Positions 1 through 51,855 of a stretch of 51,855 bases of DNA are shown here, piece after piece. Source of the stretch: Bacteroidota bacterium (GTDB lineage Bacteria; Bacteroidota; Bacteroidia; Bacteroidales; JAADGE01); assembly GCA_024277895.1 (NCBI GenBank), contig JAJRUH010000063.1:1-51855 (forward strand), in the 5' to 3' direction. Positions within the stretch are counted from its first letter, which is position 1; each line of letters opens with the position of its first letter. Both the position numbers and the translations under genes were made by a program. The notes under the pieces were generated by a model that had not been told where the DNA came from, did not search any database, and saw only the letters and a list, made by a program, of their open reading frames with translations.

Positions 1-519
1 GACTAATACTGAAAGCAGTTCTTAAAACTAGCAAGCCCTTAAGTTCACCCCATTCTTTTTTTTTAGTTATTAACAAAATTACAATTATTAACAAAGAAAA
101 AAGTAACAAAAAAGAAAATTCATCATCATTATCATATATTTTTAAATTATACTTTTTTCTTTAAAAATAACTTTACAAATCTAAAGGCAAGCCCTAACTT
201 ATATCTGTTAAGCCCGAAATTATAATTCCGAACAGTAATACCAAGCCTGCATTTTATAAATTCATATCTTTTATAATGAATTATTAACAAATTTTTATTT
301 TATAAACCGGTTTTATTTATTCAAATTACAAAAAGTAATTAATTTGATTATTAACTTGTTGCAATAATTTCTTTAAACAGTCTTTCTTCAATGTTTCTCT
401 TACATTTCCGTATTTTTCAATAATTGTTAAAATTAACTTTTGGAAATAATCGGAAATATTATGTATTTCGCAAGTTGAATAAAAAAGTCTTTTTGAAAAA
501 AATAAATTTTGCTGAAAAT
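1..519. other. Gene-free region upstream of parE
   Basis: I see no convincing gene in these AT-rich 519 bases. An open frame runs in from 424 ahead of parE, but its first 32 residues look like translated leader, so it is left out. The 9-mer GCAAGCCCT occurs at 31-39 and again at 187-195. It matches the outer end of the MITE-like element at 9710-9902, so decayed element ends are possible, but no full inverted pair is visible. No clear TAnnTTTG promoter was found. Confidence 0.5.
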
Positions 520-2367
520 ATGGATAGTAATAAGACAGCCGTATATTCCGAAGATACGATAAAAACCCTTGAATGGAAAGAACACATTCGAAAACGCCCC
601 GGTATGTACATCGGAAAGTTGGGTGACGGCTCTTCTTCCGACGACGGAATATATGTGTTGATAAAAGAAGTATTAGATAATTCCGTTGATGAATATATGA
701 TGGGATTCGGAAAGAAAATCGAAATAAAAAATGAGTTGGGAATAATAACTGTCAGAGATTACGGCAGAGGAATCCCCTTAACAAAAGTTCTTGATGTTTC
801 TTCAAAAATGAATACCGGAGCCAAATACGATTCTAAAGTATTTAAAAAATCCGTCGGTTTAAACGGTGTCGGAATTAAAGCTGTTAATGCTTTGTCAGAA
901 ACTTTTATAATACGTTCGTTTCGAGACGGTGAAATGAAAGAAATCGAATATTCCGAAGGCAAAATTATTGAAGATAAAAAAATTCAAAAATCAACCGAAA
1001 AAAACGGAACAGAAATAATATTTAAGCCTGATAATCAGCTCTTTAATTCATATCATTACTTGGATGATTTTATTGAAGCCATGCTGAAGAATTATGTTTA
1101 CCTGAATTCCGGATTAACCGTAAAATATAATGATAAATCCTATTATTCAAAAAACGGTTTGCTTGATTTACTGAATGATAACATCAAAGAAGAGCAACAA
1201 AGATACCCTATTATTCATTTGAAAGGCGAGGATATTGAAATTGCTTTAACTCATACCAACCAATACGGCGAAGAATATTTTACTTTTGTAAACGGGCAAC
1301 ATACTTCGCAAGGCGGTATGCATCTGTTAGCTTTCAGAGAAGCAATTGTAAAAACTGTCAGAGAGTTTTATAAAAAAAACATTGATTTTTCAGATATCAG
1401 AACAGGTATTGCTGCAGCTGTAAGTATTAAAGTGGAAGAACCTGTTTTTGAATCGCAAACAAAAACAAAACTCGGTTCTAAAAATATTGCACCCGACGGC
1501 CCTTCAATTCGCTCGTTTATAATGGATTTCGTTACAAAAGAACTTGAATTATTTTTGCATAAAAATACCGACACGGCTGATGCCCTTTGGCGAAAAATTC
1601 AGGAATCTGAAAAAGAAAGAAAAGAAATTTCGGGAATTAAACAATTAGCTCGTAAGCGGGCAAAAAATGTTAAAGTTCATAATAAAAAACTGAGAGATTG
1701 CCGTGTTCATTTCAATAAAAATAAAGAAAATGCCGAAGAATCAACCTTATTTATTACCGAAGGCGACTCGGCAAGCGGTTCTATAACCAAATCTCGAGAT
1801 GTTAATACACAAGCTGTTTTCAGTTTGAAAGGAAAACCCTTAAATACCTACGGTAAATCAAAAAAAATTGTGTATGAAAACGAAGAATTTAACTTAATTC
1901 AAGCAGCTTTGAATATTGAAGACGGCATGGAAGGATTGCGATATAATAAAATCGTTATTGCTACTGATGCCGATGTTGACGGGATGCACATACGTTTATT
2001 ACTGATTACTTTTTTCTTAAAGTTTTTTCCCGATGTGATAAAAAATAAACATTTATTTATACTGCAAACTCCGCTTTTCCGTGTTCGGAATAAAAAAGAT
2101 ACCGTTTATTGTTACTCAGATAAAGAACGTGAAGCTGCAATGAAAAAACTCGGAAAAAATCATGAAATTACGCGTTTCAAAGGTTTGGGAGAAATTTCAC
2201 CGAATGAATTTAAGCATTTTATCGGGAAAAGTATAAGACTTGACCCCGTTCTTATAAACAAAGAAGAATCAATTACGGCAATGTTGGATTTTTATATGGG
2301 TAAGAATACACCTGAAAGACAAGAATTTATTCTGGAAAATTTACGAGATGAAGATGAAGTTTTGTAG
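520..2367 (+). CDS. parE: DNA topoisomerase IV subunit B (ParE; GyrB-family ATPase)
   Basis: This is the ATPase subunit of a type IIA topoisomerase that would decatenate and relax DNA together with the next gene product. The 615-residue protein has a GHKL ATPase domain (VLDNSVDE with Asn54, DYGRGIP at 80-86, GLNGVGIKA near 113-121), a transducer domain, and a Toprim domain with EGDSA near 414 and DADVDG near 482, then FKGLGEI near 553. Gyrase and topo IV B subunits are hard to separate by eye. The length and the adjacent 875-residue A subunit fit the Bacteroidota topo IV pair. The ATG at 520 is preferred because the family starts just before the [17 protein letters not shown] block, whereas the frame from 424 adds 32 unrelated residues. 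Confidence 0.9.
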
Positions 2368-2425
2368 TCGAGAGTCGAAGTTCATAAAGTAAAAGTATAT
2401 AAAATTATAAGGAAAGTTGAAATAA

Positions 2426-5053
2426 ATGTCGGAAAAAGATTTTAATAAAGAAGAGTTGTCAAAACCGGAAAATACAGAAAAACAGGAATATAAGGTAAAA
2501 TATATTTCCGGAATGTATAAAAATTGGTTTCTGGATTATGCTTCTTACGTTATTTTGGAAAGAGCCGTTCCGCATGTTTCGGACGGTCTTAAACCTGTGC
2601 AACGCAGGATTTTACATTCGATGAAACGTATGGATGACGGCAGATATAATAAAGTGGCAAATATTATCGGTCATACCATGCAATTTCATCCGCACGGTGA
2701 TGCTTCAATCGGTGATGCTTTGGTACAATTGGGGCAAAAAGATTTGTTGATAGATATGCAGGGGAATTGGGGAAATGTTCTTACCGGTGACAGAGCTGCC
2801 GCACCTCGTTATATCGAAGCACGTTTGTCAAAATTTGCTCTCGAAATTGTTTTTAACCATAAAACAACAAAATGGCGACCCTCTTACGACGGAAGAAATA
2901 AAGAACCTGTTCATCTGCCGGTAAAGTTTCCTTTACTTTTGGCTCAGGGTGTTGAAGGTATTGCCGTAGGATTGGCATCTAAAATTATGCCTCATAACTT
3001 TAACGAACTTATTGATGCTTCAATCAATATTCTGAAAGGAAAAGATTTTACGATTTTACCTGATTTTCTGACCGGCGGATTAGCAGATTTTTCCGAGTAT
3101 AATGACGGAAGGCGAGGAGGCAGAGTAAAAATAAGAGCAAAAATTACAAAACGAGATTCTAAAACTTTGGTAATTACAGAATTACCTTTCGGTAAAACAA
3201 CTGTAACCCTAATTGAATCAATTGTATATGCCAATGATAAAGGAAAAATTAAGATTAAAAAAATTGAAGATAACACTTCCGATAAAGTTGAAATATTAAT
3301 TCATTTACCCTCGGACGTGTCATCCGATAAAATGATTGATGCCTTATATGCCGTTACTGATTGCGAAATTTCTGTTTCTCCTAATACAACCGTTATTCTC
3401 GGAGACAAACCTAAATTTACAGACGTTAAAGAAATTTTACGATTTTCGACAGACAACACACTTAATTTGCTTAAAGAAGAACTTCAGATAAGATTGCATG
3501 AACTTGATGATTCTTGGCATTCCGCCTCTTTAGAAAAAATATTTATTGAAAACAGAATTTACCTGACGATAGAAAATTGCGAAACTTGGGAATGTGTTAT
3601 TAAAAGTATAGATAAAGGGTTAAAACCATTTGTTAAAAAACTTAAACGTCCTGTTACAGAAGAAGATATTGTTCATTTGACAGAAATAAAAATTAAGCGA
3701 ATTTCAAAATATGATGCTTTTAAAGCCGATAATTATTTAAAATCAATAGTTGATGAAACTGAAGAAATAAAACAGAAACTTGCACATATTGTTGATTATA
3801 CAATTGATTGGTTCAAAAATATTAAAAAGAAATACGGAAAAGGCAAAGAACGCCGAACAGAAATTCGCAGTTTTGAAGAAATTACGGCAAGAAAAGTTGT
3901 TGTAAGAAATAAAAAATTATACGTAAATTATGAAGACGGTTTTGCCGGAACATCTTTAAAACAAGATACATTTATTGATGAATGTTCTGATATTGATTTA
4001 GTTATCCTTTTTAAAAAAGACGGTACTTATTTTGTAAAACAGGTTGAAGACAGATTTTATATAGGAAAAGACATTCAGCATATTGCTGTATGGAAAAAAG
4101 ATGATGAACGAACAATTTATAATGTGATTTATTACGACGGCGGCAGCGGCAATTATTTTATGAAACGTTTTTTTGTTAAAGGAATCATTAAAGATAAAGA
4201 ATACAATTTGACAAAGGGAACACCCGGTTCTAAGATAATGTGGTTTACCGTAAATCCTAACGGTGAAGCCGAAACTGTAAAAATTACCCACAGACCGCGT
4301 AAAAGATTGAAAAACAAGACTATTGAAATTGATTTTTCGGAACTTGCCGTGAAAGGGCGAAATTCTATGGGAAATATTGCCACGAAATACGGTATTCAGA
4401 AAATAATCTTAAAGGAAGAAGGTGTATCAACTCTCGGCGGCAGAAAAATTTGGTTTGATATTGAGGTGTTGCGGCTTAATGCAGAGGGTCGGGGAGAACT
4501 GCTCGGAGAATTTATTGCTGATGATAAGATACTTGTTATTTATAAAAACGGGAAATTCCAAATTACATCTTACGATTTATCAACACATTTTGAAACTGAT
4601 ATTTTAAAAATTGAAAAATTTAAATCGGAGAAAGTATGGTCTGCCGTATTTTTTGATGCCGATAAAAAGTTCTATTATTTAAAACGATTTAAGTTTGAGA
4701 GTTCCAACGGATTAACATCATTTATCGGCGAAAATCCCGAATCCGAATTAGTTGCAGTTTCCGATTCGCCTAAAGCACAATTTGAAACAGAATTCGGAGG
4801 AAAACATAAAGACAGAAAGAATGAATTAATTGATGCAGAGGAATTTATATCAGAAAAAAGTATTAAAGCCAGAGGAAAACGTCTCAGTACATTTACTGTT
4901 AAGAAAATTAATTTAATTGAACCTGAATTATCCGAAACGGAAGAAGAAGAAAATACTCCTGATTCTTCAGAAAATAATAAAAACCAAAACAAACCGAAAT
5001 TTGAAGTAATAAAAACAGATAAAGACGGTAACAGAACACTGTTTGATTTGTAG
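2426..5053 (+). CDS. parC: DNA topoisomerase IV subunit A (ParC)
   Basis: This is the breakage-reunion subunit partnering ParE, starting 58 bp downstream in the same direction, so probably in one operon. Visible features are SDGLKPVQRRIL near residues 52-64 and the quinolone-pocket segment HPHGDASIGD at 88-97. The active-site tyrosine is Tyr129 in AAAPRYIEARL. A beta-pinwheel-like C-terminal domain follows, ending in an acidic tail. The position matching E. coli GyrA Ser83 is Ala93, with Ser94 next, which may bear on intrinsic quinolone response (inference). At 875 residues it has the size expected of Bacteroidota topo IV A. It lacks a clear GyrA box, supporting ParC over GyrA. Confidence 0.9.
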   Translation: MSEKDFNKEELSKPENTEKQEYKVKYISGMYKNWFLDYASYVILERAVPHVSDGLKPVQRRILHSMKRMDDGRYNKVANIIGHTMQFHPHGDASIGDALVQLGQKDLLIDMQGNWGNVLTGDRAAAPRYIEARLSKFALEIVFNHKTTKWRPSYDGRNKEPVHLPVKFPLLLAQGVEGIAVGLASKIMPHNFNELIDASINILKGKDFTILPDFLTGGLADFSEYNDGRRGGRVKIRAKITKRDSKTLVITELPFGKTTVTLIESIVYANDKGKIKIKKIEDNTSDKVEILIHLPSDVSSDKMIDALYAVTDCEISVSPNTTVILGDKPKFTDVKEILRFSTDNTLNLLKEELQIRLHELDDSWHSASLEKIFIENRIYLTIENCETWECVIKSIDKGLKPFVKKLKRPVTEEDIVHLTEIKIKRISKYDAFKADNYLKSIVDETEEIKQKLAHIVDYTIDWFKNIKKKYGKGKERRTEIRSFEEITARKVVVRNKKLYVNYEDGFAGTSLKQDTFIDECSDIDLVILFKKDGTYFVKQVEDRFYIGKDIQHIAVWKKDDERTIYNVIYYDGGSGNYFMKRFFVKGIIKDKEYNLTKGTPGSKIMWFTVNPNGEAETVKITHRPRKRLKNKTIEIDFSELAVKGRNSMGNIATKYGIQKIILKEEGVSTLGGRKIWFDIEVLRLNAEGRGELLGEFIADDKILVIYKNGKFQITSYDLSTHFETDILKIEKFKSEKVWSAVFFDADKKFYYLKRFKFESSNGLTSFIGENPESELVAVSDSPKAQFETEFGGKHKDRKNELIDAEEFISEKSIKARGKRLSTFTVKKINLIEPELSETEEEENTPDSSENNKNQNKPKFEVIKTDKDGNRTLFDL

Positions 5054-5167
5054 TTTTAATCGAAATATCCGGTAGTTTAAATAAAAAAACGAAAGTTTTA
5101 TCAAAAAAACTTGATTACTAAAATATAAAAGTGTAATTTTATTGATATATTTTGAAAAATAATTCGT

Positions 5168-7087
5168 ATGAAAAAAATATTATTAATCTCAATAGTAATT
5201 ACTGCTTTTAATTTGAGTGTTTTCTCTCAAGGCGGTATAACCAATGCAGGTGCTGTAATAACAATAAATTCGGGAACTTATGTTGTTGTTGATAACGGAG
5301 GCGGATATTTTAACAGTGAATCCGGTTCAAATTACGGGAAAGTTGATTTAGACGGAACATTACAAATTCAGGGAAACTTTGAAAATAATGTTACCGATGC
5401 AAATCAGCACGTTTTTATTAATACCGACGGTACAGGTACTGTTTTATTTACCGGCACGGCAAATCAACACATTTTAAATACAACAGCTGACGCATATATA
5501 GATTTTGAAAATTTAACTGTAAATAAAACTGTAAATACAGTATTTGTTGATGACGGGAGTGCTGCAACCGTAAACGGAAATTTGACAGTTACCGACGGAA
5601 CTTTCAGATTATCATCACCAGCTGACGGAGAGGCTCCTTCGGGTTCATTAATAACCAAAGGAAGTGTTTCCGGAGCCGGAAATCTGTACGTTGATCGTCA
5701 TTTTGAAACAGCAGGAAGATATCAATATATCAGTGTGCCTGTTATAAACGCAACGGATGATATTTTCGACAATACAAATAACAGTCATCCGTTTAATGCA
5801 AATTTATATTCTTATAATGAAGCTTATGATGCAGCTGTCGATCCGCCCAATACAAATTACAGTAATTGGTCAAGTACAACTTACGGTTTATATAATGCAT
5901 GGACACAGGTTGCTGCAGACGGAAGTTCTGTTCCTCTTAATCCGGCAACGGGATATATTACATATAATGAACTTGAATTAGATGTTAATTTCGGCGGAAG
6001 CCCTTCTGATTTAAATAATAATGCAAATTACAGTCCTTCGGTAACTTATACTCCAAATGATAATACAGGCGGTGCCGGAGATTATTATGACGGTTGGAAT
6101 ATCATAGGGAATCCATATCCTTGTGCTTTGGATTTTACGACATTAACTTTAAATAATATTAATAATTGTCTGTATATGTGGGACGGAGATGCCGTAAATT
6201 ATAAATATTATAATAACGGAGGAACAACTTATGATGACGGAAGTAATATTGTAAACGGAGCTACTCAATATATTCCTGCAATGCAATCTTTTGCAATTAA
6301 AACAACAGGATCTTCTCCGAGTATAACGATAGATAATTCAGACAGAACACATAAGACACAAAATATGTGGAAATCGCCTAAAAATGCTCCGAATTACGGA
6401 CAAACACAATTTGTAAAATTAAAAACGCAAGACGGTAATTTTTCAGACGAAACAATTGTGCGATTTATTGACGGAACAAAAGACGGTTTTGATAATGAAT
6501 ATGATGCATATAAAATGTTTCCGAATAATCCGCCGGTTATGATTTATTCTTTAATTACAAATCCCGAAACTCCGATTGCCATTAATTCCTTACCTCTTGA
6601 CAGAATCGGAACTACTATTCCTTTAGGTTTTGTAAGTACTGACGCCGGAACATATACAATAACTGCAGAAGATGTTGTTTTTGATGCCGGAACATATATT
6701 AAATTAGTTGATACATATAAAAATACGGAAACTTTGTTGGACGAAGGAACAGAATATACATTTTCGTCTGAAGCAGGAGAATTCAGAGACAGATTTTATC
6801 TGTTTTCTGCAACTTCAAGTGATGTTAGCAATCCTGAAGATAATACAATGTTGTTCTCTTCAAACGTTTGGGCAAATCAAAATAAGGTATTTATTACAAT
6901 TAAATCAAATCAGTTGATTAATGCAAATGTTAAAATTTTTGATGTTCTCGGAAGAATCGTTACAGATAAAAACATAAACGGAACTTATAACATTCTTAAT
7001 GTTCCCGGAGCAAGCGGTACATATTTTGTAAAATTAACCGGTGCAAACGGAATTTCTAAAACTAAAAAAGTATTTATTCAAAACTAA
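5168..7087 (+). CDS. Secreted surface protein with type IX secretion C-terminal sorting domain
   Basis: The 639-residue protein begins with a signal peptide (MKKILLISIVITAFNLSVFSQ). Its body is rich in Asn, Gly, Asp and Thr, typical of beta-sandwich or beta-helix exported proteins. The last ~75 residues look like a type A T9SS sorting domain: NANVKIFDVLGRIV, a turn, then GTYFVKLTG and a basic end. Such proteins cross the outer membrane through the type IX system and are usually anchored to surface lipopolysaccharide. The function of the body is not recognisable. It is followed by a strong terminator at 7108 and appears monocistronic. Confidence 0.8.
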   Translation: MKKILLISIVITAFNLSVFSQGGITNAGAVITINSGTYVVVDNGGGYFNSESGSNYGKVDLDGTLQIQGNFENNVTDANQHVFINTDGTGTVLFTGTANQHILNTTADAYIDFENLTVNKTVNTVFVDDGSAATVNGNLTVTDGTFRLSSPADGEAPSGSLITKGSVSGAGNLYVDRHFETAGRYQYISVPVINATDDIFDNTNNSHPFNANLYSYNEAYDAAVDPPNTNYSNWSSTTYGLYNAWTQVAADGSSVPLNPATGYITYNELELDVNFGGSPSDLNNNANYSPSVTYTPNDNTGGAGDYYDGWNIIGNPYPCALDFTTLTLNNINNCLYMWDGDAVNYKYYNNGGTTYDDGSNIVNGATQYIPAMQSFAIKTTGSSPSITIDNSDRTHKTQNMWKSPKNAPNYGQTQFVKLKTQDGNFSDETIVRFIDGTKDGFDNEYDAYKMFPNNPPVMIYSLITNPETPIAINSLPLDRIGTTIPLGFVSTDAGTYTITAEDVVFDAGTYIKLVDTYKNTETLLDEGTEYTFSSEAGEFRDRFYLFSATSSDVSNPEDNTMLFSSNVWANQNKVFITIKSNQLINANVKIFDVLGRIVTDKNINGTYNILNVPGASGTYFVKLTGANGISKTKKVFIQN

Positions 7088-7107
7088 TAAAGAAACAGTT
7101 GATATTA

Positions 7108-7142
7108 AAACCCGTAAGTTATATCTTGCGGGTTTCTTTTTT
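7108..7142 (+). terminator. Intrinsic terminator after the T9SS-sorted protein
   Basis: An 11-bp stem (AAACCCGTAAG pairing with CTTGCGGGTTT, one G-T wobble) encloses a 6-nt loop and is followed by a T-rich run. It lies 20 nt after the stop at 7087 and just before the aroK start, so aroK translation cannot begin at the upstream in-frame codon at 7099. Confidence 0.8.
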
Positions 7143-7152
7143 ACCAAATATT

Positions 7153-7671
7153 ATGAGATTTTTTTTAGTCGGAATGCCCGGAAGCGGAAAGTCAACTGCA
7201 GCAAAGAAATTTGCCGAATTAAAAAATATTGATTTCTTTGATACAGATATACTGATTGAAAAGAAATACAACACAATAATATCGGATATTTTCAAAATAC
7301 AAGGAGAAAATATTTTCAGAATTTATGAAAGAGAGATACTTAATGACTTACTTGAACAAGATAATTTTATTGCGGCAACAGGCGGAGGATTGCCTTATTT
7401 TTTTGATAATTCGGAGAAAATGAACGATGCGGGAATTACAGTTTATTTAAAAACAAATATTGAGGTTTTATTTCAAAGAATAAATGACAGTGAAAGCAGA
7501 CCTTTAATTGCTGGAAAGACTGAAAAAGAATTAAAAAAATATTTGTCAAATATGTTAAAAAAAAGGAAAACTTTCTATGAAAAAGCCGAATATATTGTTG
7601 ATGCAAACCGCAGTATTTATGAAATATTAAAATCAGAACCGTTTAATCTGAAGAATGTTTTCGGTATTTGA
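7153..7671 (+). CDS. aroK: Shikimate kinase
   Basis: It phosphorylates shikimate to shikimate 3-phosphate in the chorismate pathway in the cytoplasm. The 172-residue protein has Walker A GMPGSGKST at 7-15, the substrate-binding DTD at 30-32, an FRxxE segment (IFRIYERE), the GGG motif in ATGGGLPYF and the lid arginine in SRPL. The length matches the family. The ATG at 7153 is chosen because it gives the usual N-terminus directly before Walker A and lies after the terminator hairpin. Its 3' end overlaps the convergent tilS by 39 bp. Confidence 0.9.
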   Translation: MRFFLVGMPGSGKSTAAKKFAELKNIDFFDTDILIEKKYNTIISDIFKIQGENIFRIYEREILNDLLEQDNFIAATGGGLPYFFDNSEKMNDAGITVYLKTNIEVLFQRINDSESRPLIAGKTEKELKKYLSNMLKKRKTFYEKAEYIVDANRSIYEILKSEPFNLKNVFGI

Positions 7672-8964
7672 TGTAATTCTGAAACGGTTATCAGCCCTGT
7701 AACCGAAAATCCAAACAATTTCGTCATTAAAAGTTGTTAATAACCAAATTTTTTCTTTTTTAAAAAGGTTAATTTTTTCATCAGTAAAGAAATCGCTTAA
7801 TAATTTTTTTCTTTTCATTCCGAAAGGGCAGAAATAATCACCTTGTTTAAATTTACGAATTTTCAACGGATAGTTTAATTTATCGACATCCGCATAAACA
7901 GTAAATTTGTCTGTTTTAAATGTTCCGGGAAATTTTGTTAACAGTTTGAAAGAAATATTTATAGGATTATTAACTGTTTCCGTATTTTTATCAATAAGAA
8001 AAATCTCATCTTTCTTATTATGTTGAATCTTGTCTATAATTAAAAAATTTCTGTCTTTAAGCAGTCTGTGTGTTTGAGAATAAAAAATCTTTCCGCTTTG
8101 TAAGTTATTGATATTATTAAAAATATGTTCATTTTGGGATGATTTAAAGCCGTAAGGATGAATTATTTCATATAATAGACTTACCGGGGCAACAGCGATT
8201 AAAAGTCTTTTAATATCAATATAAAGCAGCTTTTCATTGAATTCTGTAATGTTTCTTATCTCATTTCCAATATATTGCTTATAAATATCTTCAAATTCTG
8301 AATAGATTCTAAAATTTTTCAGCATACTTTCCGTAAACTTGGGATTAATTTCCGAAAAAACAGGTAATATTTTATGTCTGAATTTATTACGAAGGAAGTT
8401 TGTGTCAAAATTTGATTTGTCTGTTCTGTATTGAATCTTATTTTCAGAGCAATAATTTTCAATATTATCTTTTGAAGCAAATAAAAGCGGTCTTACAATA
8501 TGATTATTCTTAGCTAAAATACTTCTTAAGCCTTTAATCCCCGTACCTTTCGTTAAGTTAATAAAAAATGTTTCAATTCTGTCGTCTAAATGATGTCCGG
8601 TTGCAATATATTTGTAATTATGCTGCGTTCGTATTTCTTCAAACCAATTGTAACGCAGTGTTCGAGCAGTTTCTTCAATTGAAAGTTTATTCTTTTCTGC
8701 AATTTTTTTGGTATTAAAAGATATTTTAAATAACTGAATATTAAGTTTGGAACAAAGTTTTTCGGTAAATAACTCATCTTCATCCGAATCTTTTTCTCTT
8801 AATTTAAAATTAACATGAGCCGCAGCAACAGTAAAATTTAAGTTTTTTAATATATGAAGAAGTGCTGTAGAATCAGCACCGCCGCTGAGTGCAACAAGTA
8901 TCTTATCATTCTTTTCAAAAAGAAGATTTTGTATTATATATTTTTCAACTTGTTCAGACAGCAT
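7633..8964 (-). CDS. tilS: tRNA(Ile)-lysidine synthase
   Basis: It converts C34 of the CAU-anticodon isoleucine tRNA to lysidine, so that AUA is read as Ile; the enzyme is essential in most bacteria. The N-type ATP pyrophosphatase motif SGGADS sits at about residues 27-32 and is followed by the expected TGHHLDDRIET and LRNKFRHKILP segments. The C-terminal part is the substrate-binding domain. The 443 residues fit the Bacteroidota form. The frame opens with a TTG at 8967; the ATG at 8964 is the better start. A TAACTTTG box lies only 5 nt upstream of that ATG. Confidence 0.9.
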   Translation of the reverse strand: MLSEQVEKYIIQNLLFEKNDKILVALSGGADSTALLHILKNLNFTVAAAHVNFKLREKDSDEDELFTEKLCSKLNIQLFKISFNTKKIAEKNKLSIEETARTLRYNWFEEIRTQHNYKYIATGHHLDDRIETFFINLTKGTGIKGLRSILAKNNHIVRPLLFASKDNIENYCSENKIQYRTDKSNFDTNFLRNKFRHKILPVFSEINPKFTESMLKNFRIYSEFEDIYKQYIGNEIRNITEFNEKLLYIDIKRLLIAVAPVSLLYEIIHPYGFKSSQNEHIFNNINNLQSGKIFYSQTHRLLKDRNFLIIDKIQHNKKDEIFLIDKNTETVNNPINISFKLLTKFPGTFKTDKFTVYADVDKLNYPLKIRKFKQGDYFCPFGMKRKKLLSDFFTDEKINLFKKEKIWLLTTFNDEIVWIFGYRADNRFRITSNTENILQIKRF

Positions 8965-8969
8965 CAATA

Positions 8970-8977
8970 CAAAGTTA
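8970..8977 (-). promoter_or_regulatory. Possible TAnnTTTG (-7) promoter box of tilS, leaderless arrangement
   Basis: TAACTTTG on the minus strand matches the Bacteroidota -7 consensus. Only 5 nt separate it from the tilS ATG, which would give a leaderless or nearly leaderless mRNA. No clear -33 TTTG is visible, so this may be chance. Confidence 0.3.
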
Positions 8978-9026
8978 AAAACTTGTTTTAAAAATTGAAA
9001 TTTTCTTATTTTTTTGTGTAATTTAC

Positions 9027-9473
9027 TTAATTTTCAGGGATATAATCCGAAAATGTTTTGTCAGACCAGAAAATTACGATTTTTACAATTTGCTTATCTT
9101 GTTTTTTAAGTGTCGGAGAATGTAATGTTTTAGTTTCAACTGATAAATTATTCAGATTTTGCCCGGAAATCGCATGATCTTTTAAAAGTTTATCTTCTTT
9201 ATAGTTATCATCCTGATTATCATCAATATCTGAAAATAAATTACCTTGAATTTCTTTTTTATTATCTTTTATCATACTTCCTTTACCGAGTAGGAGCCAA
9301 TCTGTATTAATATACTCAAAAGCTTCACAAATTTTTTGTATCACATCTAAACTGGGATTATTTCTGCCGTTTATTAAATGTGATACTCCTGAACGTTCAA
9401 TGCCTACGATATCAGCAAATTTAGTAGATGAAATATTCTCATAATCAATTATTTTTTTTATTCGATCTTTCAT
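9027..9473 (-). CDS. XRE-family helix-turn-helix transcriptional regulator
   Basis: The 148-residue protein has an N-terminal Cro/CI-type helix-turn-helix (STKFADIVGIERSGVSHLINGRNNPS, residues about 16-41) followed by the typical extension ending TDWLLLGKGSM. The remaining ~75 residues are a polar, low-complexity tail with no recognisable peptidase or sensor domain. A TACATTTG -7 box lies just upstream of its ATG and is embedded in the palindrome TTACAAATGTAA at 9484. Related palindromes lie further upstream, so autorepression is a reasonable inference. What else it controls is unknown; the gene-poor 1.1-kb region next to it is the obvious target. Confidence 0.8.
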   Translation of the reverse strand: MKDRIKKIIDYENISSTKFADIVGIERSGVSHLINGRNNPSLDVIQKICEAFEYINTDWLLLGKGSMIKDNKKEIQGNLFSDIDDNQDDNYKEDKLLKDHAISGQNLNNLSVETKTLHSPTLKKQDKQIVKIVIFWSDKTFSDYIPEN

Positions 9474-9482
9474 TTTTTAATG

Positions 9483-9678
9483 GTTACAAATGTAATATTA
9501 ATAAATAGGCTTACAATGCTTAAGTTACCCCCTCTAAACATAGTGATTTTAATTAGCTGATACTGTGTAATATAACAATATGCCTGCATGTTACAAAGGT
9601 AAAGATATAAAAAATATTCGGGATTACAAAAGTACCATGTGTTAGTTACACTTGTCATCGTCTGCGTTACATTTGTAT
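9483..9678. promoter_or_regulatory. Cluster of palindromic operator-like sites GTTACAnnTGTAA
   Basis: Five related sites lie in 196 bp: GTTACAAATGTAA (9483-9495), GTTACAAAGGTAA (9590-9602), TTACAAAAGTAC (9624-9635), GTTACACTTGTCA (9645-9657) and GTTACATTTGTAT (9666-9678). A further copy, GTTACAAATGTAA, is at 10496-10508. Several contain a TAnnTTTG -7 box inside the palindrome, so a bound dimer would cover the promoter. The first site lies 9 nt from the start of the XRE gene. Assignment to that regulator is inference. Confidence 0.5.
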
Positions 9679-9709
9679 ATCTGCATTTATTCTTTAATAA
9701 ATTTTATTT

Positions 9710-9902
9710 AGGGCTTGCTGAAAAGCTAACAGGTGCATTAAATTTCAAGTTTCTCGTTTGAAGTCGTATACAAATACTGTGAAATAAGAGAAATTTGAAA
9801 GATGGTGTGCTTGTGGGCAGCTAAAATATTTTACACAAGTGCAAGGAAATAGGGTGAAATGAGTAGCTGAAACACAAATATATTAGTGTTTCAGCAAGCC
9901 CT
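9710..9902. mobile_element. MITE-like element, 193 bp with 14-bp terminal inverted repeats
   Basis: The left end AGGGCTTGCTGAAA (9710-9723) and right end TTTCAGCAAGCCCT (9889-9902) are perfect inverted complements. The element is flanked by ATTT on both sides (9706-9709 and 9903-9906; readable as TATTT if the final T is counted in the flank), as expected for a target-site duplication. No open frame of useful length lies inside, so it would be mobilised by a transposase elsewhere. The outer 9-mer recurs twice in the first 200 bp of the window. The parent family is not identified. Confidence 0.6.
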
Positions 9903-10613
9903 ATTTAAGGCTGAAAATCCGAATATGACAGAGAAATCATACAAAAACAGCATTAAATTTTGATTAAAATATCTATTATGAAAGAGGTCATAACCGGTAT
10001 AGTAATCTTAAATCTATATATATTAACTGTATAAATATTAACTGTATAAATGATTCCGGGTATCAAATTTTAGTTGTATTAACTGTAAAAATATTTGCGG
10101 GATTTCCATATTATGGCATGGCATACGAGCTATTGTGATTAAGCTAAATACAGTTGTTTTAATCAATCTGTAAAATACATTGTACGTTACTGCTAAATCT
10201 GTATCATTATATCAAACAGCTTGTTTAATCGTTCATAATATACTTCTGAAACGAAATATCTCGGATGGCGGTTATGAGTTTTGCACCCATATAAACAATT
10301 TTAGATAAAAAATATTAAAGGTTGGGTAACAAGTGATTATGTTATAATATTATTGAAATAACCTGAATTATCGCTACTTTTTAGGAAAAGTATGAACTTA
10401 TACTTTATGTATATATTTTAAAACACAGGTAATCAGATTAATATATTACCAATATATTAATTATGAATGTGATATTTTAAAGACTATTTTGCATAGTTAC
10501 AAATGTAAACATTGATTTTGTAAAGAATGAACCTAAATAATATAAAATATTTTGCTATTGGAGTGTTTTTTAATAATTTTACTTTTACTTTGTTAAATAA
10601 TTAATTATTTTCA
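9903..10613. other. Gene-poor intergenic stretch
   Basis: No gene is supported in these 711 bp; all frames are broken by frequent stops. The stretch holds a short tandem repeat (10021-10091) and one more operator-like palindrome GTTACAAATGTAA at 10496-10508, about 105 bp before the next gene. A short RNA cannot be excluded by eye. Confidence 0.5.
10021..10091. repeat. 15-bp repeat, two perfect tandem copies plus one dispersed copy
   Basis: TATTAACTGTATAAA occurs at 10021-10035 and immediately again at 10036-10050. An imperfect third copy, TATTAACTGTAAAAA, is at 10077-10091. Copies could be binding sites or simple slippage products. Confidence 0.6.
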
Positions 10614-11078
10614 GTGAAGCACTTCGCATTTGTATATATATTTTTATTTTTTCTGGTTTCTTCTGAAATACATTCTCAGACACTTGAAAGAAATTCTGTT
10701 TTTAAGTGTGCTGAAGTTTTCGGCGATTCCATAACCTTTTTAAACGATTTTACAGTTAATTTGTCAAAGCGTAAAACTCTTGATGAACCGAACGGAGAGG
10801 AATGGGATGTGTATCTTATGCGAGGAACTGTTTATCGTTTTTCTTTATGTAGTTATACAAAAGGCATTAAAATTATTATGAAATTGTATAATGATACACT
10901 TACCGAAAAAAATCCTTATTTTGTAATTACACGACCTTCACGTACAAAATATTTTGATTATCTTTGTAAGAAATCTGATGTTTATAAGGTTTCAGTGAGA
11001 TTTAAAAACGAAAAAACTTTAAACCGGGAATTGATGGCTATAGGTATTTTGGGTTTTATTAAAAAAGTTAAATTGTAA
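10614..11078 (+). CDS. Small secreted protein of unknown function
   Basis: The 154-residue protein starts with a hydrophobic signal peptide ending EIHSQ. The mature part has alternating beta-strand character and two segments of note, NGEEWDVYLMRGTVYRFSLC and YNDTLTEKNPYFVITRP. I do not recognise a family. The start is GTG at 10614, the first possible start after an in-frame stop, and it gives a good signal peptide. It converges with ppk1, with only 4 bp between the two stop codons. The upstream region carries an operator-like palindrome, so XRE control is possible. Confidence 0.6.
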   Translation: MKHFAFVYIFLFFLVSSEIHSQTLERNSVFKCAEVFGDSITFLNDFTVNLSKRKTLDEPNGEEWDVYLMRGTVYRFSLCSYTKGIKIIMKLYNDTLTEKNPYFVITRPSRTKYFDYLCKKSDVYKVSVRFKNEKTLNRELMAIGILGFIKKVKL

Positions 11079-11082
11079 TTTT

Positions 11083-12699
11083 TTACATTTTGTATTTTAT
11101 TTCTAAATATTTATAAATATCTTGTTGAGAACGGTATTTTTTCTTGCCTGTTTTTTTATCAATATTATTAATATTTTTATCTAATAATTTAGCTTTAGTA
11201 TTATCTCTCAGTTGAAATTCTAAAATAGTAATAATCTCATTTATAAGACTTTTATCATATATCGGAAACGCAACTTCAATTCTTCGCCTTAAATTTCTTG
11301 TTAAAAAATCAGATGAAGATAAATAAATTTCCCAATTACCCTCATTATAAAACACATAAATTCTCGAATGTTCCAAAAAACGATCGACAATTCGGGTAAT
11401 ACTGATATTTTTGCTGAAAGGCATGTTTGGTCTGAGCTTACAAATTCCTCGAATAATCAAGTCTGTTTGAACGCCTTGCGTCCCGGCTTCGTAGAACAAG
11501 TCTATAATTTCTTTATCTCCGATACCATTTAGTTTAAAAATTAATTGAGCCTTTTTTCCTGATTGGGCATTACTGATTTCTCGTTTAATTTTTTCCTCAA
11601 GAACAGGTAACATATTAAAACCCGGAACTAGAACATGCTTAAAATTAAATGTTTCTATCGGGATTTCAAGATACATAAATAATTTTTCAAGATCTTTAGT
11701 TATATTTTTATCTGAAGTGAAAAAACCTTCATCTGCATACTGAGTTGCTGTTTTTTCGTTAAAATTTCCGGTACTTAAAAAAGCATAAGATTTCTTTTTC
11801 CCTTTTTTCGACGAATTTTTTATGGCTAATGCGGCTTTGGCATGAACTTTTAATCCGGGGATACTTGCTATCACATTTATTCCTGCTTTTCTCATTTTAT
11901 CGGCAAAAGCAATATTATTTTCTTCATCAAATCGAGCTTTAACTTCCACAAAAACAGTTACATCTTTACCATTACCTGCAGCAGCAATTAGTGCATTAAC
12001 AACAGCTGAATTTGTGGCAACTCTGTATTGTGTAGTTTTTATTTCGTCAACTTCAGGGTCAATTGCAGATTCATGAAAAAAACGTAATACATAGTCGTAG
12101 GTTTGATATGGAAAATGAAGTAATAAATCGTGTTCGTCTGCTGCTTCAAATATTGAAGTGTATTTATCAATTACGGGATGATTTAATTGTTTAAAAGGTT
12201 TTAATTCATATTTAGGGCTTAAGGGATTTTTAAAATGGACTAAATCACTGAAGTTCAGATATTTTCCTACAGGAAAGAAATCTTTTTCCGATAGGTTAAA
12301 TGCCAGTTGTAACACATTTTTTACATCATCGGTCATTCTTCTGTCGTACATAAATCGTGCAGGCATACCCGTTTTACGTTGTTTCAGGCTTTTTTTCAGT
12401 TTATTGAGTAAGTTACCCGAAAATTCATCTTCTATCATTAAATCAGCATTTCTGGACAATTTGATGCTGTATGTTGTTTCAATATTATAGCCTGGAAAAA
12501 TCATATAAAGATGCATCCTGATTACATCTTCTAAAAACATATATAAAAATTTATCATTTAATTTAGGCAGCATAACAAAACGTCCTAACACTCCGGAAGG
12601 AACTTGAATGACGGCATAATTTGATTTGTATTCGGGGGGGTGATTTTTTTTATGAATTTTAATAGCCAAATAAATAACATTATCTTTTAAAAAAGGCAT
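11083..12699 (-). CDS. ppk1: Polyphosphate kinase 1, main fragment (frameshifted gene)
   Basis: PPK1 makes polyphosphate reversibly from ATP at the inner membrane. This fragment carries the middle and C-terminal domains, with the active-site region GLKVHAKAALAI and the second conserved histidine in DRFLEHSRIYVFYN. The frame is open upstream of the ATG at 12699 back to about 12893 and encodes typical PPK1 sequence there (EFENIFYNQIIPELDEAGIE). It is out of phase by one base with the N-terminal fragment at 12888-13145. Joined across an A5 run, the product would be 687 residues, essentially the 688 of E. coli PPK. The break is therefore a single-base deletion, a sequencing error, or frameshifting. 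Confidence 0.85.
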   Translation of the reverse strand: MPFLKDNVIYLAIKIHKKNHPPEYKSNYAVIQVPSGVLGRFVMLPKLNDKFLYMFLEDVIRMHLYMIFPGYNIETTYSIKLSRNADLMIEDEFSGNLLNKLKKSLKQRKTGMPARFMYDRRMTDDVKNVLQLAFNLSEKDFFPVGKYLNFSDLVHFKNPLSPKYELKPFKQLNHPVIDKYTSIFEAADEHDLLLHFPYQTYDYVLRFFHESAIDPEVDEIKTTQYRVATNSAVVNALIAAAGNGKDVTVFVEVKARFDEENNIAFADKMRKAGINVIASIPGLKVHAKAALAIKNSSKKGKKKSYAFLSTGNFNEKTATQYADEGFFTSDKNITKDLEKLFMYLEIPIETFNFKHVLVPGFNMLPVLEEKIKREISNAQSGKKAQLIFKLNGIGDKEIIDLFYEAGTQGVQTDLIIRGICKLRPNMPFSKNISITRIVDRFLEHSRIYVFYNEGNWEIYLSSSDFLTRNLRRRIEVAFPIYDKSLINEIITILEFQLRDNTKAKLLDKNINNIDKKTGKKKYRSQQDIYKYLEIKYKM

Positions 12700-12887
12700 T
12701 ACTGCGCCTGAACTTGACAGTAAGACAGGTTGGATTTCGGGTAATACTTCTTTTGAGAAATATTCTTTTAATAATACAGTATGTTCACTTGTTAATTGTT
12801 GATTTTGCCAAAGTTCGATTCCTGCTTCATCTAATTCCGGGATAATTTGATTATAGAAAATATTTTCAAATTCGGCTAATTGTTTTG

Positions 12888-13145
12888 TTACTTCTTTTTA
12901 ATATTTGAAAGAACGGACTTGGGAGAATATTCTAATTTTTTTATACTTTTTTTAGGAATTTCAATTAAACTTTGATAATAAGCTACACGAATTCTGTAAA
13001 ATTCGTCTAAATTTGAATCGTAGATGGCACAAAACTTAATGCGTTCAAAAAGCGGTAATGATTTATCTTTGGTTTGTTCAAGTACCAAACGGTTAAAAGA
13101 CAACCAGCTGAGTTCTCTGTCAAAATATCTGTTTTCCGTATCCAT
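12888..13145 (-). CDS. ppk1: Polyphosphate kinase 1, N-terminal fragment
   Basis: These 85 residues are a clear PPK1 N-terminus ([36 protein letters not shown]). The frame ends at TAA directly after AAA AAG AAG. Adding one A in the run at 12895-12899, or slipping back one base there, continues into [10 protein letters not shown] of the main fragment. The start is ATG at 13145, 7 bp after the stop of the upstream channel gene, suggesting one transcript. On its own this piece lacks the catalytic domain and should be inactive. Confidence 0.8.
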
Positions 13146-13152
13146 TATCGGG

Positions 13153-15144
13153 TTATCTTAAAATTTTCCGAACAAAAGCGACCGTAAAGTAAGACATTAA
13201 AAATAAACCTACAAAACCTTCAACGGAAGAAATCCATCGAGAAATTCCGTCAGGATAATAATCTCCGTACCCGATTGTTAAAAAAGTTATTGCACTGTGG
13301 TAAAATGCTTTACCTATAGGACCGAGTATTCTGGGATCATTTGGTGCAAAAAGGGAAGAGACAATATGTACGTTTCCGATTTTTGCCATAAAGATGTATA
13401 ATAATGTAAATAATAAATAGGTTAGGAGCATAGTTGATAATACACGAAGAGGATCGGTGGCAAATTTCCCCATTTTATCAAATACCAACCATTTGAAAGC
13501 ATAGTTAATATATGAAAATATTTTTAATTTCGGACGTTTGGAGATGTCTTCTTTTAAGTGAGCAATTGCTTCGGTACGTTTAAATTCAACATAAGCTTCA
13601 TCTTCATAGGAATATTGTCCGGTTACATTGTAATTTTCTTTTAAAATTCTGAATTGCTCTTCTTTGCTTTTTATTGTCGAATTTTGTTTGTAAATCAGTT
13701 CTTTCAGGTTTGCTCTTCGCCAATCAATATATATTCTTCCGAGCAGCCGCATTCCGGAAAAATCAACGGCTTCAATCTGCGGGTCGAAATCGGGCGGATT
13801 GATATCTAAAATATCTTTCACAACCGTATCTGACAAATCCAACATTTTGCAGGACGTGATTTGAAGATTAAAGTAATTATCTAATTGAGAACCTTTTAGA
13901 GAGAGTGTATTGAAAGTTGATTGTTTGAAAGATATTTTTCCGATTCCGAAATCAACATTATTAATTTCAACATCACAATTTTTAAAATCGGCTTCGCTGA
14001 AATTAAATTCTCCTTTTCCGAAAACAGAATCTTTAATAAGTAAATTACCTTTTAAAACTGTGCCTTCAAGAGTTATGTTATTATCTCCGAAATATGTTTT
14101 GTCAAAACTGACTTTACCGGTTCCGAAATTTACGGCTTTCATATTAACTCCTCCGTTCATAAATATACAACGATCAAATTGAACGTTTCCGTTTCCGAAT
14201 TCGCAGAAATGAAAATCAGTTATACCGGAACCGAAATTTGATAATCTGAAAGATGTAACACCGTCGCCGAAATTTACATTTTTAAAATAGACATTTCCGT
14301 TTCCGAAATCGGTATTAATAAACGATTTTTTTCCGTTTCCGAATTCGGCACTTGTAAAGTTAACTTTACCGTTTTGAAAGTTAGCCGACCTAAAAGAGAT
14401 GTCTCCGTTTCCGAAATTAACTTTTTCAAAATTAGTTTCGTCTTTTCCGAACTGTGCACGTGAAAAATCGATTCTTCCTTTTCCGAAATCAGCAACTTTA
14501 AAACTAACCGGACCGTTTCCGAATTTAGTATCGGTAAATAATACATCACCGGAATTAAAGTCAACATTTACAAAGATTACTTTACCTTCTTGAAACTCAA
14601 TGTTTTCAAAATCTTTAATACCTTCGGAGAAAACGCTGTTTTTAAAAATTACATCTCCGTCAGAGAAAGATGTTTTTGAAAAGTTTACAGTATCACATTT
14701 AAAAAAACAGTTACTGAAGTCATTGAGTTCGGCAAAAAAAATTGAAAAGGAGAAATTAAGTGTTTTGCAAATAAAATAAGTGCTGTTGAAATCAATTAAT
14801 TTCCCTTCAAACAGTATTTCGGAAAAGTTTATATCTTTTTCGGGGCTGTGAAAGAAAGCATTTTTAGCAGAAAAATTTTCGAGAATTATTTTTTCGGAGT
14901 AAACTTTGGCTTTTAAAAATTCTAAATCAATATTTTCTATATAAGCATAATTAAGCTGCAGCTCATTATTTTCTTTTATATATTTACTGATATAATTTGA
15001 ATCGGCATAACCGAATTCTTCTTCGGATAGTAATTTATTATTATTAAAAAATTTAATAACAGCAGTCTTGGGATAATTTATATTATCTTTACTAAACTGA
15101 TTATCAATAATTTCTACAGTAAATTCTGAAAAGTATTTCTGCAT
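13153..15144 (-). CDS. Two-TM potassium channel with long N-terminal pentapeptide-type repeat domain
   Basis: The 663-residue protein has no signal peptide. Residues about 90-430 are a long run of imperfect 12-residue repeats of the form F-G-N-G-x-V-x-F-x-x-x-x (for example [12 protein letters not shown] and [12 protein letters not shown]), which should form a beta-helix. The C-terminus is a classic channel module: TM helix ~568-590, pore helix and selectivity filter TIGYGD at 623-628, and a second TM helix to the end. It resembles Ion_trans_2 channels and would conduct K+ across the inner membrane, with the repeat domain cytoplasmic (inference). It lies just upstream of ppk1 in the same direction. 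The ligand or gating signal is unknown. Confidence 0.8.
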
Positions 15145-15198
15145 TTTTATATAATTCTATTGATAATTCTTATTCGAATACGGAGTTGAAGATTTTAA

Positions 15199-16722
15199 TT
15201 AAAAATCATCATTGTTCCCGTCTTCATCTATAAGTTCAATAATTTCAATGTTTAAATCAATTAATTCTTTAAATTTTCTGCCGTCGTTTAACATTGAAAT
15301 ATCTCCCGTGTTATAATACCAGTCAATATCAACCGAATTATTTTTAGAGATTTCTTCCAGAATCAATAAAATTTTAACTAATTGCCTGTCGGTTGCGGTA
15401 TTATAGTAGTCGAATTCAAATGAGATTTGGGTATGGTCTGCGGGATTTTCTTTATATGAATGCAGCCAATCAATAATGGGTTTGTAAAAACTTACTGCAT
15501 TCTCAGGAATGGATTTTCCTTTAAACTTAAGAATTCCGTCTTCGGGATCAAGTATTATTTCAGGAGTATCTTCCTCAGATTGAATTATATATTTTTCTAA
15601 TCCGTCTTTCATTTTATTAATTTGAATTTTGAGTGTAAAAAAAGAAAATTTCTCGTCAATTTTGTAAAAGTCATAAATAAAGGCATTTTTGGCTTTCATT
15701 TTTATATCAAGTAAGCCGAGCCCGGGATTTTCATCATTGTTATTATTAAAATTCAGAAGTGTTTCATTATATTCGTCAGAAAGATCAGTTTCGGATAAAT
15801 TGTTTACATTTTCAAGTTTTTCTTTGAATTCTTTAATTTTATAATTTTCGACATAATTTCCGGAAGTAAAAGTAAGGTTTTCTTTTGATTCTTTTATATA
15901 GAAAATTGCATGTTTTCCGGTTACATTATTAAGAGTATATATATCTGCGTGATTAACAATATTTTGTAATATTTCAACCATTAAATTAAAAACTTTCATT
16001 TTTAAAATTACCGTACCTTGTAATTGATTTTCGGTAATTGATAAAAGATTTACAAGTGTATCCTGAGTAAAAGCACCTATAAAATTCAATAATATATTTT
16101 CTTTTTCAAGAATTTTATGTCTTTTAATAATTTGTTTTAATGAATCAATATTATCTGATTTTGAATCATCGGAAAAGTCAATAATTTTTGAATGCATATA
16201 AAAAAATGAATAGTCATCATTAATTTTATCGAATTCATAAACAAGTTTATTTCCTGATTTTCTGGCTATTTCAATTAAACCCAAACCGGCACCTCCTTTC
16301 TCTGAGAATTCTCCTTCGCCAAGTTTTTCTAAAGAATATTTTTTTAATTCTTCTTTATTTAAATTATTTATTTTATTAATGAGTGCTGTAATATTTTCTT
16401 CGTGAGTTGATTTAATAAGATTTCCTGTTGTGATATAATAACCGTCGGGTTTATACTGAACAACAAATAAACCGGGATATCCCGCTAATTCATCAGACTC
16501 TGCAGAGCTTTGATGACGTGTTACATTTTGAAGACCTTCAACGATAATAAAGAAAACTCTTTTTCTGATTTTTTTTTCTACATTTTCATTTTGAAGGTTC
16601 GATTCTGTTAAAGCTAAAATTGTATCGGTAACTTTGGTCGTAAAGCTTCCGCGGTAGGTGTATTCCATAGTACTTCCGCGGATACTTTCAAAAAGTTTAT
16701 ATGCCAGATTGTTATTTTTCAC
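15199..16722 (-). CDS. SiaB-SiaB-SiaC fusion: putative tandem kinase fused to its phosphoprotein substrate
   Basis: The 507-residue protein contains two SiaB-type GHKL kinase-like modules and a SiaC-type (DUF1987-like) domain. Module 1 (1-185) has VEGLQNVTRH with Asn66 and the G-box GAGLGL at 144-149. Module 2 (205-370) has VEILQNIVNH with Asn254 and GLGL at 334-337. The C-terminal domain (378-500) carries NTAT at 441-444, where Thr444 aligns with Thr68 of the stand-alone SiaC in this window. In Pseudomonas, SiaB phosphorylates SiaC and the SiaA phosphatase reverses this; those roles are assumed here by homology. The start is GTG at 16722, with a TAACTTTG box 46 nt upstream. Confidence 0.75.
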   Translation of the reverse strand: MKNNNLAYKLFESIRGSTMEYTYRGSFTTKVTDTILALTESNLQNENVEKKIRKRVFFIIVEGLQNVTRHQSSAESDELAGYPGLFVVQYKPDGYYITTGNLIKSTHEENITALINKINNLNKEELKKYSLEKLGEGEFSEKGGAGLGLIEIARKSGNKLVYEFDKINDDYSFFYMHSKIIDFSDDSKSDNIDSLKQIIKRHKILEKENILLNFIGAFTQDTLVNLLSITENQLQGTVILKMKVFNLMVEILQNIVNHADIYTLNNVTGKHAIFYIKESKENLTFTSGNYVENYKIKEFKEKLENVNNLSETDLSDEYNETLLNFNNNNDENPGLGLLDIKMKAKNAFIYDFYKIDEKFSFFTLKIQINKMKDGLEKYIIQSEEDTPEIILDPEDGILKFKGKSIPENAVSFYKPIIDWLHSYKENPADHTQISFEFDYYNTATDRQLVKILLILEEISKNNSVDIDWYYNTGDISMLNDGRKFKELIDLNIEIIELIDEDGNNDDF

Positions 16723-16768
16723 AGGTGCGGATTACTCCATATTCTTTTTATGGTTAGTTTGTCAGAAA

Positions 16769-16776
16769 CAAAGTTA
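16769..16776 (-). promoter_or_regulatory. TAnnTTTG box upstream of the SiaB-SiaC fusion
   Basis: TAACTTTG on the minus strand matches the Bacteroidota -7 consensus, 46 nt from the GTG start. A -33 TTTG is not obvious. Confidence 0.4.
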
Positions 16777-16859
16777 ATTATTTTATTTCAATTTAAAAAT
16801 TTCAACACATTTTCAATAGTAGTTAAAACACACTTCAATATATTTTAACTATTTGGAAA

Positions 16860-18242
16860 TCAGTTGATATGAATTGTTTCTGCGATTAATGCAATAATAT
16901 TTTTTTCACTATTTTTTACATTAAACTGCATTTTTTTTTGATTAAACTTAACTTCGTCAGGTAAAATTAAACGATTCTTGAGTACATAATTTATTCTGTC
17001 GCTAAAAGATCCGTATGTATTTTCGATTTCAGATTGAATATTTTCAATATCTAATTTAGTTTTAGAATACAAAATACATAAGTAGTCTTTGCCTGTTGTA
17101 TTATCTGTTTGAATATAATGATCTTCATCCGGAACTGCAACATCATTTTGTGCATAATTTAATGCGGGAGAAATATTTTTATTATACGGAAAAATTGTAA
17201 ATGTTTTTTTTGTAGCATCATATCCGAAAGCATAAACATAGGCAGCTTGGCTGTTGGAGATATATAATCTGAAAAGAGTTCCGGATTTCCAGGGTTCATC
17301 AAGTTTGTAAATGCCGTCGGTAAAAGTAACCGGGCTCTCACTTCCGTCTGATTTTATAATTTTAATGCTTCCGGCAAATGAGTTATTATTATTTTCAGTT
17401 GTTTTAAAAGTAATCATTTCATATGCATATTTAACGAATTTATGAAAATTGTCATACGAAATCCAAATATAACCTTCATTTCCCCATTTTGAACCCCAGC
17501 TGTTTATTATTTCAAATGCTCCTCCGTATTTGTCATTGTCATAACCGATAACACACATGGCATGCCCGCTGTAGGTTAAACTGCTGCTTTCGGCAGGAGT
17601 CCATTCTCCTTTTGCTGTATAAAATGATTGTGGTGTGTTCATACCTATAATTACAGGATTTTTTTGACTGATACTTTTTTTAACTGCGGCTATTTTAAAT
17701 TCTTTTGAATCGAACATACTGAAAATTTTAGCATAATCTTTTATTTTATATTTAGAGGCTTTTGAAAATACGGAAGGTGAAATAAATGCCGGACAGTTAA
17801 CTTCCGTTACATCGTTGTATTTGCAGACTCCTTTTGTTTTAAGAATATTAAGAGCGTCTGAAATTGATGCACCTGACTGACAATAAATATCTTTACTGTT
17901 TTTTATTTGTTTATAAATAAAACCAGGAGAGAATGTATTTGCAGTAATTGTTGTTTTATCAGTTCTGTTTTTATAAATTGATTCTAAAACTGTCATTCCG
18001 GCATAGGCTGTTGACCAACCTACGCAAGTACCGTGCTGATCTTGGCTTTTAGGTACGGGTGTATATTTTTTCAGAGAAAATGATGACGGCAGATTTGTAT
18101 ATAAACTGCGTGTAAGCGGTGCTTTTTGAGGGACAGATTCGTATTTTTTATCGTTAAAATTTAAACCTGTGCTGTAATTTTGACTATAAATAGCAGTAAA
18201 ACCGAGAATTACAGTGAGAATTAGAAAAAATAATTTTTTCAT
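16860..18242 (-). CDS. Secreted C1 (papain-like) cysteine peptidase with DUF4384-like domain
   Basis: The 460-residue protein has a signal peptide ending AIYSQ. The papain-fold catalytic set is complete: Cys73 in SQDQHGTCVGWS, His227 in YSGHAMCVIGYDN and Asn247 in INSWGSKWGNEGYIWI. Residues about 300-385 (TLFRLYISNSQAAYVYAFGYD and following) look like a DUF4384 domain, often found in Bacteroidota exported proteins. It would act in the periplasm or outside the cell. It lies 44 bp downstream of the MORN-caspase gene on the same strand, so two secreted cysteine proteases of different clans may be co-expressed. The substrate is unknown. Confidence 0.85.
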   Translation of the reverse strand: MKKLFFLILTVILGFTAIYSQNYSTGLNFNDKKYESVPQKAPLTRSLYTNLPSSFSLKKYTPVPKSQDQHGTCVGWSTAYAGMTVLESIYKNRTDKTTITANTFSPGFIYKQIKNSKDIYCQSGASISDALNILKTKGVCKYNDVTEVNCPAFISPSVFSKASKYKIKDYAKIFSMFDSKEFKIAAVKKSISQKNPVIIGMNTPQSFYTAKGEWTPAESSSLTYSGHAMCVIGYDNDKYGGAFEIINSWGSKWGNEGYIWISYDNFHKFVKYAYEMITFKTTENNNNSFAGSIKIIKSDGSESPVTFTDGIYKLDEPWKSGTLFRLYISNSQAAYVYAFGYDATKKTFTIFPYNKNISPALNYAQNDVAVPDEDHYIQTDNTTGKDYLCILYSKTKLDIENIQSEIENTYGSFSDRINYVLKNRLILPDEVKFNQKKMQFNVKNSEKNIIALIAETIHIN

Positions 18243-18286
18243 CAGGAAGAAGTATTTAAAGTTTTTTATTAAAACTGAATATCATT

Positions 18287-20650
18287 TTAATTTTTGAAGT
18301 AAAAATCACCGAAGATTGATGAGTTTTCCCAAGGAACCTGCATTTCATTCGATAATTTATAAACATTGTTTCTTACAGCTTTAAAAACATCTTCTATTTT
18401 ATATCCGGGTTGTTCTAAAGCTTTTACAAGTTCTTGCGTATATAATCCGTTTTTGCCTGAACCGTCTGATGCGACTGAGCCGGGAGCAGTTGCATAAGCG
18501 ATAAAGGTTCCTTTCGGAGCTGTTGTTGATGCCAGTCCGTTACCGCCTCCTGAGCGAAAACTTCTGGCAAAGGGATTATTTCTGCAGGCATCTAAAATAA
18601 CAATATTTAAATCGTTTTGTGCATAATCCATTTCGCCTAAAACCCTTTTCAGATTAACCGATTCCAGTTCTACATCTTGTTCTTTATTAATTACTGCGGT
18701 AACAGGTATCAGATAATTTTCTCCGTTTAATTGTATTCCGTGACCGGCATAATAAAATAATCCGACACCTTTTTCTTTACTTAATTTATTCCCGAATTCT
18801 CGAATTTTGGATTTCATATCATTTTGACTTAAATCGGTATATGACATAACGTCAAATCCTAATTTTTTCAGTTCGTCTGCCATTAATTGAGCATCGTTAA
18901 CCGGATTTTTAAGAGGAGATAATAAGTATGCACCGTTTCCGATGACTAAAGCCAATCGTTTTTGATTTTGTGTTGAGATATCAACTTGTAAGTTAACAAT
19001 TCTGGTATCGGAAATAGCTTCTCCTCCGGCATTTATAACTTTTACCGTAATTTTATTTATTCCGTTTTCAATGGGCACATCACGTTCGACAGTAAAATCA
19101 CAATTTGCATTTACAATAGTGTAACCTCTTGTTGCATAATTTACTTTAACTTTTCCGTTTACTAAAAACTGAACATTTTCCGGTTCACTTTCTGATTTGA
19201 TACAAACTTTTGCTTTAATAATGTTGGAGTTTGCCGTTGTATTTACAAATTGAGGAGATAACCAAGTAATTTGAGGCGGAGATTTACTTTTTTGATTTCC
19301 GATAAATTTACCTGCTTGCCATAATCCGGATTGATTTGTCCCGTTTGCATAAAATACAGTTCCTATTCCGTCATAAGTTCCGTTTTTAAATTCTCCGACA
19401 TATTTTACACCCGAAATAAATGTATATGTGCCTTGTCCGTCATAAGTTCCGTTTTTAAATTCTCCTTCATAAACATCACCTCCGGCAAAAGTAAAAGTGC
19501 CTCTGCCGCTGTAATAACTATTTCGGAATGTTCCTATATATTTATCTCCTTTTTTTGTTACATAAGTTCCGAAACCGTTTGCACAATCTCCTGATATACA
19601 ACCTGTATTAACCTTATTACTTTTTATAAATTTATCATATTCCCAAGTCCCTGTTTTGAATGTTCCGTCGGTATAATACATAGTACCTTCGCCGTGAAAA
19701 TAATTATTTAACAGTTCGCCGATGTATTTTTGACCGTTTCTGTATATAAAAATACCGTTACCTGTCAACTTATCTGCTGCCCAATCACCGGTATAACTTT
19801 TAAATCGAGATTCCGATTTATATTTATAAGCACCGTAGCCGTTTTTTTTATCGTCTTTCCAATTTCCGGTATATTCGGCACCGTTTGCAAAATAATTTGT
19901 GCCTTTCCCGTTTCTCATGCTGTTTTTCCAATAGCCTTCATAACGTTCGCCTGTGTCCCAGGTATAAATTCCGTAGCCGTCATCGCAATTACCTGAGATA
20001 CAGCCGTAATTGTTAGAACTTGTTCCTATGTATCTGTCGTGTTCCCATAAACCTGCTTTTGTTGTACCGTCGTTGTAATAATTTGTTCCGTAACCGTTTC
20101 TTAAATCACCTGCCCATTCTCCTTCATAGCGTTCTCCGCTTGCAAAATAGTTTGTTCCTTGACCTTTTCGTTTGTTGTTTTCCCAGTAACCTGTATATTT
20201 TTCCCCTGTTGACCAAATATATGTACCATATCCGTCAGAACAGTTTCCGAAGATGCAACCGGTTACTTCTCCTGTTTTTCCTTGGTATTTACCTTCTTTC
20301 CAAATACCTGTAAGTACACTGCCGTCTTTTCTGTAATATGACCCCTCGCCGTGTTGTTTATTGTTCATCCACTGACCGGTATGTTTTTCGCCGTCAGCCC
20401 AAATATATGTTCCTTTGCCGTATCTTTTTCCGTTTTTAAATTCTCCGGAATATTTACTGCCGCTTGCAAAAAGGTACGTGCCTTTACCGTCTTTCTTATT
20501 ATTTTTCCAATTACCGATGTATTCATCGCCGTTTTCCCAAATATATTTTCCGTATCCGCCGGCACAATCACCGTAAATACATCCTGTTTTTTGAGAAAAA
20601 GCCGAAACGGAAATGATGAAAAATAAGGAAATTAAAGTCAGTTGTTTCAT
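18287..20650 (-). CDS. Secreted MORN-repeat protein with C-terminal caspase (C14) domain
   Basis: The 787-residue protein has a signal peptide (ending SVSAFSQ) and about 430 residues of MORN repeats (YxGxWKNxxxxGxGTY). The repeats fall into four blocks of ~100 residues, each opening with a Cys-pair motif such as GCIYGDCAGGYGKY. An Ig-like linker (PPQITWLSPQ onward, about 455-560) follows. The caspase-like domain (564-785) has the catalytic dyad His637 in YYAGHG and Cys689 in LDACRNNPF. The domain resembles bacterial metacaspase-like proteins; Arg- or Lys-specific cleavage is only presumed. MORN arrays usually bind membranes or proteins. The signal peptide places it outside the cytoplasm, unlike most caspases studied in bacterial immunity. 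Confidence 0.85.
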   Translation of the reverse strand: MKQLTLISLFFIISVSAFSQKTGCIYGDCAGGYGKYIWENGDEYIGNWKNNKKDGKGTYLFASGSKYSGEFKNGKRYGKGTYIWADGEKHTGQWMNNKQHGEGSYYRKDGSVLTGIWKEGKYQGKTGEVTGCIFGNCSDGYGTYIWSTGEKYTGYWENNKRKGQGTNYFASGERYEGEWAGDLRNGYGTNYYNDGTTKAGLWEHDRYIGTSSNNYGCISGNCDDGYGIYTWDTGERYEGYWKNSMRNGKGTNYFANGAEYTGNWKDDKKNGYGAYKYKSESRFKSYTGDWAADKLTGNGIFIYRNGQKYIGELLNNYFHGEGTMYYTDGTFKTGTWEYDKFIKSNKVNTGCISGDCANGFGTYVTKKGDKYIGTFRNSYYSGRGTFTFAGGDVYEGEFKNGTYDGQGTYTFISGVKYVGEFKNGTYDGIGTVFYANGTNQSGLWQAGKFIGNQKSKSPPQITWLSPQFVNTTANSNIIKAKVCIKSESEPENVQFLVNGKVKVNYATRGYTIVNANCDFTVERDVPIENGINKITVKVINAGGEAISDTRIVNLQVDISTQNQKRLALVIGNGAYLLSPLKNPVNDAQLMADELKKLGFDVMSYTDLSQNDMKSKIREFGNKLSKEKGVGLFYYAGHGIQLNGENYLIPVTAVINKEQDVELESVNLKRVLGEMDYAQNDLNIVILDACRNNPFARSFRSGGGNGLASTTAPKGTFIAYATAPGSVASDGSGKNGLYTQELVKALEQPGYKIEDVFKAVRNNVYKLSNEMQVPWENSSIFGDFYFKN

Positions 20651-20872
20651 AGTTCAGATTGTTTATAATTTTAGTGTATAAAAATACAAAAAATCTGATA
20701 ACTTATCTGAAGTTAATATTTTTTTTTGATGAAAGGCAAAACGGAATAAGTAATTTATAAATATTAGTACTGTGAATTTTGAGAAATATCAAAATTTAAT
20801 AAAGAAGAAAGTTTTGCTGTATGTATACTGTTTTATTATCGAAAACAGAGTGAATATTGTCTGAATTCTTAA

Positions 20873-21628
20873 TTAACGAATTTTCATTTTTAAATATCTT
20901 TCAAATTTTTGATTAATCGAAGTAATTATATCATAATCATTTGCTTTAAGCAAATAAGTTCGTGAAAAATTGCAGAAACGCATAAATTTAATTGTTTCGA
21001 TTTTATTTAATCCGGTAAGTTCTGAGACTAATTCCGGATTGTATTTATTTTCTATGATTTTGTTTTCGGCAGCTTTTCTTTTTAATTCTGCAACTTTTAT
21101 TTTTTGTCTGTCGGCTTTTGTTTTAAAGTTAATAGGAATTCCTATTGCTGCAGAAGCAGTTAATATGGCTAATTCTTTTGGATCAACCAGTGTGTAGAAC
21201 CATTTTTGAATACGTTCTTTTGTTTCATCTTTTTCAATTTCGGTATGGGAAAATTCAAAGACGAAATCTTTCCAGCGTTCGGCAAAAACATCAACATTTT
21301 CCAGCGGATAAGTTTTTTCTTTCAATTTGATAATAATAATTTCTGAGGGACTTATTTTTTTGTCGGCAAATGAAATGTATTCTTTTTCATATCCCAAAGC
21401 ATTTATTCTTAATACATCATCTTTAAGAATGGTCATATAGAAATAACCTAATGAATCACAGGCGGTTATCTTATTTTTTTTTAAATTAGTAATTGTTGCG
21501 AAACGGATAGGTTTTTCAGTTTTTTCACTGATAATTCTTCCGGTTATTTCAAGAATTTCAGTGTTTTGTGAAAATGAATTCAGAAAAAAAAGATTAAAAA
21601 TGATGACGAAAAAAAATAGTTGCTTCAA
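20873..21628 (-). CDS. Secreted protein with carboxypeptidase-regulatory-like beta-sandwich domain
   Basis: The 251-residue protein begins with a signal peptide ending LNSFSQ. It then has an N-terminal domain of the CarboxypepD_reg-like type (ITGRIISEKTEKPIRFATIT, DSLGYFYM, INALGYEKEYIS). Such domains occur at the N-terminus of TonB-dependent receptors, but here no plug or barrel follows. The C-terminal half is charged and helical (KADRQKIKVAELKRKAAENK) and of unknown function. The only start giving a signal peptide is TTG at 21628; a TAATTTTG box lies 27 nt upstream, supporting it. Confidence 0.65.
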   Translation of the reverse strand: MKQLFFFVIIFNLFFLNSFSQNTEILEITGRIISEKTEKPIRFATITNLKKNKITACDSLGYFYMTILKDDVLRINALGYEKEYISFADKKISPSEIIIIKLKEKTYPLENVDVFAERWKDFVFEFSHTEIEKDETKERIQKWFYTLVDPKELAILTASAAIGIPINFKTKADRQKIKVAELKRKAAENKIIENKYNPELVSELTGLNKIETIKFMRFCNFSRTYLLKANDYDIITSINQKFERYLKMKIR

Positions 21629-21655
21629 AAGAAATAATTTATAAATTAGAATTCA

Positions 21656-21663
21656 CAAAATTA
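21656..21663 (-). promoter_or_regulatory. TAnnTTTG box of the carboxypeptidase-regulatory-like gene
   Basis: TAATTTTG on the minus strand lies 27 nt before the TTG start at 21628, similar to the spacing seen at five other genes in the window. Confidence 0.45.
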
Positions 21664-21716
21664 CATAAAACCCGAGACTTGACAAAACTTTGAGATTTTA
21701 ATGCAATAAACTTTGT

Positions 21717-21724
21717 TATCTTTG
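21717..21724 (+). promoter_or_regulatory. TAnnTTTG box upstream of the 21.8-kb gene
   Basis: TATCTTTG matches the Bacteroidota -7 consensus, with a TTTG 24 nt upstream (21690-21693) as a possible -33 element. It lies inside a spurious frame that opens at 21713, so translation must begin downstream, at the ATG at 21818. Confidence 0.45.
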
Positions 21725-21817
21725 TCTGTTTATGAAACGAAAAAAACAATAAAGAGTTACAAAAATAAAAATTATTTGTTTCCGTTAAACTTTAATACAG
21801 TTAAAAAGAACAAACTA

Positions 21818-22618
21818 ATGTTAAAAAAATATATTTTATTTATTTTTCTTACGATAATTATCAAAATCGGAATTTCTCACGACAATATTAATTGAAAAAT
21901 TTTATTTGATAAACTTGAATTTGCGAAGAATGATAATTCAAAAGATTCGGTTAACATTATTATTTTATCGAAAATTGAAAATATTATTACAGGAGGTAAT
22001 TTTTCTGAATTTGAAGGTATTAAAAATGTTTCTTGCCTGATTTCTTCAGACAAAAAAATGAGTATTGTCAGCTGGCCGATTTTATATTCTGATAATACTT
22101 TCAGATATTTTGGTTTTGTGAGATATTACGAACCTGATTTCGGACGATTTTCTGTTGAAAGATTAATTGATAAATCCGGTAAAACAGTTAATCCGGAAAG
22201 GCAAATTTTAAATCCTGAAAATTGGTACGGAGCTTTTTATTATAAAATAATATATAAGAAATATAAGAGAAGGAAAATCTATGTTTTATTGGGTTGGGAC
22301 GGCAATAACGATTTAACAAACCGAAAAATAATTGATGTGTTTTATCTTAATGCGGATAATGAGCCTACTTTCGGGAAAGAAATATTTGAATATGAAGACG
22401 GTATGAAAGACAGATTAATTTTTGAATATCGTGAAGGCATTGCAATGAATTTAAGTTATGATAAAAAGAAAGATCTTATTATTTGGGATCATTTATCACC
22501 TTCCAAACCCGAATTAAAAGGACATTATGAATATTACGGACCGGATTTAACTTTTGATGCTCTGAAATTTGAAGAAGGAATTTGGAAATATATTCCTGAT
22601 ATTGATTTAAGTAAGTAA
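21818..22618 (+). pseudogene. Secreted protein of unknown function interrupted by an in-frame TGA
   Basis: The reading frame starts at ATG 21818 with a signal-peptide-like segment (MLKKYILFIFLTIIIKIGIS) and meets TGA at 21893-21895. It then continues open in the same frame to 22618 without another stop, encoding KILFDKLEFAKNDNSKDSVN and so on. The open remainder from 22058 gives 186 residues with no signal peptide. The full product would be ~266 residues, possibly an exported protein (WYGAFYYKIIYKK, LLGWDGNNDLTNRKIIDVFY); I do not know the family. A nonsense mutation or a sequencing error is most likely. The stop is 3 bp from the next gene, so the two form an operon. Confidence 0.6.
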
Positions 22619-22621
22619 TAA

Positions 22622-23644
22622 ATGAAAAAAGAAAAACAAAGCGACGAGAAATACGAATTATATAAATTCACGGCTGATAAGGGACAATCACCTTTGAGGG
22701 TTGATAAGTTTTTAACGGACAGAATTGAGAATATTTCAAGAACTAAAGTGCAAGCGGCAGCGGAACAAGGATATCTGTACGTAAATGAGACTGAAGTAAA
22801 ATCAAATTACAAAGTTAAGCCGGGAGATATTGTTGTACTTAAGACTTTTTATAAACCGGAAAAAATTAAATTGATATCTGAAAATATTCCTTTAAATATT
22901 ATTTATGAAGATGATTTTATATTAATTATTAACAAAGCAGCCGGAATGGTAGTTCATCCTGCATACGGCAATGAAAACGGAACATTGGTAAATGCCTTAT
23001 TATATTATCTTAAAGAATTACCGCTTTACAATACTGATGATATCAGAGCCGGTTTGGTGCATCGTTTAGATAAAAACACTTCCGGAGTGATGGTAATTGC
23101 AAAAACAGAAGAGGCATTAAGCAATTTATCGAAACAATTTTTTAATCGAATACCGAAAAAAAACTATAAAGCACTAATTTGGGGTGTTCCGAAAGAAGAG
23201 GAGGGAACAATTACCGGAAATATCGGGCGAAGTCTGCAAGACAGAAAAATTATGCGAGTTTATCCGGAAGGTGACAGAGGAAAGCATGCCGTTACACACT
23301 ATAAGGTAAACAAAAATTTGGGTTATGTCAGTTTGATTGATTGTGTACTGGAAACCGGAAGAACGCATCAAATTCGTGTACATTTAAAGTATCTCGGACA
23401 TCCGATTTTCGGAGATTCGGAATACGGCGGGAACGAGATTTTACGAGGAACACGATATACCAAATATAAGCAATTTGTTCAAAATTGTTTTAAATTAATG
23501 CCTGCCCAAGCTTTGCATGCCGAAACTCTTGAAATTAATCATCCGGAAACCGGCGAAAGAATGAAATTTAAAGCTGAAATACCTGAAAATTTTGTTTCTT
23601 TATTGAATAAATGGGAACAATATATTGAAAACAGAGAAGTATAA
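22622..23644 (+). CDS. RluA-family 23S rRNA pseudouridine synthase (RluD-like)
   Basis: It isomerises uridine to pseudouridine in RNA, most likely 23S rRNA. The 340-residue protein has an N-terminal S4 RNA-binding domain (LRVDKFLTDRIENISRTKVQ through KPGDIVVL), then the catalytic domain with the RluA signature HRLDKNTSGVMVIAKT containing the catalytic Asp. Further on are the TGRTHQIRVHLKYLGHPIFGD motif and a typical C-terminus. S4 plus catalytic domain is the RluD/RluC arrangement; which uridines are modified cannot be read from sequence alone. The ATG at 22622 is separated by only 3 bp from the preceding stop. Confidence 0.9.
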   Translation: MKKEKQSDEKYELYKFTADKGQSPLRVDKFLTDRIENISRTKVQAAAEQGYLYVNETEVKSNYKVKPGDIVVLKTFYKPEKIKLISENIPLNIIYEDDFILIINKAAGMVVHPAYGNENGTLVNALLYYLKELPLYNTDDIRAGLVHRLDKNTSGVMVIAKTEEALSNLSKQFFNRIPKKNYKALIWGVPKEEEGTITGNIGRSLQDRKIMRVYPEGDRGKHAVTHYKVNKNLGYVSLIDCVLETGRTHQIRVHLKYLGHPIFGDSEYGGNEILRGTRYTKYKQFVQNCFKLMPAQALHAETLEINHPETGERMKFKAEIPENFVSLLNKWEQYIENREV

Positions 23645-23675
23645 TTTTTGTTTTTACATTAACAATATAAATATT

Positions 23676-26600
23676 TTAAACTTCATTTGCCCACTTAATT
23701 CCCATAAGCGTAATATCATCAACCTGCCGGTTATTTCCCATCCATTTTTGCATAATTTTTTCGGCAAAGATTTGCTGCTTTTGCATAGGGTAGGCGTGAA
23801 TTTCAAACAGAAAATCTTTAAATTGTCGTTTTGAAAATTTTCGATCTTTTTCGCCGCCTATCTGATCGGCATATCCGTCGGAGAATAAATAAAAAACATC
23901 ATCTTTTTGCAATTGAATTTCGGTAGTTTCAAAATCTTTTTCAACAGGATAATAACCTACCGGGTTACGAGTTGCTTTGTATTCCGTTAATTCATTGTTT
24001 CTTATCATTACCAAAGAATTAAATGCTCCGGAATATTGCATTTCATTTGTTTTTAAATTTATTGCACATAAGGCAATGTCCAATCCGTTTTTATTTTCTA
24101 AATTTTCACCTTTTGATTTGAAAATTTCTTTAATTTTGTTTCTTAACATGTTTAGAGCATCGCCGGTAGTACCGACTAAATTACGCATTATGATATCATC
24201 TAAGAAGCTGATACCAAGCATTGTAATAAGTGCACCCGGAATTCCGTGTCCTGTACAATCTGCAACTCCGATAACTAAAGTATCTTTTATTTGTCGCATA
24301 TAATAAAAATCACCTCCGATAGTTTCTTTGGGTTTAAAGTATATAAAAAGGTCCGAGTTTGTTTGGTTTTTTATTTTACTTATAAAGTTATCATCCGGAA
24401 GTAATGAATTCAGAATAAATTTAGAATAGTTAATAGATGCATTCAAATGATTTAAGGTTCCTTCGGCTTTTTCTTTAAGTTGTTCAATTTCTTTTGAGTA
24501 CATTTCAATTTCAAAACGTTTTTGGTCAACTTCCAGACTTTGAGCAAATAATTTTTGGTTTAATATTTCTTGTTCTTTACTTTGTTCTTCTAATTGTTTC
24601 AGATATTGCTCAACTTCCGAATTACGCTGTTCAACTTCAAGTTTTTGAGCAAAAAGTTTTTGATTTAATGCTTCTTGCTCTTTAGCTTTTTCTTCTAATT
24701 GTTTTGAATATTGTTCTGCTTCAAAACTTCGTTGTTCAACTTCGAGTTTTTGAGCAAATAATTTCTGATTAAGAGATTCTTGATCTTTATTTTGTTTTTC
24801 AATTTGTTCGAGATATTGTTGAACTTCGGAATTTCGTTGTTCCACTTCCAATTTTTGGGCAAATAATTTTTGGTTAAGAGCTTCCTGTTCTTTAGCTTTT
24901 TCTTCTAATTGTTTTGAATAAAGTTCAACTTCAAAATTTCGTTGTTCGACTTCGAGTTTTTGAGCAAATAATTTCTGATTAAGGGCTTCTTGTTCTTTAG
25001 CTTTTTCTTCAATTTGTTTTGAATATTGTTCAACTTCGGAATTTCGTTGTTCAACTTCAAGTTTTTGAGCAAATAATTTTTGGTTAAGGGCTTCTTGATC
25101 TTTATTTTGTTTTTCAATTTGTTCGAGATATTGCTGAACTTCGGAATTTCGTTGTTCAACTTCGAGTTTTTGAGCAAATAATTTTTGATTAAGGGCTTCT
25201 TGTTCTTTTGCCTTTTTTTCCAATTCACCGGCATAGGCTTCCGTTTCTTTTTGCTTTAATTCAACGTTTTTCTTTTGAGTTAAAATAGTTTGGTGTAAAA
25301 TTTCCTGTTCATTTTTTTGTTGCTCGATTTGTGTTGAATATAAACGAATAGCTTTATTTTTTTCTTCAAGTATTTCTTTTTGTTTTTCTAAATCGTTTTT
25401 TGTTTTTAAAATTTCATCTTGCGATTTTTTTCTGTGTATTACAGAAGCTAATGTTTCGGCAACTATTTGCAAAAATTTAATTTCAGAATCTGTTTTTTGA
25501 TGATTATGTTTTGTATAAAGATTTAAAACTCCCAATACTTCGCCGTGCATTATAACAGGAAGATTATAATGCCCGTGTTCGGTCATATTTTTAAACCGTA
25601 TTTCATGCTTATGATTAATATGGTTGCAAAATTGCATTTTCTTTTCCGATAAGGCTTTTCCGCAAAGACATTCTCCGGGTTTTATAAGTGCACATCTTTC
25701 GGCAACTTCTCCTAAATTTTTTTCGGCAACCATTTTCAGATTTCCGTCATCGGTTGTTAAAAAAATTGAACCTTTTGACATAACTTTCAGCCAAGATAAT
25801 TGCAAAAGTTTATCTAACGCATTTTGTAAAAATTCTTCAATACTTCGTTCTTTTCCCGAAACATTTCTTAAAATTTCAGAAATTGCGGCTTGTGAACGAA
25901 TTTGCTCGGAAGAATCTTCAAGTTCTTTTCTTGCAGTATCGGCATTTTTCTTTTCTTTTTCAGCTTGCAGCAGTGCAGCTTTTATTTTTTTATTTTTGCG
26001 TGTGTTTAGTATTAAAATCAATAAAATAAACAGGATAATAAAAATTCCTGATGCAATTAAAAGTTGAAAAAGTGTTATATTTTTTTGCAGATTTTTATTC
26101 GCTTCAGTCAGGTCTGTATTTTGTTTTTTCTCTGTTTCTAATTCAATATCTTGTTCTAATCGAATCAATTTTTCAGTTTCGTTAAGTTTCAGATAATTAC
26201 TTAATTGTAATTGAAATTTATAGGCATTTTCATAATCTGAATGTTTTATTGCAGCTTCTGTAAGAAGTTTTAGTGTTTTTTCTTTTACGGAAATATTATT
26301 AAAACTGTCGGCATATTGCAAAGCGATTTCTCCGTCTGATTTAAGTCTGTTATAATCATTCTTTTCAAAATCTGCTTTCATATAATAATAATACACACGT
26401 GCGATATCAAATTTATCAAATGTAAATGCGTATTGTTTGGCAGAATCTATATCTTGATAAGCTTTTTCGAATTGTTTTATTTTACTGTAAGTTTTACTTC
26501 TGAAAAGATGCAAATCGTTGAAATAGTGAAAGTTATTAAAGGTATTGCAGATTTTTAATCCTTTTGAAAAGTAATAAAAAGCACTGTCGTATTCCTGAAT

Positions 26601-27260
26601 TACATTCGAAAAATATCCGAGTGAAGTGTATGAATCTGCGATATCTTTATTATTGTTGATTTGTAATCGTAAATTCAGTGCTTTTTTAAAAAATTGTTTG
26701 GATTTTTCTAAATCTCCTTTTAGTTCATATACAATACCGAGTTTATTATATGTTTTCGCTATACCTCTTAAAGCTTTGTTTTCGTTTATTTGTTTTAAGT
26801 TTTCAAATTCTTTTAATGCATTATTATAGATTTCAATACTTTTGTCGAATTTTTCTTGGTAATAGTATATTTTTGCAATATCTAAAAGTATATATGCCGA
26901 ATTTAAGTTGGTATTATTTGCTGTTTTAAGAGCTTGAGAAAATGCGTTTAATGAAAGAGTATAAAAACCTTGTTCCAAGTATATATCTCCTAATTTATTA
27001 TACCAAAATACAGTTTTTTCGAGGTTTGTTTCTTTGAAAAGAGCAATTCCGTTTTTGGCGGTATTAATTGCCATTCCCCAATTATCTTTCAGGTATTCGT
27101 CATAAAGATTAATTAACGCATTATTTTTTACGGAATCGTCTGTTGCTGTTTCAAAAGATGTTTCTAAACTGTCAATTATTCTGTTATTTTGAGAATATCC
27201 TGAGTAAGAGTAGTTTAACAATAATCCGAAAAAGATTACTAATAGTGTTTTTTTATTCAT
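23676..27260 (-). CDS. TPR-TM-GAF-coiled coil-SpoIIE (PP2C) phosphatase, membrane signalling protein
   Basis: This is an 1194-residue sensor phosphatase. A signal peptide is followed by periplasmic TPR repeats (~30-385), a TM helix (~400-425), a cytoplasmic GAF domain (~455-610), a long coiled coil (~612-940) with seven near-identical 35-residue repeats, and a C-terminal SpoIIE domain (~955-1194). The SpoIIE motifs are intact: GGDFYY, ADCTGHGIPGA, FSDGYADQ and QVDDITLMG. The GAF domain has conserved-looking Cys and His (GECLCGKAL, FCNHINHKH, EHGHYNLP), possibly a metal or cluster site. The likely substrate is a SiaC-type phosphoprotein; siaC is the first gene of this cluster. ATG 27260 is preferred over TTG 27266. 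Confidence 0.85.
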   Translation of the reverse strand: MNKKTLLVIFFGLLLNYSYSGYSQNNRIIDSLETSFETATDDSVKNNALINLYDEYLKDNWGMAINTAKNGIALFKETNLEKTVFWYNKLGDIYLEQGFYTLSLNAFSQALKTANNTNLNSAYILLDIAKIYYYQEKFDKSIEIYNNALKEFENLKQINENKALRGIAKTYNKLGIVYELKGDLEKSKQFFKKALNLRLQINNNKDIADSYTSLGYFSNVIQEYDSAFYYFSKGLKICNTFNNFHYFNDLHLFRSKTYSKIKQFEKAYQDIDSAKQYAFTFDKFDIARVYYYYMKADFEKNDYNRLKSDGEIALQYADSFNNISVKEKTLKLLTEAAIKHSDYENAYKFQLQLSNYLKLNETEKLIRLEQDIELETEKKQNTDLTEANKNLQKNITLFQLLIASGIFIILFILLILILNTRKNKKIKAALLQAEKEKKNADTARKELEDSSEQIRSQAAISEILRNVSGKERSIEEFLQNALDKLLQLSWLKVMSKGSIFLTTDDGNLKMVAEKNLGEVAERCALIKPGECLCGKALSEKKMQFCNHINHKHEIRFKNMTEHGHYNLPVIMHGEVLGVLNLYTKHNHQKTDSEIKFLQIVAETLASVIHRKKSQDEILKTKNDLEKQKEILEEKNKAIRLYSTQIEQQKNEQEILHQTILTQKKNVELKQKETEAYAGELEKKAKEQEALNQKLFAQKLEVEQRNSEVQQYLEQIEKQNKDQEALNQKLFAQKLEVEQRNSEVEQYSKQIEEKAKEQEALNQKLFAQKLEVEQRNFEVELYSKQLEEKAKEQEALNQKLFAQKLEVEQRNSEVQQYLEQIEKQNKDQESLNQKLFAQKLEVEQRSFEAEQYSKQLEEKAKEQEALNQKLFAQKLEVEQRNSEVEQYLKQLEEQSKEQEILNQKLFAQSLEVDQKRFEIEMYSKEIEQLKEKAEGTLNHLNASINYSKFILNSLLPDDNFISKIKNQTNSDLFIYFKPKETIGGDFYYMRQIKDTLVIGVADCTGHGIPGALITMLGISFLDDIIMRNLVGTTGDALNMLRNKIKEIFKSKGENLENKNGLDIALCAINLKTNEMQYSGAFNSLVMIRNNELTEYKATRNPVGYYPVEKDFETTEIQLQKDDVFYLFSDGYADQIGGEKDRKFSKRQFKDFLFEIHAYPMQKQQIFAEKIMQKWMGNNRQVDDITLMGIKWANEV
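24475..25209 (-). repeat. Seven tandem 105-bp repeats coding for 35-residue coiled-coil units
   Basis: Each unit reads roughly KEQEALNQKLFAQKLEVEQR followed by 15 more residues, that is five heptads. Units 1 and 4 are identical in protein sequence, and units 1-2 closely resemble 4-5, suggesting a higher-order duplication of three units. The array lies wholly inside the phosphatase gene, so copy number would change the linker length without a frameshift. Confidence 0.85.
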
Positions 27261-27298
27261 TTTCAATGAATTTAATTATACAGGAAAGGATGAGAAGT

Positions 27299-27718
27299 TT
27301 ATATTCGGATATTTTTTTCTTTGAAATATGTATTGTAGGATCTGTCATCTTTTTGGATATGTTCAGTTATCCAAGTTTTAAGAAAATCCATTAATTCATA
27401 ATGAATATTTTTTTCTCCTTGTTTAATTTTATTCTTCCAAATTTCAATCTGATTAATAAAATCTTGATGTTTTGCAATATGGACATCTTTATCTGGATAA
27501 TTATGAGTTTCGAATAAATCCTCTTCTGTTTTAAAATGGTTTTGTGTATAATTTGATAATTCTTTTATAATTTCAGGAACTATGTCTTCTGCTTTTCCTT
27601 CTGAAAATGCATTAAATAATTTATTGATAATTTGAATCAGTTCTTTGTGTTCGTTGTCAATCACATCATTACCGACTGAATATATATTATCATTCCATTT
27701 AATAAAATCAACACTCAT
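27299..27718 (-). CDS. Bacteriohemerythrin (copy 4 of the cluster)
   Basis: The 139-residue single-domain hemerythrin is an O2-binding diiron four-helix bundle. Ligand motifs are complete: IDNEH, NHFKTEED (HxxxE), VHIAKH (HxxxH variant) and TEHIQKDD (HxxxxD). It opens with FIKWNDNIYSVGNDVIDNEHKEL, the usual W-x(n)-S-V-G start. It is the last of four tandem paralogues, 32 bp before the phosphatase gene. It differs from its siblings in a charged C-terminus (FKEKNIRI). Confidence 0.9.
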   Translation of the reverse strand: MSVDFIKWNDNIYSVGNDVIDNEHKELIQIINKLFNAFSEGKAEDIVPEIIKELSNYTQNHFKTEEDLFETHNYPDKDVHIAKHQDFINQIEIWKNKIKQGEKNIHYELMDFLKTWITEHIQKDDRSYNTYFKEKNIRI

Positions 27719-27756
27719 CTATTATATTATTATTATTAGTTATTTACTACAAATAA

Positions 27757-28164
27757 TTATTTGTTGTTACTTAAAAAGCCGGAATATTTCATATCTTCAA
27801 CCAATATATGATTTGTCCACCAAGTTTTAAGATATTCAATCATCTTATAATGAGCATCTTTTGATTCAGAATTTAAAAGATTTTTCAGTTCACTTGTTTT
27901 GTTTCGGAAAGATTGATGCAATTTTTCGTGTTCTTCTTTTTGAGGATAATTGTATTTAAACATCAGTTTTTCTTCCGAGTTTAAGTGAAAATTTGCATAA
28001 TCAATCATTTCTTGCAGAATATCATGTAAAATTTCTTGTGCGTTTCCTTCTTTAAACGATTTAAATAATTTATTGATAATTGCAATTAGTTTTTTATGTT
28101 GTTCGTCCATTTCGGTATTTCCTACTGAATAGGAATCATTCCAATTTATCAGGTTTTCTGTCAT
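27757..28164 (-). CDS. Bacteriohemerythrin (copy 3 of the cluster)
   Basis: The 135-residue hemerythrin keeps the diiron ligands: MDEQH, NFHLNSEE, EEHEKLH and TNHILVED. The copies in the cluster are clearly diverged from each other (shared framework, different surface residues), which suggests old duplications kept for different affinities or partners rather than recent amplification. A 141-bp gap precedes it, the largest within the cluster; no TAnnTTTG box was found there. Confidence 0.9.
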   Translation of the reverse strand: MTENLINWNDSYSVGNTEMDEQHKKLIAIINKLFKSFKEGNAQEILHDILQEMIDYANFHLNSEEKLMFKYNYPQKEEHEKLHQSFRNKTSELKNLLNSESKDAHYKMIEYLKTWWTNHILVEDMKYSGFLSNNK

Positions 28165-28305
28165 AATTTTTTAATTTTAAATTTATATACGATACATTAA
28201 TATTTTTAATAAAAAATGATTCAGTCAAATTTTTCTTAACAAGAAATTAGAAATATAATATGTCGTCATATATTGTATAGTGTGTTTATTTTTATTGTTA
28301 ATATT

Positions 28306-28713
28306 TTATTTTTGAACATAAGGCAAATATGTTCTGTCTGTACCCATAATATGTTTAATTAACCAATCTCGTAAAAAAGTCATTAAATCATAAGTTGTGG
28401 TCATATTTCCGTCTTTTACTTCTTGGTGATACTTTTTTAATTCATCAACAAAACTTTTGTGTATCTTGCGATGTTGCTCAACATCAGGATAATTTGAATT
28501 TGAAAAAATTTCTTCTTCGGCAGTAAAATGAAATACTGTATAATTTACCAGTTCTCCGATAATATCACCTATTTTTTCATGGGCTTGTGCCGTTGCAAAT
28601 GCATTATAAAAATCGTTGATAATATCAACTAATTTCATATGTTGTTCGTCAATTTCCTTGTATCCTAATTCATAAGTTGAATTCCATCGGATAAGTATTT
28701 TTTTTTCTTCCAT
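28306..28713 (-). CDS. Bacteriohemerythrin (copy 2 of the cluster)
   Basis: The 135-residue hemerythrin has IDEQH, VFHFTAEEE, VEQHRKIH and IKHIMGTD in order, giving a full diiron site. The start is 3 bp after the stop of the preceding hemerythrin, so the two are transcribed and probably translated together. The segment LIKHIMGTDRTYLPY is very similar to that of copy 1 (LIEHIMGEDKKYETF), making copies 1 and 2 the closest pair by eye. Confidence 0.9.
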   Translation of the reverse strand: MEEKKILIRWNSTYELGYKEIDEQHMKLVDIINDFYNAFATAQAHEKIGDIIGELVNYTVFHFTAEEEIFSNSNYPDVEQHRKIHKSFVDELKKYHQEVKDGNMTTTYDLMTFLRDWLIKHIMGTDRTYLPYVQK

Positions 28714-28716
28714 ATT

Positions 28717-29148
28717 TTAATTGTTTTTTTCGTTAATATCAATATTTTTTTCTTTAAAGAAAGTTTCGTATTTTTTGTCTTCACCCATAATATGTTCTAT
28801 CAGCCATTGCCTTAAAAAGTTCATAATATCGTATGAAACGGTAACTTTTCCGCTTTCTAAACCTTCCTTTAATTCGACTGCTTTATTTACAAATGATTTA
28901 TGAATTTCTTTGTGTTCTTCTGTGAACGGATAATTATATTTATCAAAATATTTTTCTTCCGATTTAAAATGATAATCGGTATATTTTATCATTTCGGAAA
29001 CAATGTCGACTGCTTTTTTATGTGCTTCACCTGAAAGAAATGAAGCATAAAGTTCATTAATCATTTCAATAAGTTGCTTATGTTGAGAATCGAATAATTC
29101 AAAACCCACGGAATAGTGATTATCCCATACAATTAGTTTTTTTTCCAT
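28717..29148 (-). CDS. Bacteriohemerythrin (copy 1 of the cluster)
   Basis: The 143-residue hemerythrin has FDSQH, DYHFKSEEK, EEHKEIH and IEHIMGED as diiron ligands. It is the first hemerythrin after siaC, 11 bp downstream, so it should share the siaC promoter at 29572-29626. Stand-alone hemerythrins store or deliver O2 or act as O2 sensors; here the linkage to a SiaC protein and SpoIIE phosphatases favours a sensory or protective role (inference). Confidence 0.9.
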   Translation of the reverse strand: MEKKLIVWDNHYSVGFELFDSQHKQLIEMINELYASFLSGEAHKKAVDIVSEMIKYTDYHFKSEEKYFDKYNYPFTEEHKEIHKSFVNKAVELKEGLESGKVTVSYDIMNFLRQWLIEHIMGEDKKYETFFKEKNIDINEKNN

Positions 29149-29159
29149 AACAAATAATA

Positions 29160-29534
29160 TTAATCGGTAATTTCTTTCATTTCAAACGGTATATTAAATA
29201 ATTCACTTATATCTTCGGCATTTTCTCTGTTGTCTTCATCATCAGAATCAAAGTACCAAATTACTTTAATATTTTTTCCGTTTTTATTGTATTCCATAAA
29301 TCGTGCCATCATATTTAAGATATATTTATAGGTTACGCTGTTAAAAACGGATAAATAGAATTCGCAGTTTAATTCGCATTCGAGTTCCGAGAACCTTTCG
29401 TTTATATATTTCATAACGGGCTCAAAAAAAGAATCTGAATCATTGGCAAATGAGAATCCTTTAATTTCAAAAATACAATCTTTTACGGAGATATTAACCA
29501 GAGGAGTTGTTTTAGTTGCTTCTGTTTTGAACAT
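29160..29534 (-). CDS. SiaC-family regulatory phosphoprotein (DUF1987)
   Basis: The 124-residue single-domain protein has the SiaC fold pattern: an N-terminal strand pair (VKDCIFEIKGFSFANDS), helix FFEPVMKYINERF, strand CEFYLSVFNSVTYKYIL and a C-terminal acidic strand region. Thr68 in NSVT is at the position phosphorylated in Pseudomonas SiaC (Thr68, from memory of that literature). In that system SiaB phosphorylates and SiaA, a PP2C phosphatase, dephosphorylates SiaC, and unphosphorylated SiaC binds an output enzyme. It heads the hemerythrin-phosphatase gene cluster. The candidate kinase is the SiaB-SiaB-SiaC fusion at 15-17 kb. No diguanylate cyclase is in the window. Confidence 0.8.
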   Translation of the reverse strand: MFKTEATKTTPLVNISVKDCIFEIKGFSFANDSDSFFEPVMKYINERFSELECELNCEFYLSVFNSVTYKYILNMMARFMEYNKNGKNIKVIWYFDSDDEDNRENAEDISELFNIPFEMKEITD

Positions 29535-29547
29535 ATTAAATTGTTTG

Positions 29548-29564
29548 TGTTACGGTATGTAACA
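29548..29564. promoter_or_regulatory. Perfect palindrome at the predicted siaC transcription start
   Basis: TGTTAC and GTAACA are perfect 6-bp arms around GGTAT. The site begins about where the siaC promoter (TATTTTTG at 29579-29572) should start transcription, a typical repressor position. The half-site resembles the GTTAC/GTAAC arms of the sites near the XRE gene, but the spacer is 5 instead of 4. Confidence 0.4.
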
Positions 29565-29571
29565 GATTTCA

Positions 29572-29626
29572 CAAAAATAAATAAAATAGAACTGAAAAAT
29601 ATAAAAAAGGTTAGCAAAAGGTTAAC
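29572..29626 (-). promoter_or_regulatory. siaC-hemerythrin promoter with upstream 20-bp activator-like site
   Basis: Read on the minus strand, GTTAACCTTTTGCTAACCTT (29626-29607) is followed after exactly 27 nt by TATTTTTG (29579-29572), which fits TAnnTTTG. The site holds an 11-bp direct repeat (plus strand AGGTTAGCAAA then AGGTTAACAAA). The same site with 19/20 identity and the same 27-nt spacing precedes the phosphatase gene at 30370. The remaining 29627-29834 is AT-rich with no supported gene. Confidence 0.65.
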
Positions 29627-29834
29627 AAATTCAAATTATATTTTTTTACAATTATCAGGTCTGTTAAAATTTAATCTTTTGCAATACTTTTTTTATTTTC
29701 GTAATAATAATACAAGTGTTTTTTCATTTATTTCAATCAATATTATCTTTTTTCTTGCAAAGATAACAAACTTTAATCAATATAATTCTAATTTGTATAT
29801 TCATACCTTATTATTACTAATTAAATAATAATAT

Positions 29835-29842
29835 TACTTTTG
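29835..29842 (+). promoter_or_regulatory. TAnnTTTG box of the CZB gene
   Basis: TACTTTTG lies 35 nt before the ATG at 29878. The 20-bp site shared by the flanking promoters is absent here, so this gene may be expressed independently. Confidence 0.4.
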
Positions 29843-29877
29843 TTTTTTATCAATTTTATAATAATAAAATAACAAAA

Positions 29878-30282
29878 ATGACAAAAGAAGAAATAATAAC
29901 AGAAATAAATAAAGCTAAAAATGCTCATGTATTATGGTTTGCAAATGCAATGGCATTATCAACGGGTACTGATCCGGGAGATTCAAGTGTTCCGAAAAGA
30001 CATACCGAATGTGCTTTCGGGAAATGGTATTACGGTACAGGTCAGGAAAATAATTATTTAGAATCTTATAAAGCAATTGAAGGAATTCATAAAGAATTAC
30101 ACAATCAATATAATGAAATATTTAAACAGTTTAAGAAATTGGATTCGGAAGGATTTTTTGAAGATATTACACTCAGAGATTCTGCGGAACAGTTGAATTT
30201 TAATATTACAATTGATAAATTAAAAGATATTTCCTTAGAATTATTAGAGAAATTGACTGACTTGCAGGCAGAGTTGAAGTAG
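29878..30282 (+). CDS. Stand-alone CZB-domain (chemoreceptor zinc-binding) protein
   Basis: The 134-residue protein is a single CZB domain. The 3-His/1-Cys zinc set is visible: His17 in NAHVLWF, Cys45 in TECAFGKWYYG, and His71 and His75 in GIHKELHNQYNE. Spacing (28, 26, 4) is close to that of the zinc-sensing domain of E. coli DgcZ (30, 27, 4). CZB domains are usually fused to chemoreceptors or diguanylate cyclases and sense zinc or hypochlorous acid. Here no output domain is attached, so it must act through a partner. It sits between two promoters that share an operator-like site. Confidence 0.8.
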   Translation: MTKEEIITEINKAKNAHVLWFANAMALSTGTDPGDSSVPKRHTECAFGKWYYGTGQENNYLESYKAIEGIHKELHNQYNEIFKQFKKLDSEGFFEDITLRDSAEQLNFNITIDKLKDISLELLEKLTDLQAELK

Positions 30283-30290
30283 ATTTTATT

Positions 30291-30345
30291 GTTTACCTTT
30301 TGCTAACCTTATTATCCTTATTTTTTTATAAAATAACTAATTTTG
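30291..30345 (+). promoter_or_regulatory. Promoter of the second TPR-SpoIIE gene with shared 20-bp site
   Basis: GTTTACCTTTTGCTAACCTT (30291-30310) is followed after 27 nt by TAATTTTG (30338-30345), and 24 nt later by the ATG at 30370. The arrangement is the same as at the siaC promoter, which points to a common activator binding at about -60 to -42. Confidence 0.65.
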
Positions 30346-30369
30346 TTTGATTTTTTAAAAAAAAGATTT

Positions 30370-32268
30370 ATGAATCAACTTAAAGATAATTTGTTAAAAG
30401 TAATTTTTTTGATTTTACTTATATGTGCTTTTGTCATACGATTAAATGCACAAAATCAAAAATTTCCTCTTTCAAGACAAGATTCAGCAAATATATCAAT
30501 TTTTGAACAAAAAGCTGAAACTTACAGAGCTAATACATTTTTTAAAGAAGAAAGCGATTGTTACAATAAAATAGCTGATATTTGGTGGGAACATAATTAT
30601 TTTTCTGCTGCTGCCGAATATTATAATAAATCTTTAGATATAAATAAAAAATTGGCAAATGCCAATGGTATAGCTATGATTAACAGTAATTTGGCATTAA
30701 TTTATGCAGATAAAGGCGATTACAATAAATCGTTGGAATATTTTGATAAAACATTGTCAATACGTAAAGCACGAAAAGAAAAGATCGGGATTATTGCTGC
30801 ACATATTAATATGTCAGTAGTATTAAATAATCTGAAGCGATATAATGAATCTGTTCAACACTTGGAAAAGGCTTTAGATCTGGCAAGAGAAATGAATGAT
30901 CCCGTTCAAATGCGTTCCTGCTACGGAATGTTATCGGAAACTTATGAAAAAGCAGGTAATTCAAAAAAATCAATGTATTATTTTGAGTTATACAGAGATT
31001 TTAATGAACTTGTTGAAAATAAAAAAGTTAAGAAAGCTATAGATTACGCAAAAGAACAAAAGCTACAGAAAGAACTTGCCGAAAAAGAAAATAAAATAAA
31101 AGAATTAGAAATTCTGAAAAAGAATTATGAATTATATACAAAAGGAAAAAAACTTAAGGAATCGGAATCTCAAACATTGAGTTTACTTGATACAATTTCA
31201 GAGAAGGATTTGAAATTAAAATATATTGAAAATGAAAAGAAATTAGAAATAATACGAAATCAACAGACTGTTTTAAAAAATAAACTTTTAATCAGAAATA
31301 TCATTTTAATTACATCCGTATTTCTGTTAATTCTTTTTATCGTAGTTTTTTTCTATATTCAAAAACAAAAGTCGAACAAATTACTAAAAGCAAAAAATAC
31401 TGAAATTTCGCAAAAAAACAAACGAATTCAAATACAAAAAAACAATATTGAAGAATTACTTATAAAAACTACAGAAGCACACGAATCAATAAAAAAAAGT
31501 ATAGATTATGCTGCATTCATACAATCGGCAATGATTAACAAAACACCGAAATTAAAAGATTATTTACCTGACTCATTTATTCTGTACAAACCTAAAGATG
31601 CAGTAGGAGGAGATTTTTATTGGTATGCAAAGGTTGGATATAAAATTGTTATTGCAGCAGTTGATTGTACCGGACACGGTGTACCCGGAGCATTTTTGAC
31701 GGTTTTGGGAAATAATTTATTAAATCAAATTGTTACAATATCTGAAATAACTAATCCGAGTGAGATTTTAAGTAAAATGCACTATTATATTACCGAAACA
31801 CTTAACCAAAAAAACGGTAATAATAAAGACGGGATGGATATAGCTATATGCACTGTTGATACAAAAGAAAGCAAGTTAAGTTTTGCCGGAGCAAATAATC
31901 CTTTAGTATTGATTAAAGATAATAAGATGCAAATTATAAAAGGAAATAAATACGGGTTGGGAGGTTTTGCGGATATGCTTTATAACAGAAGAATTGAAAT
32001 TACCGGAAAAGATAATGAAAGGTATGATACCCACCAAGTTGATATTAAAAAGGGAACTGCAGTTTATTTATTTTCTGACGGTTTTCAAGATCAAATAGGA
32101 GGAAATAAAACAAAAAAGCTAAGATCTTCTGCTTTCTATAATCTTCTTTATACAGAGTATAAATTAGCTTCCGAGCAACAAAAAGAAAAGTTAATCTCTT
32201 TTTTTAACGACTGGAAAGGAGAAAACGAACAAGTTGACGATATAGTCGTAATAGGAATTAAATTTTAA
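30370..32268 (+). CDS. TPR-TM-SpoIIE (PP2C) phosphatase
   Basis: The 632-residue membrane phosphatase has a signal peptide ending RLNAQ and TPR repeats (~30-225; for example NLALIYADKGDYNKSLEYFDKTLSI). A coiled coil, a TM helix (~306-330) and a C-terminal SpoIIE domain (~397-632) follow. Catalytic motifs are intact: GGDFYWY, VDCTGHGVPGAF, FSDGFQDQ and QVDDIVVIG. ATG 30370 is chosen over an in-frame TTG at 30343, which overlaps the promoter box. It shares its promoter architecture with siaC, so it is a good candidate for the SiaA-like phosphatase acting on that SiaC. It is followed after 5 bp by an exported protein gene. Confidence 0.85.
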   Translation: MNQLKDNLLKVIFLILLICAFVIRLNAQNQKFPLSRQDSANISIFEQKAETYRANTFFKEESDCYNKIADIWWEHNYFSAAAEYYNKSLDINKKLANANGIAMINSNLALIYADKGDYNKSLEYFDKTLSIRKARKEKIGIIAAHINMSVVLNNLKRYNESVQHLEKALDLAREMNDPVQMRSCYGMLSETYEKAGNSKKSMYYFELYRDFNELVENKKVKKAIDYAKEQKLQKELAEKENKIKELEILKKNYELYTKGKKLKESESQTLSLLDTISEKDLKLKYIENEKKLEIIRNQQTVLKNKLLIRNIILITSVFLLILFIVVFFYIQKQKSNKLLKAKNTEISQKNKRIQIQKNNIEELLIKTTEAHESIKKSIDYAAFIQSAMINKTPKLKDYLPDSFILYKPKDAVGGDFYWYAKVGYKIVIAAVDCTGHGVPGAFLTVLGNNLLNQIVTISEITNPSEILSKMHYYITETLNQKNGNNKDGMDIAICTVDTKESKLSFAGANNPLVLIKDNKMQIIKGNKYGLGGFADMLYNRRIEITGKDNERYDTHQVDIKKGTAVYLFSDGFQDQIGGNKTKKLRSSAFYNLLYTEYKLASEQQKEKLISFFNDWKGENEQVDDIVVIGIKF

Positions 32269-32273
32269 ATAAA

Positions 32274-34037
32274 ATGAAAAATAAAATGAAAAAACTCCGG
32301 TTTATTGCAATTATTATAGTTTCGGAAATATTTTGCTTTACTGCGTTAAATGCACAAACAGAAATCATTCCTGAAAAAACAAGTTATGAAGACTCTTCGG
32401 GTTTATTGTATTGGAATAAAGATTTGCCTGTTTACCTTCATTTGTCATCAAAACCCGACGAAAAAGGAAATTTGCTTAACAGTAAAGTTTCTGCCAAATA
32501 TACAAATCCTTTTTATTTTGATACGGAAGGTATTAATTATATGCGAACCAGATATGCCGTTGATACGGCGACGAGGAAAACCGTAAACCCGCATATAGAA
32601 ATTTTATGGGAAGTATATGCCGACGGAAAAGCTCCTCTTACAAAAGCAAAATTTTCAGATGCAAAAAAATATGTTTTTGAAGGTAAAACCTTTTACGGCA
32701 AAGGTTTAAGAATTTTATTAAATGCCGAAGATGCCGGTTCGGGAGTTAAAGATATTTATTATTCCGTTAATTCGGAGCCGTATAAAAAATATACAACTAA
32801 ATTAATCCCTAATCCGAACGAGAAAATTTGCGAATTAAAATATTATGCGACTGATAATACGGGAAATATTGAAGATGTTAAAAAGAATAAAATAACTTTC
32901 TTTATAGACGAAGATGCTCCCGAAACTTTTCATAATATTACCGGTATTGATATAAAAAGAAGTATAATTGCCCTAAATACAAAAATATACCTTGATGCTT
33001 CCGATTCAAAATCAGGTATAAAGGCAACATATTATAAATTTGACAAAGGTCCGTATATTCCGTATAACGGGAATATTTTGCCGCTGAAACAATTAACTGA
33101 GGACCATCATACATTAACATATTATTCTGAAGACAAAGTCGGAAACAAAGAAACACCCAAAACATTTGAATTCTTTTTGGATAAAAGTGCACCAATTCTT
33201 ACTTCCGATGTTCTGGGAGACAGGTTTATCGTCAACAACAAAATATACTTTTCAGGAAGAACGAAACTTAAATTAACTGCCGTTGATAATAAATCAGGCG
33301 TAAAAGAAGTAAAATACGAAATAGACGGCTCCGAATTTAAAAAATATACTCAACCGTTCTATTTACCTAAAGAACCCGGTTATCATATTATTAAATATTA
33401 TGCAATTGACAGAATGAATAATAATACGGGAATAAGCGGAAATAATGTTAAAAATTATAAATATTCAACCAAAAAGATATATGTTGATTTAGTAGGTCCT
33501 ACACTTAAACACTCGTTTATAGGTAAAAGATTTTATACCAGAGATACGGTTTTTCTCGGAAAAAATTCAAAAATCAAGTTATCGGCTGTTGATACCGAAT
33601 CCGGTTTACAATATATATCATATTCAATCGACGGGGTTCAAAAAGAAACAATGTATAAAGAACCTTTCACCGTTTCCGGAAACGGAAAACACTTGATTGA
33701 ATATTTCGGTTATGATAATGTAAACAACAGAAATATAGGACGTTTTTATGTCAAAGTAGATGAAAATCCGCCGGAACCGAATTATACATTCAGCGTTAAG
33801 CCGTACAGAACAGAGAATAATCTGAATGTATATCCTTCTTATGTTATGGTATATTTATCAGGTGTCGACCGAATGACCGGAACCGAGCAAATCTTTTATT
33901 CCGTTAACGGAAGTATTGAAAAACTTTATACAATTCCGATTTCCGGTTTTACAAAAGGAAAAAACACATTAAAATTCAAAACTGTCGATAAACTCGGAAA
34001 CGAAAAATATGATAAAGTGAGTTTTATTATTGAATAA
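32274..34037 (+). CDS. Exported protein with five OmpL47-type repeats
   Basis: The 587-residue protein has a signal peptide ending TALNAQ. It then has about five ~75-residue repeats of the OmpL47/bacterial Ig-like type, each with a GSGVKDIYYSVN-like strand, a KYYATDNTGNIE-like strand and a DEDAP-type boundary. The last repeat ends the protein (LKFKTVDKLGNEKYDKVSFIIE); there is no T9SS sorting domain. The role is unknown; such repeats often mediate surface binding. It is cotranscribed with the SpoIIE phosphatase (5-bp gap) and followed by a terminator, so it may be the surface component of that operon. Confidence 0.7.
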   Translation: MKNKMKKLRFIAIIIVSEIFCFTALNAQTEIIPEKTSYEDSSGLLYWNKDLPVYLHLSSKPDEKGNLLNSKVSAKYTNPFYFDTEGINYMRTRYAVDTATRKTVNPHIEILWEVYADGKAPLTKAKFSDAKKYVFEGKTFYGKGLRILLNAEDAGSGVKDIYYSVNSEPYKKYTTKLIPNPNEKICELKYYATDNTGNIEDVKKNKITFFIDEDAPETFHNITGIDIKRSIIALNTKIYLDASDSKSGIKATYYKFDKGPYIPYNGNILPLKQLTEDHHTLTYYSEDKVGNKETPKTFEFFLDKSAPILTSDVLGDRFIVNNKIYFSGRTKLKLTAVDNKSGVKEVKYEIDGSEFKKYTQPFYLPKEPGYHIIKYYAIDRMNNNTGISGNNVKNYKYSTKKIYVDLVGPTLKHSFIGKRFYTRDTVFLGKNSKIKLSAVDTESGLQYISYSIDGVQKETMYKEPFTVSGNGKHLIEYFGYDNVNNRNIGRFYVKVDENPPEPNYTFSVKPYRTENNLNVYPSYVMVYLSGVDRMTGTEQIFYSVNGSIEKLYTIPISGFTKGKNTLKFKTVDKLGNEKYDKVSFIIE

Positions 34038-34056
34038 CATTTATATAAACACAAAT

Positions 34057-34088
34057 AAGGCTGTCTTTTAAGGCAGTCTTTTTCTTGT
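34057..34088 (+). terminator. Intrinsic terminator after the OmpL47-repeat gene
   Basis: A 9-bp stem (AAGGCTGTC with GGCAGTCTT, two G-T wobbles) around a TTTTAA loop is followed by a T run, 19 bp after the stop at 34037. Confidence 0.7.
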
Positions 34089-34120
34089 CGGAATGTCAAG
34101 ATTATAATCTCAAATTATTT

Positions 34121-34371
34121 ACCTGAATTCGATATAATAAAAATAAAAGTGCATTAGATTTGGATTAAAAATCAGGAAATTATAACGAGTTATTATGAAA
34201 TATTTTCTGTCCGAAGCTGATGTGTTTTTGTTTTTTCTTTTAAAGATTTCAACAATTAACTCCTGAATTTTACCAAATTTTCTTGAATTATCCCGATAAT
34301 ACGGCAAAAATTCGTTTTGTTTATAAGCTAATTGTTTGAAACCGTGAACAAATTTTATATAGAATTCAGGT
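34121..34371. repeat. 251-bp block bounded by 10-bp inverted repeats
   Basis: ACCTGAATTC (34121-34130) and GAATTCAGGT (34362-34371) are perfect inverted repeats, with further imperfect matching inward. The minus strand has an open frame through most of the block (PEFYIKFVHGFKQLAYKQNE and LPYYRDNSRKFGKIQE) without an ATG start. It may be a gene remnant or a MITE-like element; I do not recognise it. No clear target-site duplication was seen. Confidence 0.35.
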
Positions 34372-34393
34372 TATTAGTTTACCGCAAATTTAC

Positions 34394-35053
34394 TCAGTTT
34401 CCGTTTTCAATCTTTCCGTCTTTCAGTTTTATTATTCTGTCGGACATTTGTGCAAGTTCATTATTGTGAGTAACGATTACAAAGGTTTGTTCGAATTTAT
34501 CTCTTAATGAAAAGAAAAGCTGATGCAATGTTTTTTTATTTTCTGTGTCCAAATTCCCCGACGGTTCATCCGCAAGTATAACAGAAGGATTATTAATTAA
34601 TGCTCTTGCGACAGCAACACGTTGTTGTTCTCCGCCCGACATTTCATTAGGTTTATGCTCTGCTCTGTCGGAAAGATTCAGAAATTGCAAAAGTTCTTCG
34701 GCTCTTTTTATTGCCTCTTTTCTGTTTGTACCTTTGATAAATGCCGGCATACAAATATTTTCAATTGCCGTAAATTCCGGTAATAAATGGTGAAACTGAA
34801 ACACAAATCCGATATGTTCATTTCGAAATTTAGCCAAGTCTTTAGGATTTAGTTTAGTAATTTCTGTTTGATTTATAAAAACAGTACCTTCGTCAGCATT
34901 TGAGAGAGTTCCGATAATTTGCAGTAATGTTGTTTTTCCGGCACCGCTCGGTCCGGTAATTGCTACAATTTCTCCCTTTCTGATATTGGCATTTATTCCT
35001 TTTAAAACAGTTAGTTTATCAAAAGATTTTTTTATGTTATTAATTTTAATCAT
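34394..35053 (-). CDS. lolD: LolD-like ABC transporter ATP-binding protein
   Basis: This is the ATPase subunit of a lipoprotein-release (LolCDE-type) or MacB-type exporter. In 219 residues it has Walker [10 protein letters not shown], the Q-loop in [12 protein letters not shown], signature [15 protein letters not shown], Walker [13 protein letters not shown] and the switch His in [10 protein letters not shown]. The [16 protein letters not shown] segment is typical of LolD. No LolC/E permease is adjacent. It is the last gene of a three-gene run with lptC (6 bp upstream) and an aminotransferase. Confidence 0.8.
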
Positions 35054-35059
35054 AGAGAG

Positions 35060-35704
35060 TTACTTGTTATGTACGGGCTGTTTTTTTTCACTGTTAATTT
35101 TAGGTTTATGCTGTTGAAATTCATTTTTCGGTTCATCATTTAAAAAAGCATCTTCATCATTTTTAATAATTTTTCCCGTAACATCCGTAAATCTATAAAC
35201 AGTAAAATCTAAATTTGATTCAAATCCTCCTTTTCCTGTAATCTCAAATCCGCTTTTATCAATGATATTTACCGGTTTAACAGAATAAATTTTTTCTGAT
35301 TTTTCATCTAAGAATAATTCTTCTGTTCTTAAAATACTTCCTTTTACGTTTGTTAATACAACATTTCCTTTAGCTTCGGCAAAATTCTTTTTTTCATAAT
35401 AAATACCGTAATCAGCCCTTAAACTTGAATGTACATTCATATGTTTATCGTAAAAAATCAGTGTAATTCCTTTCGGAAAAACAGAATAATCCTTTTGAGG
35501 TTTTGTATATCGGTATGCCAAAGGAGTTGACAGAACAATTTGAGTATGACCGTTGATACTGTATTGAGAATTCAAATTTTTAACAGTAATATCGGGCAAT
35601 TCTTTATTATTTGTCAGAGCTTTTATCTCCTTCATGTCATTTTTACAGGAAAAAAGCAGAAATAACAAAAATAAGAAGCTGATTAAAAATTTGATTTTAT
35701 ACAT
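35060..35704 (-). CDS. lptC: LptC-like LPS export lipoprotein
   Basis: The 214-residue protein has a lipoprotein signal with a lipobox ending LLFSC (Cys20). The body matches the LptC/OstA-like beta-jellyroll: SINGHTQIVLSTPLAYRYT, RADYGIYYEKKNFAEAKGNVVLTNVKGSILRTEELFLDE, and GFEITGKGGFES. LptC links the inner-membrane LptBFG complex to the periplasmic LptA bridge in LPS transport. Family members are usually anchored by a TM helix; Bacteroidota versions often have a lipobox. Its ATG overlaps the upstream stop (TAATG), so translation is coupled. Confidence 0.8.
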   Translation of the reverse strand: MYKIKFLISFLFLLFLLFSCKNDMKEIKALTNNKELPDITVKNLNSQYSINGHTQIVLSTPLAYRYTKPQKDYSVFPKGITLIFYDKHMNVHSSLRADYGIYYEKKNFAEAKGNVVLTNVKGSILRTEELFLDEKSEKIYSVKPVNIIDKSGFEITGKGGFESNLDFTVYRFTDVTGKIIKNDEDAFLNDEPKNEFQQHKPKINSEKKQPVHNK

Positions 35705-36912
35705 TAAACATTGTCTCCTGTTAAATTTTGTAATGTTATTTTTATTCGTTCCATTGCCTGCTCAATTTTATTTTTTCCTAAAGCAAATGAAAACCGGATA
35801 CAATCATTATCACCGAAAGCTGAACCCGGAACTGTAGCAACATGGGCTTCATTCAACAGAAACATACTTAAGTCAGAAGCATTTTTAATATTAAAATAAT
35901 TATTAATTTTTCCGAAATAACTTTTAACATCCGGAAAAATATAAAATGCACCTTCAGGAATATATGTTTTGAAACCCGGAATTTTATTCATTAGCTCTAC
36001 AATTAAATCTCTTCGTTCTTTAAATGCTTGATTCATACCCATTGTATATATATTATCTCCCTGAAGTGCAGCCATTGCAGCTTTTTGAGAAATGGAACTT
36101 GCACCGGATGTATATTGTCCCTGCAGTTTAATACACGAATCAACAATCCATTTAGGTGCTGCCATATATCCCAATCTCCAACCGGTCATTGCATAACCTT
36201 TTGACATTCCGTTAATTACAATTACCCTGTCTTTAATTGCTTCAAATTGTGCAATACTTTCATGTTTGCTTACGAAATTAATGTGTTCATATATTTCATC
36301 TGAAATAACATAAATATTTTCGTGTTTTTCCAAAACGTCAGCAATAGCTTTCAGTTCATCTTTTGAATATACACTTCCGGCAGGATTTGAAGGTGAGCTG
36401 TACAGTAAAACTCTTGTTTTTGGTGTAATTGCCTCTTCAATTTCTTTTGCCGTTACTTTGAAGTTATTATCAATGCTTGTTTTAATAAACTTTTTTTTGC
36501 CTTCGGCCAGATTAACCAGTTCGGCATAACTTACCCAATAAGGTGTGGGAACAAGAATTTCATCTCCTTTGTTTATCAATGTTAAAATTGTATTAGCCAG
36601 TGCTTGTTTTGCACCGTTTGTAACAATAATCTGATCTTTAGTATAATCTAAACCGTTTTCATTCTTGAACTTTTCAACAATTACTTGTCTTAAATCGGAA
36701 TAGCCCGGAACAGGTGTGTAAAATGTGAAATTGTTATCGATAGCATCTTTAGCAGCTTGTTTAATATGCGGCGGAGTGGGAAAATCCGGTTGTCCTACAC
36801 TCATATCTATTATGTCAATACCTTTTTCTCTTAATTCTCTGCTTCTTTTTGACATTTCAAGGGTCTGAGAAACAGAAATTCGTTTAATACGCTTTGAGGT
36901 TGTATAATTCAT
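35704..36912 (-). CDS. PLP-dependent class I/II aminotransferase (aspartate aminotransferase-like)
   Basis: This 402-residue fold-type I aminotransferase would transfer amino groups between aspartate, or other amino acids, and 2-oxoglutarate. Visible motifs are VGQPDFPTPPHIKQA at the N-terminus, TNGAKQAL, SSPSNPAGSVYS, ISDEIYEHINF, the PLP lysine in SKGYAMTGWRLGY and the substrate arginine in CIRFSFAL. This is the Ib subgroup (Thermus AspC-like). Exact substrate is not readable. It heads the run with lptC and lolD. Confidence 0.85.
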   Translation of the reverse strand: MNYTTSKRIKRISVSQTLEMSKRSRELREKGIDIIDMSVGQPDFPTPPHIKQAAKDAIDNNFTFYTPVPGYSDLRQVIVEKFKNENGLDYTKDQIIVTNGAKQALANTILTLINKGDEILVPTPYWVSYAELVNLAEGKKKFIKTSIDNNFKVTAKEIEEAITPKTRVLLYSSPSNPAGSVYSKDELKAIADVLEKHENIYVISDEIYEHINFVSKHESIAQFEAIKDRVIVINGMSKGYAMTGWRLGYMAAPKWIVDSCIKLQGQYTSGASSISQKAAMAALQGDNIYTMGMNQAFKERRDLIVELMNKIPGFKTYIPEGAFYIFPDVKSYFGKINNYFNIKNASDLSMFLLNEAHVATVPGSAFGDNDCIRFSFALGKNKIEQAMERIKITLQNLTGDNV

Positions 36913-37022
36913 TATCAGATTTCAGAATTTAAAATGAAGCAAAGGTTTAAATTTTTTTTATAAAAAACAACGATTTGTGGGTGCTTTTTCGGAGAAAAGA
37001 ATAATAACTGAAAAAGAGTTTT

Positions 37023-37250
37023 TTATTTTGCAGCGGAAAGATTACTTTTTTGTGTTTCTTTTAATTTTTTATACCATTCATAAAATTCATCAAATGTTAT
37101 GATTTTCTCTCCGAAATCTTCTAAATATTTATTCTTCTCAGTTTCGTTAATATGAACTTTTTTAATTTTATATACCCAATTATCACGTACGGACAAAGAA
37201 TATCCTCCGAGAATTCTGTTTCTGTCGATTATTTTAACTTGTTGAGACAT
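37023..37250 (-). CDS. Small conserved-looking protein of unknown function
   Basis: The 75-residue protein starts MSQQVKIIDRNRILGGYSLSV and ends in a charged helical tail. It has no signal peptide or TM segment. Composition and codon use look normal, and an ATG start with a clean frame supports a real gene, but I recognise no family. It is transcribed divergently from the glycosyltransferase. Confidence 0.5.
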   Translation of the reverse strand: MSQQVKIIDRNRILGGYSLSVRDNWVYKIKKVHINETEKNKYLEDFGEKIITFDEFYEWYKKLKETQKSNLSAAK

Positions 37251-37357
37251 AATTTTTATTGAGTGTTTATCTAATCATAATCAAAATTTGTACCTTAAAT
37301 TTCAAAATTGAAAAAAATATTAATTCAAGAGTTTTTTTTTATAACACGAACTTATTT

Positions 37358-37365
37358 TATTTTTG
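37358..37365 (+). promoter_or_regulatory. TAnnTTTG box of the glycosyltransferase gene
   Basis: TATTTTTG lies 24 nt before the ATG at 37390, the same spacing as at 30338 and 47392. It overlaps an in-frame TTG at 37363, which therefore cannot be the start. Confidence 0.5.
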
Positions 37366-37389
37366 AAGAATATTTATAAAAAAGCTGAA

Positions 37390-38337
37390 ATGGATTTATC
37401 ATTTGTAATTTCATTGTTGAATGAAGAAGAGTCTTTACCGGAGTTGTATGACCGGATAGTTAAAGTATGTAAGGAGAACAATTTTTCTTATGAAATTATT
37501 ATGATTGATGACGGAAGTAAAGATAATTCGTGGAGTGTTATTGAAGATTTGTCTGAAAAAGACGAACAGGTAAAAGGCATTAAATTCAAAAAGAATTACG
37601 GAAAATCTGCAGCAATTTTTGAAGGATTTGCTGCGGCAGAAGGTAATGTTGTTATAACTATGGATGCTGATTTGCAGGATAATCCCGAAGAAATTCCGGA
37701 ACTTTATAAAATGATAACAGATGAAAACTTTGATTTAGTTTCAGGTTGGAAAAAGAAACGATACGACCCGATATTAAGCAAAAATCTGCCGAGTAAATTT
37801 TTTAATTTTACGGCAAGAACAGTAAGCGGATTGAAACTGCATGATTTTAATTGCGGATTAAAAGCTTATAGAAATAATGTTGTTAAAAGCATTGAAGTTT
37901 ACGGTGAAATGCACCGTTATATACCCATTCTTGTTAAACAAGCCGGATTTACAAAAATTACCGAAAAAATTGTAAAACATCAGGAAAGGAAATACGGCAA
38001 ATCAAAATTCGGTCCGGAACGTTTTATTAACGGGTTTTTAGATTTGCTTTCAATTACTTTTATTACGAGATTTGCAAAACGACCTATGCACTTTTTCGGA
38101 ACTTTGGGTTCTTTCAGTTTCTTTATAGGTTTTATGATTTTAATTTATTTATCAATTGCAAAAATCTTTTGGCAAGAATATGCTATGACGCAAAGACCTT
38201 TATTCTTCCTCGGATTATTAGCAATTGTTTTCGGAACTCAATTATTTATGACGGGTTTGCTTGCAGATTTGGTTTCCAGAACTTCACAGGACAGAAATAA
38301 ATATATTGTTGATAAAAAACTTAATTTGCCTGATTAA
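37390..38337 (+). CDS. Family 2 glycosyltransferase with two C-terminal TM helices (DPM/GtrB-like)
   Basis: The 315-residue membrane glycosyltransferase probably transfers a sugar from a nucleotide donor to a polyprenyl phosphate. The GT-A domain shows VISLLNEEESLPEL, MIDDGSKDNSW and DADLQDNPEEIPEL. The HERKYGKSKF region (seen as HQERKYGKSKFGPERF) is typical of the GtrB/DPMS group. Two TM helices follow (HFFGTLGSFSFFIGFMILIYLSI and FFLGLLAIVFGTQLFMTGLLA). No flippase or partner enzyme is adjacent. The start is placed at ATG 37390, before the first strand. Confidence 0.85.
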   Translation: MDLSFVISLLNEEESLPELYDRIVKVCKENNFSYEIIMIDDGSKDNSWSVIEDLSEKDEQVKGIKFKKNYGKSAAIFEGFAAAEGNVVITMDADLQDNPEEIPELYKMITDENFDLVSGWKKKRYDPILSKNLPSKFFNFTARTVSGLKLHDFNCGLKAYRNNVVKSIEVYGEMHRYIPILVKQAGFTKITEKIVKHQERKYGKSKFGPERFINGFLDLLSITFITRFAKRPMHFFGTLGSFSFFIGFMILIYLSIAKIFWQEYAMTQRPLFFLGLLAIVFGTQLFMTGLLADLVSRTSQDRNKYIVDKKLNLPD

Positions 38338-38396
38338 AAAGTATAAGTTTTTATTTATCTGATACAATAAATTTCTGCAGTTGTTATTATGAATTG

Positions 38397-40406
38397 TTAA
38401 AATAATGAATTTATATAGTCGTCATCTGCAAAATTTGGTAATGTTACTTTTAAAGCTGTATTTTTCTGCATTGCTCTTTTTATTGCAGAAAATGCACCTT
38501 TATTTCTTGCCCAGCTTCTTCTGGTAATTCCGTTGTTTACATCCCAATGTAACATCATTTGTAATCTGCGTTCGGCATCATTGCTTCCGTCAAGGAGCAT
38601 TCCGAAACCGCCGTTTATTACCTCACCCCAGCCGACACCGCCGCCGTTATGAATTGAAACCCATGTTGCTCCTCTGAAACTGTCGCCGATAACATTCTGA
38701 ATTGCCATATCTGCGGTAAATTGAGATCCGTCGTAAATATTAGACGTTTCCCGATAGGGTGAATCAGTGCCTGAAACATCATGGTGGTCTCTTCCGAGAA
38801 CAACGGGTGTTGAAATTTCTCCGGATTTTACAGCACTGTTAAATGCTTTGGCAATTTTTATCCTGCCTTCGCAATCGGCATATAAAATACGAGCTTGCGA
38901 CCCGACTACTAATTTATTTTTTCCTGCTTCTTCAATCCACTTTATGTTATCGTGCATTTGCGATTGTATTTCGTCGGGTGCATTTTCTGCAATTTTTCGC
39001 ATTATTTTTGCAGCAATTTTATCTGTTTTTTCAAGATCCTCAGGTTTTCCCGAAGTACATACCCAACGGAAAGGTCCGAAACCGAAATCAAAGAACATGG
39101 GACCCATAATATCCTGAACATAAGAGGGATAAATAAATGTTCCGTCTTCTTTTGTAATATCTGCTCCTGCACGGCTTGCTTCGAGTAAAAAAGCATTTCC
39201 GTAATCGAAAAAATAAGTACCTTTATCAGTATGTTTTTTTATTGCAGCAGCTTGTCTTCTTAATGATTCTCTGACTTTTTCTTTAAAAAGTTCAGGATTT
39301 TCAGCCATTAATTTATTTGCTGCTTCAAAACTTAAACCGGCAGGATAATAACCGCCAGCCAAGGGATTATGCAGGGATGTTTGGTCCGAACCCAAATCAA
39401 CATAAACATTTTCTTCGGCAAATTTTTCCCAAACATCAACAATATTTCCTTTAAAAGCAATTGATACAACTTCTTTGTCAGCCTGTGCTTTTTTAATTCT
39501 TTTGACTAAATCGTCAAGATTTTCAATAACTTCATCAACCCAGCCCTGACTGTGCCTTTTTTCAACTGCAGCTTTATTAACTTCAGCTACTACGGAAATA
39601 ACTTCCGAAATATTTCCGGCTTTCGGTTGAGCTCCGGACATACCTCCTAATCCTGAAGATAAGAACAGTTTTCCTTTTAAATCAGTTTCTCCGGGTTTTA
39701 AAATTTTTCTTCCTGCATTCAAAATTGTAATTGTAGTTCCGTGAACAATTCCCTGCGGACCTATATACATATATGAACCTGCTGTCATTTGTCCGTATTG
39801 TGAAACTCCGAGTGCATTGAATTTTTCCCAATCATCGGGTTTAGAATAATTCGGAATAACCATGCCGTTTGTTACAACAACTCGCGGAGCATCTTTATGA
39901 GAAGGAAATAATCCGAGCGGATGTCCCGAATACATAACTAATGTTTGCTCGTCAGTCATTTGCGATAAATATTTCATCGTGAGCAGGTATTGTGCCCAAT
40001 TTTGAAAAACAGCTCCGTTTCCTCCGTATGTAATGAGTTCATCGGGATGTTGAGCCGTTGCATCGTCTAAATTATTTTGTATCATCAACATTATTGCAGC
40101 AGCTTGTTTGCTTTTTGCCGGATATTCATTTATTGGTCTTGCAAATATTTTATAATCAGGGCGAAAACGATACATATAAATTCTGCCGTACGTTTCAAGT
40201 TCATTCAGAAATTCCGGAGCAAGTTCTTTGTGATGTTTTTTGTCAAAATAACGCAAAGCATTTTTTAATGCTAATTTTTTCTCAACCTTATTAAGAATTT
40301 CTTTACGTTTAGGTGCATGACTTACGTTTGAACGTCGTTCTTTTTTTGGAGGCAAAACATCAGGAATGCCTTGTTGTATTAATTTTTTGAATGTTTGATT
40401 ATCCAT
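38397..40406 (-). CDS. hutU: Urocanate hydratase
   Basis: It converts urocanate to imidazolone propionate in histidine breakdown, using NAD+ as an electrophile. The 669-residue protein has family hallmarks: TYGGNGAVFQNWAQY, MYSGHPLGLFPS, the nucleotide-binding SSGLGGMSGAQPKAG, GRDHHDVSGTDSPYRET and IHNGGGVGWGEVINGGFGM. It is longer than the ~555-residue proteobacterial HutU, as in other Bacteroidota. No hutH, hutI or formiminotransferase gene is adjacent, so the pathway is split in this genome. It appears monocistronic. Confidence 0.95.
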   Translation of the reverse strand: MDNQTFKKLIQQGIPDVLPPKKERRSNVSHAPKRKEILNKVEKKLALKNALRYFDKKHHKELAPEFLNELETYGRIYMYRFRPDYKIFARPINEYPAKSKQAAAIMLMIQNNLDDATAQHPDELITYGGNGAVFQNWAQYLLTMKYLSQMTDEQTLVMYSGHPLGLFPSHKDAPRVVVTNGMVIPNYSKPDDWEKFNALGVSQYGQMTAGSYMYIGPQGIVHGTTITILNAGRKILKPGETDLKGKLFLSSGLGGMSGAQPKAGNISEVISVVAEVNKAAVEKRHSQGWVDEVIENLDDLVKRIKKAQADKEVVSIAFKGNIVDVWEKFAEENVYVDLGSDQTSLHNPLAGGYYPAGLSFEAANKLMAENPELFKEKVRESLRRQAAAIKKHTDKGTYFFDYGNAFLLEASRAGADITKEDGTFIYPSYVQDIMGPMFFDFGFGPFRWVCTSGKPEDLEKTDKIAAKIMRKIAENAPDEIQSQMHDNIKWIEEAGKNKLVVGSQARILYADCEGRIKIAKAFNSAVKSGEISTPVVLGRDHHDVSGTDSPYRETSNIYDGSQFTADMAIQNVIGDSFRGATWVSIHNGGGVGWGEVINGGFGMLLDGSNDAERRLQMMLHWDVNNGITRRSWARNKGAFSAIKRAMQKNTALKVTLPNFADDDYINSLF

Positions 40407-40493
40407 AATTTGAATGTTATTTTTATTTGCGAATTTAGTAATTTATTAAATAACAGAATTACTGTTTCTTAACATAAATTCTTCTTCATATTG

Positions 40494-41159
40494 TCAAAAA
40501 CTTATTAAAGGTACTACTTCTTCATAAACCAAATCTGAGTTTTTATTATTTTTTCCTTTAATAACAGACATACATTTCAATACTTTTTTCTTTAATTTGT
40601 CATTTCTTAAAGCTGTTTGTCTGAATGCTCTTGCTGCTGATTTTCTTATATTCATACTCTCAGTATCCGATAATTCAATTCCTTTTTGGAAGAAATTTTC
40701 AAAGAAAGTATCTTTAATTTCATTATTAATCATCGCTATACGAGAATATAATACAAAACCGCAAGATATTTTAAATTCTGTATCAGAACTAATTAATTCA
40801 AATGCTTTATCGTAAAATTTTTTATCTTTTTCAAGAATATTTAGTACTGTTTGCTCTGCCAATTCCTGAGTAGATATATCTTCAATAATTTTATTAATTT
40901 CATCATTGTTTAATTTGCTAATATCGTCAATCATCAGTGCCAAGATTTTTGTTTCGCGAAAGTTTTTTGTTCTTAATAAATCTGCTAAATGACAGTTTGG
41001 TTTGTATGTTTCCGAGATTTTTTTAAGATTTATTAAGCTGACACCAAAGTTTTTATAATAATTTAAACCGAGACGTTTCATCCCGTCGACAGTAGGACCG
41101 CTTTCATAATATCGAATTTCTTTTAAAATAGTTTTAAAATCTTTTTCGGGGGTATTCAT
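40494..41159 (-). CDS. DNA alkylation repair (AlkD-like) HEAT-repeat protein
   Basis: The 221-residue all-helical protein has the layout of AlkD/DNA alkylation repair enzymes, which remove bulky alkylated bases without base flipping. Segments supporting this are KNFGVSLINLKKISETYK, RETKILALMIDDISKL and NIRKSAARAFRQTAL. Length is normal for the family. I cannot confirm the catalytic Trp/Asp/Arg set by eye, so glycosylase activity is uncertain. A TATTTTTG box 25 nt upstream supports the ATG at 41159. Confidence 0.65.
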   Translation of the reverse strand: MNTPEKDFKTILKEIRYYESGPTVDGMKRLGLNYYKNFGVSLINLKKISETYKPNCHLADLLRTKNFRETKILALMIDDISKLNNDEINKIIEDISTQELAEQTVLNILEKDKKFYDKAFELISSDTEFKISCGFVLYSRIAMINNEIKDTFFENFFQKGIELSDTESMNIRKSAARAFRQTALRNDKLKKKVLKCMSVIKGKNNKNSDLVYEEVVPLISF

Positions 41160-41184
41160 AATTTATGTGTATTATAGAAAAATG

Positions 41185-41192
41185 CAAAAATA
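41185..41192 (-). promoter_or_regulatory. TAnnTTTG box of the AlkD-like gene
   Basis: TATTTTTG on the minus strand, 25 nt from the ATG at 41159, matches the spacing class seen at several other genes here. Confidence 0.45.
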
Positions 41193-41332
41193 TATTATTT
41201 CATACTGAAAAAAGGATATTTTACAGAAGAAAATACATATTTTATATAATTTATTGTTACAGATTGCAACTTTTGTTATAAATTGCAGTCTGAATAAAAA
41301 CCTTATTAGTTAAACTTTTAAAAAAATCTGTT

Positions 41333-42118
41333 ATGAAAACAAAACAATTTAAAATTTTTGCAATTTTATTTGCAATCGGATTAACGGTATTTTCCTCTTG
41401 TAAAAAACCCGATCCCGACTCTCAATCGGCTGAAGATAATGCCAGAGGAAGTTATATTATGGCTGACGCTTTTGCTGTTTCAAATTCCGAAGCAGGAGGA
41501 ACCGACGGAAAAATTGCATATCCGAAAGGGATGCAAGTTGTTAGAAATTTGACTGCTCGTACTGTAACAATTACGTTTGATTCTTGTGATTTCAGAGGTA
41601 AAGTAAGAAACGGAATTATTCATGTGGCATATGCTCTTCATCCTGATATTGGTTTAAGAGCTGTTGATCTTACAATTACATTTGAAAATTACTACATTGA
41701 CGGAATTCATGTCGAAGGTACTATTAAAACAACTTTCGGAGGAACATATACCAAGCCGGCAATTCATGTGATTGCAACAAATATGAAAGCGACTTTTCCT
41801 GATAATAAAGTATTAAGCTGGTCTTCAGATAAAACGTTTACAATGACCTCCGGATACAGAACATATACAATTGATGATAATGTTATAGAAATTTCAGGAA
41901 CCGTAAACGGTACAAACAGGGCAGGTAAAGAATTTCATTCTGTGTATGATAAAGTTACTCTTAAAAGAAGTTGTCCGGACGGTTATCCTGTTTCCGGGAC
42001 TGTTACGATAACCAGTGACAAAGGTGAAACCGTAATAGATTACGGAGACGGAACTTGTGATGATATTATTACAGTTTCAAATAACGGAGTTACCTTAACA
42101 ATTCATTTGGACCAATAA
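41333..42118 (+). CDS. Putative lipoprotein of unknown function
   Basis: The 261-residue protein has a lipoprotein signal peptide with lipobox TVFSSC (Cys23), so it should be anchored in a membrane. The mature part is beta-rich, with repeated TVTITFDSCDFRGKVRNGIIHVAY-like strands. A cysteine-containing end (KRSCPDGYPVSGTVTI, DYGDGTCDD) suggests a disulphide. I do not recognise the family beyond general resemblance to exported Bacteroidota lipoproteins. It is monocistronic, with a strong terminator. Confidence 0.65.
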   Translation: MKTKQFKIFAILFAIGLTVFSSCKKPDPDSQSAEDNARGSYIMADAFAVSNSEAGGTDGKIAYPKGMQVVRNLTARTVTITFDSCDFRGKVRNGIIHVAYALHPDIGLRAVDLTITFENYYIDGIHVEGTIKTTFGGTYTKPAIHVIATNMKATFPDNKVLSWSSDKTFTMTSGYRTYTIDDNVIEISGTVNGTNRAGKEFHSVYDKVTLKRSCPDGYPVSGTVTITSDKGETVIDYGDGTCDDIITVSNNGVTLTIHLDQ

Positions 42119-42137
42119 GTTATAAAAAACATCTTTT

Positions 42138-42172
42138 AAGGACTGATACATTTTTGCATCAGTCCTTTTTGT
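42138..42172 (+). terminator. Intrinsic terminator after the lipoprotein gene
   Basis: A perfect 10-bp stem (AAGGACTGAT with ATCAGTCCTT) encloses a 10-nt loop and is followed by a T-rich run, 19 bp after the stop. Confidence 0.85.
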
Positions 42173-42257
42173 TTTTATTAAAGAGTAAAAAAATTTTCGG
42201 ATTTTATTTTTTTATGTAATTTCGTCAAATAAACCTATATTTATCCAACTTCAGAAT

Positions 42258-44564
42258 ATGAAAAATTTTATTTTAATTCTTATTTTCCTTTTTCCGATTC
42301 TCGGATTTGCTCAGAATAATTCGATTGACAGTTTAAAACAAGCTGCAGAAAAATCTGAAATTGATACCGTTAAAGTTCAAATTTACAATAAACTTTCAAA
42401 TATGCTTAAAGGCAGGGATAATAAGCAAGCTTTATTTTATGCAGAAAAATCTTTGTTATTAGGCAAAAAAAGCGGTTATTTAAAAGGTGTTGCTCAAGTT
42501 TATAAAACAATCGGAATAATTAATCTCTTTAAAGGAGAAATTGACAGTGCTTTTTTATACTTTGATAAAAGTTTAAAGACTTTTGAGAAATTGGGTGATA
42601 AAAAAGGAGTTGCGGCAAGTTATGTAAACATCGGTATTTTAAATAAAAATATCGGTCAGATTAAAGAATCCGGAGACAGTTATCAAAAAGCTCTTGAAAC
42701 ATATAAAGAAATTAATGATAATGAAGGCATTGCAAAAACATATTTGAATCTTGGTAATTTGTTTAAATTACAAGGAGATATGAAAACAGCACTTGACTAT
42801 TATTATAAAAGTTTAAAGTTTTATGAAAATATTGATAATAAACATAGTATTGCTCAATTATACCAAAATATAGGAATAGTTTACGGGGAATTAAATGACT
42901 CTGAAAAAGCAATTGAAAATTTTAATAATGCTTTAAAAATCTTTAATGAAATAAAGGATATTAAAGGAATTGCGGAAGTTAATAATAATATCGGAAATAC
43001 GTATTTGGAAAATGAAGAATATGATCTTGCCGTTTCTTATTTTGAAAAATCATTAACATTATTTAAGGAAATGGGATATACTCCTAAGATTGCAAGATTG
43101 TACTATAATTTAGGTGATGCAAATAACAACCTTAAAAAATATTCGGCAGCAAAAGATTATTTTGATAAAAGTTTTGAAATATATCAAAATATAGGATATG
43201 CTGCAGGAATGGCACTGTGTTATAACGGTTTCGGAGAATATTATTACAATATAAAAAATTATAAAAAAGCAACTGAAAATTTGGAAAAAGCTAAAAAACT
43301 TTCTTTGGGTGTTGATTTAAGAACATTGAGTGATGCAGTTGAATGGCTGAGTAAATCGTATGCAAAAACAGCTGATTATAAAAAAGCATACGAAAATCAT
43401 GTTTTGTTTAAGCAATTTAATGACAGTATTTTTAATGATAATAATGATAAAGCTATAACAGCTTTAAGTATGCAATATGAGTTTGATAAAAAAGAGAAGA
43501 TTCGAGAAATTGAAGAGAAAAAGAAAGAAGCTCTGCAAAAAGAAAAAGATAAACGTGATAAACTTGTGAAATTTGCATTATCTGCCGGAATTCTGTTAAT
43601 GTTGATAATCGCCGTAATTTTAATAAGAAACTACAGAAGAAAAGTAAAAGCAAACAATTTATTAACAGCTCAAAAAAACGAAATTGAACATCAAAAAGTT
43701 GAGTTGGAACACAGGAATGAGGAAATTCAAGCTCAAAGAGACGAAATTGAAGATAAAAATGTATTGATTACGGAGCAAAGGGATATTGCCTTAAAACAAA
43801 AACAAGAAATAACGGACAGTATTCAGTATGCACAACGCATACAAGAAGCAGTATTGCCTGACAAACAGATGTTTGTAAATGATATCAGCGATTATTTTAT
43901 ATTATTTAAACCAAAAGATATTGTAAGCGGCGACTTTTACTGGATGACAAAAGCAGATGAGAAATTAATTATTGTTGCGGCTGATTGTACCGGGCACGGT
44001 GTTCCCGGAGCGTTTATGAGTATGTTGGGAGTAACTTTCTTAAATGAAATTGTAAATAAAGACAGAGTTTTACAGGCAAACGAAATTTTGAATCGTTTAA
44101 GAAATAAAGTTATTGAATCTTTACATCAAAAAAACAGAGAAACTAAAGACGGAATGGATATAGCTGTTTCCATTATTGATCCGTCGAAAAACGAATTTCA
44201 ATATGCAGGAGCTTATAATCCGATTTATATGATACCTGCAGGATATGAAAATCCTGAAATAAACAAAATTGCTGCTGACAGGATGCCTATAGGAATACAT
44301 TTGAAAATGGATACCGACTTTACCAATCATGTTATTAAATATCAAAAAAATGATATTATTTACATGTTTTCTGACGGTTATATGGATCAGTTCGGCGGTG
44401 AAAAAGGCAGAAAATTAAAATCAAAACATTTTCAAGAGTTGTTAGTAACCATTCATAAAAAACCGATGCCGGAGCAAAAAGAGTTATTGGATAATTTTCT
44501 GGCAAAATGGAAAGGAGAAAGAGAACAATTGGATGATATACTTGTAATCGGAATAAAATTATAA
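42258..44564 (+). CDS. TPR-TM-coiled coil-SpoIIE (PP2C) phosphatase
   Basis: The 768-residue sensor phosphatase has a signal peptide ending ILGFAQ and about eight TPR repeats (~55-390; for example AKTYLNLGNLFKLQGDMKTALDYYYKSLKFY). A TM helix (~437-457), a coiled coil rich in E, Q and K, and SpoIIE (~545-768) follow. Motifs are complete: SGDFYWM, AADCTGHGVPGAFMSMLG, FSDGYMDQFGGEKG and QLDDILVIG. It is the third such phosphatase in the window, and not linked to siaC. It converges with the LytTR regulator. TAATTTCG (42217-42224) is an imperfect promoter box. Confidence 0.85.
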   Translation: MKNFILILIFLFPILGFAQNNSIDSLKQAAEKSEIDTVKVQIYNKLSNMLKGRDNKQALFYAEKSLLLGKKSGYLKGVAQVYKTIGIINLFKGEIDSAFLYFDKSLKTFEKLGDKKGVAASYVNIGILNKNIGQIKESGDSYQKALETYKEINDNEGIAKTYLNLGNLFKLQGDMKTALDYYYKSLKFYENIDNKHSIAQLYQNIGIVYGELNDSEKAIENFNNALKIFNEIKDIKGIAEVNNNIGNTYLENEEYDLAVSYFEKSLTLFKEMGYTPKIARLYYNLGDANNNLKKYSAAKDYFDKSFEIYQNIGYAAGMALCYNGFGEYYYNIKNYKKATENLEKAKKLSLGVDLRTLSDAVEWLSKSYAKTADYKKAYENHVLFKQFNDSIFNDNNDKAITALSMQYEFDKKEKIREIEEKKKEALQKEKDKRDKLVKFALSAGILLMLIIAVILIRNYRRKVKANNLLTAQKNEIEHQKVELEHRNEEIQAQRDEIEDKNVLITEQRDIALKQKQEITDSIQYAQRIQEAVLPDKQMFVNDISDYFILFKPKDIVSGDFYWMTKADEKLIIVAADCTGHGVPGAFMSMLGVTFLNEIVNKDRVLQANEILNRLRNKVIESLHQKNRETKDGMDIAVSIIDPSKNEFQYAGAYNPIYMIPAGYENPEINKIAADRMPIGIHLKMDTDFTNHVIKYQKNDIIYMFSDGYMDQFGGEKGRKLKSKHFQELLVTIHKKPMPEQKELLDNFLAKWKGEREQLDDILVIGIKL

Positions 44565-44603
44565 AACAAACAGATTATTTTGTTAAAAGGAATTGAATTT
44601 TTT

Positions 44604-45368
44604 TTATTTTGAACTTTTTAACAAAGTAAATAATAAATTCTTTTTTTTCGGAGAAATCGGGATTTCCGAATTATCTTTCATACAAATAAATCCGGTGTTT
44701 CGTTTGTTTATTTTCGTAATGTAATTAATATTAATTATATGAGAACGATGAATTCTTATAAATGTATCTTCGGGAAGAAGATCCTCAAATTCTTTTAAAG
44801 TTTTTGAAATGATAATCTTTTGATTATTTGCAAGATAAAAAATTGTGTAATTATTATCCGAATTACACCTTGTAATATCGTCTATATCAACAATATACGT
44901 ATTATCAGAAGTATTTAAAATTATTTTTTCGGGCTTATTATTTAATTGATTTAGATTTGTGAGCAATGTTTTAATTTTAACTTGTTCATTTTCTTGTTTT
45001 ATTTTAGTTAATGCTTGGTTCACAGCATTCACCAATTCAAGGGCATTAACAGGTTTTAATATATAATCTAAAGCACTGAACTTTATTGCCTTAACAGCAT
45101 GCTCCTCGTGTCCGGTAATAAAAATAACTTTAAAATTATAATCTTTAAGGTTTTTGAGAACATCAAAGCCGGTTCCGTCGGGCATATCAATATCTAAAAA
45201 AACAATATTCGGTTGAAATTTGCTTATAATTTCAATCCCTGATGCAACATTCTTTCCGATTTTAATTTCAATATCAGGAAAATGAAATTTTATTATATTG
45301 AAAATTAATTCTTGAGAATTTTTTTCATCATCAACAATAACAGCTTTTATGTGTTTAAAATTCTTCAA
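44604..45368 (-). CDS. LytTR-family response regulator
   Basis: The 254-residue protein has an N-terminal receiver domain (VIVDDEKNSQELIFNII, phospho-acceptor Asp in VFLDIDMPDGTGFD, FITGHEEHAVKAIK, LKPVNALEL) and a C-terminal LytTR DNA-binding domain (DITRCNSDNNYTIFYL, ISKTLKEFEDLLPEDTFIRIHRSHIINI). It would bind direct-repeat promoter sites when phosphorylated. Its TTG start overlaps the kinase gene by 14 bp, so the two are translationally coupled. No other plausible start gives a complete receiver. Confidence 0.9.
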   Translation of the reverse strand: MKNFKHIKAVIVDDEKNSQELIFNIIKFHFPDIEIKIGKNVASGIEIISKFQPNIVFLDIDMPDGTGFDVLKNLKDYNFKVIFITGHEEHAVKAIKFSALDYILKPVNALELVNAVNQALTKIKQENEQVKIKTLLTNLNQLNNKPEKIILNTSDNTYIVDIDDITRCNSDNNYTIFYLANNQKIIISKTLKEFEDLLPEDTFIRIHRSHIININYITKINKRNTGFICMKDNSEIPISPKKKNLLFTLLKSSK

Positions 45369-46569
45369 TATAAGGTATTTTAAAATTTATTTTTGTGCCG
45401 TGTAATTTGGAATCAATGCTTTTCAAATCCTGAATGTTCAAAATGACTTCTTTTCTGTATTTTTTTTCTGTAATTCTACGTATTCGTTCTTCTGTAATTC
45501 TGATTGCCAAGGATGTATGATTCTTATCTGAATGTACTGCACTATTTATTCCGATTCCGTTATCTTTAATCTCAACAAAAATAAAATTATTTTTTAATGA
45601 AAATGATAAATTTATGACAGCTCCCTGAATTTCTTCCGTAAAAGCATATTTAAAAGAGTTCTCAATAAAGGGTTGAATCAACATCGGCGGGATTAGACAA
45701 TTTTCAATATCAATATTTTCGGAAAAACTAACAAAAAATTCCGGAGGGTAGTTTACATGTAATTTTTGAAATTTAACATAATAAGTCAAAATCTCTATTT
45801 CCTTTTTTAACGATATTAATTCTTTTCCTGAGCATTCAAGAATTAATCGCATAAGTTTTGCAAATTCAGCTATGTAAATTGACGAAGATTTTAAATCATT
45901 TTTATACATAAAATTTTCAACAGATGAAAGAGCATTAAAAATAAAATGCGGATTCATTTGAACTCTTAGTAATCTATTTTCAAGTTCGGTTTCTTTAATT
46001 TCGGATTTTAATTTTTTTCGATTATACATTAAGGCCAAAATAACTAAAAAGAAAAAAAGAAAAGATGAAATTGAAATTAACAAAATCAAACGATTTTTAC
46101 TTTCTCTTTTTAGTAATTCCTGATTTTTTTTATACAATTCCAGTTCTTGTTCCTTTTTAGTTGTTTCAAATTTTATTTCAAGTTCCGAAAATTTATTTTT
46201 GCTTTCAATGTTAAAAATACTGTCATAATATAATCTGTGAAGTTTGGAATATTCATATGCTTTTTTGAAGTTGCCGATACTGTCGTAACAGTTTATTATC
46301 TTATCTGTTACCAGCTCTAATTTTACATAATTTTTTTCACGAATATTTGCATTTAAAGCACTGTCAAGAAAAAGTATTGCAGTATGAAATTTTTTCATAT
46401 TCATATAATTTTGAGCAATCATATTATAAGCATATGAAATATCCATTTTTGCATTTAATTTTTTATATGTTTTTAGTGCTTGAGTTTCATATTTAACAGA
46501 TTTTTTATAATTTTTAAGTTTAGAATTAATCTTTGCAATCCCGCTTAAACATTTCGCCGAATTAAGCAA
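45355..46569 (-). CDS. LytS/YehU-type sensor histidine kinase, C-terminal part of a split gene
   Basis: The open part has TPR repeats, a coiled coil, a TM helix (NRLILLISISSFLFFFLVILALMY), the His_kinase domain with the phospho-acceptor His in VQMNPHFIFNALSSVENFM, and an HATPase domain (IQPFIENSFKYAF, IKDNGIGI). The same frame continues upstream through YKNAIQKYTQANNFFL to an in-frame TAA at 46630-46632, then into the fragment at 46630-47262. The full gene would encode ~635 residues with a signal peptide and continuous TPRs. A CAA-to-TAA change would explain it, since GQYKNAI fits a TPR. As it stands, this part lacks a signal peptide and probably is not correctly inserted. Confidence 0.8.
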   Translation of the reverse strand: MLNSAKCLSGIAKINSKLKNYKKSVKYETQALKTYKKLNAKMDISYAYNMIAQNYMNMKKFHTAILFLDSALNANIREKNYVKLELVTDKIINCYDSIGNFKKAYEYSKLHRLYYDSIFNIESKNKFSELEIKFETTKKEQELELYKKNQELLKRESKNRLILLISISSFLFFFLVILALMYNRKKLKSEIKETELENRLLRVQMNPHFIFNALSSVENFMYKNDLKSSSIYIAEFAKLMRLILECSGKELISLKKEIEILTYYVKFQKLHVNYPPEFFVSFSENIDIENCLIPPMLIQPFIENSFKYAFTEEIQGAVINLSFSLKNNFIFVEIKDNGIGINSAVHSDKNHTSLAIRITEERIRRITEKKYRKEVILNIQDLKSIDSKLHGTKINFKIPYIEEF

Positions 46570-46629
46570 ATTATTGCTTTTCAGAAAAAAATTATTTGCT
46601 TGTGTATATTTTTGTATTGCATTTTTATA

Positions 46630-47262
46630 TTATCCCATATTTGTATATACGGTAGCAATATTCATAAACGATATAGCAATTCCTTCGCTGTTGTTTAGTG
46701 AAATAAACTTCTTTTTTGATATATTATAGTATTTTAAAGCTTTTTTATACTCGTTTTTTATGAGATATAAATTACCTAATGCTCCGTATGCAATTGCCGA
46801 AACTCTTGTATTGTTATTAATTTCGGTAAGTTCAATTATTTCGGTATAAATTTTAATTGCTTTATCATACTCACCTAAGTTTAAGTACGAATTCCCTAAG
46901 TTTCCTTTAGAAGATATGATTAAAGAGGTATCTTTTAATGTTTCTGCAATCTCTAATGCTTGGTTGAAAAAATGTTTTGCATTCCGGATATTGCCCCTGT
47001 CATTATTTAAAATACCTAATCTTATTTGTATTTGAGCCTGACTCTTAAAATCTTTATCATTCTTTGTTTTTATTAAAGCCTTGTTTAACCAATATTCCGA
47101 ACTGTCAGGTTTAGTATAAGTATAAGTTTCGGAAAGTGTGATGCAAGCCTTAGTGTATTGTTGAGAATTTTCGAATTTAATAATATTTCTTAAACTGTCT
47201 GTATTTTGCGAATACAAGACAGTAAATGAAGACAAAAAAAGAATTAAGATATTATACTTCAT
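46630..47262 (-). CDS. N-terminal TPR fragment of the split histidine kinase
   Basis: The 210-residue product has a signal peptide ending VLYSQ and TPR repeats (GNSYLNLGEYDKAIKIYTEII, YLIKNEYKKALKYYNISKK), stopping in the middle of a TPR at VYTNMG. It is in the same frame as the downstream kinase part, separated only by one TAA. If real, it would be a free periplasmic TPR protein with no kinase. A TATATTTG box 26 nt upstream of the ATG supports the start. Confidence 0.75.
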   Translation of the reverse strand: MKYNILILFLSSFTVLYSQNTDSLRNIIKFENSQQYTKACITLSETYTYTKPDSSEYWLNKALIKTKNDKDFKSQAQIQIRLGILNNDRGNIRNAKHFFNQALEIAETLKDTSLIISSKGNLGNSYLNLGEYDKAIKIYTEIIELTEINNNTRVSAIAYGALGNLYLIKNEYKKALKYYNISKKKFISLNNSEGIAISFMNIATVYTNMG

Positions 47263-47288
47263 TTTGGATAAACTATGGTTTTACCATA

Positions 47289-47296
47289 CAAATATA
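47289..47296 (-). promoter_or_regulatory. TAnnTTTG box of the TPR-kinase/LytTR operon
   Basis: TATATTTG on the minus strand, 26 nt before the ATG at 47262. Confidence 0.45.
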
Positions 47297-47391
47297 ATTT
47301 ATTTTTTCTCTCTTACTAATTAAATAATAACGTTCACTAAAAAAACTCGCTGTTTCGAGGTATTCATTATTAAAAGTGGTGTTAGTTATTG

Positions 47392-47399
47392 TACCTTTG
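47392..47399 (+). promoter_or_regulatory. TAnnTTTG box of the repeat-fibre gene
   Basis: TACCTTTG lies 24 nt before the ATG at 47424, supporting that ATG, not the one at 47546, as the original start. Confidence 0.5.
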
Positions 47400-47423
47400 A
47401 ATAACTTTAAAATTTTATTAATT

Positions 47424-47545
47424 ATGAAAAAAAAACTACAACACTCATTTTTGTTTTATTAATAACACTTTTATTAATAAACACACAAAATGCTGTTTCA
47501 CAGGTTTTAATATCCGGCAGCAGCGGCACACCCGACAATTCAGCT
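47424..47545 (+). other. Out-of-frame signal peptide of the fibre gene with A9 tract (phase-variation candidate)
   Basis: ATG at 47424 is followed by nine A (47427-47435). With nine, the frame stops after 12 codons. With ten, it reads [20 protein letters not shown] and on through [14 protein letters not shown] into the long frame at 47546. The tandem paralogue at 51653 has an intact frame here (AAAAAGACAA instead of the A run), which confirms that the signal peptide belongs to the gene. Slippage, mutation or sequencing error could each explain it. Confidence 0.7.
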
Positions 47546-50500
47546 ATGCTGGAAATTAAGTCAACAGATAAAGGACTGTTAATTCCTCGAATGAACACAA
47601 CCCAAAGAACAAGTATTTCCAATCCTGTAAAAGGATTATTAGTTTATGATACAGACTTAGGAAGTTTCTTTCTTTACGGAGTAACGGCAAAAGGCAGCAG
47701 CGGATGGATTAATTTATCAGGTTCGGCTGAAATTTGGAAACAATCGGGTACAAATGTTTACCTTTCAAATTCTGCTTATAATGTAGGTATAGGAACATCA
47801 ACACCAAGCAGAAGATTAGTTATAAGAGCCGACAATGATAGCGATACATTAATGGAAATACAAGATCAATACGGAAATCCTTTAATGGTTATTACCCCGC
47901 AGCTGACAAAGTTTAATTTTAAGGAAGGAGCAAAAGGCGTATCGGGCGGATTTGCCGTCGGACGCTATGCTTTGGCAAAAGGAAATAAGGCAATAACCAA
48001 GGCATCATTACTTGAAATAACTACTGACAGTACCCGAATTTACACTTCTGCAAAAGCCGGTATATCGGGAGGATTTGCCGTCGGACGCTATGCTTTGGCA
48101 AAAGGAGGGAAATCTTATATTAAAAAATATTTTTTTACCGATTACGACAGTACGCGAATATATACCGACGGTTCCGGAACAAAAGGCGTTTCCGGCGGAT
48201 TTGCAGTAGGAAGATATGCCTTGGCAAAAGGCAGCACACAAAATTATAATTTTTTTACGGATGTTGACAGTACACGTGTATTTACCGGAGGTTTAACCAA
48301 AGGCGTTTCCGGCGGATTTGCCGTTGGTCGTTATGCCTTAGCAAAAGGCAGCAACGGAAATTATATGTATATGGTTCCCGATAATTATTTTATAGGCGAT
48401 CAGTCCGGTGAAAAACTGCAAACAGGAACATATACCGGAAAATACAATACATTTTTCGGGTATCAAACCGGAATGAATGATACATACGGAGGCAATAATG
48501 TTTTTATAGGCTATAAAAGTGGCTTAAGTAATATCGGTGATGCAGGAGGACTTGGTTCCAGAAATGTTTTTCTGGGCTTTGAATCAGGATACAGTAATAC
48601 AACAGGGACAGATAATGTTTTGTTGGGTTATCAAGCAGGGCATGAAGTGACGATAGCCGGAAATAATATCAGTATAGGAAGTGAAGCAGGATTTGGCAAT
48701 ACAAATAATTCAGATAATATATTCTTGGGCAGACAGGCAGGATATAATCATACGGGAACAGGCACACCGAATTCGGCAAATAATAACATATATCTAGGAT
48801 ACAGAGCCGGATACGGTAATGCCGGAGGTGACAGAGGACAAAATAATATCTTTATGGGAAGCGAAAGCGGTAATAATAATTATTCGGGAAATAATAATAT
48901 TTTTATGGGTTATCAATCCGGTTTCAGTAATTATTCAGGTTATAATAATGTATTTCTCGGAAATTCCGCAGGTTATACGAACAATAGCGGATATAATAAT
49001 GTATTTCTCGGAACCAACAGCGGAAAGAGTAATACAACAGGATATAGAAATACATTTATCGGTGAAAGTTCTGGACAGGATAATACCACAGGAACAAATA
49101 ATTATTTTGGAGGTTACCGTGCAGGTTATAATAATGTAGAAGGAAAAGATAATGTATTTATAGGAACCAATGCCGGATATAGTAATACGGGTGTCGGCGG
49201 AACAGCATATTCCGGAGATGATAATATCTTTATAGGACCGTCATCAGGTTATGCAAATAATACAGGTTATAATAATATTATGATTGGGAAAAATTCAGGT
49301 CACGACAATTTATCCGGACACAGAAATGTATTTATGGGAGAATCTTCAGGATATGCTAATACGGACGGCACTAATAATATTTCAATCGGATATTTTTCCG
49401 GAAGGTTTATGGATACAGGAGATTATAATGTTTTTTTGGGTAATTATGCCGGCTATTCAAACAGTACGGGAAATTATAATTCTCTTATAGGTTATTTTTC
49501 CGGACAAAGTGCAGATTTAAGCAATAATAATTTATTTATGGGTTATTACAGCGGATATAATGCAGATGGTGCTGATGATTGTATAATGTTAGGTTCAAAT
49601 GCAGGTCGTAATGCCGATAGTAGTATAAATTCTATATTAATCGGAAATTCAACAGGTTATAATAACAATGCTGCAAATAATACTTTTGTAGGTACGGAAG
49701 CCGGTTATACTAATACTTCCGGGGGCGCAAATATTTTTATGGGTTATAAATCAGGTTATAATAATACTACTGCATCAAATAATACTTTTATCGGAACAGA
49801 AACCGGATATGATAATACTACGGGAACAAAAAATGTATTTTTAGGATACAGAAGCGGATATAATAATACAGGCGGAGAAAAAAATATTTTTATAGGAAAT
49901 ACGGCGGGATATCTTAATGCAAACGGAGAGCGAATAATTTGCATCGGCGACAGTTCCGGAGTTAATAATACTGCAAATAACAATATATTTATAGGGGCAA
50001 ACGCAGGAAGGGATAATACTACTGCCGGAAATAACTTATTTATCGGTAATGATGCCGGAGCTAAAAATATAACAGGTGCCGGAAATACATATATGGGTTG
50101 GGGTGCCGGAGTTAATAACAACGGTGCTAATAATGTAATGATAGGATATTGGGCGGGACTTTTTGCTACTAATTCATCAAATAATTTATTTCTCGGACAA
50201 GGTGCAGGTTTAAACAGCACAGGTGACGATAATTTATTTTTTGGTTTAGGAACTACAAGCTCCTCAGGGAATAATAATATTTACATAGGAAATCAATTAA
50301 ACAAGACAGGAGATAATACACTTATGATTGAGGGCGGTAATGATTATACTAACCCACTAATTTATGGTGAATTTGATAATGATTTCCTTAGGGTTAACGG
50401 TAATATGAGAATTGTAAACTTTACAAATGCAGTAGCCCAAAAAGGTTTGATTATTGATACCGACGGAGAAAATACAGATATACCTTTCAGAATAAGAACG

Positions 50501-51106
50501 GTGTCTGACCCTTCAACAATAAACTTTACTGATGCTGATACAAAGTTTACAATACAAGGAAACGGACATGTAGGTATCGGAAACGGAACAAATTCTGCAA
50601 CTGCTATGTTGCATATCAAACAAGTAGGAACAAATGAAGAAGGTTTAACTATTGAAAATGACGGTGATACTGATACTTGGAGTTGGGAAATTGGGGCAAA
50701 TGATTTGAATTTATCTTTTAACGGAACAAATGTCGGATATTGGGATGATGCAACCGGAAATTATAATGCAACATCAGACAAAAGACTTAAAAAAGATATT
50801 GAATCCATAGATAAAAACGTTTTAAACGGTGTATTAAAATTACAACCTGTTTCATACAGGTTAATACATGCAGGGAGTAAATCACAAAAAATAATCGGGT
50901 TTATTGCACAAGACGTTCAGAAATATTTTCCTGAAATTGTTTATGAAAGAGAAGACGGGTTTTTATCTTTACATTATCCTGATTTCGGGGTAATTGCCGT
51001 TAAGGCAATTCAGGAACAACAAAGCATAATTGAAAATCAAGAAACAAGAATAGATAAGCTTGAAAAACAAATTCAAGAATTAAAAGAATTAATACAAAAT
51101 AAATAA
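47546..51106 (+). CDS. Giant beta-roll repeat fibre protein with C-terminal S74 chaperone (tail-fibre-type) domain
   Basis: The open part has 1186 residues. After a short N-terminal domain come four copies of SGGFAVGRYALAKG (47945-48350). Next is a long array of ~17-residue repeats of the type NNVFLGNSAGYTNNSGY (about 48415-50280), which resemble the left-handed beta-roll of YadA-type trimeric heads. The C-terminal ~110 residues (from SDKRLKKDIESI near 1076) are an intramolecular chaperone domain like phage tail fibres (peptidase S74), ending in a coiled coil. Such domains trimerise fibres and then cut themselves off before the Ser. No phage genes surround it, so a cell-surface fibre is more likely. 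As read, it lacks a signal peptide because of the A9 frameshift upstream. Confidence 0.8.
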   Translation: MLEIKSTDKGLLIPRMNTTQRTSISNPVKGLLVYDTDLGSFFLYGVTAKGSSGWINLSGSAEIWKQSGTNVYLSNSAYNVGIGTSTPSRRLVIRADNDSDTLMEIQDQYGNPLMVITPQLTKFNFKEGAKGVSGGFAVGRYALAKGNKAITKASLLEITTDSTRIYTSAKAGISGGFAVGRYALAKGGKSYIKKYFFTDYDSTRIYTDGSGTKGVSGGFAVGRYALAKGSTQNYNFFTDVDSTRVFTGGLTKGVSGGFAVGRYALAKGSNGNYMYMVPDNYFIGDQSGEKLQTGTYTGKYNTFFGYQTGMNDTYGGNNVFIGYKSGLSNIGDAGGLGSRNVFLGFESGYSNTTGTDNVLLGYQAGHEVTIAGNNISIGSEAGFGNTNNSDNIFLGRQAGYNHTGTGTPNSANNNIYLGYRAGYGNAGGDRGQNNIFMGSESGNNNYSGNNNIFMGYQSGFSNYSGYNNVFLGNSAGYTNNSGYNNVFLGTNSGKSNTTGYRNTFIGESSGQDNTTGTNNYFGGYRAGYNNVEGKDNVFIGTNAGYSNTGVGGTAYSGDDNIFIGPSSGYANNTGYNNIMIGKNSGHDNLSGHRNVFMGESSGYANTDGTNNISIGYFSGRFMDTGDYNVFLGNYAGYSNSTGNYNSLIGYFSGQSADLSNNNLFMGYYSGYNADGADDCIMLGSNAGRNADSSINSILIGNSTGYNNNAANNTFVGTEAGYTNTSGGANIFMGYKSGYNNTTASNNTFIGTETGYDNTTGTKNVFLGYRSGYNNTGGEKNIFIGNTAGYLNANGERIICIGDSSGVNNTANNNIFIGANAGRDNTTAGNNLFIGNDAGAKNITGAGNTYMGWGAGVNNNGANNVMIGYWAGLFATNSSNNLFLGQGAGLNSTGDDNLFFGLGTTSSSGNNNIYIGNQLNKTGDNTLMIEGGNDYTNPLIYGEFDNDFLRVNGNMRIVNFTNAVAQKGLIIDTDGENTDIPFRIRTVSDPSTINFTDADTKFTIQGNGHVGIGNGTNSATAMLHIKQVGTNEEGLTIENDGDTDTWSWEIGANDLNLSFNGTNVGYWDDATGNYNATSDKRLKKDIESIDKNVLNGVLKLQPVSYRLIHAGSKSQKIIGFIAQDVQKYFPEIVYEREDGFLSLHYPDFGVIAVKAIQEQQSIIENQETRIDKLEKQIQELKELIQNK
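48415..50280 (+). repeat. About 35 imperfect 51-bp coding repeats (beta-roll)
   Basis: Units of ~17 codons with the pattern NN-hydrophobic-F-hydrophobic-G-x-x-(S/A)-G-(Y/F)-x-N-x-(S/T)-G run through this stretch, a few interrupted by insertions. DNA identity between units is moderate, so this is protein-level repetition, not a CRISPR. Confidence 0.8.
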
Positions 51107-51112
51107 ACAGTA

Positions 51113-51205
51113 GAGACGCATTGCGTGCGTCTCAGCATTGCGTGCGTAGCGTCTCAGCATTGCGTGTATCACAACCCTGACAGGGGTTTTAAACCCTGTC
51201 AGAGA
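51113..51205. repeat. Cluster of intergenic palindromic repeats
   Basis: GAGACGCA and TGCGTCTC (51113-51133) form a perfect 8-bp hairpin around TTGCG. CATTGCGTG then recurs twice more. A second hairpin, CTGACAGGG (51177-51185) with CCCTGTCAG (51194-51202), follows. These GC-rich units stand out from the AT-rich flanks and look like dispersed REP-type sequences. The first hairpin begins 6 bp after the fibre stop and could also act as a terminator. The rest of 51206-51576 shows no gene. Confidence 0.6.
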
Positions 51206-51362
51206 TAGTAATCCGGCAAAGCCATACAATAAATTACAAAAATGAGACAGTTTGGTTATCAGTGAAATTAAGAAAATTATCGTATGACTTTATCAAAAAA
51301 TATTTAAAATTAAATAATTGCAGGAGTGCAATTGTTTTGTGTAGTTTTTTTTCATAGATTTT

Positions 51363-51389
51363 CATCCCGTCGAGAGGCGGGATGTTTTT
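51363..51389 (+). terminator. Hairpin followed by T run (terminator-like)
   Basis: CATCCCG and CGGGATG form a 7-bp stem around an 8-nt loop, followed by TTTTTA. It lies 256 bp after the fibre stop, so it may be a late terminator or another palindromic repeat. Confidence 0.4.
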
Positions 51390-51576
51390 ATGTAAAAGAA
51401 AAGTTATCTTATCAAAAAAATAATTAAAATTAAGTATCTTTTTTGTATATTTGATTTACATTTCAAAATATGCAAATTTTACTTAATCAATTATGTATAT
51501 TTAAAATGATATTAAATATACGTAACTGATGACCTTTTGATGACTCTTTACTTTAAGATATTTTAAAATCTTTTTG

Positions 51577-51584
51577 TAAATTTG
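51577..51584 (+). promoter_or_regulatory. TAnnTTTG box of the second fibre gene
   Basis: TAAATTTG lies 68 nt before the ATG at 51653. The spacing is longer than at the first fibre gene and no -33 element is evident. Confidence 0.35.
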
Positions 51585-51652
51585 TATAAGTATTTTAATA
51601 ATTCTTACAAAACTTCGATAACAATAAAATAAATAATTAAAATTTTATTAAT

Positions 51653-51855
51653 ATGAAAAAGACAACTACAACACTCATTTTTGTTTTATTACTAACACTT
51701 TTATTAATAAACACTCAAAATGCTGTTTCACAGGTTTTAATATCCGGCAGCAGCGGCACACCCGACAATTCAGCTATGCTGGAAATTAAGTCAACAGATA
51801 AAGGACTGTTAATTCCTCGAATGAACACAACCCAAAGAACAAGTATTTCCAATCC
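51653..51855 (+). CDS. Tandem paralogue of the fibre protein, N-terminus only (runs off the window)
   Basis: The start encodes an intact signal peptide ([20 protein letters not shown] then TQNAVSQ) followed by [20 protein letters not shown], identical to the first fibre protein. About 190 bp shared with 47436-47635 differ at only about three bases, and from the mature N-terminus onward they are identical to the window end. This points to a recent duplication or ongoing gene conversion. Unlike the first copy, its A run is interrupted and the frame is open. Confidence 0.8.

What the first reader, a model, noticed from the sequence alone, without database searches (positions are those of the whole stretch)
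23676..34037. Candidate oxygen/redox/zinc-responsive partner-switching locus
One divergent locus combines a SiaC phosphoprotein, four diverged hemerythrins with intact diiron ligands, a phosphatase with a Cys/His-rich GAF domain, a stand-alone CZB zinc-site protein, a second SpoIIE phosphatase and an exported OmpL47 protein. Hemerythrin and CZB are both known sensory metal domains (O2; zinc or HOCl), but here each is a separate protein without an output domain, next to serine/threonine phosphatase machinery. A system in which free metal-domain proteins tune SpoIIE phosphatases acting on SiaC would be new to my knowledge. No GGDEF output is nearby.
Basis: inference. Interest (0 to 1): 0.75.

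Follow-up and report, generated by a model that had tools for sequence, protein, structure and literature searches.

The report
Hemerythrin-paired phosphatase switch locus
In an uncultured bacterium, probably of the Bacteroidales, and its relatives, small oxygen-binding hemerythrin proteins are encoded beside one particular kind of regulatory phosphatase, which suggests that bacteria use detachable oxygen or redox sensor proteins to drive a protein-phosphorylation switch.

Summary
In detail: a SiaC phosphoprotein gene, four bacteriohemerythrin genes with complete diiron ligands and a TPR-GAF-SpoIIE phosphatase gene run on one strand; a CZB protein, a second SpoIIE and an OmpL47 protein diverge from them. 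SiaC-hemerythrin linkage is kept in 8 of 13 congeners. The deeper association is hemerythrin with phosphatase. These phosphatases carry a 35-residue coiled-coil unit just before the catalytic domain. Searching by that unit alone gave 17 new loci in other families of the order; 13 held a phosphatase with readable neighbours, and 11 of the 13 have a hemerythrin gene alongside. A hemerythrin gene also sits inside a phosphatase-SiaB-SiaC operon of Rhabdochromatium marinum, whose phosphatase lacks the unit. Best reading: free hemerythrins act in trans as O2/redox sensor subunits of SiaA-type phosphatases, probably through the coil, much as RsbT acts on RsbU. Binding, signal and substrate are inferred. 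Corrections: the residue equivalent to Pseudomonas Thr68 is Ser66; CZB is optional (3 of 8 loci); no GGDEF was detected in the whole genome, so SiaC's output is unknown.

The parts
23676..27266 (-). TPR - TM (by eye) - GAF - coiled-coil - SpoIIE/SiaA-type PP2C phosphatase (1196 aa)
   Evidence: Pfam; catalytic Asp columns invariant in 7 aligned PP2C domains; AlphaFold model of its last 302 residues best matches SiaA-PP2C 6k4e, TM-score 0.91 by target length
24489..25223 (-). seven clear 35-residue (105-bp) coiled-coil units ..EQEALNQKLFAQKLEVEQRNSEVEQY.. between GAF and PP2C (an eighth, weaker one by HMM): proposed hemerythrin docking/transmission segment
   Evidence: not found in any other SpoIIE ORF of the own genome
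27299..27718 (-). bacteriohemerythrin 4 (139 aa)
   Evidence: 8-row orthologue group, support 98 (quick tree)
27757..28164 (-). bacteriohemerythrin 3 (135 aa)
   Evidence: 6-row orthologue group, support 100 (quick tree)
28306..28713 (-). bacteriohemerythrin 2 (135 aa), most conserved of the copies tested (dN/dS 0.020 against G012)
   Evidence: 13-row group, support 98, which also holds an extra copy type of some congeners (quick tree)
28717..29148 (-). bacteriohemerythrin 1 (143 aa); nearest solved structures are DcrH hemerythrin domains
   Evidence: 7-row orthologue group, support 98 (quick tree)
29160..29534 (-). SiaC-family phosphoprotein; predicted phosphoacceptor Ser66 (FNS-VTYK)
29878..30282 (+). 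stand-alone CZB protein (134 aa), accessory
   Evidence: present at 3 of 8 assessable orthologous loci
30343..32268 (+). second phosphatase: TPR - TM (by eye) - SpoIIE/SiaA-type PP2C (641 aa), no coil unit
   Evidence: orthologue in divergent position at 6 of 7 assessable loci
32274..34037 (+). OmpL47-type repeat protein (587 aa), export judged by eye from its N-terminus
   Evidence: follows the second phosphatase at 4 of 4 loci where that place is visible

Best explanation
The locus is a partner-switching module whose sensory input is supplied in trans by free hemerythrins. SHOWN by comparison: (i) these hemerythrins are encoded next to, mostly just upstream of and sometimes overlapping, one class of SiaA-type PP2C phosphatase; (ii) that class carries a 35-residue coiled-coil unit, in one or several copies, next to the PP2C domain; (iii) the pair recurs across families of the order; (iv) in this genus siaC stands directly upstream of the hemerythrin run. 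INFERRED: the hemerythrin, in an O2- or redox-dependent state, binds the phosphatase dimer at the coil unit and changes the coiled coil that leads into the PP2C domain, as RsbT does on RsbU, and so turns the phosphatase on or off; the phosphatase acts on SiaC phosphorylated at Ser66 by SiaB-type kinases encoded elsewhere in the genome; SiaC then binds an effector that is not a GGDEF enzyme. The several hemerythrins would differ in O2 affinity or autoxidation rate and compete for the tandem coil units, widening or grading the response.
For: Hemerythrins follow SiaC in 9 of 9 genomes with this SiaC, and the phosphatase follows them in 7 of 7 where the contig reaches it. In the family (21 genomes), 16 have a hemerythrin above 160 bits by sequence alone; the phosphatase is next, or one DUF6976 gene away, in 12 of 12 whose neighbour can be read. 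Coil unit: a genus-trained HMM finds the hemerythrin-linked phosphatases of other families of the order at E 8e-5 or better. Coil-first test: 11 of 13 assessable new phosphatase loci have an adjacent hemerythrin gene, in 10 genomes and 7 families. Combined table: coil phosphatases 21 adjacent, 2 one gene away, 1 none; phosphatases without coil 1 adjacent, 37 none. In L139, L148 and L353 Pfam finds no domain in the phosphatase but SpoIIE, leaving hemerythrin as the only constant input. Separate case: phosphatase-hemerythrin-SiaB-SiaC operon in Rhabdochromatium with a 4-bp overlap. Hemerythrin orthologue groups kept across congeners, under purifying selection. The model runs the last coil unit as one helix (residues 2-61) up to the PP2C fold. 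RsbT-RsbU precedent for activation through a linker coil (PMC12143880, passages).
Against: No interaction, O2 response, kinase or phosphatase activity is shown. The shared coil could be inherited baggage of one old gene pair, so the 11 loci are not 11 independent events. Negatives: L347 (coil, no hemerythrin), L362 (weak coil, none), L357 (coil-like unit in a histidine kinase, none). The Rhabdochromatium phosphatase, though hemerythrin-linked, has no coil unit, and none of the 29 other best hemerythrin loci in its order shows SiaB, SiaC or SpoIIE within about 1.5 kb (own-genome HMMs). Copy numbers do not match one to one: hemerythrins and coil units are 4 and 7 in the window (8 by HMM), 3 and 6 in G009 (8 by HMM), 5 and 2 in G004 (6 by HMM), 3 and 1 in G794, at least 2 and 1 in G619. 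No siaC beside the pair was seen in other genera, Rhabdochromatium excepted, nor is this SiaC found in G007 and G011, which have the pair.
Confidence: 0.57

Rival explanations
1. Metabolic neighbourhood: the hemerythrins are O2 buffers, carriers or scavengers that protect the cell at low O2 and are co-transcribed with a phosphatase working in the same conditions, without direct coupling.
For: Known single-domain hemerythrins do this (McHr with methane monooxygenase, HerA protecting Fe-S enzymes: PMC4919030 passages). Co-transcription alone would give synteny.
Against: Hemerythrins track one coil-marked phosphatase class rather than SpoIIEs at large: 21 of 24 against 1 of 38 adjacent (many loci were fetched for having a hemerythrin). 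Another hemerythrin type of the same genus (own contig C22, G012 C1, G002 C62) is not adjacent to a phosphatase. The pair often overlaps or lies 2-3 bp apart, as in translational coupling (L292, L293, L355, L356, L358, L360, L361).
Confidence: 0.25
2. The GAF domain of the phosphatase is the O2/redox or metal sensor and the hemerythrins only feed or buffer its ligand.
For: A C-x-C-G motif is kept in 11 of 11 GAF regions that aligned (13 phosphatases given), and the HGHY motif in 8 of 11. GAF is also present in L346, L348, L352 and L358.
Against: Paired phosphatases without a recognised GAF exist: L139, L148 and L353; L292 and L293 do not align in the GAF region. The His motif is lost in L118, L295 and L296 although the hemerythrin stays.
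Confidence: 0.1
3. The hemerythrins are co-ligands or outputs of SiaC rather than inputs to the phosphatase: SiaC binds them and so controls O2 storage.
For: siaC is the gene directly upstream of the hemerythrin run in this genus, and the authors of the SiaC-SiaD structure suggest that such proteins modulate adjacent proteins (PMC8457831 passage).
Against: In G007, G011, other genera of the family and other families the hemerythrin-phosphatase pair stands without siaC next to it, as far as contigs reach.
Confidence: 0.07

Closest known systems
SiaABCD partner switch of Pseudomonas aeruginosa
   Same: SiaC-family phosphoprotein and a phosphatase whose PP2C domain best matches SiaA (6k4e) in fold; SiaB-type kinase domains exist in the genome.
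   Different: No SiaB at this locus, no GGDEF detected in the genome, Ser66 in place of Thr68, hemerythrin genes in the run; both proteins fall below the NCBIfam SiaA/SiaC equivalog cut-offs.
RsbT-RsbU (Bacillus subtilis general stress response)
   Same: Model: a separate protein activates a PPM phosphatase through the coiled-coil linker before the catalytic domain (PMC12143880 passages).
   Different: The partner here is a diiron hemerythrin, not RsbT; a repeated 35-residue coil unit; binding untested.
Hemerythrin-domain sensors (DcrH, Bhr-DGC, Bhr-HD-GYP)
   Same: Hemerythrin with the diiron ligands as the likely O2/redox sensor; DcrH is the nearest solved relative.
   Different: Those are fused to their output (listed as a family feature in PMC9388753 section 9); here the hemerythrin is a separate protein and the output is a Ser/Thr phosphatase, which is not among that review's section headings.
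MsmHr of Mycobacterium smegmatis
   Same: A free hemerythrin-like protein that affects a pathway governed by anti- and anti-anti-sigma factors (SigF), PMC4295536 passages.
   Different: Reported effect is on sigF transcription; the word phosphatase does not occur in that paper's main text.

Membership tests
Sia partner switch (SiaA/B/C/D) | SiaC-family regulatory phosphoprotein | tested here: met
   PF09345 95.4 bits, cut-off 24.5; but below the equivalog cut-off of NF038265 (58.1 against 150)
Sia partner switch (SiaA/B/C/D) | Phosphoacceptor at the SiaC T68 position | tested here: inconclusive
   Aligned residue is Ser66, N-S-[VI]-T-Y-K in all 16 SiaC of this locus type in alignment A2; phosphorylation not testable
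Sia partner switch (SiaA/B/C/D) | SiaA-type PP2C phosphatase | tested here: met
   PF07228 64.1 and 56.6 bits; best fold match 6k4e, TMt 0.91; profile of 7 PP2C domains matches 6k4e at E 1.2e-64; not an equivalog (168.4 and 174.4 against 700)
Sia partner switch (SiaA/B/C/D) | SiaB kinase in the same operon | tested here: not met
   No DUF6272 match within 23676-34037; 9 domain matches elsewhere in the genome, nearest at window 15637-16596
Sia partner switch (SiaA/B/C/D) | GGDEF output enzyme SiaD | tested here: not met
   0 GGDEF matches in the whole genome, 8 of 14 control genomes positive
Bacteriohemerythrin | Hemerythrin domain over cut-off with diiron ligands | tested here: met
   NF033749 120.5-141.6 bits, cut-off 84, for all four; ligand columns invariant in 21 rows (ligand identity recalled)
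Hemerythrin domain-containing sensors | Fusion of hemerythrin with an output domain | tested here: not met
   All four window copies are single-domain; fusions to DUF6976, of unknown function, in G003 and G004
Hemerythrin domain-containing sensors | O2- or redox-dependent control of an output | not testable with these tools
   Needs biochemistry
RsbT-RsbU type trans-activation | Helical linker running up to the PPM domain | tested here: met
   Model m5a4a067a3426: one helix, residues 2-61, then PP2C; mean pLDDT 85.3; monomer only, so coiled-coil dimer not tested
RsbT-RsbU type trans-activation | Partner protein binds linker and activates | not testable with these tools
   No complex prediction available; only gene linkage and coil co-occurrence
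CZB zinc-site proteins | CZB domain with the four Zn ligand positions | tested here: met
   PF13682 52.1 bits; H, C, H, H align with DgcZ 3t9o; that these are the ligands is recalled

The most novel reading that the evidence does not exclude
Hemerythrins act as exchangeable, detachable sensor subunits of PP2C phosphatases. Each 35-residue coil unit is a docking site, and the tandem array of units plus several hemerythrin paralogues forms a combinatorial O2/redox integrator that sets SiaC phosphorylation in a bacterium without detectable GGDEF enzymes. Loci with one hemerythrin have one unit in 12 of 12 cases; 8 of 10 multi-hemerythrin loci have two or more units (counts collected by hand, tested; seven of the eight are one genus, and several loci lie near contig ends).
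Probability: 0.28. Interest if true: 0.85.

Novelty: new variant of a known kind. Interest (0 to 1): 0.7.

Why it matters
Single-domain hemerythrins have been explained mostly as O2 carriers, scavengers or protectors (PMC4919030 passages). If some are sensor subunits that act in trans on Ser/Thr phosphatases, many orphan hemerythrins become candidate signalling proteins, and the coil unit gives a sequence marker for finding them. It would add O2/redox as an input to Sia-type partner switching. It would also show Sia switching working without GGDEF enzymes, in a genome that has 11 SiaC matches, 9 SiaB domain matches and 22 SpoIIE matches.

Tried and rejected
Rejected: (1) hemerythrin run as a random expansion: the four copies fall in orthologue groups with support 98, 98, 100 and 98 shared among congeners (quick SH-aLRT tree, careful search unfinished; the group of copy 2 includes an extra copy type); one copy is decayed in G003 (3 stops). 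(2) A second hemerythrin-SpoIIE pair on own contig C22: an aminotransferase lies between, and in G012 the same hemerythrin stands beside a 408-aa ORF of the same length without SpoIIE, so probably coincidence. (3) L166 (SpoIIE more than 1.3 kb from hemerythrin, other ORFs between). (4) GAF Cys/His cluster as a conserved metal site: His part not conserved. (5) CZB as a core part: 3 of 8 loci. (6) L305 (two hemerythrins, RmuC, SiaC): no phosphatase, probably chance. (7) DUF6976, between or fused with hemerythrin and phosphatase in 5 congeners, has no paper in the library and stays unexplained. (8) One coil unit per hemerythrin: not borne out (see evidence against). In one search I first left out G619 (at least two hemerythrins, one unit) and G003; one search recounts with both. 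Literature: searches. Searches gave no paper with the terms hemerythrin and SpoIIE; one search listed 20 papers holding two of four terms, none on this subject by title or shown abstract, most not opened. Only the open PMC library was searched. Papers opened were seen as passages only (PMC7647112, PMC8457831, PMC12143880, PMC4295536, PMC4919030, PMC11841059, PMC1592074, PMC9239204), except PMC9388753 (abstract, outline, passages, section 9).
Full report
WHAT IS THERE. The window is contig C40 of a 3.19-Mb, 183-contig genome, 95.7% complete. Relatives are probably Bacteroidales-type MAGs: L130, titled Acetofilamentum sp. from isolate series SulCav, appears to be the same contig as G002 C59 (equal length and mirrored gene coordinates), and L139, titled Bacteroidales bacterium, lies in a genome of the same order (G612; equal contig length). 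On the minus strand, in order of transcription: SiaC (29534-29160), four single-domain bacteriohemerythrins, and a 1196-aa TPR-GAF-coiled-coil-SpoIIE phosphatase ending at 23676. Gaps are 11, 3, 141, 38 and 32 bp (from coordinates). Divergently: CZB protein, TPR-SpoIIE phosphatase, OmpL47-type protein.

THE NETWORK AROUND IT. The same genome has 11 SiaC matches (one with an in-frame stop), 9 SiaB-type kinase domain matches (DUF6272), 22 SpoIIE matches, 9 hemerythrin matches, 2 CZB matches and no GGDEF match (controls positive in 8 of 14 genomes). So Sia-type switching is expanded here and is unlikely to end in a GGDEF enzyme recognised by that profile. No kinase gene lies at the locus itself.

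CONSERVATION IN THE GENUS. Among 13 congeners, 8 encode this SiaC at 59-92% identity (alignment A2); the best listed match outside the genus among the 60 genomes searched is 41%. In all 8, hemerythrins follow. A second SiaC (39-44% to the window SiaC) precedes it in 7 of the 8 (the eighth, G012, is cut by the contig end); the window locus has none. The TPR-SpoIIE stands divergent at 6 of 7 assessable loci, the exception being G001, which has a WD40-caspase-like protein there. CZB is present at 3 of 8 assessable loci. The four window hemerythrins fall into separate groups shared with congeners and are under purifying selection against G012: dN/dS 0.084, 0.020 and 0.158 for copies 1, 2 and 4, SiaC 0.128, two flanking genes 0.068 and 0.120 (copy 3 was not computed). 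In G003 and G004 the last hemerythrin is fused to DUF6976; in G006, G007 and G011 a free DUF6976 gene follows the hemerythrin. Of the five congeners without this SiaC, G007 and G011 still have hemerythrin-DUF6976-phosphatase; G005, G008 and G013 have no hemerythrin above 125 bits.

THE DEEPER PAIR. A family-wide search with the hemerythrin profile (21 genomes) gives a match above 160 bits in 16 genomes. The neighbourhoods show that the constant partner is the phosphatase. Where the next gene can be read, it is the phosphatase, directly or across DUF6976, in 12 of 12 genomes: own, G012, G004, G001, G009, G002, G003 (phosphatase cut before its PP2C domain), G007, G011, G015, G014, G018. Not assessable: G010, G006, G016 (contig ends). 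G017 has a matching phosphatase-like N-terminal part with a coil unit, cut before PP2C, and is left out of the count. Two further Bacteroidetes, L139 and L148, have hemerythrin followed after 33 and 67 bp by a 384- or 375-aa phosphatase in which Pfam finds only the SpoIIE domain.

THE COIL UNIT. The hemerythrin-linked phosphatases of this order share a 35-residue unit, consensus LExQxKEQExLNQKLFAQxLEVEQRNxEVExYxKE, shortly before the PP2C domain. The window has seven clear units in tandem (24489-25223, period 105 bp; an HMM counts eight). An HMM of the units scores 44.5 bits or more in all those phosphatases held at that time, including L292, which was not in its training set; the next of 2395 ORFs scored 7.4 bits. 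The other SpoIIE ORFs of the own genome were in that set and do not match. The hemerythrin-linked Rhabdochromatium phosphatase does not match either. An HMM trained on genus sequences only recovers the linked phosphatases of other families of the order at E 8e-5 or better.

COIL-FIRST TEST. The unit was then searched for without reference to hemerythrins (its alignment of course comes from linked phosphatases): 1 of 395 genomes sampled across the phylum (the own one) and 19 of 393 in the order. I fetched the 19 listed loci outside the family. Two are the training contigs of L139 and L148. Of the 17 others, 16 are SpoIIE phosphatases and one (L357) is a histidine kinase without a hemerythrin. 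Three phosphatases start too close to a contig end to judge (L346, L349, L354). Of the 13 left, 11 have a hemerythrin gene adjacent on the same strand: L348 (two), L350 (downstream), L351 (two), L352, L353, L355, L356, L358, L359 (three), L360 (cut by the contig end) and L361, from 10 genomes in 7 families. Two have none: L347, and L362, whose coil match is weak (10 bits). With the own family and that of L139/L148 this makes nine families. Over the large loci held, by an automatic rule, coil phosphatases are 21 adjacent, 2 with one gene between and 1 without; phosphatases without coil are 1 adjacent (Rhabdochromatium) and 37 not. The rule set aside 7 ORFs near contig ends, among them L360, and counts L362 as without coil. 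The Fisher value printed there (2e-12) overstates the case, because many loci were fetched for having a hemerythrin or the coil and the genes are related by descent.

A SEPARATE CASE. In Rhabdochromatium marinum DSM 5261 (L176) the order is a 1789-aa phosphatase (Cache, SBP, HAMP, PAS, SpoIIE), hemerythrin (4-bp overlap), SiaB, SiaC, then a GAF-HD protein. Its phosphatase lacks the coil unit, so this is either a separate recruitment or another docking mode. It is rare: the other 29 best hemerythrin loci of its order show none of SiaB, SiaC or SpoIIE within about 1.5 kb by own-genome HMMs, and of the 80 loci only L130, L131 and L176 hold SiaC.

MECHANISM. The PP2C domain with the last coil unit was modelled from 7 sequences (mean pLDDT 85.3): one helix spans residues 2-61, containing the unit, and leads to the PP2C fold; the best structural match is SiaA-PP2C (TM-score 0.91 by target length), ahead of RssB, RsbU and SpoIIE domains. 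Work on RsbU shows that a separate partner, RsbT, activates a PPM phosphatase by ordering the coiled-coil linker before it (PMC12143880 passages). Hemerythrin sensors so far reviewed are fused to their outputs and respond to O2 and to oxidation of the diiron site (PMC9388753 section 9). Joining these, I propose that free hemerythrin docks on the coil unit in a state-dependent way. That step, the direction of the effect and the substrate are inferences. Phosphatases in which Pfam finds only PP2C besides the coil (L139, L148, L353) make hemerythrin the only constant candidate for the input.

SIAC. Alignment with Pseudomonas SiaC puts the phosphoacceptor at Ser66. All 9 first and 7 second SiaC of this locus type carry N-S-[VI]-T-Y-K, whereas 5 of the 8 paralogues of the same genome in that alignment have N-T. 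Thr68 is a different column.

WHAT IS WEAK. CZB and zinc sensing have little support here. The GAF Cys motif is conserved but its His part is not. The output of SiaC is unknown. The association of hemerythrin copy number with coil unit number is suggestive only: 12 of 12 single-copy loci with one unit, 8 of 10 multi-copy loci with more, but seven of the eight come from one genus, unit counts depend on the method, one single-copy locus (L296) has a phosphatase cut before PP2C, and L350, L353 and L355 lie within 0.6 kb of a contig end.

VERDICT. The locus is real and conserved. It is best seen as a new variant of partner-switching input: a hemerythrin-phosphatase pair, marked by a coil unit, joined in this genus to SiaC. 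Confidence in direct hemerythrin-to-phosphatase signalling is about 0.57.

Noticed in passing
window 15199-16722 (-) and 13153-15144 (-): A 507-aa SiaB-SiaB-SiaC triple fusion followed by a 663-aa repeat protein with a C-terminal ion channel pore (Ion_trans_2): a possible SiaC-controlled channel.
   Followed up: partly
own genome, 11 SiaC matches: SiaC family expanded to 11 matches in a genome without a GGDEF match; G063 has 16 SiaC matches. The outputs are probably other than SiaD-like enzymes.
   Followed up: partly
L053 4932-11888: Phosphatase, SiaB, SiaC and an ABC transporter protein with a weak TerB match in one run, another candidate SiaC output.
   Followed up: no
L112 7605-9062, L117 2027-3490, L116 8024-9013, L290 646-1635, L291 2709-3704: DUF6976, fused to or following a hemerythrin in 5 congeners, ahead of the phosphatase where that is visible; no paper found.
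   Followed up: partly
L297-L303 (HEM near the C-terminal end of 893-910 aa proteins): Large proteins with a C-terminal hemerythrin in 7 genomes of the family; in the two sequences read, membrane helices, GAF- and PAS-like parts and no obvious output domain, judged by eye.
   Followed up: no
L176 4629-13495: Rhabdochromatium operon: phosphatase, hemerythrin, SiaB, SiaC, GAF-HD protein.
   Followed up: yes
L357 2389-6432: Histidine kinase with a coil-like unit (25 bits) beside a SpoIIE gene, no hemerythrin.
   Followed up: no
L114 4949-8356: WD40-caspase-like protein stands in G001 where other congeners have the divergent TPR-SpoIIE.
   Followed up: no
L016 / G000:C114:11686-12033: SiaC match with one in-frame TAG, possibly decayed.
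   Followed up: no
L132 5602-6449: Bacteroidales contig with two hemerythrins that pair in the tree with the two of G790 (L348); no phosphatase was found on the 6.5-kb contig, which ends just behind them.
   Followed up: no
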